Below are positions 1-46,781 of a stretch of DNA of 46,781 nt, in pieces (the stretch's first letter is position 1; every line of letters starts with the position of its first letter). The stretch is from Sphaerobacter sp. (GTDB lineage: Bacteria; Chloroflexota; Chloroflexia; Thermomicrobiales; Thermomicrobiaceae), in NCBI RefSeq assembly GCF_019683595.1, contig NZ_JADGHZ010000007.1, positions 1 to 46,781 of the forward strand. Reading direction: 5' to 3'. The translations under genes were made by a program, and so were the position numbers. The notes beneath the pieces are model-generated. The model had not been told where the DNA came from, made no database searches, and worked only from the letters and a program-made list of their open reading frames with translations.

Positions 1-914
1 GGGGGTCTTATCCCCGCCGCCTCGGGGGGGGGCCAGGCGGGGCGGGTGAAGGGTGGGTCGGGGTAGTCGTAGAAGCCGTGGCCGGTCTTGATGCCAAGCC
101 GGCCGGCGCGCACCATCTCCTCCAGGAAGGCCGGCGGCCCGTCCTCGGGCCGGCCGGACTCCGCCGCGTAGTGCCGCTCGATGTCGGCGACCACGTCGAG
201 GCCGACGCGGTCCATCAGCCCGAAGGGGCCGAGCTGCGTGCCCATCGCCAGGCAGAAGAGGCGGTCCACCTCCTCCGGGGTCGCCAGACCCTCGGCAACC
301 ACACGCAGGCTCTCCCGCTTGATGGCGCGCCAGATCCGGTTGTAGATGAAGCCGGTGCTCTCGCCGCGCACGATGACCGGCACGAAGCCGACATCCCGCA
401 AAAAGGCTTCAACGCGGTCGATGACGGCCGGGTCGGTCTGCCCGCAGGTCATCAGCTCCACGCCGCTGCGCTGCCAGGGGAGGTTGTAGAAGTGGGTGTT
501 GAGGAGCCGCGACGGGTGTTGGGTGGCGTCCGCAAGCAGGCGACTTCGGAAGGATGAGCTGTTGGTGGCGAGGATCACGTCCCGCGGGGTGAGCGCCGAC
601 AGCTCACCGTACAGCGCCCGTTTGAGCTCCAGCCGCTCGGGAGCGCATTCGATGACGAGCCAGGCGCCCTGCACCGCCTCGGCCAGCGTCGCGACCGGTG
701 TGACGCGCTCGCTGATGGCGTCGGCGGGGCCGGAGAAGAAGCCCTCCTCGACCAACTGCGGGGCGTCGGCGGCGATGCGATCGCGCGCGGCGGTGAGCGC
801 GTCAGGTGCGGGATCGTAGAGGCGGACCGGGACGCCTCTCCCGGCCAGCGTCAGCGCGATCTGCCGGCCCATCGTTCCGGCGCCGATGATGGCGACCGTT
901 CCCCACTGTGCCAC
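1..914 (-). CDS. 3-hydroxyacyl-CoA dehydrogenase family protein (partial, runs off window start)
   Basis: Manual reverse-strand translation from GTG at 914: VAQWGTVAIIGAGTMGRQIALTLAGRGVPVRLYDP (Rossmann GxGxMG) ... LLNTHFYNLP ... GFIYNRIWRAIKRESLRVV ... LGIKTGHGFYDYP; open to the window edge. Confidence 0.85.
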   Translation of the reverse strand, partial: MAQWGTVAIIGAGTMGRQIALTLAGRGVPVRLYDPAPDALTAARDRIAADAPQLVEEGFFSGPADAISERVTPVATLAEAVQGAWLVIECAPERLELKRALYGELSALTPRDVILATNSSSFRSRLLADATQHPSRLLNTHFYNLPWQRSGVELMTCGQTDPAVIDRVEAFLRDVGFVPVIVRGESTGFIYNRIWRAIKRESLRVVAEGLATPEEVDRLFCLAMGTQLGPFGLMDRVGLDVVADIERHYAAESGRPEDGPPAFLEEMVRAGRLGIKTGHGFYDYPDPPFTRPAWPPPEAAGIRP

Positions 915-1210
915 GTGTCACCTCCTTCCACCCCCGCCAGTGTCGCACGCAGGAGAGACTGCTCGCCAGACCCGGCCCTGCAAGCAGTCGCGTGTGGGAG
1001 GCCGGATCCCGGTGCGCGGCGGGAGCGCCGGGCCGCTGGCACACCGGTTGCAGCCGAGACGCTGGAGGTGTAAAGTTTTGCCTACGCGCCAGGGCAAGCG
1101 GTCCAACCGCCGGGGGTTGCGACGCCGGCGATTGGTATCGCTGCCTCTCATTTTGTAGACGTCAAGGCGAGTAAGCACGCAGATAGCGCGGGAAGCGAGC
1201 GAACGGGCTT

Positions 1211-1684
1211 ATGCAGCGGGAGCGAATTCCCATCACCAAGGCAGGTCTTCAGGCGCTCCGGGAGGAGCTGGACGATCTCGTAAACCGGCGGCGTGTGGAG
1301 ATCGCGCAGGCGCTCCAGGCGGCGCGCGAGGAGGGGGACCTCCGCGAGAACGCCGGATACGACGCGGCCAAGCACGACCAGGCCTTCATCGAGGGGCGGA
1401 TCCGCGAGATCGAGGATATCCTGCGCCGCGCCGAGGTGATCGACGAGGCACCCAACGGCGATGCACGCGTCGTGCGGCTCGGTTCGACCGTGACGATTGA
1501 GATCGACGGCGCGCAGGAAACGTACACCATCGTCGGCGCCGTCGAGGCGAAGCCGTCAGCCGGCCGTATCTCCAACGAGTCCCCGTTCGGTCGTGCCCTC
1601 CTCGGGCACCGTGAGGGCGAGGAAGTCGAGATCCAGACGCCTGCGGCAGTGCTCCATGCGCGGATCATCACCGTGGAAGGCTGA
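1211..1684 (+). CDS. greA: Transcription elongation factor GreA/GreB family
   Basis: MQRERIPITKAGLQALREELDDL...AREEGDLRENAGYDAAKHDQAFIEGRIREIE plus C-terminal FKBP-like domain ISNESPFGRALLGHREGEEVEI. Confidence 0.93.
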   Translation: MQRERIPITKAGLQALREELDDLVNRRRVEIAQALQAAREEGDLRENAGYDAAKHDQAFIEGRIREIEDILRRAEVIDEAPNGDARVVRLGSTVTIEIDGAQETYTIVGAVEAKPSAGRISNESPFGRALLGHREGEEVEIQTPAAVLHARIITVEG

Positions 1685-2195
1685 CGGGGCGGCCCAGCCG
1701 CCCAACCCCGGCGAGGGGCCGCAGACCGGCCCGGACCGCCTGGCGCGCTACCTCGCCGAGCACGGCGTCGACGCGGAAATCCTGTTCCCCGACCAACCGA
1801 CACCCACCGTCCCACTAGCGGCGGAGGCGCTGGGCGTACCCCCGGATCAGATCGTCAAGTCGCTCCTCTTCCAGGGCAAGGACGGGGACTGCGTGCTGGC
1901 GATCGTGCGTGGGACGGCGCGCGTCAGCCGCGCTCGGCTGGCCGCCGTGACCGGACTGCGCCAGCCGAAGCTGGCGCCGCCGCAAGTCGTGCGCGACCTC
2001 ACCGGCTACGAGCCGGGCGGCACCCCGCCGGTGGGACACCTCACACCGGTGCCGGTGGTGGTCGACCGCGCCGTGCTCGACGAAGCGGTCGTGTTCGGCG
2101 GGGGCGGCAGCGATCGCACCATGCTCCGTATCCGCCCGCACGACATCGTGCGGCTCACGCGTGCCGTGGTGGCTGACCTGTGTGACGAAATGTAA
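1656..2195 (+). CDS. YbaK/EbsC-type aminoacyl-tRNA deacylase domain protein
   Basis: RLARYLAEHGVDAEILF...TVPLAAEALGVPPDQIVKSLLFQGKDGDCVLAIVRGTARV...GGTPPVGH; start uncertain because the frame overlaps greA. Confidence 0.8.
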   Translation: MRGSSPWKADGAAQPPNPGEGPQTGPDRLARYLAEHGVDAEILFPDQPTPTVPLAAEALGVPPDQIVKSLLFQGKDGDCVLAIVRGTARVSRARLAAVTGLRQPKLAPPQVVRDLTGYEPGGTPPVGHLTPVPVVVDRAVLDEAVVFGGGGSDRTMLRIRPHDIVRLTRAVVADLCDEM

Positions 2196-2227
2196 TTCTA
2201 CGCTCGGTGCGCCGACACGCTCACCTA

Positions 2228-2256
2228 TCGACGATAATGGGAAGCACCGTTACAAT
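2228..2256 (+). promoter_or_regulatory. Candidate sigma70-type promoter for first molybdenum hydroxylase gene
   Basis: TCGACG-N17-TACAAT at 2228-2233/2251-2256, ~80 nt upstream of ATG 2337. Confidence 0.4.
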
Positions 2257-2336
2257 AGCCCCGCACCCGAATCGGCAGCGGAGGGCGCAGGCGAAGGCGC
2301 GGGCGAGCGCTGTCGTTGGGTAGGGAAGGAGCGGGT

Positions 2337-4601
2337 ATGGCGAGCTTGGTCATCAGCGAATATGTCGGCGCGCGGGTCCGGCGCAAAGAGGATCCGCGGC
2401 TCATTACGGGACGAGCCACCTACGTCGACGACCTCCGGCTCCCGGGCATGCTGCACGTCGCGATCGTCCGCAGCGTGTACGCCCATGCCCGGATCACCGG
2501 GATCGACACCTCGCAGGCCGCGGCGATGCCGGGCGTGTTCGGCGTCTACACGGCGGCCGATCTCCAGAAGGGGGCCGTCGAGGGGGCCTTCACCTCCCTG
2601 GCCACGGATCGGGTTCGCTATCTCGGCGAGCCGATCGCCGTCGTCGTCGCCGAGTCGGCGTACGCGGCGCGCGACGCGCGGGATGCGGTCGTGGTGGACT
2701 ACGAGCCGCTTCCGGTGGCGGCGAGCATTGAGGCGGCGATGGCCGAGGGCGCGCCGCAGCTCTACGACGACAAGCCTGGCAACATCGCGGTGGACGTAAC
2801 CCACACGCAGGGCGATGTCGCCGGCGCGTTCGAGCGCGCGCCCGTGGTGGTCAAGCAGCGCATCGTCAGCCAGCGGCTTTCGGGCGTGCCCATGGAGCCG
2901 CGCGCTGTGGCGGCGGCGCCCGATCCGTCCACGGGCGGTGTGACCGTCTGGTCCTCGACCCAGGCGCCGCACTGGAACCGGAAGGCGATCGCCGGGGTGC
3001 TCGGGCTGGGCCTGAGCCAGGTACGGATCATCGCGCCCGAGGTCGGCGGCGGCTTCGGCGTTAAGATCGGGCCGTACCCGGAAGACTTCATCCTCGCCGT
3101 CCTGACCCGGATCATCAACCGGCCCGTCAAGTGGATCGAGACCCGCAGCGAGAACTTCCAGGTAACCAACCACGGCCGGGCGCAGATCGCGGACATTGAG
3201 GTCGCGGCCGAGAAGAACGGGAAGATCCTCGCCTACCGCATGACGGTCATGCAGGACCAGGGGGCCGACGCGCGCGGCGCCTACCTGGCGCCCACCACCA
3301 CCTCGATGGCCGTCGGCTGCTACGACATCCCGGCCATCGAGACGCGTGCGATGGGCATCCTGACCAACACCATGCCGGTCAGCGCCTACCGCGGTGCCGG
3401 GCGCCCGGAGGCGGCCTACTACATCGAGCGGGCCATCGACCTGGTGGCCGACGCCACCGGGCTGGATCCGGCCGAGGTCCGGCGGGTCAACTTCATCCCG
3501 CCCGACAAGTTCCCGGTCACGACCGTCACGGGCGAGCGCTACGACTCCGGCGATTACGCCAAGGCGCTGAACAAGGCGCTCGACGTATCGGGCTACCAGC
3601 AGCTCCGGCAGAAGCAGGCGGAAGCCCGCAAGCAGGGGCGGTACATCGGGATCGGCCTCGCCTCGTACGTCGAGATCTGCGGCTTCGGCCCCTTCGAAAG
3701 CTCGCACGTCCGCGTCGAGCCGACCGGCTCGGTCTCGGTCTACACCGGCATCTCGCCCCACGGTCAGGGGCAGGAGACGACCTTTGCCCAGATCATCGCC
3801 GACAACCTCGGCGCGGACTTCGATCAGGTGGTCGTCCACCACGGTGACACCAGCAACACGCCCGAGGGCAACGGCACGATGGGTAGCCGCGGGCTGGCCG
3901 TCGGCGGCGGCGCGCTCATGCTCTCCGTCGAGCAGATCCGCGAGAAGGCGTTCAAGATCGCGGCGCACCTGCTGGAGGCCTCGGTCGACGACATCGAGCT
4001 GGCGGACGGCAAGTATCGGGTCAAGGGGTCGGACCGCGGCGTGACCCTGGCCGAGATCGCCGGGGCGGCCTACGGCGGCAAGATTCCGGAGGACATGGAG
4101 CCGGGCCTGGAGGCGACCAACTTCTTCAAGCCCGCGGACGAGACCTTCCCCTTCGGCACGCATGTCGCCGTCGTCGAGGTCTTCCCCGACACCGGCGAGG
4201 TCAAGCTGCTGGACTACTACTCGGTGGACGACTGCGGCGTGCGCATCAGCCCGATGCTGGTCGAGGGTCAGGTTCACGGCGGGTTGGCGCAGGGCATCGG
4301 CCAGGCGCTCTGGGAAGAAATCCGCTACGACGAGAACGGCCAGATCCTGACCGGCACCCTGATGGACTACGCCGTCCCGAAGGCCAGTTACTTCCCGACC
4401 TTCAACACCGACGCGACCGTGACCCCGACGCCGATCAACCCGCTCGGTGCCAAGGGGATCGGTGAGGCGGCGACGATCGGCTCGACCCCGGCGGTGGCCA
4501 ACGCGGTCATCGACGCGCTCGAGCCCTTCGGCATCACCCACCTCGACATCCCCTTCAGCGCCGAGAAGGTCTGGACGGCCATCCGCCAGAGCGGCAAGTA
4601 A
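2337..4601 (+). CDS. Xanthine dehydrogenase/aerobic CO dehydrogenase-like molybdopterin large subunit (form II CoxL-like)
   Basis: GARVRRKEDPRLITGRATYVDDL, PEVGGGFGVKIG, SAYRGAGRPEAAYYIERAID (form II AYRGAGR loop), GQGQETTFAQ, KGIGEAATIGSTPAVANA (catalytic Glu region). Confidence 0.93.
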   Translation: MASLVISEYVGARVRRKEDPRLITGRATYVDDLRLPGMLHVAIVRSVYAHARITGIDTSQAAAMPGVFGVYTAADLQKGAVEGAFTSLATDRVRYLGEPIAVVVAESAYAARDARDAVVVDYEPLPVAASIEAAMAEGAPQLYDDKPGNIAVDVTHTQGDVAGAFERAPVVVKQRIVSQRLSGVPMEPRAVAAAPDPSTGGVTVWSSTQAPHWNRKAIAGVLGLGLSQVRIIAPEVGGGFGVKIGPYPEDFILAVLTRIINRPVKWIETRSENFQVTNHGRAQIADIEVAAEKNGKILAYRMTVMQDQGADARGAYLAPTTTSMAVGCYDIPAIETRAMGILTNTMPVSAYRGAGRPEAAYYIERAIDLVADATGLDPAEVRRVNFIPPDKFPVTTVTGERYDSGDYAKALNKALDVSGYQQLRQKQAEARKQGRYIGIGLASYVEICGFGPFESSHVRVEPTGSVSVYTGISPHGQGQETTFAQIIADNLGADFDQVVVHHGDTSNTPEGNGTMGSRGLAVGGGALMLSVEQIREKAFKIAAHLLEASVDDIELADGKYRVKGSDRGVTLAEIAGAAYGGKIPEDMEPGLEATNFFKPADETFPFGTHVAVVEVFPDTGEVKLLDYYSVDDCGVRISPMLVEGQVHGGLAQGIGQALWEEIRYDENGQILTGTLMDYAVPKASYFPTFNTDATVTPTPINPLGAKGIGEAATIGSTPAVANAVIDALEPFGITHLDIPFSAEKVWTAIRQSGK

Positions 4602-4624
4602 TCCTCACACTCGGGAAGGGGCAT

Positions 4625-4653
4625 CGACGGGGAGGGCATTGCCCTCCCCGTCG
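4625..4653 (+). terminator. Rho-independent-like hairpin between the two molybdenum hydroxylase genes
   Basis: CGACGGGGAGGGC-att-GCCCTCCCCGTCG, 13-bp perfect stem followed by cacctttcc. Confidence 0.7.
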
Positions 4654-4762
4654 CACCTTTCCGGCCCGCAGCATCGCTGGCATGCCTCCTGCTGACCACC
4701 CTGTCTCAACGCATCCCAATCGACCCAGAAAGAGGCGGACGACACCGAAAAGGGGGCCGCGC

Positions 4763-7081
4763 ATGGTGCTCAGCAGGCTTGTCGGCGCGCGCGTGCGCCG
4801 GAAGGAAGACCCACGCCTCATCACGGGGCGTGCTACCTACGTTGACGACGTGCGCATTCCGGGGATGCTCCACCTCGCGTTCGTGCGCAGTCCCCACCCA
4901 CATGCGCGCATCCGGAGCATCAACGTGGATCAGGCGCGCGCGATGCCCGGCGTCGTTGCCGTCATCACCGGGCAGGACCTCCGCGGCATCCTCAAGCCGA
5001 CCGATGAGATCGGCGGTGAGGGCGAGGACGCAGGAACGGTGCAGGAGGGCGCCAGGTCGCCCCAGGCCTTCCCCATGGCGGTCGACCGCGTGCGCCATGT
5101 CGGCGAGGCCGTGGTGGCGGTGGTGGCCGAGAGCGACTACCAGGCGCGGGATGCGGTCGACGCCGTGCAGGTGGACTACGAGCCGCTCCCGGCCGTGATC
5201 GATCCCGAAGCGGCCATGCAGGACGGCGCGCCGCAGCTCTGGGACGAACTGCCCAACAACATCGCCATGCGCTACGACCGCACGCGGGGCGACGTGGATG
5301 CCGCCTTCCAGAGCGCGGACGTGGTCATCAAGCAGCGGATGATCAACCAGCGGCTGGCCGGGATTCCGATGGAACCGCGGGGCGTCGTGGCGGCGCCGGA
5401 CCCCGCGACCGGCGGCGTCACCGTCTGGTCCTCGACCCAGGCGCCGCACTGGAACCGCAACGACATCGCCAAGGACCTGGGGCTCGGGCAGAACCAGGTG
5501 CGGGTCATCGCGCCGCAGGTGGGCGGCGGCTTCGGCGTCAAGATCGGCGCCTACGCTGAGGACTTCATTCTCTCCGGTATCGCCTACCACCTCCAGCGGC
5601 CGGTGAAGTGGATCGAGACGCGCAGCGAGAACCTGATGGCGACTCACCAGGGTCGTGCCCAGATCGCCGACATCGAGGTCGCGGCCGACGGACGGGGCAA
5701 GATCCTCGCCTACCGCATGAACCTGATCCAGGATCAGGGCGCCTTCCCCAAGGACACCTCCCTCGGCGTCCTGACGTCGCTGGTGGTGGTCGGCTGCTAC
5801 GACATCCCGGCGATCGACCTCCACATCCGTGGTGTCTGCACCAACACCATGGACGTCGGCGCCTACCGCGGCGCCGGGCGACCGGAGGCGGCCTACTACA
5901 TCGAGCGGGTCATCGACCTGATAGCCGACCGGACGGGGCTGGACCCGGCCGAGGTGCGGCGGGTCAACTTCATCCCGCCCGAGAAGTTCCCGTACACAAC
6001 GATCGTGGGCGAGGTCTACGACAGCGGGGACTACAAGAAGGCGCTGGACAAGGCCCTGGAACTGTCGGGGTACCAGCAGCTCCGCCAGGAGCAGGCGGCG
6101 GCGCGCCAGCAGGGCCGCTACCTCGGGATCGGCCTGTCGTCCTACGTCGAGATCTGCGGTTTCGGCCCCTGGGAGAGCGCCACCCTGCGGGTCGAGCCCA
6201 GCGGCGCCGTGACGGTCTACAGCGGCATCTGCCCCCAGGGGCAGGGCCAGGAGACCGTCTTCGCGCAGATGGTCGCCGACTACCTGGGCGCCGACTTCGA
6301 CCAGATCACCGTCCAGTTCGGCGACACGGCGACGGCCCCCCAGGGTAACGGCACGATGGGGAGCCGCGGGCTGGCCGTCGGCGGTGGGGCGCTCATGCTC
6401 AGCATCGAGAAGATCCGCGAGAAGCTCAAGCAGATCGCGGCCACCATGCTGGAGGCGTCGGTCGACGACATCGAGCTGGCGGACGGCCGGTGGAGGGTCA
6501 AGGGTGCGCCGGACCGGTCGGTCACCCTGGCGCAGATCGCGGCCGAGGCCTACGGCGGCAGCCTCCCGGCCGATCTCGCCCCGGGCCTGGAGACGACCGA
6601 CTTCTTCCGGCCGGAGGATGAGACCTTCCCCTTCGGCACCCATGTCGCCGTGGTCGAGCTCATGCCGGACACCGGCGAGGTGAAGCTCCTTCGCTACGTC
6701 TCAGTCGACGACTGCGGCGTCATCATGAACCCGATGCTGGTTGAGGGCCAGGTCCACGGCGGGCTGGCGCAGGGGATCGCCCAGGCGCTGCTGGAGGAGG
6801 TGCGCTACGACGAGAACGGTCAGCTCCTGACCGGCACCCTGCTGGACTACGCCGTCCCCAAGGCGACGCACCTCCCGGTGTTCGAGACGGCCCACACCGA
6901 GACGCCCACGCACCTGAACCCCATGGGCGCCAAGGGGATCGGCGAGGCGGCGACGATCGGCTCGACGCCGGCAGTGGCCAACGCCGTGATCGACGCCCTG
7001 GAGCCGCTCGGCATCACCCACCTCGACATGCCCTACACCCCGGAGAAGATCCGCACCGTCTTCCAGGAAGCGAGGCCGTAG
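4763..7081 (+). CDS. Second xanthine/CO dehydrogenase-like molybdopterin large subunit (form II, tandem paralog)
   Basis: MVLSRLVGARVRRKEDPRLITGRATYVDDVRIPGMLHLAF; GAYRGAGRPEAAYYIERVID; GQGQETVFAQ; KGIGEAATIGSTPAVANA; highly similar to the preceding CDS. Confidence 0.93.
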   Translation: MVLSRLVGARVRRKEDPRLITGRATYVDDVRIPGMLHLAFVRSPHPHARIRSINVDQARAMPGVVAVITGQDLRGILKPTDEIGGEGEDAGTVQEGARSPQAFPMAVDRVRHVGEAVVAVVAESDYQARDAVDAVQVDYEPLPAVIDPEAAMQDGAPQLWDELPNNIAMRYDRTRGDVDAAFQSADVVIKQRMINQRLAGIPMEPRGVVAAPDPATGGVTVWSSTQAPHWNRNDIAKDLGLGQNQVRVIAPQVGGGFGVKIGAYAEDFILSGIAYHLQRPVKWIETRSENLMATHQGRAQIADIEVAADGRGKILAYRMNLIQDQGAFPKDTSLGVLTSLVVVGCYDIPAIDLHIRGVCTNTMDVGAYRGAGRPEAAYYIERVIDLIADRTGLDPAEVRRVNFIPPEKFPYTTIVGEVYDSGDYKKALDKALELSGYQQLRQEQAAARQQGRYLGIGLSSYVEICGFGPWESATLRVEPSGAVTVYSGICPQGQGQETVFAQMVADYLGADFDQITVQFGDTATAPQGNGTMGSRGLAVGGGALMLSIEKIREKLKQIAATMLEASVDDIELADGRWRVKGAPDRSVTLAQIAAEAYGGSLPADLAPGLETTDFFRPEDETFPFGTHVAVVELMPDTGEVKLLRYVSVDDCGVIMNPMLVEGQVHGGLAQGIAQALLEEVRYDENGQLLTGTLLDYAVPKATHLPVFETAHTETPTHLNPMGAKGIGEAATIGSTPAVANAVIDALEPLGITHLDMPYTPEKIRTVFQEARP

Positions 7082-7124
7082 CCGTCCACGCCGACGGATA
7101 GCCACTCCAATCGTCCGATGCGAC

Positions 7125-7152
7125 GCGGCCGAGCCGAACCCGGCTCGGCCGC
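7125..7152. terminator. Convergent-gene terminator hairpin
   Basis: GCGGCCGAGCCG-aacc-CGGCTCGGCCGC, 12-bp perfect stem between convergent CDSs. Confidence 0.65.
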
Positions 7153-7193
7153 CGGCTGACGTCCACTCCAGCCTGTGGGCAGCGCGTGCTTTC

Positions 7194-8093
7194 CTAGGCG
7201 CGGCTCGTTCGGGGATCCAACACATCGCGCAATCCATCCCCGAGCAGGTTGAATCCCATGACGACGAGGAAGATGGCCAGTCCGGGGAACGTCGCGATAT
7301 GAGGGGCATCGCGAAGCCAACCGCGACCCGCGTTGACCATCTGCCCCCACTCCGGATTCGGCGGCTGAATCCCGAGCCCAAGGAACGAGAGAATCGAGGC
7401 AGAGAGGATCGATGTTCCGAGCTGCAGCGTCGAGTAGACGACGATGGGGTTCAAGCAGTTCGGAAGAATGTGCCGGAACAGGATGCGGGAGTCTCCACTC
7501 CCCAGCGCGCGCGTTGCCTCAACAAACTCCTTCTCTTTGATCGAGAGCGTCGTCGACCGCACCAGCCGAGCGTAGGTCGGGATCGAGTTGATCCCGACCG
7601 CGATCATGACGTTGAACAGACTCGGACCAAGGACGGCGATGACGGCGATGGCCAGAACGACGCTGGGAAATGCGAGCAGGATATCCATGATCCGCATGAG
7701 CAGGTTGTCAAGCCGTCGGTAGAAGCCCGCTGCCAGGCCGATGCACGTACCACAGGTGGCGCCGATGCTCGTGGCAAGGACTCCCACGAGGAGTGACACC
7801 CTGCTGCCCACGATGATGCGAGACAGGATGTCCCTCCCGAAGTCGTCTGTCCCGAGCCAGTGGGCTGCCGAAGGTGGCTGGAGCTGTGCCGGGAGGTCTT
7901 GCGCGATCGGGTCGTACGGCGCGAGCCACGGAGCGAATATCGCCATGATGAGGAAGATGGCGATGATGACCAGGCCGACCATGGCCAGTCGGTTCCGGCT
8001 GAATCGGCGCACAAAGCGTGCGATTCGGGCCCCGGCAAGGGGTGAAACGCCCGGAGCGTCAAAGCCGCTGCGAGGGAGCGCTTGATCACGCAT
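7194..8093 (-). CDS. ABC transporter permease, DppC/OppC family
   Basis: MRDQALPRSGFDAPG...FSRNRLAMVGLVIIAIFLIMAIFAPWLAPYDP...GTDDFGRDILSRIIVGSRVSL...LGLGIQPPNPEWGQMVNAGR. Confidence 0.93.
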   Translation of the reverse strand: MRDQALPRSGFDAPGVSPLAGARIARFVRRFSRNRLAMVGLVIIAIFLIMAIFAPWLAPYDPIAQDLPAQLQPPSAAHWLGTDDFGRDILSRIIVGSRVSLLVGVLATSIGATCGTCIGLAAGFYRRLDNLLMRIMDILLAFPSVVLAIAVIAVLGPSLFNVMIAVGINSIPTYARLVRSTTLSIKEKEFVEATRALGSGDSRILFRHILPNCLNPIVVYSTLQLGTSILSASILSFLGLGIQPPNPEWGQMVNAGRGWLRDAPHIATFPGLAIFLVVMGFNLLGDGLRDVLDPRTSRA

Positions 8094-9027
8094 AGGAAAT
8101 CCTCGGATCCAGCCATGCATAGAGCACGTCGACGATCAAGTTGATCATCGTAAAGATCATGGCCACCATGAGCACAACCCCCTGGATCACGGGGTAGTCG
8201 CGCTGGTTGATGGCCGTGATGGCGAGGCGCCCCACGCCCGGCAGGGCAAAGATCGTCTCCGTCACCACCGCGCCGCCGAGGAGGAAGCCGTACTGCAGAC
8301 CCACGAAGGTCACAACGGGCAAGAGCGCGTTTCGCAGCGCATGGCGGATGATCACCCGGCGCTCCTCGAGCCCCTTGGCGCGAGCGACCGTGACGTACTC
8401 CCGGTCAAGCACTTCGAGCATGGAGGATCGCGTGAGGCGCGCGATCAGGGCGATCGGCGTGAGCGCCAGCGTGATGCAGGGCAGCACGTACGCCTTCATG
8501 CCCTCCAACGTCCAGATGGGGCCGTGGAGTCCGCCGACGGGTAGCCACTGCAGCCTGATGGAGAAGAGCAGGATCGCCATGATGGCGAACCAGAAGAGTG
8601 GCATGGATACGCCACCGATCGCGAACAACGTGGCGAGTGTATCCACGGCGGAGTACTTCCGTGCCGCAGAGATAACCCCGAGCGGAATGCCGATCGCGAC
8701 CGCGATGATGACCGAGATCGTGGCGATCTTCAGCGTGACTGGCAGCCGATCTCGAATCTCCCTGACAACCGGCTGGCGCGTGAGCAGGGAGCGTCCGAGA
8801 TCCCCCCGAACGGCGCCGGTGAGGAACTTCCAGTACTGAACGAGAATCGGCTGATCCAGGCCCAACTGCTGGCGTACCTCATCAACCCGCTGCTGAGGCG
8901 CATCGGGGCCGACGATCTGCCGGACCGGATCGCCGGGCGTCAGCCGGGTGATCGAGAACACCAGCAGGGAGACGCCGAGCAGCGTGGGGATGAGCGTCAG
9001 CAGGCGGCGAATAATGTAGGCAGTCAT
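8086..9027 (-). CDS. ABC transporter permease, DppB/OppB family
   Basis: MTAYIIRRLLTLIPTLLGVSLLVFSITRLTPGDPVRQIVG...GFLLGGAVVTETIFALPGVGRLAITAINQRDYPVIQGVVL; overlaps the dppC-like start. Confidence 0.93.
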   Translation of the reverse strand: MTAYIIRRLLTLIPTLLGVSLLVFSITRLTPGDPVRQIVGPDAPQQRVDEVRQQLGLDQPILVQYWKFLTGAVRGDLGRSLLTRQPVVREIRDRLPVTLKIATISVIIAVAIGIPLGVISAARKYSAVDTLATLFAIGGVSMPLFWFAIMAILLFSIRLQWLPVGGLHGPIWTLEGMKAYVLPCITLALTPIALIARLTRSSMLEVLDREYVTVARAKGLEERRVIIRHALRNALLPVVTFVGLQYGFLLGGAVVTETIFALPGVGRLAITAINQRDYPVIQGVVLMVAMIFTMINLIVDVLYAWLDPRISYA

Positions 9028-9143
9028 CGAACCTCGTTCGGCCGGAGTGGTGCGGGGGCACACCGTCCACCGCACCCGCTCCGACATGGGCGCGGCAAAC
9101 CCAGCAGACCGGGTTCGCCGCGCCTGGACAGTGGCCGATTCCG

Positions 9144-10580
9144 CTAGCCCTCGAAGGGCCGGAACGTCTGGGGCGAGAGCTCGTCGGCTGAGCGGCCGGC
9201 CCAGTCGCCCGGGCCCATCTCGGCCCACATGCGCTCACCGGCGAATTGCAGCGCCTGGCAGGCTTTCCGCTCGTCACACGTGAGGACCTTGCCGTCGCGC
9301 TGCACCCACTGGCCGTCGATCATCACGTGGCGCAGGTCCTCGGGCGTCGCGCTGTAGACCAGGTTCTTGATCGGATCCCGCACCGGAACCATGAACAGCG
9401 TGTCGAGGCTCCAGAAGAGCAGGTCGGCCTTTGCCCCCGGGGCGATCCGCCCCAGGTCATCCCGCTGGAGCATCTTGGCGGCGTTCAGGGTGGCGGCATT
9501 GAACACGTCGGCGGCGGTGGCTTTCTGGGTGTCCCGCGCCATGATCTTGCCGATCACTGCGGTCCAACGCAGCGCCTCGATCATCGACTGCGGCGCGGTG
9601 TCCGTGCCGAGGCACATGTTGACCCCGGCCTCGAGGTAGCGGGGGAACGATTCCATGGCGATGCCGCGGCGGGCGAAGACCCACACGCAGTGCGCTACCG
9701 AGGCGCCGTGCCGGGCCAGGATCGAGAGGTCATCCCCGGCAAACTGCACCCAACTGCTCCCCGCGATGAGGATGACGTGGCCGAGGATGCAGCGTTCGCT
9801 CAGGAAACCGATCTGCTCCAGCCACTCGACCGGCGTCAGCCCATGGCGCTGCACCATCTCATCGAACTCAAACACCGACTGGCTCACGTGCAGCGCCAGC
9901 GGAACGCCCATGCTGTCCGACGCCTCGCGACTCAGACGCAGCAGCTCTTCGGTGCAGGTGTCGACCTGGGCCGGGGAGAGGAAACCTTTGATGCGACCGT
10001 TCGCTCGACCGTCGATGCGCTCGATGAACTCGACCGCGCGCCGGAAGCCCTCCAGGCCGGCCTCTTCGTTCCACTCGTACTCGACGCGTTTGCCGTCCCG
10101 AGTCAACCAGCGTCCGGAGCGATAGGCGTTGGCGATGTAGGCGCGGAGTCCCGCCCGCTCTGCCGCGTCGGCGACGTAGTCGCCGATCCCACCGATCTCC
10201 ATGACCGTCGTCGTGCCGGTCCGGATCAGCTCGACCATCGAGTAGTCGACCGAGGCCTCGCGCCCCTCCGGGTCGATGGCCGCCCCGCGGACCGGGAGCA
10301 TCTCGACCAACCCCGACATGGCGAACTGCCGGCGCCCGCGGTCCTCGATGAAGGACTTGTCCAGGGGAGATTCGGACAGGTGCGTGTGGGTGTTGATGAA
10401 CCCGGGCGTCACGAGTTGACCGCGCGCGTCGACCACCTGATTCACCGTCCCGTCGAACCGGCGGCCGACGTAGAGGATCTCATTCCCTTCGATGACGATG
10501 CAGCCGTCTCTGAGGATACGGTGCTCGCCGTCCTGATACGCGACGATCAATCCCCCGTCGATCCGAATGCGATCCGCCAT
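9144..10580 (-). CDS. Amidohydrolase family protein (TRZ/ATZ/cytosine deaminase-like)
   Basis: LVTPGFINTHTHLSESPLDKSFIED (HxH metal motif), LALHVSQSVFEFDEM, CLGTDTAPQSMIEALRW, RIAPGAKADLLFW. Confidence 0.88.
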   Translation of the reverse strand: MADRIRIDGGLIVAYQDGEHRILRDGCIVIEGNEILYVGRRFDGTVNQVVDARGQLVTPGFINTHTHLSESPLDKSFIEDRGRRQFAMSGLVEMLPVRGAAIDPEGREASVDYSMVELIRTGTTTVMEIGGIGDYVADAAERAGLRAYIANAYRSGRWLTRDGKRVEYEWNEEAGLEGFRRAVEFIERIDGRANGRIKGFLSPAQVDTCTEELLRLSREASDSMGVPLALHVSQSVFEFDEMVQRHGLTPVEWLEQIGFLSERCILGHVILIAGSSWVQFAGDDLSILARHGASVAHCVWVFARRGIAMESFPRYLEAGVNMCLGTDTAPQSMIEALRWTAVIGKIMARDTQKATAADVFNAATLNAAKMLQRDDLGRIAPGAKADLLFWSLDTLFMVPVRDPIKNLVYSATPEDLRHVMIDGQWVQRDGKVLTCDERKACQALQFAGERMWAEMGPGDWAGRSADELSPQTFRPFEG

Positions 10581-10647
10581 TCCCCATCCCCTCGCGCTCT
10601 ATCGCGGCCCGCGGGCGGAGTCCGCCGCGCGAGCCGCTGATTCATAG

Positions 10648-12423
10648 CTACTGCTCGACCCACGTATCCATCAGCTTATAGATGCCGTGGATATTGTGGA
10701 AGGTTGTGCCCTTGGTCTTGTCGTCCCAGGCGAAGATCCACTTGAGATGCTGGATCGGGATGACGACGGCCTGCTCCAGGAGATAGAGCTCCATCTCCTG
10801 GAAGGTCTTGATGCGCTCATCTTCGTCGGTCGTCGTCTGACTCTTCTCGAACAACTCGTCGAACTTCGGATCGCTCCAAAAGGTCGTGTTCGGGGATGGG
10901 ATCGAATCGGTGATGAAGAAATACATGTGGTCCGCGCTGGAGTAGATCATCGGGATGAACCGCGCGTCGTGCTCGCCGGCCTTGGTCGCGTCGTCGTAGC
11001 CCGCCGCCTCCAGTCGCCGAACCTGCATGTCGATACCGATCTCGCGGAGCTGCGCCTGCACCGCCTGGTTGATCTGCTCGTTCAGCTCCGTCGTCAGGTA
11101 CAGCGTGAATGAGAGCGGCTTCCCATCCTTCACCCGGATGCCGTCGGGGCCGAGGGTCCAGCCCGACTCCTCGAGCAGTTGGACCGCCTTGTCGGGGTTG
11201 TATTCAACGAGGGGCCGGGTCTGCTCGCGCGGCGCGGCGCCGACGACCTCTGGGTGGAGATAGCCCTCTGCCGGGTCGGCCTGCCCGTGCATCACGAATT
11301 GGGTGATCTCCTCGCGGTTGATCCCGTGCATGATCGCCTTCCGGACGTTGATGTCCTGGAAGAGCTCGCGCTGCATGTTGAAGCCGATGTGGTTGGAGGA
11401 GAGGCGCGGGAAGGACGCCACGGTCACTCCCGGAATATCCGACAGGCGCTGGACATCCCGGGCCGCGACCTCGATGTTCATGTTGGCCTCGCCCGTCTCG
11501 ATCAACGCCGAGCGGGAGGCTTCCTCCGGCACTACCTTGAAGATGATGCGCTCAGGGTATGCGGGTCCCGTGTTCGAGTAGATCGGGGACCCCCAGGTGT
11601 AGTCCTCATTCCGCACCAGGGTGATGTGGTCGTCCTTGACCCACTCTTCAAGCTTGAAGGGGCCGGTACCGTCCACACCGACGACACCGTAGTCGTCGCC
11701 CAACTCCTCGACCTTCTTCATGTTCGGGATCGAGCCATAGGCCCACTCGGTCTGGCTGATGTTGTTCAAGAACACCAGCGTGGGCGACTTCAACGTGAAC
11801 ACCACGGTGTAGTCGTCCGGGGCCTCGACCGAATCCAGGAGGGCGATCTTGGCGCTGGTAGGCATCTCCTTCCAGCGCTGGAAGTGATCGACGACGTGTG
11901 CGCTGGTGAAAGGCTCCCCGGAGTGGAAACGCACGTCTTGCCGCAGGTGGAACGTCCAGACGGTCCCGTCATCGGACGATTCCCACGACTCCGCGAGCGC
12001 GGGATAGATCTTGCCGTCGAAACCATGGATGACCAGCGCGTCGTAGATGAGGAAGTTGGTCGCGATGTCCGCCAGCCCACTGTTCATGCCCGGATGCAGG
12101 TTGAGCGGATCCGTCGCGCGCACGATCGTGAGCGTTCCGCCTGGCGTTGCTTCACCGCCTGGCTCGGCGGTGACGGCAGCGGCGCCTGGGGTGCCGGCTG
12201 CCGGGGTTTCGCCACCCCCGGATGCGGCGCTGGTCGCCGTACCCTGCGGAGCGTCGGATCCTTCGTCGCCTCCACCGCAGGCGAAGGTCACCCCGGCGGC
12301 GGACAGCATCGTCGCCATCAGGCCGAGCTTGCCGCCATAGCGCAACAGGTCACGGCGGGTGACTGGGATCACCCACGTCCGGTCAGACTCCTTCAGAGGC
12401 TGCTGCCGATGGTCCGCGGTCAT
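10648..12423 (-). CDS. ABC transporter substrate-binding protein, family 5 (peptide/nickel type), Tat-type signal
   Basis: TRRDLLRYGGKLGLMATMLSAAGVTFACGGG (RR motif plus lipobox-like Cys), TLTIVRATDPLNLHPGMNSG, WTFHLRQDVRFHSGEPFTSAHV. Confidence 0.93.
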   Translation of the reverse strand: MTADHRQQPLKESDRTWVIPVTRRDLLRYGGKLGLMATMLSAAGVTFACGGGDEGSDAPQGTATSAASGGGETPAAGTPGAAAVTAEPGGEATPGGTLTIVRATDPLNLHPGMNSGLADIATNFLIYDALVIHGFDGKIYPALAESWESSDDGTVWTFHLRQDVRFHSGEPFTSAHVVDHFQRWKEMPTSAKIALLDSVEAPDDYTVVFTLKSPTLVFLNNISQTEWAYGSIPNMKKVEELGDDYGVVGVDGTGPFKLEEWVKDDHITLVRNEDYTWGSPIYSNTGPAYPERIIFKVVPEEASRSALIETGEANMNIEVAARDVQRLSDIPGVTVASFPRLSSNHIGFNMQRELFQDINVRKAIMHGINREEITQFVMHGQADPAEGYLHPEVVGAAPREQTRPLVEYNPDKAVQLLEESGWTLGPDGIRVKDGKPLSFTLYLTTELNEQINQAVQAQLREIGIDMQVRRLEAAGYDDATKAGEHDARFIPMIYSSADHMYFFITDSIPSPNTTFWSDPKFDELFEKSQTTTDEDERIKTFQEMELYLLEQAVVIPIQHLKWIFAWDDKTKGTTFHNIHGIYKLMDTWVEQ

Positions 12424-12478
12424 GAAACCCTCTCCTTCGCGATCACTCATCTCCACCCTCGCTGCCGCGCTGGACGGA

Positions 12479-13153
12479 TCACGTGAACAGTCCCTGACGT
12501 CTCCCCTCCTGAATCAGTCGTTCGCCGGCTGACACGATGTGCTCCCGGATGGCGGCGCGCGCCTCGGCAGGATCCCCGCTGAGGAGCGCGTCGAGCAGCA
12601 GTTGATGCCGCGCGACGATGTCCTCACTCAGGGGGTAGATCACCGGGAAGAGCGTGACGTACTGGACCTGAAGTAAGTTCTGCACTTGGCGCCAGAAGTG
12701 CAGGAGCAGCGCGTGATGCGAGGCCTGCACCAGGGCGCGGTGGAAGCCGGCATCAGCCTCGAAGACCGCCGCCTTGTTTCGCTCCTCCGCAGCCTCGGCC
12801 ATCTCCTGGAGCCGTTCACGCAACCGTTCGATATCCGCCTCGGTTGCCTGGTCGATGGCCAGTTCCATGGCGAACTCTTCGAGGACCGAACGCAGGGTGT
12901 AGAACTCCGACAGCTCTGCCCTCGTGAGCCGGGCGACGAACACGCCCTTGTTGGGGATCCGGGTGACCAACCCCTCCTGTTGCAAGGCCATGAGCGCCTC
13001 GCGGACGGGGGCGCGCGAGACCTCCATCTGCTCCGCAATCTTCCCCTCGTAAATGCGTTCTCCTGCTGGCAACGCTCCCCGGAGGATCGCGGAGCGCAGA
13101 TCGCGGAGTACGCGCTCACGCAGTGATGTCCGCTTGTGCGGAGTAAAGACCAT
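12479..13153 (-). CDS. GntR family transcriptional regulator (FCD/FadR-type C-terminal domain)
   Basis: LRERVLRDLRSAILRGALPAGERIYEGKIAEQMEVSRAPVREALMALQQEGLVTRIPNKGVFVARLT...EFYTLRSVLEEFAMELA. Confidence 0.92.
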   Translation of the reverse strand: MVFTPHKRTSLRERVLRDLRSAILRGALPAGERIYEGKIAEQMEVSRAPVREALMALQQEGLVTRIPNKGVFVARLTRAELSEFYTLRSVLEEFAMELAIDQATEADIERLRERLQEMAEAAEERNKAAVFEADAGFHRALVQASHHALLLHFWRQVQNLLQVQYVTLFPVIYPLSEDIVARHQLLLDALLSGDPAEARAAIREHIVSAGERLIQEGRRQGLFT

Positions 13154-13267
13154 CTTGGCCTCTTGGCCCCTTCGTCACGTATGCTGTAGGATGTATAAAG
13201 TCGACACAACACTAGCAGAGCCGTAAGTCCCTGTCAATGGGCGGGCGAGTGCAGCGAGGGGGTATGC

Positions 13268-14866
13268 ATGGCTGAGCGTTACCGCGAAAAGGCCCATGCG
13301 ATAGAGTGGGTCGATGCCAACGCGGAGAGATTGTCCGAATTCCACCTCGAGATCTGGAACTACGCGGAACCAGCCTGGCGAGAGTACAAGTCCGCGCGGG
13401 CGTATTGCGAGTTGCTGCGCAGCGAGGGCTTCGAAGTGGAGGAGGGCTCCGGCGACATGCCGACCGCCTTCGTCGCCCGGTTCGGCGACGGTGGCCCGGT
13501 GCTCGGCGCGTATGCGGAGTACGACGCAGTCCCCGGTAACTCGCAGCAGCCGGTGCCATACCGGGCGCCGCGCGAAGGGTTGCACCCGTGGGCCGCGGGC
13601 CACACCGATCCGCACTCGATGCTCGGCGTGGCGGGGTTGACCGGGATGCTGGCCGCCAAGGCGGCGATGGAGAAGTACGGGATCAAAGGCACGCTCGTCT
13701 TCTTCGGCGAGCCCGCCGAAAAGGTGTGCGGCTCAAAGCCCATCCACGCCGCGAAGGGCTACTACGACGGATTCGACGCCTTCATCGCCTACCACCCCTG
13801 GCCGCAGAACACGGTCGAGTGGGATACCCACTTCGGCGCCTACTGGAGTTGCGTGTTCACCTTCGAGTGTGTTGAGCCGGAAGCGTGGGCGGATCGGTCG
13901 CTCCTCCCGGCAGAGGCTGGCCCTCGGGCGGTGCCGCGCTGCCCGGGCGCGATCGACGCGCTCTGCTTGATGTACACCACCACCAAGTACACCAAGGAGG
14001 CGATGTTCCCGCACACCGGTAGCTGGACCATCAATGAGTTCATCCTGGCTGCCGGCGACGCGACGGCCGACAACCTTCCGCCGCGGTTCAGCCAGATTCA
14101 ATACGCGTGGCGGTCCCCCTCGCTTGGCCTGCAGGAACAGATCTACCGCATTCTGGAAAACAATGCCCGCCATGCCGCTGCTGCGACCGGGTGCGAAGTG
14201 TCGGTGCAGTGGGTCTCCAAGACCCGGGTGGGCCTGCCGAACCACGCGATGGCCGACCTGACCTACCGGAATCTGGAGCTCGTGGGTCCACCCAAGCTGA
14301 GCGAAGCCGCCCGGGAGTTCGGCCGCGCCATCCAAGAGAATCTCGGACTCGAGCCCATGGCCAACCCATTCCCTGACGAGGTCGAGCAACTGCTCCCGCC
14401 GCAGGAGTACGAGGAGCGCGTGCGACACGGCCTCCCGGCGTGGCAGCACCACATCGGCGCGGACGACTACGTGGAATACATGTGGCACGCACCCACAGTG
14501 CGGCTGCTGACCGGTCGCCCTCGCCTGCGGCCGCCGCATGCGCAGTACCAGTACCCGAACTGGACCTATCTGGCGCTGGGTGGGCGGTCGGAGGTTGTGG
14601 ATCCGGGCATGTTCGTCGCGGGCAAGACCATCGCGGCGACGCTGCTGGATCTGCTGACCCGGCCCGACGAGCTCCAACGCGCCAAGGCAGAGTTCATCGA
14701 GCGCACCGGCGGCGGCGTCGGCGGCTCCAAGTGGGTACCCCCGCTGCTGCCGCGGGACTTCATCCCGCCGATCGATCTGCGCTGGCCCGAGTACATCCGC
14801 ACCGAACGCGGTGAGGAGTGGACCCTGCCGACCCCGATCCCGAACGCGGCTCAGAAACTCACCTGA
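13268..14866 (+). CDS. M20-family amidohydrolase/peptidase (AbgB-like)
   Basis: VLGAYAEYDAVPGNSQQPVP...AAGHTDPHSMLGVAGLTGMLAAKAAMEKYGIKGTLVFFGEPAEKV; GSWTINEFIL; divergent from the GntR gene. Confidence 0.85.
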   Translation: MAERYREKAHAIEWVDANAERLSEFHLEIWNYAEPAWREYKSARAYCELLRSEGFEVEEGSGDMPTAFVARFGDGGPVLGAYAEYDAVPGNSQQPVPYRAPREGLHPWAAGHTDPHSMLGVAGLTGMLAAKAAMEKYGIKGTLVFFGEPAEKVCGSKPIHAAKGYYDGFDAFIAYHPWPQNTVEWDTHFGAYWSCVFTFECVEPEAWADRSLLPAEAGPRAVPRCPGAIDALCLMYTTTKYTKEAMFPHTGSWTINEFILAAGDATADNLPPRFSQIQYAWRSPSLGLQEQIYRILENNARHAAAATGCEVSVQWVSKTRVGLPNHAMADLTYRNLELVGPPKLSEAAREFGRAIQENLGLEPMANPFPDEVEQLLPPQEYEERVRHGLPAWQHHIGADDYVEYMWHAPTVRLLTGRPRLRPPHAQYQYPNWTYLALGGRSEVVDPGMFVAGKTIAATLLDLLTRPDELQRAKAEFIERTGGGVGGSKWVPPLLPRDFIPPIDLRWPEYIRTERGEEWTLPTPIPNAAQKLT

Positions 14867-14877
14867 GCGTGAACGAC

Positions 14878-14920
14878 GGATCCACGCCACCGCTCATGCA
14901 GCGAGCGGTGGCGTGGATCC
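14878..14920. terminator. Bidirectional terminator hairpin between convergent genes
   Basis: GGATCCACGCCACCGCT-catgcagcg-AGCGGTGGCGTGGATCC, 17-bp perfect stem. Confidence 0.75.
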
Positions 14921-14937
14921 ACGGTACGGAGGCTCGG

Positions 14938-15810
14938 TCAGGCGCGACCGACACCCAACTCCCGTGCGATCCGCTCGATAGCGGCGATGTGGTCGCGGGG
15001 TGAGGCGAGTCCCATGCCGAGTGTGTTGATGAGCAGGTGCGTGGCACCGGCCTTTTGCCAGCGCTCGAGCTGCCAGTGCCACTCATCGGGCGTGGATTGG
15101 CCGATGGTGATGCGTGGTTCCAGGCCGAGCGTCGCGGGGTCACGGCCGGCCTCTCGGGCGTACTGGCGCACCCGCTCGACGATCTCCAGCCCTTCGTCGG
15201 TGGGCGGGAACTGTGGCTGCCAGCCATCGGCCAACCGGGCAATGCGCCGGTAGGCCGGTTCCGAGCGCCCACCCATCCAGATCGGGATCGGCCGCTGAAT
15301 CGGCAGCGGGTTGATGCCGACGCCGGGCAGGGTGTGCCAGCGTCCCTCGTAGGTGACCACGCGTTGAGTCCAGAGCAGGCGCAGCACCTCGATCTGCTCT
15401 TCGATGCGCCGGCCGCGATTGTGGAAGTTTTCGTTCAGCGCGATGTACTCGGCCTCGTTCCAGCCCACGCCGACGCCGAGGCGGAAACGCCCGCCGGTGA
15501 GGAGATCGACCTCGGCGGCCTGCTTGGCCAGCAGGACCGTCTGCCGCTGCGGGAGCACCACCACCGTGGTCACCAGCTCCAGCTTGGTGAACCCGGCGAG
15601 CCAGCCGTAGAGGACCATCGGCTCGTGGAACAGGCTGTCGACCGTGTACGGCCCGGTCCAGCCGGGGCGCGTGCTGGTGTCGACACCGACGACGTGCTCG
15701 TAGCAGGCGAGATGGGTATAGCCCAGGCCCTCCGCCGTCTGCACGTACTCCCGGATTACGGCCGGGTCGGTGCCGATCTCGGTCTGCGGCAGGATTACCC
15801 CGATACGCAT
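14938..15810 (-). CDS. LLM-class (luciferase-like, probably F420-dependent) oxidoreductase
   Basis: MRIGVILPQTEIGTDPAVIREYVQTAEGLGYTHLACYEHVVG...GRFRLGVGVGWNEAEYIAL...PIWMGGRSEPAYRRIARLADGWQP. Confidence 0.9.
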   Translation of the reverse strand: MRIGVILPQTEIGTDPAVIREYVQTAEGLGYTHLACYEHVVGVDTSTRPGWTGPYTVDSLFHEPMVLYGWLAGFTKLELVTTVVVLPQRQTVLLAKQAAEVDLLTGGRFRLGVGVGWNEAEYIALNENFHNRGRRIEEQIEVLRLLWTQRVVTYEGRWHTLPGVGINPLPIQRPIPIWMGGRSEPAYRRIARLADGWQPQFPPTDEGLEIVERVRQYAREAGRDPATLGLEPRITIGQSTPDEWHWQLERWQKAGATHLLINTLGMGLASPRDHIAAIERIARELGVGRA

Positions 15811-15865
15811 CGCTCACCTCACTTCGCGCTGGTCATGCCCAATATGGGTAGACGATTGAGCTCAT

Positions 15866-15962
15866 CTCATCCTGAGCGGTCCATGTCAGCCTGAGCGCAG
15901 CGAAGGATCTCGTGCTGGGTCAGCCGCTCTGGCCGGAGATCCGTCGCTCCGCTCAGAATGGG
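15866..15962. repeat. Intergenic imperfect inverted repeat of the CATCCTGAGCG...GAAGGATCT type
   Basis: Left arm CCTGAGCGCAGCGAAGGATCTCG (15890-15912); right arm GGAGATCCGTCGCTCCGCTCAGAATG (15935-15960), imperfect reverse complement; extra half-copy CATCCTGAGCG at 15868-15878. Confidence 0.65.
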
Positions 15963-16165
15963 GCCGAAACCAGGATGGCACGGAGACGTGGGATCACCCC
16001 CAAGTGGTGTCACCCATCCAGGTGCGTTCCCCTCTCAGGGAGCATAACACCGCGACGGCGGCGAAACGTCCCGCCGCGGTCGGCATTGGCCGTTCGCGTG
16101 AGGAACATGCGACAATGGAGGTAGCGCGTGTGGGGGTCGGCGCGCGCCGAACCGGGAGGAGACCA

Positions 16166-16279
16166 ATGATGCTGCGGAATTTGATGGGCCTGATGCCCTA
16201 TGTGATTCTGTTCTTCGCCATCGGCACGGTGGTGGCGCTGTTGGCGATCATCATCCTCATCGCCCAGGCCGTACCCTAG
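16166..16279 (+). CDS. 37-aa single-pass membrane miniprotein
   Basis: SD ggGAGGAG then ATG; MMLRNLMGLMPYVILFFAIGTVVALLAIIILIAQAVP, one strong TM helix. Confidence 0.6.
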   Translation: MMLRNLMGLMPYVILFFAIGTVVALLAIIILIAQAVP

Positions 16280-16379
16280 GAACCACGGCCGGTCGCGGCC
16301 ACATCGCATCCACCAAGCAGCCTGATCCGGGACCGGACGGGGCGTGTCGTGCCCCCGGGGATATCGTCGTACGCGGAAA

Positions 16380-16409
16380 ACCGGCGCGACCAGGGGCGGT
16401 CGCGCCGGT
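16380..16409 (-). terminator. Terminator, minus orientation (downstream of the cold-shock gene)
   Basis: ACCGGCGCGACC-aggggc-GGTCGCGCCGGT, 12-bp perfect stem; on the minus strand followed by TTTTCC. Confidence 0.65.
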
Positions 16410-16525
16410 GTGTGACGGGCAGCCCCTGACCCCTGGCCTGTCCGGCCGGCCGCGAGAGGTACGCGGTCGTATGTCGCCTGCCAGGGGGTGAGGGCGTTGA
16501 TTCGGAGAAGCCCGAGATGACCGCG

Positions 16526-16759
16526 CTACGCGTAGCGCCTGCGCCGCGGCGGGTTCATATTCGGCTCGGTCACGCGAACGTGCTCGGCCCGCGGCCCTTT
16601 GGGGCTGCTGCTGACATCGAACTCGACGCGGTCACCCTCGTTCAGTTCGCTACCCGTGATGGCGCTGCGGTGAACGAAGAGGTCGCTATCCCCGTCGTCG
16701 CGCGCGATGAACCCGTACCCCTTCTCCGGGTCGTACCATTTGACCGTACCGGTGGTCAT
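16526..16759 (-). CDS. Cold-shock domain protein (CspA family)
   Basis: MTTGTVKWYDPEKGYGFIARDDGDSDLFVHRSAITGSELNEGDRVEFDVSSSPKGPRAEHVRV. Confidence 0.96.
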   Translation of the reverse strand: MTTGTVKWYDPEKGYGFIARDDGDSDLFVHRSAITGSELNEGDRVEFDVSSSPKGPRAEHVRVTEPNMNPPRRRRYA

Positions 16760-17106
16760 GCGGTGCTCCTATACGTTTGCGCTCCCCTGGCATCGCTTCC
16801 CGGGGACGCTTCCTTGGGATAGACAACCCTGCTCCAGCAAGGCGAGTGCCACGGTAGCCTATCCTTCTGCCTGGTGCTAACTATCGCAGGATCTGGGCCG
16901 AGCGTTCACGCATGCGTCGCTTCATCGCGACCCGCGTTGTCGTGGCGGTCTCCGCCATCGGCGCGCTGAGGATCGGGCGCGACATCCTCAGGCGGTCACA
17001 GCGCGGGGTATGGACGACGACGGACCCCGCTTCGGAAAGAGCGTCCCTGCCGCCGCAGCGGCGGCTCCATGAACGCGCGGCGAAGGCCGCGGCGCCCGAG
17101 GGCGGA

Positions 17107-17548
17107 TCAGGGCGTGTCCGACGGCTCATGGCCGTCGGGCGGGGGCTCCTTGGGCTGGAGCTCGGAGAGCTCCGGTTCGGACAGCGCGCGCCAGATGCGG
17201 CGGGCGATCCGTGGGAGCGCTGTGCCGAGCAAGGTGCCGAGCGCGGTGGCGCCGAACAGGAAGATCTCAGCGTTGAATGTGGAGGCGACGAACTGCTGCA
17301 TGTTCCCGATCAGGCCGTCGGTGATCCCGGCCAGGACCACAGCGAAGATCACGGTGGCGGGGAGCAGCACGACCGACCAGAAGGAGCGGACCAGCAGGGC
17401 CAGCGCGAACCCGAGGGCGAAGAGTTGAACTTGCAGGTCGAACCGGCTGATGGTGAAGCTGTCCGGGAAGCCGAGCACGAAGTAGCCGAAGACGAACGCG
17501 GCGATGTACCCCACCGCACCGAGGATCTGGCCGAGCCGGGCCGCCACC
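17107..17548 (-). CDS. Hypothetical multi-pass membrane protein
   Basis: ARLGQILGAVGYIAAFVFGYFVLGF...LFALGFALALLVRSFWSVVLLPATVIFAVVLAGI; several hydrophobic segments; start codon uncertain. Confidence 0.6.
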
Positions 17549-17670
17549 AATGTGCTCCTCTCCTCCACGCACCGCACCCCTCCGCCACCGCGCGGTGCCC
17601 GGCCAAGTGTTGCACAGGTCGCGTGGGCGTGGCGGGTGTCAGGGCAACCCGGCTCCGCGGTATCAGGCGA

Positions 17671-18537
17671 CTAGGCCGTTTCCGGCTCCCAGCGCCAGCC
17701 CTCGCCGTACGGCGTGACGCGCCCGAGGCCGGGGAAGGGGAAGTGGTAGACGAACAGCAGCGCATCGTCCGCGGCCGCCTCGGCGTAGAAGCGTCGCCGC
17801 GTCGCTTCCGCCTGCGCGCGGTCCTGATCGAAGGCGGCGCTCCAGGAGGGCCGCTCCAGGTGGAGCGGGTTGAGGGCGACATCCATCGGGAGCAACACGC
17901 GCTCGTTGCCGGAGGAGATGGCCAGGGCCATGTGGTAGAGGGTGTGGCCCGGTGCCGGAATTGCCTCGATGCCGGGGGCGATCTCTCCTGGCCGGTTGAT
18001 GAGGTCGAGTTGGCCGGCGATCGGCTGGAGGTTCCGCCGCGCGAAGTCGGCCATCATCGCTTCGAGCTGCCCGAGGCCGTAGATCGACCCGGCCGCGAGG
18101 CGGTTGAGGACCGTCTCATCGGTCCAGAAGCGCCACTCGCCCTCCCACATGACATAGCGTGCCTCCGGGAAGGCGGGCCGGCCCTCGGCGTCGACGTTGC
18201 CGCCGATGTGGTCGGGGTGGGCGTGGGTGATGATCACCGTGTCGATGTCGGGCGGCTCGTACCCCGCGGCACGCAGGCTCTCCTGCAACTTCCCGGTCGT
18301 CGGCGCGAAGGGGCCCATGCCGGTGTCCACCAGGATGCGCTGCCCGCCGCACTCGATCAGCAGGCAGTTCAGGTTCGACGGGACGTCCGCGGGGATGCCG
18401 CGCTCCGCCAGCTCGCGCTCCCGCTCCTCCTCCGGCGCCCCGGCGAAGACCCAGGCCGCCGGGAAGGCCGCGCCGCCGTCGCTGATCAGGGTGCAGGTAA
18501 TCGATCCGACCGTAAAGCGGTGGATGTCCGCGGGCAT
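17671..18537 (-). CDS. MBL-fold metallo-hydrolase
   Basis: LVDTGMGPF...VIITHAHPDHIGGNVDAEGRPAFPEARYVMWEGEW...PAPGHTLYHMALAI. Confidence 0.92.
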   Translation of the reverse strand: MPADIHRFTVGSITCTLISDGGAAFPAAWVFAGAPEEERERELAERGIPADVPSNLNCLLIECGGQRILVDTGMGPFAPTTGKLQESLRAAGYEPPDIDTVIITHAHPDHIGGNVDAEGRPAFPEARYVMWEGEWRFWTDETVLNRLAAGSIYGLGQLEAMMADFARRNLQPIAGQLDLINRPGEIAPGIEAIPAPGHTLYHMALAISSGNERVLLPMDVALNPLHLERPSWSAAFDQDRAQAEATRRRFYAEAAADDALLFVYHFPFPGLGRVTPYGEGWRWEPETA

Positions 18538-18644
18538 GGCAGGCCTCCTCTCACGCGTCCCCGGCACCATTCCGCGCGAGAGGGTACGCGACCCCGCGCC
18601 CGCTCGCAAGGCGCCGCTGGGCGTGGCGGGTTGCCCTAATCCCC

Positions 18645-19466
18645 TTATCGTCCCACCGGGTGACCAGCCGACGCGGGCGGCGTCGGCCTCGCGGCCGCGA
18701 GGACCGCGAGGGCCTGCTCGGGCGTATCGGACGGGGTGATGGCGCGGACGATGACCGTATCCAGCACCGCCTCATACGCGCTCAGGCGTTCCTGCAGGTC
18801 CGCTTCCCCTTCGGCGAGGATGGTGGTCTGGATTGGTTCGACGCCTTGTCGCCGGAAATGAGCGGCATAGTGCGGGAACGATCCATAGCGGGCGCATTCC
18901 TGCTCCAGCCGCGGGAGCGAGTCTCTGCCGAGCGCGCACCGGACGTAGGCGAGGATCATCGGCGTGGGGCGGCCCACCGACTCGGCGCCCTCCCGAATCC
19001 AGGCAGCCGAGGTGCGGGCGTACTCGGGCGTCAACCAGTTGAGCAAGACGCCATCGGCAACCTGTCCCGCCAGGTAGCACATCTTGGGTCCCAGCGGCGC
19101 CACTACGATCGTGACATCCACCAACCGTCGAAGCTCGTCGACGCCGGCGCGGGTGCGGTCGAGCGCACCACGTGCCGTTCCGCTGCCGATGCCCAGGATA
19201 AAGCGGTCCAGCGGGAGCCCGAGACGCTGGATCTCCGTCGCCAATTGCCGCGGGGTGTCGTCGGTCAGCGGCACAGCACCGACGCCGAGCGCGAGCCGCT
19301 GTGTGCGTCTCGCGACGTCGGACAGCTTGGGGAGGGAGGGATCCCTCAGCGGCTGGCTCAACCAGAACGAGTCGTACCCGTGCGCCTCCGCGGCGCTCGC
19401 GGCTGCGCGGATCGACTCGATGGGGTATTCCCCGGCGAGGCCGAATCCCCGTCTCGCGGCTCCCAT
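18645..19466 (-). CDS. LLM-class oxidoreductase
   Basis: FGLAGEYPIESIRAAASAAEAHGYDSFWLSQPLRDPSL...FILGIGSGTARGALDRTRAGVDELRRL...ILAYVRCALG. Confidence 0.82.
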   Translation of the reverse strand: MGAARRGFGLAGEYPIESIRAAASAAEAHGYDSFWLSQPLRDPSLPKLSDVARRTQRLALGVGAVPLTDDTPRQLATEIQRLGLPLDRFILGIGSGTARGALDRTRAGVDELRRLVDVTIVVAPLGPKMCYLAGQVADGVLLNWLTPEYARTSAAWIREGAESVGRPTPMILAYVRCALGRDSLPRLEQECARYGSFPHYAAHFRRQGVEPIQTTILAEGEADLQERLSAYEAVLDTVIVRAITPSDTPEQALAVLAAARPTPPASAGHPVGR

Positions 19467-19649
19467 GTCTCAATCCTTCCGCCATGCTGGCGCCGCCCCA
19501 GTGCCGAGTCCGCTCTGAGCGCGTGTGCCAAATCGTGTCGTGGAGTCTGACGAGATGATGGGGGCGGGCGGGTGCGCGGTCAAGCGCGCCACGCGGTGCA
19601 GGACCAGTCTCCCGCGCATGAACTCGTGGGCAGCGCGTGTGCCGCATGC

Positions 19650-19678
19650 TTGACGCCCGAGACGGCATCCCGTAAGCT
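19650..19678 (+). promoter_or_regulatory. Candidate promoter for the Pot-type ABC/hydantoinase operon
   Basis: TTGACG-N17-TAAGCT; would give a ~290-nt 5' UTR before ATG 19976. Confidence 0.35.
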
Positions 19679-19975
19679 AGATTTCAGCGCAGACGACTAA
19701 TTAGGCGCGGCGTGGTGGTGGGTTTCGGCCAGGCCCCAAGCGACCTCGGCGATCACCCATCAACGCCGCTCCGCAGTTAATGCTCGGCGGCGCGTGGGAT
19801 ATCCCCTATCGGGGGACTATTGGTGGGAGGCTGATTGTGGCTGGCTCTCCCGCCGGGGTGCCATGTGCCGGGAGCACGTCGCTCGGTAGCGTGCAGGGGT
19901 AATCGTGGGCTCGGCGCGTGGCCGGGAGCCGAGCTTGCTCTGGTGGTGAAGGCGGCCGTCGGCGAGGAGGACGGG

Positions 19976-21199
19976 ATGACGCGCGATGAACACGTCCGAG
20001 CGTTGATGGAAGCTCGCATGAGTGGACAGCTATCCCGCCGTGATCTCATCCGCCGCCTGGCGCTCCTGGGTCTCGCCGCCCCGACGATCAACGCGATCCT
20101 GGCGGCGTGCGGTTCGGACGAGTCCGACGCCGGCGGCTCGGGTGCGCAGGCGACGTCAGCGCCGACGAGCGCCGCATCATCGGGCGGGAGCGGAACGCCT
20201 GCGACGTCCGGCACCGGCATCGAGGGCCAGGATTTCGAGGGCCAGACACTGGTTGTCACCAGTTACGGCGGCACCTGGGAAGAGTTCATGCGTCAGGAGA
20301 TCATCCCGGACTTCGAGGCCCAGACCGGCGCCAAGATCGAGCTGGCTGTCGGGCTGTCGAAGGACTGGATGACGAAGCTGCGCGCGGCAGGCAAGGACAA
20401 CCCTCCCTACGACGTCGTCATCGCCAACGAAACCTACATCGCGACCGCGCGGGTTGAGGGGCACTTCATCTCGCTGCCGGAGGACAAGATCCCCAACCTG
20501 GCGGATGTCCACGAGAAGATGAAGATGCCGGACAACGTCGGTGTCTTCTTCCTGATTGGGCCTGTGGGAATCGCCTACATGACGGAGAAGGTCAGCGAAC
20601 CGCCCAAGAGCTGGATGGATCTGGCGAAGTTCACCGGGAAGCTCGGCATCTACAACGCCGCCAACTCGGCCTGCGCCCAGCACATCATGATGATGGCCAA
20701 GATCGTCAACGGCGGCGACTACAAGAACTGGGAGCCCGGTTTCGAGTGGATCAGGGATAACCTGAAGCCGAACAAGCAGACCGACTTCTCCGGCGACATG
20801 GAAAAGCTCCTGACCACCGGCGAGGTGGACGTCGGCATCCTCGACGCCCCCGCGTGGGCCCGCCTTTCGAATCAGGGCGTCGCGATGGAGTGGGTGGCCC
20901 CGGAGGAGGGCCTCCTGATGTTCGAGCAGAACACCAACGTGACTGCTGGGAGCAAGGTCAAGGATCTGGCGTTCGCCTGGGTCAACTACCTGCTGAGTGT
21001 GCCGGTGCAGAAGAAGTGGGCCGAGAACTACTGGTACACCCCGGCGAATACCAAGGTCGAGATCTCCGGTGATCTCGCGCGGTACATCCCGGTCACCGGC
21101 GACACGCTCGAGAAGATCGAGAAGTGGGACTACGTCTGGCTGAACGAGGGGCCGCGGGACCAGATGATCAACCGGTGGAATCGCGAGATGTCGGGTTAG
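19976..21199 (+). CDS. Extracellular solute-binding protein (PotD/spermidine-putrescine-like), Tat-type signal
   Basis: MTRDEHVRALMEARMSGQLSRRDLIRRLALLGLAAPTINAILAACG; VVTSYGGTWEEFMRQEIIPDFEAQTGAKIELAVG. Confidence 0.9.
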   Translation: MTRDEHVRALMEARMSGQLSRRDLIRRLALLGLAAPTINAILAACGSDESDAGGSGAQATSAPTSAASSGGSGTPATSGTGIEGQDFEGQTLVVTSYGGTWEEFMRQEIIPDFEAQTGAKIELAVGLSKDWMTKLRAAGKDNPPYDVVIANETYIATARVEGHFISLPEDKIPNLADVHEKMKMPDNVGVFFLIGPVGIAYMTEKVSEPPKSWMDLAKFTGKLGIYNAANSACAQHIMMMAKIVNGGDYKNWEPGFEWIRDNLKPNKQTDFSGDMEKLLTTGEVDVGILDAPAWARLSNQGVAMEWVAPEEGLLMFEQNTNVTAGSKVKDLAFAWVNYLLSVPVQKKWAENYWYTPANTKVEISGDLARYIPVTGDTLEKIEKWDYVWLNEGPRDQMINRWNREMSG

Positions 21200-21218
21200 C
21201 AGCGAGGGGCGTCGGAGC

Positions 21219-22358
21219 GTGGCATCGATCAGTCTGCGGTCGTTGACCAAGCGGTTCGGCACGACGGTCGCAGTCAACAATCTGAACCTCGACTTGGAGG
21301 AGGGCGAGTTGGTTGCCCTCCTCGGCCCGTCGGGCTGCGGGAAGACGACGACGCTGCGCATGATCGCCGGCTTTGAAGAGGCGGACTCGGGGACGATCAG
21401 CTTCGGGGGCCGCGATGTGACGTCGCTCCCGCCCGAACGACGCAACACGGGCATGGTCTTCCAGAACTACGCGCTCTTCCCCCACCTGACCGTCGCACAG
21501 AACGTCGCGTTCGGTCTGGAGATGCGCAAGGTGCCCAAGGCGGAGATCGCGCGGCGCGTCGACGCCATCCTCGACAAGGTCCAGCTCCGTGAGCTGGCCG
21601 ACCGCTATCCCCGCCAGCTCTCGGGTGGGCAACAGCAGCGGACGGCGCTCGCCCGCGCGCTGGTCATCAACCCGTCCGTGCTCTTGCTCGATGAGCCGCT
21701 GGCAAACCTCGACGCGAAGCTGCGCGAGGAGATGCGGTTCTACATCCGCTCGCTCCAGCAGGAGTTCGGCATCACGACGGTCTACGTGACGCATGACCAG
21801 AGCGAGGCCCTGGTGCTGGCCGACCGGATCGCCGTGATGAAAGACGGTGTGCTCCAGCAGGTCGGGACACCGACGGACATCTATCAGCGGCCGGGGAATG
21901 CCTGGGTCGCGGACTTCATCGGTCTCACGAACCTCGTGCCCGGCGTCATCACGGACCGCGAGGGGAGCCGAGTCCTGGTTGATACGGACCTCGGCGTCCT
22001 GTCGGGGACCGGGAGCGACGGCCTGCGCACCGGCGATCAGGTCCTGCTCAGCATCCGCCCGGAGAGTCTCCGCATCACCAGCGGCACGGACACCGCGCAT
22101 CCCGGCGACACGCTTGACGGAGCAGAGCGCAATCGGCTCGTGGGTGTGGTGCGCGAGCGTGCGTACCTGGGCAACCTGGTCGATTACCGCATTGAAGTCG
22201 GGGAGCGCGTGCGGCTGCGCGTCCAGACCGCACCGGTGCCGGCGTACGACGTGGGTGATCGGGTAGTGCTGTCCTTCTCGGACGACCAGGCCTGGGTGGT
22301 TAGCGACGAGGGGAGCGTGTCGCGTGGCGACCATCGCGCAGAAGCTGCGCTGGCGTGA
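21219..22358 (+). CDS. ABC transporter ATP-binding protein (PotA-like)
   Basis: Walker [21 protein letters not shown], signature [15 protein letters not shown], Walker [21 protein letters not shown]-terminal TOBE-like region. Confidence 0.96.
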
Positions 22359-23220
22359 GGGCGAGCGTCGGCGGTTCACCGCCCAGTACTCCAGGCTGCT
22401 CCTGATTCTCCCGGCGATCCTTCTCCTCGGCGTGTTCTTCATCGGGCCGTACCTCTACCTGCTCTACATGAGCTTCATGACGCAGACGTTCGGCGCGCCG
22501 TACCTCCGGGACTTCACGCTGGACAACTACCTGCAAACGATCCGGGATCCCTTCAACTGGCGGATCATCGCTCGCACGTTGCGCTACGGCGTCGTCACAT
22601 CCCTCGTGACCCTGGTGCTCTCCTACCCCCTGGCCTACCACATGGCGCGCGCGTCGAGTCGTGCCAAGGGCTTGCTCATGACCATGCTCCTTGCGCCGCT
22701 CCTCGTCGGCATCGTGATTCGCAGCTACGGCTGGATGATCCTGCTGGCCGATACAGGGCTGATCAACCAGGCGCTGACCGCGATCGGCATCGGCCCGTTC
22801 CAACTGATGTACAACGAGACGGGCGTCATGATCGGTCTGGTCCACATCTATATGCCCTTCATGGTGTTGTCGCTGGCGGGATCGCTCCAGGGCATTAATC
22901 CGGACGTGGAGCGCGCTGCCCGCTCGCTCGGCGCGAGCCCGTGGCGCACCTTCTGGCGCGTCACCTGGCCGCTGAGCCTGCCGGGGGTGACGTCCGGGAC
23001 CGTGCTCGTCTTCGTCCTGACGGTCAGTGCCTACATCATTCCGTCGCTGCTCGGCGGCTACAACGTGATCACCGTCCCGCTGCTCGTGGTTCAGACCGTC
23101 TCGGAGCTGTTCAACTGGCCGCTGGGGAGCGCGTTCGCCATTCTGTTCTTCGTCATCACCGTCGCCGTCCTGGCGATCTATATCAAGTTGATGGGCCGCG
23201 CGATGAAGGGATTGTCCTAG
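22324..23220 (+). CDS. ABC transporter permease (PotB-like)
   Basis: LLLILPAILLLGVFFIGPYLYLLYMSF...; EAA-like loop ERAARSLGASPWRTFWRVTWPLSLPGV. Confidence 0.93.
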   Translation: MATIAQKLRWREGERRRFTAQYSRLLLILPAILLLGVFFIGPYLYLLYMSFMTQTFGAPYLRDFTLDNYLQTIRDPFNWRIIARTLRYGVVTSLVTLVLSYPLAYHMARASSRAKGLLMTMLLAPLLVGIVIRSYGWMILLADTGLINQALTAIGIGPFQLMYNETGVMIGLVHIYMPFMVLSLAGSLQGINPDVERAARSLGASPWRTFWRVTWPLSLPGVTSGTVLVFVLTVSAYIIPSLLGGYNVITVPLLVVQTVSELFNWPLGSAFAILFFVITVAVLAIYIKLMGRAMKGLS

Positions 23221-24027
23221 ATGCCGCTGAGCCGATCGAGCCGCGTCATCCTGAACACCGTGGTCGCGCTCCTGTACCTCTTCTTGCTGGCGCCCATCAT
23301 CATCGTCGTGATCGCCGCGTTCAACTCGGGGCAGTACCTCCGGTTTCCGCCTGAAGGGTTCTCGCTCCGCTGGTTCCAGAAGTTCCTCGAGAGCGAGCCG
23401 TTCGTGGACGCGTTCCTCTTCAGCGTCCGGCTGGCGATCTTCGTGACCGTGCTGGCCACCGTCATCGGGACCGCGGCGGCGCTCTACATCGTGCGTCACT
23501 CGCGCCGCTTCCGCGCCGGTCTGCAGCTTCTCATGATTTCCCCACTGCCCGTCCCGGCGATCCTGACCGGTATCGCCCTCTTGATCTTCTTCTATGCCAT
23601 CGGGCTTGGAACCCGCGGGATGGTCGGATTGGTCATCGGGCACACGCTGGTCAGCTTGCCCTACGTCTTCCTCACCGTCAGTACCGTGCTGGTCGGCTTC
23701 GACCGCAGTCTGGAGGAAGCGGCGCGAAACCTCGGCGCGGGCCCGTGGACGACCTTCCGCAGAGTGACGCTTCCGCTCATCAAGGGCGGCATCATCTCGG
23801 GCAGTGTGTTCGCCTTCATCGTCAGCTTCGATCAGTTTCCGATTTCGCTTCTCCTGGCGAGCGTCGGCAGCACCCCGCTGCCGCTCCAGCTCTTCGATTA
23901 CCTCCGCTTCTCCTTCGACCCCACGGCGGCGGCCGTGTCGACGATCAGCATCCTCATGACGGTCGTCGTGGTCCTGATAACGGAACGGCTGGTCGGACTC
24001 GAATCGCTGTACTGGGGAGGGCGGTAG
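23221..24027 (+). CDS. ABC transporter permease (PotC-like)
   Basis: NTVVALLYLFLLAPIIIVVIAAFNSGQYLRFPPEGFSLRWFQKF; EEAARNLGAGPWTTFRRVTLPLIKGGI; ATG immediately follows the previous stop. Confidence 0.93.
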   Translation: MPLSRSSRVILNTVVALLYLFLLAPIIIVVIAAFNSGQYLRFPPEGFSLRWFQKFLESEPFVDAFLFSVRLAIFVTVLATVIGTAAALYIVRHSRRFRAGLQLLMISPLPVPAILTGIALLIFFYAIGLGTRGMVGLVIGHTLVSLPYVFLTVSTVLVGFDRSLEEAARNLGAGPWTTFRRVTLPLIKGGIISGSVFAFIVSFDQFPISLLLASVGSTPLPLQLFDYLRFSFDPTAAAVSTISILMTVVVVLITERLVGLESLYWGGR

Positions 24028-24029
24028 GA

Positions 24030-24716
24030 ATGGCCCCGCTCTTGGGCCTGCTGACGATCGGGCAGTCTCCACGGCCCGACGGACTGGCGGCCGACATCGA
24101 GACCGCGCTCGCCGGCCGGATGTGTGTCGTCGAGCGTGGCGCACTGGATGGCCTGTCCAAGGACGAGATCGATCAGATGCGTCCGCGACCCGGTGACTAT
24201 CATCTCGTAACGGTGCTGCGCGACGGCACGCCGGTCCAGTTGGCCAAGGCCGCGATCCTCTCCCGGCTCCAGGAGCAGATCACGGAGTTGGAGCAGCGAG
24301 AGGGCGTCGCCGCAACGCTGCTACTTTGCACGGGCGCCTTCCCATCGTTCACCCACCAGAAGCCGCTGCTCCAGCCGCAGGCGGCGCTCTACGGCGCGGT
24401 GATCGGCATGGCCGGCACGGGCACGATCGGCGCCCTGACGCCCCTGCCGGAGCAGATCGAGCAGGCGCGCGCCAAGTGGCGCGCGATGGGGGTCGCCGAC
24501 GTTCGCCTGGCAGCGGCGGATCCGTACGGCGCGGACCCGCTTCGGTCGGTGCGGGCAGCCGCGGCGGAGGTGCGAGCAGCCGGCGCCACGATTCTGTTCC
24601 TGGACTGCTTCGGGTACGATCTGACCATGCGGGCCGTTGCCCGGGAGGAATTCAGGGGGCCGGTGATCCTGGCGCGGACCCTGGCGGCTCACTTGGCAGC
24701 CGAAATGGTGGCCTAG
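24030..24716 (+). CDS. AroM family protein
   Basis: MAPLLGLLTIGQSPRPDGLAADIETAL...VVERGALDGLSKDEI...LVTVLRDGTPVQLAKAAILSRLQEQI...LLLCTGAFPSF...LDCFGYDLTMR; 2 nt after the permease stop. Confidence 0.85.
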   Translation: MAPLLGLLTIGQSPRPDGLAADIETALAGRMCVVERGALDGLSKDEIDQMRPRPGDYHLVTVLRDGTPVQLAKAAILSRLQEQITELEQREGVAATLLLCTGAFPSFTHQKPLLQPQAALYGAVIGMAGTGTIGALTPLPEQIEQARAKWRAMGVADVRLAAADPYGADPLRSVRAAAAEVRAAGATILFLDCFGYDLTMRAVAREEFRGPVILARTLAAHLAAEMVA

Positions 24717-24799
24717 CGCCGCCGTCGCTCGGGAACATGCGAAGCGGCAGGTCGTTCTCCTCGTGCGGCCTGCCGCTCTGCCTGAAGGAGCACAGTACA

Positions 24800-26908
24800 G
24801 TGTCAGGACGATACGCCATCAGCGTGGACGTTGGGGGGACGTTCACGGACTTCGTGCTGTTCGATCAGGAGGCGGGCGCGCCCGCGGCGTTCCATAAGGT
24901 GCTCACGGACGCCGAGCGCCCGGCGCGCGCGGTCGTGACCGGCTGGCGGGAGATCTTGGAGATGGTCGGGGCGACCTCGGCCGACGTCGACCACGCCGTC
25001 CACAGCACGACCATCGTCACCAACGCCATCGTCGAGCGCCGCGGCGCCCGCACCGCGCTCATTACCACCCGTGGCTTCCGCGACGTGCTGGAGATCGGTA
25101 TCGAGCAGCTCTACGACATTTACGACCTCTTCGCGCCCTACCCGCAGCCGCTCGTGCCGCGCGAGTTGCGCCGCGAGGTGGATGAGCGGATCACGCGCGA
25201 CGGCGAGGTGCTGCGCCCACTCGACGAGGATGCGGCCCGCGCGCTGGTGGACGAACTGGCGGCCGCGGGGGTGGAGTCGATCGCGGTGGCGCTAATCCAC
25301 GCCTACCGCAACCCGGTGCACGAGCGGCGGCTGGCGGAGATCATCGCCGAGTCCCACCCGGAGATCACCGTCTCGCTCTCGTCTCGCGTCGCCCCGCTGA
25401 TCGGGGAGTATGAGCGGACCTCCACCGTGGTGGCCGACGCCTACGTGAAGCCGCTGCTCCGGCGCTACCTGACTGACCTGATGGACCAGCTCCGGGCGTT
25501 GGGGTACCAGCGGGATCTCTCGATGATGCTCTCCTCCGGCGGGATCACGACGGTCGAGGCGGCGGTGGAATTCCCGATCCGGCTGCTGGAGTCGGGACCG
25601 GCCGCGGGCGCCTTCGCGGCCGGGTTCTACGGCCGGCTGGCCGGGCACGAGCACGTCCTCTCGCTCGACATGGGCGGGACCACCGCGAAGGCGTGCCTGA
25701 TCGAGGACGGCGCGCCGACCGTGGCCGGGATGCTGGAGGCGGACCGCGTGCACCGCTTCAAGCCCGGCAGCGGGTTGCCGATCATGGCGCCGACGGTCGA
25801 CCTGATCGAGATCGGCGCCGGTGGCGGCAGCATCGCCCATGTCAACAACCTGGGGCTCATGCAGGTCGGGCCGCAGAGCGCCGAGTCGAACCCGGGCCCG
25901 GCCTGCTACGGGCTGGGCGGTGAGGAGCCGACGGTGACCGACGCGAACGTGCTGCTCGGCTACCTCGACCCGGGCTACTTCCTGGGCGGCCGGATGGCGC
26001 TCCAGCCCGAGCGGGCGCGCACCGCCGTGGTCGACCGGCTGGCGAAGCCGCTGGGGCTCGATCCGATCGCCGCGGCGTGGGGTATCCACGCCATCGTCAA
26101 CGAGAACATGGCCCAGGCGGCGCGGACGCACCTGATCGAGCGCAACCGCGACCCGCGGAGCGTGGCCGTGGTGGCCTTCGGCGGCGCGGGACCGGCCCAC
26201 GCGGCCGAGGTGGCCCGTATCCTGGGCATCCGGCAGGTGATCGTGCCGATGGGCGCCGGGGTCGGCTCGGCGATCGGTGCGCTGACCGCCCCGATGGCGC
26301 TCCCCTTCGTCCGCTCGCACATGACCCTGCTCGACGAATGCGACTGGGCGCTGGTGCACGCGCTCTACGACGAGATGCGGGAGGAGGCGCAGCGCGCGTT
26401 CGCCGCGACGGGCAACGCCGAGGCCGCGCGCTATCGCCTGGCGGCGGACATGCGCTTCGCCGGGCAGTACCACGAGCTGCGGGTGGACCTGCCCGAGGAC
26501 GCGCTCAGCCCGGCGGGCGCTCGCACCATCGAAGCGGCCTTCCGGGAGGGGTACGCCGCCACCTACGGGCGGGCGCCGAGCGGGCTGGGTATTGAGGTGC
26601 TCAACTGGCACCTGATCGCCGAATTGCCGCGCCCTGCTTTCACGCTGGCGGCCGAGCCGTGCCACGAGCGCGACCCGCGCACGGCGCTGAAGGGCGAGCG
26701 TCCGGTCTACTTCCCGCGGCCGGAAGCCGGCTACCGCCCCTGCCCCGTCTACGACCGCTACCGGCTGGAGCCCGGCGCGGCCTTCCCCGGTCCGTGCATC
26801 ATCGAGGAGCGCGAGGCGACCATCGTGGTGCCGCCGGAGTGGCGCGTCACCGTCGACGGCTATCGGAATGTGATCCTGGAGCGCAGGGAAGGCGAGGGGA
26901 CGCGATGA
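24800..26908 (+). CDS. hyuA: Hydantoinase/oxoprolinase family protein, HyuA-type ATP-grasp-like subunit
   Basis: GTG start VSGRYAISVDVGGTFTDFVLFD; VHSTTIVTNAIVERRGARTALITTRGFRDVLEIG; VLSLDMGGTTAKACLI; AFGGAGPAHAAEVARILG. Confidence 0.93.
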   Translation: MSGRYAISVDVGGTFTDFVLFDQEAGAPAAFHKVLTDAERPARAVVTGWREILEMVGATSADVDHAVHSTTIVTNAIVERRGARTALITTRGFRDVLEIGIEQLYDIYDLFAPYPQPLVPRELRREVDERITRDGEVLRPLDEDAARALVDELAAAGVESIAVALIHAYRNPVHERRLAEIIAESHPEITVSLSSRVAPLIGEYERTSTVVADAYVKPLLRRYLTDLMDQLRALGYQRDLSMMLSSGGITTVEAAVEFPIRLLESGPAAGAFAAGFYGRLAGHEHVLSLDMGGTTAKACLIEDGAPTVAGMLEADRVHRFKPGSGLPIMAPTVDLIEIGAGGGSIAHVNNLGLMQVGPQSAESNPGPACYGLGGEEPTVTDANVLLGYLDPGYFLGGRMALQPERARTAVVDRLAKPLGLDPIAAAWGIHAIVNENMAQAARTHLIERNRDPRSVAVVAFGGAGPAHAAEVARILGIRQVIVPMGAGVGSAIGALTAPMALPFVRSHMTLLDECDWALVHALYDEMREEAQRAFAATGNAEAARYRLAADMRFAGQYHELRVDLPEDALSPAGARTIEAAFREGYAATYGRAPSGLGIEVLNWHLIAELPRPAFTLAAEPCHERDPRTALKGERPVYFPRPEAGYRPCPVYDRYRLEPGAAFPGPCIIEEREATIVVPPEWRVTVDGYRNVILERREGEGTR

Positions 26909-28551
26909 CCCGGGCAGAGACGTTCGATCCGGTCAGCCTGGAGATCATGTGGAGCCGGCTGATCGGCATCGCGGACGACATGTGGACCACGGTCCTGCGG
27001 ACCGCCGTCTCCACCATCATCGGCGCCGCGCAGGACTTCGGCTGCGAGATCCTCGACGCCGAGGGCCACTCGGTGGCGCACTCCAACCGCAGCATGCCGG
27101 TGTTCAACATCGTCATGCCGACGGTGACGCGCGCGGTGATCGAACGCTTCCCGGTTGACACCATGCGACCGGGGGACGTGTTCGTCACCAACGATCCATG
27201 GCTCTGCGCCGGGCACCTGGACGACATCGCCACCATCACCCCGATCTTCCACGGGGGGCGCGTCGTGGCTTTCGCCGTGACCGTGGCCCATACCTCCAGC
27301 ATCGGCGGCGCGCTGGCCCGGCGCACCGTGCGCGACATCTACGAGGAGGGCCTGCGCATCCCTCTGCTGAAGCTCTACGATGCGGGCGAGCTCAACGAGA
27401 CGGCCTGGGCGTTCATCCGCGAGAACGTCCGCACCGCCGACATGGTGCTCACCGACATCGAGGCGACCCTTACCGCGAACGATCTCGGTGCCCGCCGCAT
27501 CGTCGCCTTCCTGGAGGAGTACGGCCTGCCTGACCTGGTCGACATCGCTCGGGCGATCCAGGAGCACTCGGAGCGGGCCATGCGGGACGCGATCCGGGCG
27601 CTGCCCGACGGGGATTACGAGCATGAAGTGTGGGCCGACGGGCTGGACGAGCCGGTGCGCCTGCGCTGTCGGGTCACGGTGCGGGGCGACGAGATCACGG
27701 TTGACTACACCGGGAGCGACCCCGAGCGCCCGCGCGGCGGGATCAACTGCACGCTGACCTACACCAAGGCGCACACGGTCTATCCCCTGAAGTGCCTGCT
27801 CTCGCCGACCGTTCCGGCCAACGAGGGCACCTTCCGGCCGTTCACCATCAGCGCGCCTGAGGGCTCGATCCTCAACTGCCGGGTTCCCGCCTCGGTCGGC
27901 TCGCGCGTGCGCACCGGCTGGCACCTCCACTCGCTCCTCTTCGGGGCGCTGGAGCGTGCGTTGCCCGACCGGGTGCAGGCCGGCAACGGGCTGATGAACT
28001 CGGTCCACGTCTACGGTCAGGAGCCGAACGGCCGCTTCTACAACGCGCACTTCTTCATCGCCGGGGGGCGCGGCGCCAGCCGCGGGCGGGATGGCATCGG
28101 GCGCAACTGCTTCCCGAGCAGCGCCCGCAACGTCCCGGTCGAGGTCTTCGAGGCGCGGACGCCGGTGCTGATCCACACCCGTGAGTTGCGGGAGGACTCG
28201 GCCGGCCGGGGGCAGTGGCGGGGCGCCTTCGGTCACCGGCTTGAGATGGGTGTGCTCCCCGGTTACCCAGCGCCCGTCTCCTTCTTCATCGACCCGGATC
28301 GGCTCCACTTTCCGCCGCGCGGCCTGAGCGGCGGCGAGGACGGCCCGCTGACCGAGGTGCTGGTCAACGGCCGGCGCCTGACGCCCGAGGAGATCGGTGG
28401 CGGACAGATCACCCTGTCCGGCCCGGACGAGCGCCTGGTGCTCCACATCCCCGGTGGCGGCGGCTACGGCCCACCCGACCAGCGCGACCCGTCCCTAATC
28501 GAAGCGGACATCCGCTCCGGTCTAGTAACACCCGAGTACGCTCGAACCTGA
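26905..28551 (+). CDS. hyuB: Hydantoinase B/oxoprolinase family protein
   Basis: DPVSLEIMWSRLIGIADDMWTTVLRTAVSTIIGAAQDFGCEILDAEG; DVFVTNDPWLCAGHLDDIATITPIF; HIPGGGGYGPP; ATGA overlap with hyuA. Confidence 0.94.
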   Translation: MTRAETFDPVSLEIMWSRLIGIADDMWTTVLRTAVSTIIGAAQDFGCEILDAEGHSVAHSNRSMPVFNIVMPTVTRAVIERFPVDTMRPGDVFVTNDPWLCAGHLDDIATITPIFHGGRVVAFAVTVAHTSSIGGALARRTVRDIYEEGLRIPLLKLYDAGELNETAWAFIRENVRTADMVLTDIEATLTANDLGARRIVAFLEEYGLPDLVDIARAIQEHSERAMRDAIRALPDGDYEHEVWADGLDEPVRLRCRVTVRGDEITVDYTGSDPERPRGGINCTLTYTKAHTVYPLKCLLSPTVPANEGTFRPFTISAPEGSILNCRVPASVGSRVRTGWHLHSLLFGALERALPDRVQAGNGLMNSVHVYGQEPNGRFYNAHFFIAGGRGASRGRDGIGRNCFPSSARNVPVEVFEARTPVLIHTRELREDSAGRGQWRGAFGHRLEMGVLPGYPAPVSFFIDPDRLHFPPRGLSGGEDGPLTEVLVNGRRLTPEEIGGGQITLSGPDERLVLHIPGGGGYGPPDQRDPSLIEADIRSGLVTPEYART

Positions 28552-28583
28552 TCCGAAAGCAACTGAAAGTTCTCGTGCCTCCT

Positions 28584-28608
28584 CCCCTCTCCCCTTGTGG
28601 GAGAGGGG
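28584..28608. repeat. Intergenic palindrome copy 1 (possible terminator)
   Basis: CCCCTCTCCC-cttgt-GGGAGAGGGG, 10-bp stem. Confidence 0.7.
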
Positions 28609-28657
28609 CCGGGGGTGTGGGGTAACGCCGCCCGCACCACAGGCTGCCAGCAAGATA

Positions 28658-28683
28658 CCCCTCTCCCGACGTCGGGAGAGGGG
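28658..28683. repeat. Intergenic palindrome copy 2, perfect 26-bp palindrome (possible terminator)
   Basis: CCCCTCTCCCGACGTCGGGAGAGGGG. Confidence 0.75.
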
Positions 28684-28714
28684 TCGGTCTTGTCCTGCCT
28701 GAAACCGGACGCGG

Positions 28715-30199
28715 CTAGCCCTGCGCTGCCCGCCGCTCGAGGAATGCGAGCAGGGTGCTGACGCCGTGGCCGGTGCCGCCCTTGCCGGCGTAGTCCGAGA
28801 CCTTGTCGGCCCAGGCAGGGCCGGCGATGTCGAGGTGGGCCCAGGGCTTGCCCTCGGTGAATTCGCGCAGGAAGAGCGCGGCGGTGATCGAGCCGCCTGC
28901 GCGGCCGCCGCTGTTCTTCAGATCGGCCACGTCGCCGCGGATCAGTTCCCGGTACTCGTCCCAGAGCGGCATGGGCCAGAGCTTCTCGCCGCTCCAGGCG
29001 GTCGCGGCCACCAGGTCGTCCACCAGCGCCTGGTCGGTGCCGTAGAGCGCCGTGCCCTGTTGGCCCAGGGCGATGATCGCGGCGCCGGTGAGCGTCGCCA
29101 GGTCGATCAGCGCCTCCGCGCCCTGGCGCGCGGTGTAGGTGAGGGCGTCGGCCAGCACCAGCCGGCCCTCGGCGTCGGTGCTGATCACCTCGATCGTCTT
29201 GCCGTTCATGGCGCGCAGGACGTCGCCGGGACGGAAGGCGGTTCCGCTCAACATGTTCTCGGCGGCGGCGATGACGCCGCAGACGGTGAAGGGGACATCG
29301 AGCGCCGCCAGCGCGGTCATGGTCGCCAGGACCGCCGCCCCGCCCGCCATGTCGCTCTTCATGTGCTCCAGGCCGGAGCCGGTCGGCTTGAGGTTCACGC
29401 CGCCGGTATCGAAGGTGATCGCCTTGCCGACCAGGCCGATCGTGCCGCGTGAGGTCCCGCGCGGCCGGTAGGTGAGGTGGATCAGCCGCGGCTCGCGGAC
29501 GCTCCCCTTGCCGACCGCGAGGATCGCCCCGGCGCCGAGGTCCTGGAGAGCGGCCGGGTCATGGACGACGCACTCCAGCCCGGCGGCGGACGCCGTCTCC
29601 TGAGCGATCGCGGCCAGGCGCTCGGGGTAGAGGGCATCGGCCGGCTGGTTCACCAGGTCGCGCGCCAGGCTGACCGCGGCCGCGACAGCCTCGCCGGCAG
29701 CCAGGCCACGCCGGGCGGCGTCGCTCTCCCCCGCGATGTCGAACCGCTCGACCCGCTTCTCGGGGCGATCGAGCGTCCGGTACTCCAGGAACTCGTAGAG
29801 CCCGAGCCGAACTCCCTCGACCGCGGCGCGGTAGGCGCGTTCCTCGCCGAGGTCGCCCGTGGGCGGCGCCGCGCTCACCACGCTGCGGGCACCGGCGTCG
29901 CGCGCGGCCCGAGCGGCGACGGCCCATGCCCGGCGCAGATCGTCGGCCGTGGGCGCGCCGTCCCCGATGCCCGTGACGACCACGCGGCGGACCGGGAGCC
30001 GCCCCAGCGTCGGGATCACCATCGTCTTGCCGACCTTGCCCGAGAAATCCGCGTCGCGCAGCGCGGCGCTGAGCGCACCCTCGAGCCGGGCGTCCACCTC
30101 GCTACCGGTCGGGTCCAAGCTTGGGCCGGGCGCCACCGGGATCACGAGCGCGTCGACCTCACGATCGAGGCTGACCGCGGGCAGCAGATCGATGTCCAT
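28715..30199 (-). CDS. pepA: Leucyl aminopeptidase (M17, PepA)
   Basis: LVGKAITFDTGGVNLKPTGSGLEHMKSDMAGGAAVLATM...AAENMLSGTAFRPGDVL...NGKTIEVISTDAEGRLVLADAL. Confidence 0.96.
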   Translation of the reverse strand: MDIDLLPAVSLDREVDALVIPVAPGPSLDPTGSEVDARLEGALSAALRDADFSGKVGKTMVIPTLGRLPVRRVVVTGIGDGAPTADDLRRAWAVAARAARDAGARSVVSAAPPTGDLGEERAYRAAVEGVRLGLYEFLEYRTLDRPEKRVERFDIAGESDAARRGLAAGEAVAAAVSLARDLVNQPADALYPERLAAIAQETASAAGLECVVHDPAALQDLGAGAILAVGKGSVREPRLIHLTYRPRGTSRGTIGLVGKAITFDTGGVNLKPTGSGLEHMKSDMAGGAAVLATMTALAALDVPFTVCGVIAAAENMLSGTAFRPGDVLRAMNGKTIEVISTDAEGRLVLADALTYTARQGAEALIDLATLTGAAIIALGQQGTALYGTDQALVDDLVAATAWSGEKLWPMPLWDEYRELIRGDVADLKNSGGRAGGSITAALFLREFTEGKPWAHLDIAGPAWADKVSDYAGKGGTGHGVSTLLAFLERRAAQG

Positions 30200-30400
30200 C
30201 CACGTCCTCCTTCACCGTTCGCGGTATCTCCGCTTCCAGCCCATTATGCATCTTCGATTTGGTGGCACGCAGGTCGCGATGGTTGTCGCTCGATGTGCTA
30301 AGATGCGCGACATCTCCGAGTGGACGAACAGCGACAACCGGAGGGAGGGGGATTGCGGGTTCTGAGCTCGTTCTTACTTGTCGTGTGAGGAGAAACATTG

Positions 30401-32056
30401 ATGCTCAAGCGACACAGCCTTGCTGTGCTGCTGGCCCTGGCGATGGCGCTGGCGACCGTGGCCACGGCGGCTGCTGCACCCTCAGACAGTACCCTGGCGG
30501 GCCAGCAGACGGAAGCGGACTGCATCTACTTCGAGGCAACGCAGCACAGTGTCTGCTTCGGGTTCAAGGCGTACTGGGAGAAGTTCGGCGGCCTGGCCAT
30601 CTTCGGCTACCCCATCACCGGGGAGTTTGTCGAGAATGGCGTGACCGTCCAGTACTTCGAGCGCGCTCGCTTTGAGTGGCACCCGGGCGTCTGGCCGGAG
30701 CGCTACGACGTCTTGCAGGGGCTGCTGGGCACCCAGCTCGCGGCGGACCGCCTCGGCACCGGGCCGTTCGCGCCGGCCGCGCCCGTCCAGGGCTGCACCT
30801 TCTTCGGAGCGACCGGCCACAACCTCTGCGCCGGCTTCCAGTCGTACTGGGAGAAGTTCGGCGGCCTGGCTATCTTCGGGTACCCGATCAGCGAGGAGTT
30901 CGTCGAGGACGGCGTGACCGTCCAGTACTTCGAGCGGGCGCGGTTCGAGTGGCATCCAGGCGTCTGGCCGGAGCGCTACGACGTCCTGCTCGGCCTGCTC
31001 GGTGTGCGGGCCATCAGCGGCGAGCAGCCGGGGCCGCAGTTCGTCCCCATCGCTGCCGAGCTCAACAACCCGCGCGGGATGACCATCGGTCCTGACGGCG
31101 CGCTCTATGTGGCGGAGGCGGGCCTGGGCGGCGACGGCCCGTGCCTGCCGAACCCCGAGGGCGACGGTGAGGTCTGCTACGGCCCGACCGGCTCGATCGC
31201 CCGGATCGCCGACGGCCAGGTGGAGCGCATCGCGACCGGGTTGCCGTCGCTGGCCGCTCCCGGCGGTGCCAGCGCGACCGGCGTCCAGGACGTGATCGTG
31301 ACCGAGGACGGCATCTACGCCGTCATCGGCCTGGGCGCGGACCCGGCGGCCCGCGAGCAGTTGGGTGACGTCGGGGCCGACTTCGGCACGCTCGTCCGGA
31401 TCAACGACGATGGGACCTACACGGTCCTGGTCGACATCGCCGCCTATGAGACCGCGGAGAACCCCGAACCGGCCGCGGTCGATAGCAACCCGTACTCGCT
31501 CGTCGCGGTTGACGACCACTTCATCGTCGCCGATGCCGGTGGGAACGACCTGCTCCACATCGACGGCAACGGCACGATCACCACGCTGGCCGTCTTCGGT
31601 CCGCGGATGGTCGATGCGCCGCCGTTCCTCGGCCTGCCGCCGGGCACGCAGATCCCGATGGAGGCGGTCCCGACCGGCCTCACCGTCGGCCCGGACGGTG
31701 CCTTCTACGTGGGCGAGCTGACGGGCTTCCCGTTCCAGGTGGGCGCCGCCCGTGTCTGGCGGGTCGTGCCGGGTGAGGATCCGGAGGTCTTCGCCGAGGG
31801 CTTCACCAACATCGTTGACACCGCCTTCGGGCCGGACGGCCGCCTGTACGTGCTGGAGATCGCCGCGGACAGCCTCCTGTCGGAGACCTCGCCCGGCGCG
31901 CTCTACCGCGTAGAGGCCGACGGCACCAAGACGCTGCTGGCGCGTGACGGCCTGGTCATGTCGACCGGCCTGGCGATCGACGACGAAGGCACGACCTACA
32001 TCGCCAACTTCGGCGTGGTCCCGGGCATGTCGCAGGTGGTCGGGCTTTTCGAGTAG
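30401..32056 (+). CDS. Secreted ScyD/ScyE-like beta-propeller protein with two N-terminal ~74-aa repeats
   Basis: Signal peptide LAVLLALAMALATVATAAAA; C-terminal LNNPRGMTIGPDGALYVAEAGLGG...VVPGEDPEVFAEGFTNIVDTAFGPDGRLYVLE. Confidence 0.83.
   Translation: MLKRHSLAVLLALAMALATVATAAAAPSDSTLAGQQTEADCIYFEATQHSVCFGFKAYWEKFGGLAIFGYPITGEFVENGVTVQYFERARFEWHPGVWPERYDVLQGLLGTQLAADRLGTGPFAPAAPVQGCTFFGATGHNLCAGFQSYWEKFGGLAIFGYPISEEFVEDGVTVQYFERARFEWHPGVWPERYDVLLGLLGVRAISGEQPGPQFVPIAAELNNPRGMTIGPDGALYVAEAGLGGDGPCLPNPEGDGEVCYGPTGSIARIADGQVERIATGLPSLAAPGGASATGVQDVIVTEDGIYAVIGLGADPAAREQLGDVGADFGTLVRINDDGTYTVLVDIAAYETAENPEPAAVDSNPYSLVAVDDHFIVADAGGNDLLHIDGNGTITTLAVFGPRMVDAPPFLGLPPGTQIPMEAVPTGLTVGPDGAFYVGELTGFPFQVGAARVWRVVPGEDPEVFAEGFTNIVDTAFGPDGRLYVLEIAADSLLSETSPGALYRVEADGTKTLLARDGLVMSTGLAIDDEGTTYIANFGVVPGMSQVVGLFE
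30521..31015 (+). repeat. Intragenic tandem duplication (offset 273 nt)
   Basis: TACTGGGAGAAGTTCGGCGGCCTGGC.ATCTTCGG.TACCC at ~30572 and ~30845; protein YWEKFGGLAIFGYPI..EFVE.GVTVQYFERARFEWHPGVWPERYDVL.GLLG in both. Confidence 0.9.
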
Positions 32057-32093
32057 CCACGTACGGCCCAGTACCGTCTCCTGAGCCGATGGG

Positions 32094-32121
32094 CGCCCCC
32101 GCTCTGGAGAGAGCGGGGGCG
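32094..32121 (+). terminator. Terminator-like hairpin after the ScyD/E-like gene
   Basis: CGCCCCCGCTCT-ggag-AGAGCGGGGGCG, 12-bp stem. Confidence 0.65.
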
Positions 32122-32205
32122 TTCCGTGCCCCGGCCTTGGTGCGGCATGGACCAGGAGCGTCGGCGCCGGGCAAAGACCGGTCACTCCTGATGCCGGCAC
32201 CCCTC

Positions 32206-32234
32206 TAGACAGCGCGACCCGGCTCCCCTACAAT
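32206..32234 (+). promoter_or_regulatory. Candidate strong sigma70-type promoter upstream of the RNHCP leader
   Basis: TAGACA (32206-32211)-N17-TACAAT (32229-32234). Confidence 0.55.
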
Positions 32235-32240
32235 GCGGAG

Positions 32241-32675
32241 GTCGCCCGGCATCCCCTGCCGGGTGGCAGCGGACGCGTCGAGCTTGGAAAAGGAAGGACT
32301 GATGGCCAGAGTAGGAACCGCCGCCCGAGTCGCGGATCACGCGGCACCGGTCCGCTAGCCGGCGTACAGTCTGGCCTCTCCGCTCGACGCCGAGGGACTG
32401 ATCCCCGGGGCGCGCTCGCGCCTCCGTACCCAGTACCCCGGTTGATCAACCGAGTCGTCGCCCGACCGTTCGCCGCGGATCGGATCGTCGTGCCGTCCGC
32501 GGCTCTCCGCTGAGCATCCCATCGATCTCATGGAGTCCGGCCCCACGGGGCCGGGGGGGCCTGCGCGTGCAGTGCGCCGCGGGCCGGTCGAGCGACGAGG
32601 AGGCATCGATGACCGTCTCTGCGCACAACCTGACGAAGCCGTCCCATTGGCTGCTGACGATAGGAGCGTATCCCC
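32241..32675 (+). ncRNA. Putative long structured 5' leader RNA of the RNHCP gene
   Basis: Nested helices 32275-32283/32382-32390 (GCGTCGAGC/GCTCGACGC), 32304-32310/32370-32376 (GGCCAGA/TCTGGCC), 32319-32323/32360-32364, 32332-32338/32349-32355; further hairpins 32241-32267, 32472-32503, 32537-32554; stems over the start region 32620-32629/32686-32695 and 32640-32646/32677-32683. Confidence 0.4.
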
Positions 32676-32728
32676 TTGGGACGTCGTTGTGCGCACGACT
32701 TCGACGAACTGGACGACTACGGTGTTGA
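32609..32728 (+). CDS. Possible 39-aa upstream ORF/leader peptide overlapping the RNHCP start
   Basis: SD GAGGAGG-catcg-ATG; MTVSAHNLTKPSHWLLTIGAYPLGTSLCARLRRTGRLRC*; different frame from RNHCP. Confidence 0.35.
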   Translation: MTVSAHNLTKPSHWLLTIGAYPLGTSLCARLRRTGRLRC

Positions 32729-33173
32729 CTGGGAACCAATCCGGCGCCGCTCGCGGCCGCGCACCGGCCGTGACACCGCGGACGGCGCGGGTCGAGCGAC
32801 TCGGAGCGAGCGCCGCGCTGCGCGGCGGCCACAGACCGAGAGCTTCCGCTGCCGGCACTGCAAAGCGATGGTCGGCCCGACGCTGGGCGGCGGGCGCCAC
32901 CGGAACCACTGCCCGTTCTGCCTGCACTCCCGGCATGTCGACGAGGCGCGACCCGGCGACCGGGCGAGCCGCTGCCGGGCGCTCATGGCCCCAATCGGGG
33001 TCTTCGTGCGGCGGTCGGGAGAACAGGTGCTGGTGCACCGCTGCCTCGGCTGCGGTATCGAGCGATGGAACCGCGTCGCGGCGGACGACCACCCGCTGGT
33101 GTTGATGACCCTCCCGCTGCTGTCCCCACCCGGGGCGGCGGCTGGCGGGCGGGACGCGGCGGCGCCGGCGTGA
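32676..33173 (+). CDS. RNHCP domain-containing protein
   Basis: FRCRHCKAMVGPTLGGGRHRNHCPFCLHSRHVDEARPGDRASRCRALMAPIGVFVRRSGEQVLVHRCLGCGIERWNRVAADD; TTG start with SD aggag; in-frame TAG at 32661. Confidence 0.88.
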   Translation: MGRRCAHDFDELDDYGVDWEPIRRRSRPRTGRDTADGAGRATRSERRAARRPQTESFRCRHCKAMVGPTLGGGRHRNHCPFCLHSRHVDEARPGDRASRCRALMAPIGVFVRRSGEQVLVHRCLGCGIERWNRVAADDHPLVLMTLPLLSPPGAAAGGRDAAAPA

Positions 33174-33177
33174 GCGC

Positions 33178-33209
33178 AACCGGGCCGGGGAGTGATCCCC
33201 GGCCCGGTT
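33178..33209 (+). terminator. Strong terminator hairpin after the RNHCP gene
   Basis: AACCGGGCCGGGGA-gtga-TCCCCGGCCCGGTT, 14-bp perfect stem with GNRA-type tetraloop. Confidence 0.8.
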
Positions 33210-33400
33210 CCCGTTTGGTGCGCGCGATGCGCGCGTGCGACTGTCCGGGGCGGAGGCGCGGAGGTCACTTCTCGTGTTGGTGGGAGCCGGCCGGCGCGGG
33301 TCGGCGAGCAGCGGAGCGAAAGATGACACACGGGGAGCGGGCTGCTGGCGGGTATACGGGGTTAATTCCTCAAACCCCATTGGAGAGCTTCGGAACAACA

Positions 33401-33430
33401 AAACAGCCGGCGCGAAAGCGCCGGCTGTTT
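33401..33430 (-). terminator. Rho-independent terminator, minus orientation
   Basis: AAACAGCCGGCGC-gaaa-GCGCCGGCTGTTT, 13-bp perfect stem; on the minus strand followed by TGTTGTT. Confidence 0.8.
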
Positions 33431-33464
33431 GGGTTTCGTTGGGCATTCACCGGGGTGGTGCCTG

Positions 33465-33512
33465 CTAGCCGGCAACCTCCGCGGTGATGCCCGAAATACC
33501 GTTACTACTCAT
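33465..33512 (-). CDS. Tiny ORF, 15-aa peptide MSSNGISGITAEVAG
   Basis: ATGAGTAGTAACGGTATTTCGGGCATCACCGCGGAGGTTGCCGGCTAG, preceded by AAAGGAGGTGAT (33521-33532) and flanked by its own promoter and terminator. Confidence 0.5.
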   Translation of the reverse strand: MSSNGISGITAEVAG

Positions 33513-33570
33513 ATCGTGGCATCACCTCCTTTACCCTGCTCGGTCTGGAACTTTGCGAATACGTGCACGA

Positions 33571-33599
33571 ACTCTAACACGCCGGGGGATGGGTGTCAA
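33571..33599 (-). promoter_or_regulatory. Sigma70-type promoter for the tiny ORF unit
   Basis: Minus strand TTGACA (33599-33594)-N17-TAGAGT (33576-33571). Confidence 0.6.
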
Positions 33600-33634
33600 A
33601 TGGCCGAGGGAGATCGTTGCTGCGTTGGGAAGCA

Positions 33635-34051
33635 CTACGGCTGGTTCCGCCCCGGCACGATCAGCACCTGACCGGCTTCCAGCCAGCTCGGATCGGTGAT
33701 CCCGTTGGCTTCCGCCAGGGCCTGCGGGTCGACGTTGAGTTGCACGGCGATGCCGTAGAGCGTGTCGCCCGGTTGGACCACGTAGGTGCTGCTCGCCGCT
33801 TGCTCATTCGGCGCACCCTCCTCGCCCGAGGCCGCCGGGGTCGGCGTGACGGGCGGCGGGCCGGGGGTCGGCGTCACGATCCGCAACATCGGGATCGGCG
33901 TGGGCGATGGGGTCACCGTGGGCGTCTCCGTCGTGTCGGTGCCGCGCGGGAGGCATCCGGTCAGCAGCGCCGCGGCGATGGCAACCAGCGGCACGAGAGC
34001 ACGCAAGCGGCGGGCGGCTCCTAACGCGGGCGGTGTCGGTGCGCGTCGCAT
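33635..34051 (-). CDS. LysM domain lipoprotein
   Basis: Lipobox ALLTGC; Pro/Thr linker; YVVQPGDTLYGIAVQLNVDPQALAEANGITDPSWLEAGQVLIVP. Confidence 0.93.
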   Translation of the reverse strand: MRRAPTPPALGAARRLRALVPLVAIAAALLTGCLPRGTDTTETPTVTPSPTPIPMLRIVTPTPGPPPVTPTPAASGEEGAPNEQAASSTYVVQPGDTLYGIAVQLNVDPQALAEANGITDPSWLEAGQVLIVPGRNQP

Positions 34052-34060
34052 CGGTGTCGT

Positions 34061-34312
34061 TCACTCCTCCGGACCGAACAGGCGGCGTTGCAGATCCCGC
34101 ACCTCGTCGCGCCGTTCCCGCTCGGTGTCTCGATCCAGCCGGAAGCGGACCCGCAGGACCGAGCCGTCCCGGGTCCCATCAGGTAGACGTTCGAGCGGTA
34201 CCACGAGTTGCTGCCCATCGTCGAAGACGAGCACCGCGAGCCGCTCGCCTGACTCTCCCTCTTCGATCTCGTCCACGGTCGCGATCAGATCGTCCTGGCG
34301 GTCGGGGCTCAC
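34061..34312 (-). CDS. DUF3006 domain-containing protein
   Basis: LIATVDEIEEGESGERLAVLVFDDGQQLVVPLERLPDGTRDGSVLRVRFRLD. Confidence 0.8.
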   Translation of the reverse strand: MSPDRQDDLIATVDEIEEGESGERLAVLVFDDGQQLVVPLERLPDGTRDGSVLRVRFRLDRDTERERRDEVRDLQRRLFGPEE

Positions 34313-35235
34313 GGCGTCCCCTCCTGGCGTTCCGGTTGAATCTGCGTTCCGTCCGAGACAAAGACCACGGTGCCGTCGATGTCGGTGCGGTAGACGGTTA
34401 TCCCTGCCTCGCGCAGGCGCTGCATCGTCTCGCGGTGCGGGTGGCCGTAGGAGTTGTCCGCGCCGACGGAGATGACGGCGTCTCGGGCGCCGACCGCGTC
34501 GAGGAAGGGCGTGGTGGACGACGAACGGCTGCCGTGGTGGGCGACCTGAAGGAGGTCGGCGCGCAGGGCCGACGGGTCGAGCGCGAGCAGCTCCTCTTCC
34601 GCTTCCTTCTCGATGTCGCCCGTCAGCAGGATGCGCACGTCGCCGTCGATGACCCGCAGCACGACGCTGTTGTTATTGTCATCCACCTCGCCGTCGGAGT
34701 TGGTAATGAACGGCTGGCGCGGCCAGAGGACCTCAACGCGCGTGCGTTCGCCGAGCTCGAACGTGTCGCCCCGGCGTGCCCGCCGCGCCGGGATGCCCTT
34801 CTCTTCGACGACCCGCAGCCCACGCAGGTAGGCCCGGTTGGTGTTCTCGATGGCCGGGTCGATGTAAGTGCCGGCCGGGAAGCGCGTCAGCACGGTCGCC
34901 AGCTCACCGATGTGGTCCTGATCGGGATGACTGGCCACGACATAATCCAACTGCTGAACCCCGTACCGGCGGAAGAAGGGGAGGATCACGGTGTCGACGG
35001 CGTTCTCTCGGTCCCCCATGTCGAAGAGGAGGCTGCGGCCGTCGGCGGTAATGATCCCTACGCTGAGGCCCTGACCGACGTCGAAGAAGGCGATGCGGGT
35101 CAGCTCGCCGGGCTCCACCGTGCCGCGCTCGTCGCCGATGAGCGACGGGAGCGCGAGTGCGACGATGACGAGGAGCAGGATGAGCGCCAGCGCGAAGACA
35201 ACCCTGCGCAGGCGGCGAGACGAACGGCGGTTCAT
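34309..35235 (-). CDS. Membrane-anchored MBL-fold hydrolase, ComEC C-terminal-like
   Basis: TM anchor VVFALALILLLVIVALALPSLI; IAFFDVGQGLSVGIITADGRSLLFDMGDREN; VVASHPDQDHIGEL; ILLTGDIEKEAEEELL; LQVAHHGSRSSSTTPFLDAV. Confidence 0.92.
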   Translation of the reverse strand: MNRRSSRRLRRVVFALALILLLVIVALALPSLIGDERGTVEPGELTRIAFFDVGQGLSVGIITADGRSLLFDMGDRENAVDTVILPFFRRYGVQQLDYVVASHPDQDHIGELATVLTRFPAGTYIDPAIENTNRAYLRGLRVVEEKGIPARRARRGDTFELGERTRVEVLWPRQPFITNSDGEVDDNNNSVVLRVIDGDVRILLTGDIEKEAEEELLALDPSALRADLLQVAHHGSRSSSTTPFLDAVGARDAVISVGADNSYGHPHRETMQRLREAGITVYRTDIDGTVVFVSDGTQIQPERQEGTP

Positions 35236-35843
35236 GATGCCGGATGGTTCGGGCGCGGCTCGTCGCCGCGTGTCGCCTGCCAAACGTGGAGGATGCGCTG
35301 CAGCGTCGTCACGTTGGTCAGGATGGCCAGGATCCAGAGCGCCCAGACGGGTCGGTTGAGGATGAGGAAGACGGCAAGCAGGATGACGCGCTCGGGGCGC
35401 GCGAAGAGCCCCACCTCGGCCTTGACCCCGACCGCCTCGGCGCGGGCGCGGGTGTAGCTGACCATGATCGAGCCGACCACGGTGGCGTAGACCAGCAGGA
35501 TGGGGATCGTCTCGGTTCCGGAGCGCAGCAGGTAGACGAGTACGCCGCCGTAGACGAGTGCCTCCGAGTAGCGATCGAGGGTGGAGTCGAAGAAGCCGCC
35601 GAAGCGCGTGACCCGGTTGGTGACGCGCGCCACGGCGCCGTCGAGCATGTCGAACGCTCCCGCGGCCAGCGCCAGGATGCCACCGGCCACCAGGTTGCCA
35701 CTGGCGATCACGGCGGCCACGACCAGGTTCAGCAACAGGCCCAGCAGCGTGAAGCCGTTCGGGGAGAGGCGCGTGCGGGCCACCAGCAGCCCAACCCGCT
35801 GCAATCGCAGCCGCACCCAATCGCCGACGAGCGTACTAATCAT
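35232..35843 (-). CDS. CDP-alcohol phosphatidyltransferase family protein
   Basis: LSPNGFTLLGLLLNLVVAAVIASGNLVAGGILALAAGAFDMLDGAVARVTNRVTRFGGFFDSTLDRYSEA (CAPT motif DG..AR...G..D...D). Confidence 0.93.
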   Translation of the reverse strand: MISTLVGDWVRLRLQRVGLLVARTRLSPNGFTLLGLLLNLVVAAVIASGNLVAGGILALAAGAFDMLDGAVARVTNRVTRFGGFFDSTLDRYSEALVYGGVLVYLLRSGTETIPILLVYATVVGSIMVSYTRARAEAVGVKAEVGLFARPERVILLAVFLILNRPVWALWILAILTNVTTLQRILHVWQATRGDEPRPNHPAS

Positions 35844-35852
35844 CGTCGTCCC

Positions 35853-37025
35853 CTACCCGGCGACTCGCGCGTCGCGGAGAGCGCGCGCTTTCGTGGGCCG
35901 CATGTAGCGGCCATAGCGGTCCAACGCCCGCTCGTAGACATCCAATACCCGGCGCGCGATCACGGACCACGAGTGCTCCTCGGCCCGGCGACGGCCTGCC
36001 TCACCCAGTCGCGCAGCCAGCTCCCGATCGGCCAGCACGTGGACCAGCGCCAGGGCAAGCGCCTCCGGGTTCTTCGGCTCGACGAGGAGCCCTTCCACTC
36101 CGTGCCGTACCACCGCCGTGTAGCCGTCGATGTTGGTGGCCACCACGGGCCGCCCGGATGCCATCGCCTCAAGCAGGACGATACCGAAGCTCTCCCGGCC
36201 GGTCGAGGGCGCGCAGAACACGTCCGCCGAGGCGTAGTACGAAGGGAGATCCTGCTTCGACACCGCGCCGACAAACGTCACGTTGTCGAGCTCGTAGCGC
36301 TCCAACAGCCGGTCGTAGCGCCACGCCTGCCCCGGCCCGACGACCAACAGGTGGACACCCGGGAACTCCTGCCGGACCAGCGCGATCGCTCGCAGGAGAT
36401 ACTTCAGCCCCTTACGCGACTCATTGTAGCGCCCGACGAACAGCACGGTCGGCCCCGAGATATGCGGATGGTGGATCTTCGGCACGTGTGGTCCGAACTG
36501 CTCGATGTCGATGCCGTTCGGGATGATTTCGTAGACCGCCGGGAAGTACTGGCTCACGAACTCCTCGGCCGAGGGAGAGACGGCGATGCGCGCGTGCAGC
36601 TTGCCGTGGAAGAAGGAGAGCAGCGGCTTGCCGTAGAGGTAGGCCAGGTTCGACGAGCGCGCCGCGTGGAAGGTGCCGATGTTGACCGTCTTCGAATGAA
36701 GCAGCACCATGAGCGGGAGCGTCGGCGCGAGCGGTTCGTGTAGGTGGATGATGTCGAAGTCCTCGTCGTGCAGGAACTCCTTGACCTTGCCCGAGATGAG
36801 GGGCGAGAGCGTGATGCGCGCGGTCGACCCGTTCGACGGGACCGGGACCGCCAGGCCGAGCCGGTAGATATGGCCGTCGTCCTCCTCGCCCTCCTCGTCG
36901 GAGCGCGGCGCGAGGATGCGTGTCTGGTGTCCCAGCGCGCGGAACTCCCGGTCGAGGTGCATGATGTGCTCGTTAACCCCGCCGGGGTACCCAAAATCGA
37001 ATGGCGACACGAGGAGGATCTTCAT
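35853..37025 (-). CDS. Glycosyltransferase family 4 (PimA-like)
   Basis: MKILLVSPFDFGYPGGVNEHIMHLDREFRALGHQTRILAP; TVLFVGRYNESRKGLKYLLRAI; VFCAPSTGRESFGIVLLEAMASGRPVVATNIDGY. Confidence 0.92.
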   Translation of the reverse strand: MKILLVSPFDFGYPGGVNEHIMHLDREFRALGHQTRILAPRSDEEGEEDDGHIYRLGLAVPVPSNGSTARITLSPLISGKVKEFLHDEDFDIIHLHEPLAPTLPLMVLLHSKTVNIGTFHAARSSNLAYLYGKPLLSFFHGKLHARIAVSPSAEEFVSQYFPAVYEIIPNGIDIEQFGPHVPKIHHPHISGPTVLFVGRYNESRKGLKYLLRAIALVRQEFPGVHLLVVGPGQAWRYDRLLERYELDNVTFVGAVSKQDLPSYYASADVFCAPSTGRESFGIVLLEAMASGRPVVATNIDGYTAVVRHGVEGLLVEPKNPEALALALVHVLADRELAARLGEAGRRRAEEHSWSVIARRVLDVYERALDRYGRYMRPTKARALRDARVAG

Positions 37026-37245
37026 GGAACCCTTTCGCGCGGCCGCCTGCTGCGGACGTGAGGCGTTGTCGCTACCGCCATTGTACACGCCATCGGGCGC
37101 ATCATCGGCCGGCGGACGGGCGAGCGACGATGCTATCCATCCAGCGCCGGCGACCAGCCGGGCTGGATTGCCGCCGCGGCAGCGCGCGGCAGTATAGCGG
37201 TGTCGCGCTGGGCTGTCCATGCCCCACGGGAGAGGAGACGCGCCG

Positions 37246-37419
37246 ATGAACTGGCCCGCCGGTCTTGTTGCAGCCGGATTCTGGGTGTTGCTCAGCGCCG
37301 TCTGGGCCGCGCTACAGCCCGCACTCTACCCAGTCTCAACCACCCGCCTCGCGGGACGCGTCGTTCGGGATCTCGCACCCGCGCTGCTGCTCGGCTGGCT
37401 GGTGGCCCGGCTCGCCTGA
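37246..37419 (+). CDS. Hypothetical ~57-aa membrane miniprotein
   Basis: SD gagaggagacgc then ATG; MNWPAGLVAAGFWVLLSAVWAALQPALYPVSTTRLAGRVVRDLAPALLLGWLVARLA. Confidence 0.5.
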   Translation: MNWPAGLVAAGFWVLLSAVWAALQPALYPVSTTRLAGRVVRDLAPALLLGWLVARLA

Positions 37420-37423
37420 CCGG

Positions 37424-37966
37424 CTAGCCCTGCGACTCCTCCTGCCCGGGAGCGGTCTCCGGCTGCGCGCCCTCGGCCGGGGGATTGGCGACTCGCTCCG
37501 GGATAACGACGGCGTCGCGCCCGATGCTGATTACCGCGTCGATCGGCACGGAGATGTTCGACCGGAACGGCCCGGTCAACCCGGCACGGACGATCTCCAG
37601 GCCGGTGATGGCCCCGGTCTGCTCGTCGATGAGCACGCTTGCCACCGAGCCGATGCGGCTGCCTTCCTCGCTCACGACCTTTAGCGAGCTAATCTCGCCC
37701 AGTGACGGGTACTGCCGGTAGCGGTGCTCGGTGTCTTCTCCCTGGAGCACCGCACGACTCTGCACCATGACGGCGTCCGGTCCGATCGAGCGCACGTCGC
37801 CTCGCTCCACCACATTCGTGGTGCCGCCGATGAGGCCGCCGCTGCGGACGGAAAACGCCTGGATCGCGCGGTCGTCGATCGAGAAGAGCAGGTCGTGCAC
37901 CGTCCCCAACTGCTCGCCGCCCTCGATCGACACCACCGGCATCCCTTTGAGTCGCTTCGCATCCAT
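37424..37966 (-). CDS. PRC-barrel domain protein (two PRC-like repeats)
   Basis: MDAKRLKGMPVVSIEGGEQLGTVHDLLFSIDDRAIQAFSVRSGG...ISSLKVVSEEGSRIGSVASVLIDEQTGAITGLEI. Confidence 0.85.
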   Translation of the reverse strand: MDAKRLKGMPVVSIEGGEQLGTVHDLLFSIDDRAIQAFSVRSGGLIGGTTNVVERGDVRSIGPDAVMVQSRAVLQGEDTEHRYRQYPSLGEISSLKVVSEEGSRIGSVASVLIDEQTGAITGLEIVRAGLTGPFRSNISVPIDAVISIGRDAVVIPERVANPPAEGAQPETAPGQEESQG

Positions 37967-38100
37967 CGCGCAGCCTCCCTCCGTGGCCCGGCGGCCCTCG
38001 CAAATCGCCGTGCGTCCCGGTGCCCCTGCGGAAGCAAAGGATGTGCCACTGGGGCGCGGGGATGCCTGAGCGTGCTCCTGCGGCATGCGACGACCGCCTC

Positions 38101-38150
38101 TTGACAATCCGGTTCTTGGGTGATAGGGTTCATTAGTAGAGTAATGAACC
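38101..38150 (+). promoter_or_regulatory. Promoter plus palindromic operator upstream of the YtrA-like GntR gene
   Basis: TTGACA at 38101-38106; GGTTCATTA-gtagag-TAATGAACC at 38127-38150 overlapping the -10/+1 region. Confidence 0.7.
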
Positions 38151-38171
38151 GTAGAGGCAGGTGGCAGGACC

Positions 38172-38540
38172 GTGTTTGACGACCGAAGCCCGATCTACCG
38201 ACAGATCGCGGAACAGATCAAGCAAGCGATCCTGACCGGAGACCTCCAGGAGGAGGAACAGGTCATGTCGACCAACCAGTACGCCGCCTTTTACCGGATC
38301 AACCCGGCGACGGCGGCCAAGGCCTTCCAGGAGCTGGTGGACGAAGGGCTCCTCTACAAGCGGCGCGGCATCGGGATGTTCGTCAGCCCCGGCGCACGCG
38401 AACGGCTGCGTTCCCAGCGCCGCGAGCGCTTCTTCGCGGACGTGGTCGAGCCGATGGTGGCCGAGGCCCGGGCGATCGGCATCCCCCTGCGCGAGGTCAT
38501 CCAGTGGCTGGAGCAACGGGAAGGCGAGGAGGAGCGATGA
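38172..38540 (+). CDS. GntR family transcriptional regulator, YtrA subfamily
   Basis: MFDDRSPIYRQIAEQIKQAILTGDLQEEEQVMSTNQYAAFYRINPATAAKAFQELVDEGLLYKRRGIGMFVSPGA; short effector region. Confidence 0.93.
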   Translation: MFDDRSPIYRQIAEQIKQAILTGDLQEEEQVMSTNQYAAFYRINPATAAKAFQELVDEGLLYKRRGIGMFVSPGARERLRSQRRERFFADVVEPMVAEARAIGIPLREVIQWLEQREGEEER

Positions 38541-39427
38541 TCGAACGCATCGATATCGACCACCTGACGCTGCGGTACGGGGATGTGACCGCCCTCGACG
38601 AGCTGAGTCTGTCGATGGTGGGCGGCAAGATCTACGGCCTGCTGGGGCGCAATGGCTCCGGCAAGACGAGCCTGCTGTCGGTCCTCGCCTCCTTCCGCAA
38701 GCCGACATCGGGGGATGTCCGAATCAATGGACAGCCGGTGTTCGAGAATCAGGCCATCACCAGTCAGATCGCCTTCATCCGTGAGAGCGGCGACACGGTG
38801 GAGGACACTGAGAAGGTCGAGTCGGCGATGCGGTACGCCGCGTACCTGCGGCCGAACTGGGACGCCGAGTACGCCGCCCGGCTCCTGGAACGCTTTGAGG
38901 TGTCAACGAAGGCCAGGATCGGCAGCCTCTCCCGGGGCAAGCGGTCCGCGCTCGGCATCGTACTGGGCTTGGCCGCACGCGCGCCGCTGACGATCTTCGA
39001 CGAGACGTACCTCGGAATGGACGCGCCGTCGCGGTACGCCTTCTACGACGAGCTCCTGAACGACTTCATGGAGCACCCGCGCACGTTCATTATCTCGACC
39101 CACCTGATCGAAGAGGTGAGCCGGCTCTTCGAGAACGTCGTCATCATCGATCGCGGCCGGCTGGTCGTGCAGGACGACGTCGAGACGTTGCTGAGTCGCG
39201 GCAACGCGGTTACGGGGCCGGCCGACGTCGTAGATCAGTTCGTCAACGGGTACGGGTTCACCGTGATCGGCACCCGGCAACTTGGCCGGACGAAGTCGGC
39301 GATGGTCTACGGGCAGCTCGATCCCGAGAAGCGCGCCGAGGCCCGTGCGGCTGGGCTCGACCTCGAGCCCTTGGCGCTCCAGGACCTATTCGTCCACCTG
39401 ACCGAACCGAGAGGAGACCAGTCGTGA
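38537..39427 (+). CDS. ABC transporter ATP-binding protein (YtrB-like)
   Basis: Walker A LLGRNGSGKTSLLSVLA; LSRGKRSALGIVLGLA; IFDETYLGMDAPSRYAFYDELL; ISTHLIEEV. Confidence 0.9.
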   Translation: MIERIDIDHLTLRYGDVTALDELSLSMVGGKIYGLLGRNGSGKTSLLSVLASFRKPTSGDVRINGQPVFENQAITSQIAFIRESGDTVEDTEKVESAMRYAAYLRPNWDAEYAARLLERFEVSTKARIGSLSRGKRSALGIVLGLAARAPLTIFDETYLGMDAPSRYAFYDELLNDFMEHPRTFIISTHLIEEVSRLFENVVIIDRGRLVVQDDVETLLSRGNAVTGPADVVDQFVNGYGFTVIGTRQLGRTKSAMVYGQLDPEKRAEARAAGLDLEPLALQDLFVHLTEPRGDQS

Positions 39428-40167
39428 GCCAGGCAGCGATCGCGCAGCGGATGCAGCGGAGTTGGCGCTTCCCCACCCCGCTGGTGACCGATTACGGGGG
39501 CTTCCTCACTGCGGCGTGGGCCGGCGTGCTCGTGGTGACCTTCGCCGGGAGCCTGGTGTCTGCCACGTTCTTCGGCCTCATCCCAGCCTCGGCGTGGGAG
39601 CTCATCACCCCTCCGGCGCGGGTGTATATGGCGGTTATCTCCGCGTTCGTGGTGTACAGCTTCCTGCCGCTGTACGTCAGTCATGGCCAGACGCGGCGTG
39701 GCTTCGCCATCGAGGGACTCATCGCCCTGGTGGTGCATGCCGCCCTCGCCACGGTGCTGATAACCCTCGGCTTTGTGATCGAAGCGGGGTGGTACCGGGT
39801 GATGGGGTGGACGCGCGGCGTGCCCGATGGGCACCTCTTCACCTCTTACGGGAACCTGCCGCTGATCGTCGCTGAGTACGGGCTGGCGTTCCTGGTCTGG
39901 TCGGCGGCCGGGGCCTTCGCCGGGGCAGCGTTCTACCGGTCCAGCCGTGGTGGGTGGCTCGCGCTGCCCCCTGCGCTGGTGATGGTCGGGATCACCGGCT
40001 CTGCCCTCGGCGAATCGCTGGGCCCCATCACTCGCTTCTATCGGGATCTGACGGGTGCGGAGGCTGGATCGCTGCCGTTCGCGACGGTCGTGTCGGTTGC
40101 CTGCATTCTGGTCGCGGGGGCGGCAACGTGGTTGCTGATCCGGGACGTCCCGATCCGCAAGCGCTGA
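39424..40167 (+). CDS. Membrane protein, probable ABC permease partner
   Basis: GTGA overlap with the ATPase; ~6 hydrophobic segments. Confidence 0.75.
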   Translation: MSQAAIAQRMQRSWRFPTPLVTDYGGFLTAAWAGVLVVTFAGSLVSATFFGLIPASAWELITPPARVYMAVISAFVVYSFLPLYVSHGQTRRGFAIEGLIALVVHAALATVLITLGFVIEAGWYRVMGWTRGVPDGHLFTSYGNLPLIVAEYGLAFLVWSAAGAFAGAAFYRSSRGGWLALPPALVMVGITGSALGESLGPITRFYRDLTGAEAGSLPFATVVSVACILVAGAATWLLIRDVPIRKR

Positions 40168-40200
40168 GGCGTCCACCACGAGGTGCGGATGCCTCAGCGC
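40161..40200. terminator. Hairpin between convergent genes
   Basis: GCGCTGAGGC ... GCCTCAGCGC, 10-bp arms with inner pairing CACC-acga-GGTG. Confidence 0.6.
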
Positions 40201-40305
40201 CTGGAATGTGGCATGGCCGGGCCGGTGGTCGCCGCCCGGCCGGTCGCCTGCATCGGCGGAGCCAATCGGGTGCCGAACCAGCGGGAGGTGTGACGCCGGG
40301 CCGGT

Positions 40306-41094
40306 CTAGAGCGTGCCACGGTAGAGCCCGCCGTCGACCAGGATCGTCTGGCCGGTGACGTAGCTCGCGGCGGGCGACGACAGGAAGACGACGACCCGGG
40401 CGAATTCGTCCGGCTCGCCCAGGCGCCCCAGCGGGATGCCCTGGGCGTTGTCACGCAGGGCGTCCTCGAGGGCGATCCCCTCGCGCTCGGCCCGGGAGCG
40501 CGCCAGGTCGAGGATGCGATCGGTGCGCGTCGGGCCGGGGCCGACGTTGTTGACGCGGATGTTGTAGCGGCCCAGCTCGTTGGCCATCGACTTGACCAGT
40601 CCGACCACTCCCGAGCGGGCCGTGTTCGAGAGGATGAGACCGTCGAGCGGCTGTTTGACCGAGATCGAGGTGATGGTGACGATGCTGCCGCCGCGGTCTT
40701 TCAGGTGCGGGACCGCGGCGCGGCACATCCGCAGGGTGCTGAGCAGGTTCAACTCGATCGCGTCGATGAAGTCCTGCTCGCTCAGGGTCTCGAACGTGCC
40801 GGCCGGCGGGCCGCCTGCGTTGGTCACGACCGCGTCGAGCTGGCCGAAGTGCCGGACCGTCTCGTCGAAGACGCGGGTGATGTCCTCGGCTCGGCGCGCG
40901 TCGGCGGTCAGTGCCAGCACCTCGGCGCCCGTCTCCTCGCGGATCTCGCGCGCGGCCTGTTCGATTCGCTGCTGGTCGCGGGAGAAGATGGCGACGCGAG
41001 CGCCCTCCCGGGCGAACTCGCGCGCGACGGCCTTGCCCAATCCCTTGCTGGCCGCGGCGACGAGGGCCACCCGGCCGGTGAGTCCGAGATCCAT
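40306..41094 (-). CDS. SDR family oxidoreductase (FabG-like)
   Basis: [71 protein letters not shown]. Confidence 0.94.
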
Positions 41095-41303
41095 GCTGCC
41101 CCTCCCACACCGCGCGGCGCCATGCCGCGCCAGACGTCACGCTCCACGCATGGTGCGCGAACAGTGTAGCATGATGATCGCGGCGGGCTACCCGCCCCGG
41201 CGTGGTATTATCCCAGCGTGGTTCCGCGCGCAGCCAAGAGTTGTTGCCGGTGCGGCGGGGCTGGGATTGGGTTGTGAGTCGAGCTAGCTTTTCTCGTTCG
41301 AGC

Positions 41304-43808
41304 ATGAATCGCCCGCGCGGGCGCCGCCGCTTGCGCCAGTACGGGCCAGGGGGACCGCGCCCGCACCGTATGCCGCCGCTGATGCTGCGCCGGCGCCGGC
41401 GGCGACAGGTGTCGCCGTGGGGCGTGGGGCGCTTCGCGGCCGCGACGATGCTCGTCGTGCTCGTCCTGGTCCTCGGCGCGGCTGGGGCGGCTGCGGCGGG
41501 CGGCATCGCCTTCTGGAGCTATGTGAACCAGGGGCTTCCCGATATCGAGCACGTCGAGGCCCGGCAGTTCGCCACAACCAAGATCTACGACCGCAACTGG
41601 AAGCTCCTCCATGAAGTCTCCGACCCGGAGACCGGCTGGCGCACCCCAGTCGGCTACCAGGAGATCCTGGACCACATCACCCAGCAGCAGAGCGACCCGG
41701 ACAAGCCGCACCGGGCCTGGATCTTCGACGCTACCGTGGCCGCCGAGGACGCCACCTTCTGGAGCAACCAGGGCGTGGACCCGATCGCGATCGCGCGCGG
41801 GTTCCTGATCAACATCAGTGGGATTGGTTCCTCCGGCGCCTCAACCATCACGCAGCAGACCGTTCGCCTCCTCTACCCGGAGACGATCGGTATGGAACGC
41901 AGCTACATGCGCAAGATCCGCGAGGCGATCACCGCCTACCGGTTCACCAAGCACTACACCAAAGAGCAGATCCTGGAGATGTATCTCAACAACGTCTACT
42001 ACGGCAATCGTGCCTACGGCATCGACGCCGCAGCGCAGGCCTATTTCAACAAGCATCCCTGGGATCTGACGCTGGCCGAGGCGGCCATGCTCGCCGGGCT
42101 GCCGCAGGCACCCAGCCTCTACGACCCGGTGCAGAACTACGAGCTGGCCAAGGCCCGCCAGCGCTACGTGCTGGACCAAATGGTCAAAGAGGGGATGATC
42201 ACCGAGGAGGAGGCGGAGGAGGCGTACGCCCAGCCGCTCCATCCCGAGACGCGTGAGGGCCGCTACAACCTGGCGCCGCACTTCGTCAACTTCGTCAAGT
42301 ACTACCTGGAGCAGCGGTTCGGTGCCGCCATGCTCTACCAGGGCGGGTTGACCGTGCGGACGACCCTCGACTTCGGCCTGCAAGAGCGCGCCCAGCAGAT
42401 CGTGGCCGAGCACATCGAGCGCCTGGCGCCCTGGGACGTCAACAACGGGGCGCTGGTGGCCATGCTCCCCTGGAGCGGGGAGATCGTGGCCATGGTCGGC
42501 AGCGCCGACTACTACAACGACGCCATCGACGGCCAGGTCAACGTGGCGGTGCGCGAGCGCCAACCCGGCTCCTCGATCAAGCCGATCGCCTACCTGGCGG
42601 CCTTCGAGAAGGGTTGGAACCCGGGCACGATCATTCTTGACTACGACACCCGCTGGCCTACGCCCGGCGCACCGGAGCCGTTCTACCGCCCGCAGAACTA
42701 CACCGGGCTGTACTACGGGGCGGTGAGCGTCCGCGAGGCGCTCGGCAACTCGCTCAACATCCCGGCGGTGAAAGCGCTCGACTTCGCCGGCATCGACAAC
42801 ATGATCGACCTGGCTCACCGCATGGGCATCCGGACCGGGCTCAGACGCGGCCCAGGGCACTACGGGTTGTCGATCGCACTCGGCGGTGGCGAGGTGACGC
42901 TGCTGGAGCACACCAACGCCTTCGCCACCTTGGCGAACAACGGGCGCTACGTGCCCTACACCCCGATCCTTGAGGTGCGTGACATCACCGGGAAGACGCT
43001 CTTCTCACTCGACCGATCGCAGACGCTGGCCCAGGCCGAGCAGGTCGTCAAAGCCGAGCACGTCTATCAGATCACCGACATCCTTTCGGACAACAACGCG
43101 CGGGCGATGATCTTCGGCACGTCGACGCCGCTCACGCTGCCGGAGTTGGGCAACCGGCCGGTGGCGGCCAAGACCGGCACGACCAACGACTGGAAAGACG
43201 GCTGGACGATGGGGTACACCACGGATCTGGTCGTCGGCGTCTGGACGGGGAACACGGATAGCCACCCCACCCGGCAGTTGGATGGTATCCAGGGGGCTGC
43301 CCCCATCTGGCACGACTTCATGGTGGTGGCGCACACCGATCCGCAGTTCGCCCAGACTCTCCTCGGGCCGGACGGCCAGCCGATCCCGGAGGAGTTCCCG
43401 CGGCCGCCCGGCATCTACGAGGGGCCGATTTGCGCGGCGACCGGGAAGCTGCCCATCCCCGGTTTCCGGACGGTGACGGAGGTGCTGGTCCAGGGCGAGG
43501 GCCCGACACTGCGCTGCAACCAGATCACCGACGCCGAGCGCCGCGAATTGACGGCGGCACTGCAGGACGCCGCGCGCAACAGCCGGTTCACCAGCCGGGG
43601 GATCCAGACCCTCCACGCCTATGCGGCCGCGGTTGGTGTGGACGTGCCGTCGCCGACCCCGAGCCCGACGCCGGAGCCGATCGAGACGCCGGTTACCGAG
43701 CCGACGCCCGCGCCGAATCCGACGGAGCCGACGGACAACCCCGAGCCCGACCAGCAGCAGCCCGACTCCGAGCAGCCGCCCGACTCCGGGGAGGCGGGCG
43801 GCGACTAA
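41304..43808 (+). CDS. Class A penicillin-binding protein (PBP1a family transglycosylase/transpeptidase)
   Basis: EDATFWSNQGVDPIAIARGFLINI; GASTITQQTVRLL; QPGSSIKPIAYLAAFE (SxxK); NSLNIP (SxN); KTGTTNDWKDGWTMGYT; start uncertain (also GTG ~41275). Confidence 0.95.
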   Translation: MNRPRGRRRLRQYGPGGPRPHRMPPLMLRRRRRRQVSPWGVGRFAAATMLVVLVLVLGAAGAAAAGGIAFWSYVNQGLPDIEHVEARQFATTKIYDRNWKLLHEVSDPETGWRTPVGYQEILDHITQQQSDPDKPHRAWIFDATVAAEDATFWSNQGVDPIAIARGFLINISGIGSSGASTITQQTVRLLYPETIGMERSYMRKIREAITAYRFTKHYTKEQILEMYLNNVYYGNRAYGIDAAAQAYFNKHPWDLTLAEAAMLAGLPQAPSLYDPVQNYELAKARQRYVLDQMVKEGMITEEEAEEAYAQPLHPETREGRYNLAPHFVNFVKYYLEQRFGAAMLYQGGLTVRTTLDFGLQERAQQIVAEHIERLAPWDVNNGALVAMLPWSGEIVAMVGSADYYNDAIDGQVNVAVRERQPGSSIKPIAYLAAFEKGWNPGTIILDYDTRWPTPGAPEPFYRPQNYTGLYYGAVSVREALGNSLNIPAVKALDFAGIDNMIDLAHRMGIRTGLRRGPGHYGLSIALGGGEVTLLEHTNAFATLANNGRYVPYTPILEVRDITGKTLFSLDRSQTLAQAEQVVKAEHVYQITDILSDNNARAMIFGTSTPLTLPELGNRPVAAKTGTTNDWKDGWTMGYTTDLVVGVWTGNTDSHPTRQLDGIQGAAPIWHDFMVVAHTDPQFAQTLLGPDGQPIPEEFPRPPGIYEGPICAATGKLPIPGFRTVTEVLVQGEGPTLRCNQITDAERRELTAALQDAARNSRFTSRGIQTLHAYAAAVGVDVPSPTPSPTPEPIETPVTEPTPAPNPTEPTDNPEPDQQQPDSEQPPDSGEAGGD

Positions 43809-43849
43809 ACAAAGACACGCTCGCTGCCCGTGTTATGGCCGGGGGCGTG

Positions 43850-43858
43850 TGATATAGT
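43850..43858 (+). promoter_or_regulatory. Extended -10 candidate promoter for the nuo operon
   Basis: TGATATAGT ~47 nt upstream of the nuoA ATG; weak -35. Confidence 0.4.
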
Positions 43859-43904
43859 ACACAAGCGCGGGGACGAGCCCCGAACGCCCTGAGAGGGAGC
43901 GAGG

Positions 43905-44251
43905 ATGCTGCAAGGGTACGCGGTCATCGGGCTGATGCTCATCACAGCAATCCTGATGGGCTCGGTCCTCCTATTGCTCGGCCGGTTGGTCCGACCGTAC
44001 CGGCCCACCCCGACAAAGCTCCAGCCATACGAGAGCGGCATCCCCGACGTGGACCCGCCCAAGACCCGCTACACTCCCCGCTTCTACATCGTCGCCATGC
44101 TCTTCGTCATCTTCGACATCGAGGCGATCTTCCTCTACCCGTGGGCGGTCTCGTTCGTACCGCTGGGCGTCTACGGCTACGTCACGGCGGTCGTCTTCCT
44201 CACCATCCTGCTTGCCGGCCTGCTCTACGAATGGAAGAAGGGGGCGCTCGA

Positions 44252-44261
<10 letters not shown>
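43905..44261 (+). CDS. nuoA: NADH-quinone oxidoreductase subunit A
   Basis: [42 protein letters not shown]. Confidence 0.96.
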
Positions 44262-44809
<548 letters not shown>

Positions 44810-44841
44810 GCTCCGCGACGCGCGGCGGGAGAGGTGACGAC

Positions 44842-45450
44842 GTGTCTGAAGAACGGCAGATTGCCGCGGTACCCCGGTCAGCACCCTGGAGCGACACAGG
44901 GTACTGGGGTCCGACCAACCCCGATGAACACCCAGCGGTCCGCGCCGTACGCGAACAGTTCCCCGACGCTTACATCTCCGCCTATGCGTTCCGCGACGAG
45001 ATGACGATCCGCGTCGAGCGCTCGCGCTTCCGGGATGTGATCCAGTTCCTGCGCGATCACCCCGACTTGCAGTACACGATGCTGTCCGACGAGACGGCCG
45101 TGGACATGCTGCGGCTGCGACCCGACCCGCGCTTCGACGTGCTGGCGCAGCTCTACTCGATTCGCCGTCGCTGGCGGCTGCGGGTCAAGTGCGGGGTCAA
45201 CGACGGGGAGGTCGTCCCCTCGCTGGTGCCGGTCTTCGCTGCGGCGGGCTGGCTGGAACGCGAGGTCTACGACATGTTCGGCATCGTCTTCGAGGGGCAT
45301 CCGGACCTGCGCCGCATCCTGCTCCCCGAGGACTGGGACGAGGGGCACCCGCTGCGGAAGGACTACCCGCTGCGCGGCTACCGTGAGTATGTGCAGCCCG
45401 GGTTCGAGGCACCCGCTCCGCGTGTCCGCTCGAGACTTCGGAGGCCGTAG
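44842..45450 (+). CDS. nuoC: NADH-quinone oxidoreductase subunit C
   Basis: [80 protein letters not shown]. Confidence 0.96.
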
Positions 45451-45454
45451 CACC

Positions 45455-46687
45455 ATGTCGCTGGAAATCACCGAGCCGACACCGGTCATCATCAGCGAAG
45501 AGCGCCAGATCAGCGACACGCGGCGGGAGATGGTCCTGAACATGGGACCGCAGCACCCGAGCACCCACGGCGTGCTCCGGGTGCGCCTGACGCTCGAGGG
45601 CGAGACGATCACCGCCTGCGACCCGGTCATCGGCTACCTACACCGCGGCGTCGAGAAGATCGGGGAATCCAAGCGCTACGCGCAGTTCACCCCCTGGACC
45701 GACCGCACCGACTACGTCGCGGCGCCCTCCAACAACCTGGGCTACGTGCTGGCGGTCGAGAAGCTCCTGGGAATCGAGGCGCCGGAGCGCGCGCAGTACT
45801 GGCGCATGATCATGGGCGAGCTGGCGCGCATCGCCTCGCACCTGGTCTGGCTGGGCACCCACGCGCTCGACATCGGGGCGCTGTCGATGTCGCTCTACTG
45901 CTTCCGGGAGCGGGAGCTGATCCTCGACATCTTCGAGAAGTTCTGCGGCGCCCGGCTGACGACCAACATGATGGAGATCGGCGGGTTCTCCCGCCCCATC
46001 CCGGCCGGCCTGCCGGAGATGATCCGCGACTTCCTGAAAGTCTTCCCGTCGCGACAGCGAGAGTATGAAGACCTCCTCTCGGCCAACCCGATCTGGCTGG
46101 CGCGCACCCGGGGAGTCGGCGTCATCGAGCCGGATGTGGCGATCAACTACGGACTGACCGGGGCCTGCCTGCGCGGCTCAGGCGTGAACTACGACGTGCG
46201 CAAGGCGCAGCCGTATCTCCTCTACGACCGGATCGACTTCGAAGTGCCGCTCGGCACCCAGGGCGACGTCTACGATCGCTACCTGGTGCGCATGGAGGAG
46301 ATGCGGCAGTCGCTGAAGATCATCGAGCAGTGCCTGGATCAAGTGCCGACGGATGGTCCGCTGAAGCTGGCGGAGTCGAACTACGTCATCCCGCCGCATG
46401 AGAACGTGCTGACGACCGCCGAGGACATGCAGCGGCACTTCATCTGGGTGATCAAGGGCTTCTCGCCGCCGAAGGGCGAGGTCTACATGTCGATCGAGCA
46501 CTCCAAGGGAGAGCTCGGCTATTACATCGTGAGTGATGGGTCGCCGGTTCCGTACCGGCTGCGGATCCGGACGCCGGATTTCGTGAATCTCCAGTCGCTG
46601 CCGTACCTGGCCGAAGGGGCCATGCTGGCCGACGTGGTGGCGCTGATCGGCACAATCGACATCGTGTTGGGGTCGGTGGACCGTTAA
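45455..46687 (+). CDS. nuoD: NADH-quinone oxidoreductase subunit D
   Basis: MVLNMGPQHPSTHGVLRVRLTLEGETI; GYLHRGVEKIGESKRY; HFIWVIKGFSPPKGEVYMSIEHSKGELGYYIVSDGS. Confidence 0.97.
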   Translation: MSLEITEPTPVIISEERQISDTRREMVLNMGPQHPSTHGVLRVRLTLEGETITACDPVIGYLHRGVEKIGESKRYAQFTPWTDRTDYVAAPSNNLGYVLAVEKLLGIEAPERAQYWRMIMGELARIASHLVWLGTHALDIGALSMSLYCFRERELILDIFEKFCGARLTTNMMEIGGFSRPIPAGLPEMIRDFLKVFPSRQREYEDLLSANPIWLARTRGVGVIEPDVAINYGLTGACLRGSGVNYDVRKAQPYLLYDRIDFEVPLGTQGDVYDRYLVRMEEMRQSLKIIEQCLDQVPTDGPLKLAESNYVIPPHENVLTTAEDMQRHFIWVIKGFSPPKGEVYMSIEHSKGELGYYIVSDGSPVPYRLRIRTPDFVNLQSLPYLAEGAMLADVVALIGTIDIVLGSVDR

Positions 46688-46781
46688 GATAGCCCAGCCC
46701 GACGCGGTCCGGCGCGAGGCGCCGTGCGGGCCGGGACCTTCACCATGCGCTGGGGGCAGGGGGAGTGCCCCGGGGCAGGGG

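Follow-up and report, generated by a model that had tools for sequence, protein, structure and literature searches.

The RNHCP gene of Sphaerobacter sp. is, on balance, probably controlled by a leader peptide, an arrangement that would place a translation-sensing switch on a probable ribosome-associated zinc protein. The gene lies in a window of 46,781 nucleotides, by which we mean the whole stretch of DNA that was analyzed. Our best reading is that control by a leader ORF is of a known kind and that the gene family under this control is uncharacterized. Computation showed the underlying pattern, an upstream ORF (uORF) combined with a weak start codon, across Chloroflexota, and it showed an anti-Shine-Dalgarno (anti-SD) switch in f30, a family of large-genome Chloroflexota (genomes of 6-14 Mb). 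The small ORFs, which a preliminary description of the sequence had only mentioned, are the more general part of the leader.

The RNHCP locus and its leader

The RNHCP gene occupies positions 32676-33173 of the + strand, on which all leader and gene features given below are located; it begins with TTG and encodes 165 aa. Its identity was confirmed by a match to PF12647 (113.6 bits against a cut-off of 24), with the domain covering residues 55-144 of the ORF (E 4e-33). A leader of approximately 435 nt separates the start of the gene from a promoter at 32206-32234, which consists of a -35 element TAGACA, a spacer of 17 nt and a -10 element TACAAT. The near-consensus promoter that had been reported was therefore present in the sequence. 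It is the only sigma-70-like site on the + strand between 31500 and 34000, and its -10 element and spacing are kept in Sphaerobacter sp. Bu17.

Conservation was assessed against two further Sphaerobacter genomes. Compared with Bu17 (G002), the leader was 77% identical over 481 nt from promoter to gene, and identity ranged from 77 to 80% from the promoter through the end of the RNHCP gene. It dropped to approximately 40% in the stretch of about 130 nt 5' of the promoter and also in the DNA 3' of the gene. Positions 32236-32510 were approximately 74-88% conserved, with no coding pattern. The third genome, G001, contained neither RNHCP nor the leader, and its DNA was 90% identical to the window from about 33,390 onward. 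Among the genomes compared, the leader was thus seen in two Sphaerobacter species only, that of the window and Bu17. The conserved block, its flanks at approximately 40% identity, and the joint absence of leader and gene from G001 indicate that the leader belongs to the RNHCP transcript and is not a random gap. On the same grounds, the earlier proposal of a cis-regulatory leader was right in kind.

A hairpin of 14 bp with a GTGA loop follows the gene at 33178-33209, a region past the RNHCP gene into which the Bu17 alignment does not extend. This hairpin had been described as a GNRA-capped terminator; the hairpin and its loop were present, while the T-rich tail is weak and the site was not among the predicted terminators, so that we retain it as a candidate terminator. 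Between RNHCP and a converging LysM gene, a strong two-way terminator hairpin (AAACAGCCGGCGC-GAAA-GCGCCGGCTGTTT) is located at 33401-33430. A dispersed repeat just 3' of RNHCP, at 33283-33383, had 28 more partial matches in its own genome, often as two adjoining halves, and about a dozen matches in another Sphaerobacter genome; it had no Rfam match. On the other side of the locus, positions 30398-32056 encode a protein of secreted type that combines an NHL/SGL domain with repeats following the pattern YWEKFGGLAIFGYPI, and the repeat part of this protein has some tens of matching places in other Sphaerobacter genomes.

Secondary structure of the leader

The preliminary description had drawn four nested helices in the leader, P1-P4. 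The quoted helix arms, the GGACTGAT repeats and the palindromic stretches were all present in the sequence; the nested set itself did not hold up. Partition functions of the whole leader gave the core of P1 (stem 32275-83/32382-90, enclosing a domain at 32275-32390) a pair probability of approximately 0.98 in both species. P2 and P4, which would lie inside this domain, were not predicted, and their pair probability as drawn was approximately 0 in the window and in Bu17. The fate of every proposed pair was counted in the Bu17 alignment, a comparison of two sequences only. In P1, seven of nine pairs were unchanged, one had turned into a wobble and the last was lost; P2 had lost one pair and P4 two of seven. 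The covariation expected of P1-P4 did not appear, with zero compensatory changes between the window and Bu17. The palindrome at 32439-52 was destroyed in Bu17 (2/7 pairs kept), and the hairpin at 32537-54 had lost two pairs there. When compared with shuffled sequences, the whole leader folded better in the window (z -3.7) and no better in Bu17 (z -0.8). When 61 genomes of the order were searched with a covariance model for the domain closed by P1, matches came only from the genome of the window and from Bu17. These results do not support P1-P4 as the frame of a new structured RNA.

The 5' hairpin of the transcript (32241-32267) was significant in both species (z -4.3 for the window, -3.7 for Bu17), with 8 of its 11 pairs unchanged between the two and one broken. 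A long-range helix, 32455-68/32585-98, which does not appear in the preliminary description, had a probability of approximately 0.98 in both species and closes a domain (32455-32598) just 5' of the SD of the uORF; the fold of this domain gave a z of -4.4 in the window and -2.5 in Bu17. The sole compensatory change in the helix is C32463-G32590, which is U-A in Bu17. The long-range helix is better supported than P1-P4, although with two sequences a lone compensatory change carries little weight.

The leader had been put forward as an undescribed element, and no known family matched it: Rfam gave no match in the window above the gathering threshold, with chance-level matches alone near RNHCP. 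Identification as 6S RNA (RF00013) was rejected, as the leader gave no match and the genome's own 6S RNA is located elsewhere, at G000:C262. The suggestion of a stand-alone ncRNA was likewise rejected for want of evidence, the leader being present once per genome and exclusively in front of RNHCP.

The overlapping uORF and the RNHCP start

The leader ends in a uORF of 39 codons at 32609-32728 (MTVSAHNLTKPSHWLLTIGAYPLGTSLCARLRRTGRLRC), which begins with ATG and overlaps the RNHCP start. Its SD, GAGGAGG at 32597-32603, forms a duplex of -11.8 kcal/mol with the anti-SD (-12.3 kcal/mol in Bu17), and its end is located 53 nt downstream of the first base of the RNHCP start codon. The Bu17 uORF is identical in start, length and stop, so that a short SD-bearing ORF upstream of the gene, as in an attenuator, was found in both species. 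Substitutions in the uORF showed no third-position bias in a codon-position test. Translation of the uORF is therefore not proven, and we infer that it takes place.

The RNHCP start itself is a weak TTG behind an AGGAG (32662-32666) that is kept in Bu17. It is contained in a hairpin at 32620-32695 that also involves uORF codons 4-7 and 11-13 and is predicted in both species. The outer stem (32620-29/32686-95) had a probability of 0.7-1.0 in both species, and the inner stem (32640-46/32677-83) of 0.4-0.6 in the window and 0.75-0.95 in Bu17. Against shuffles, the hairpin gave a z of -3.1 in the window and -1.6 in Bu17. Neither the overlap of the uORF nor this hairpin had been noticed in the preliminary description.

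The effect of a stalled ribosome was modelled by blocking 31 nt at successive uORF codons, with 40 shuffles per test. This stall-release test was negative in Sphaerobacter (z 0.3 in the window and -0.2 in Bu17), occlusion of the RNHCP start was no greater than in shuffles, and no direct anti-SD was found there. The release step is thus not supported by computation in Sphaerobacter itself. As the stall-release test failed there, the window locus was not filed as a proven attenuator, and the negative test, together with a start no more occluded than in shuffles, makes simple coupling a close rival of stall sensing in the window.

An earlier ORF in the leader, sORF1 (32302-32358, MARVGTAARVADHAAPVR, SD AAGGAAGG), is a weak candidate leader peptide. 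Its start and SD are kept in Bu17, its stop is shifted, and the substitutions showed no coding pattern. Stalling on sORF1 was rejected as the trigger, since it left the RNHCP start unaffected in the folds of either species and had an inconsistent effect on the uORF start. A 41-codon ORF at 32233-32358 was rejected as a coding unit because a 1-nt insertion in Bu17 breaks its frame. A second, earlier SD-bearing ORF, similar to sORF1 of the window, was also observed 250-400 nt upstream of RNHCP at three other loci (L100, L102 and L103).

Overlapping uORFs across RNHCP loci

RNHCP loci were drawn from the order, the class and the phylum, and from plasmid and phage records. Starts and SDs were assigned by an automatic rule, and expected values were obtained from dinucleotide-shuffled upstream DNA. 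An SD-bearing uORF with an ATG start overlapped the RNHCP start in 37 of 82 loci, compared to 8.0 expected from shuffles (z 11.2); about half of the RNHCP loci had no overlapping uORF. Within Chloroflexota, overlapping uORFs were present at 37/74 RNHCP loci versus 12/58 control genes of the same loci (p 6e-4), and non-ATG starts at 53/74 versus 25/58, counts that overstate independence because the loci are partly related and that include control starts left uncurated. None of the 8 scorable RNHCP genes from plasmid or phage records had an overlapping uORF, and seven of these begin with ATG. Chloroflexota RNHCP genes tend toward TTG or GTG starts behind an overlapping SD-ATG uORF.

A computed anti-SD switch in family f30

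In f30, the uORF codons CGT CTT GTC CTC (R-L-V-L) act as an anti-SD whose pairing partner is the SD of RNHCP, GAGGACAA; the anti-SD of the leader (for example at L077 and L084) is TTGTCCTC. Across five aligned loci, this helix was paired in 92.5% of cells, compared to at most 65% when slid. It contained two double changes in the five sequences, a number reached by 38 of 500 shuffles. When uORF codons from approximately 4 to 14 were blocked in f30 and at a few other loci, the energy needed to open the SD and start codon of RNHCP fell by 4-10 kcal/mol. Release exceeded that of all 40 shuffles at L070, L076, L077, L078, L081, L083, L084 and L100, and the combined z was 9.9 over 39 loci; many RNHCP loci showed no stall-release signal. 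By computation, f30 therefore displayed both a masked SD and its release by a stalled ribosome, two marks of an attenuator.

Six loci (L070-L074 and L061) that represent further families of the class, and probably Chloroflexales, have a possible short ORF in the region from about -490 to -50 upstream of RNHCP, with a [KR]-[VI]-S motif in 5/6 loci (for example MGKKVSVLVHILA and MSSKVSVRAYISLWINPRVEA). The same loci contain two hairpins with common GCCACGGG/CCCGTGGC arms, and at several of them the second hairpin is a terminator with a T tail. Pairing between arms 2 and 3 would also be possible, which is the layout of a transcription attenuator.

The RNHCP protein and its gene neighbors

To our knowledge, RNHCP is a conserved Cys-rich domain of no known function, and we found no earlier report of RNHCP in this sense in the open-access literature searched. 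The protein of the window carries the RNHCP motif. Cysteines 10, 13, 30, 33, 51, 74 and 77 of the domain were invariant in 39 homologues. Comparison with solved structures, by a fold search with an RNHCP model and by a PDB profile search, returned nothing significant.

The rsgA gene was located directly 5' of RNHCP in three Chloroflexota loci (L113, L114 and L115) and directly 3' of it on a Vibrio plasmid (L117). A Streptomyces plasmid (L116) carries two RNHCP genes followed by an FBP_C gene; FBP_C is the zinc-finger family to which EF-G-binding proteins of the FusB type belong. These ribosome-linked neighbors, together with the type of leader, suggest a stress protein associated with the ribosome, and RNHCP is probably a ribosome-associated zinc protein. 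RNHCP genes were also observed in scaffolds from the human gut (L119-L124) whose records bear the name 'Bacteriophage sp.'. Their matched neighbors belong mostly to metabolic families, and the records therefore look bacterial, not viral.

Discussion

The mechanism that we propose begins at the promoter at 32206, from which transcription would yield a 5' UTR of approximately 435 nt; at its end, a uORF preceded by a strong SD extends across the RNHCP start. The weak TTG of RNHCP would be locked into a hairpin together with codons of the uORF, and ribosomes moving through the uORF, or stalling on it, would alter this hairpin and allow RNHCP to be translated, by coupling or by attenuation. In f30, the anti-SD in the uORF would hide the SD of RNHCP, which would be exposed once a ribosome stalls on the anti-SD codons. 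Sphaerobacter may use a similar logic. The expected signal would be impaired translation, such as that caused by ribosome-targeting drugs.

The overlap, the weak start and the hairpin of Sphaerobacter, together with a stall release not beyond chance, also suit plain translational coupling, in which the uORF does no more than bring ribosomes to a start codon that is weak and folded, and senses nothing. Coupling is a possibility to be taken seriously, if on the doubtful side, and it leaves unexplained the anti-SD in the early uORF codons of f30 and the large release effect there. Alternatively, control might lie with a structured RNA within 32241-32600 that acts in cis, either in the manner of a riboswitch or by binding a protein, with the uORF in a secondary role. 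The 5' hairpin, the P1 core and the long-range helix are shared by both species, one compensatory change accompanies them, and 32236-32510 is conserved at approximately 74-88% in a non-coding pattern. We nevertheless consider such an RNA unlikely to be the controlling element, as P2 and P4 were not predicted, P1-P4 showed no covariation, the Bu17 leader folded like its shuffles, and the leader is confined to two species.

GC-rich DNA is rich in open frames, and the uORF could be meaningless; 21% of control genes have such uORFs, and many loci lack a stall-release signal. An excess of z 11 over dinucleotide shuffles, the bias in start codons, and the occurrence of the strongest signal in f30, where leaders are less GC-rich, make chance a very improbable explanation. 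Programmed frameshifting, in which the uORF would encode the actual N-terminus of RNHCP and ribosomes would shift into the RNHCP frame, would fit the single relative frame shared by nearly all Thermomicrobiales uORFs. Other lineages use the other frame, however, and RNHCP has a normal SD with a TTG or GTG at normal spacing. As both relative frames occur among the loci, frameshifting was rejected and is scarcely credible.

Leader-peptide control, the reading we prefer, bears on the role of the protein. If RNHCP genes carry translation-sensing leader ORFs and are located beside rsgA and FBP_C genes, the protein probably acts on ribosomes under stress. If true, this reading would also bring Chloroflexota into the range of leader-peptide attenuation, with a uORF that overlaps a TTG or GTG start. 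A wider proposal, offered tentatively and as speculation, is that RNHCP proteins are a widespread, uncharacterized family of zinc proteins that protect or maintain ribosomes, that Chloroflexota turn them on by stall-sensing leader peptides overlapping the weak start of the gene, and that in Sphaerobacter this switch is supplemented by another leader ORF and a structured domain.

The closest known systems share parts of this design. The products of the erm genes are rRNA methyltransferases, and the leader ORFs of these genes stop short of the gene, whereas RNHCP uORFs overlap the RNHCP start. With the erm leader peptides ErmBL and ErmCL (ermBL, ermCL), the SD of the next gene is masked and is freed by a ribosome stall (PMC9178857, PMC11264731). 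The f30 layout is that of erm-type translational attenuation and of the toiL arrangement (PMC12121999, PMC9178857). At the toiL uORF of E. coli topAI-yjhQ, ribosomes stalled by drugs refold the RNA and allow translation, as established experimentally for five drug classes, and the likeness to RNHCP lies in a short uORF before a gene that has its ribosome-binding site buried in RNA structure (PMC12121999). The RNHCP switch differs in being computed only, and RNHCP uORFs differ in overlapping the regulated gene, which starts with TTG or GTG; we claim no sequence relation between toiL and RNHCP uORFs. The WblC/WhiB7 regulon of Streptomyces coelicolor differs in its control by a transcription factor, and RNHCP is not named in the available part of its description (PMC7157823). 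According to that part, the regulon comprises antibiotic-induced ribosome-maintenance genes that include RsgA and FusB paralogues, the same kinds of genes that are found beside RNHCP (PMC7157823).
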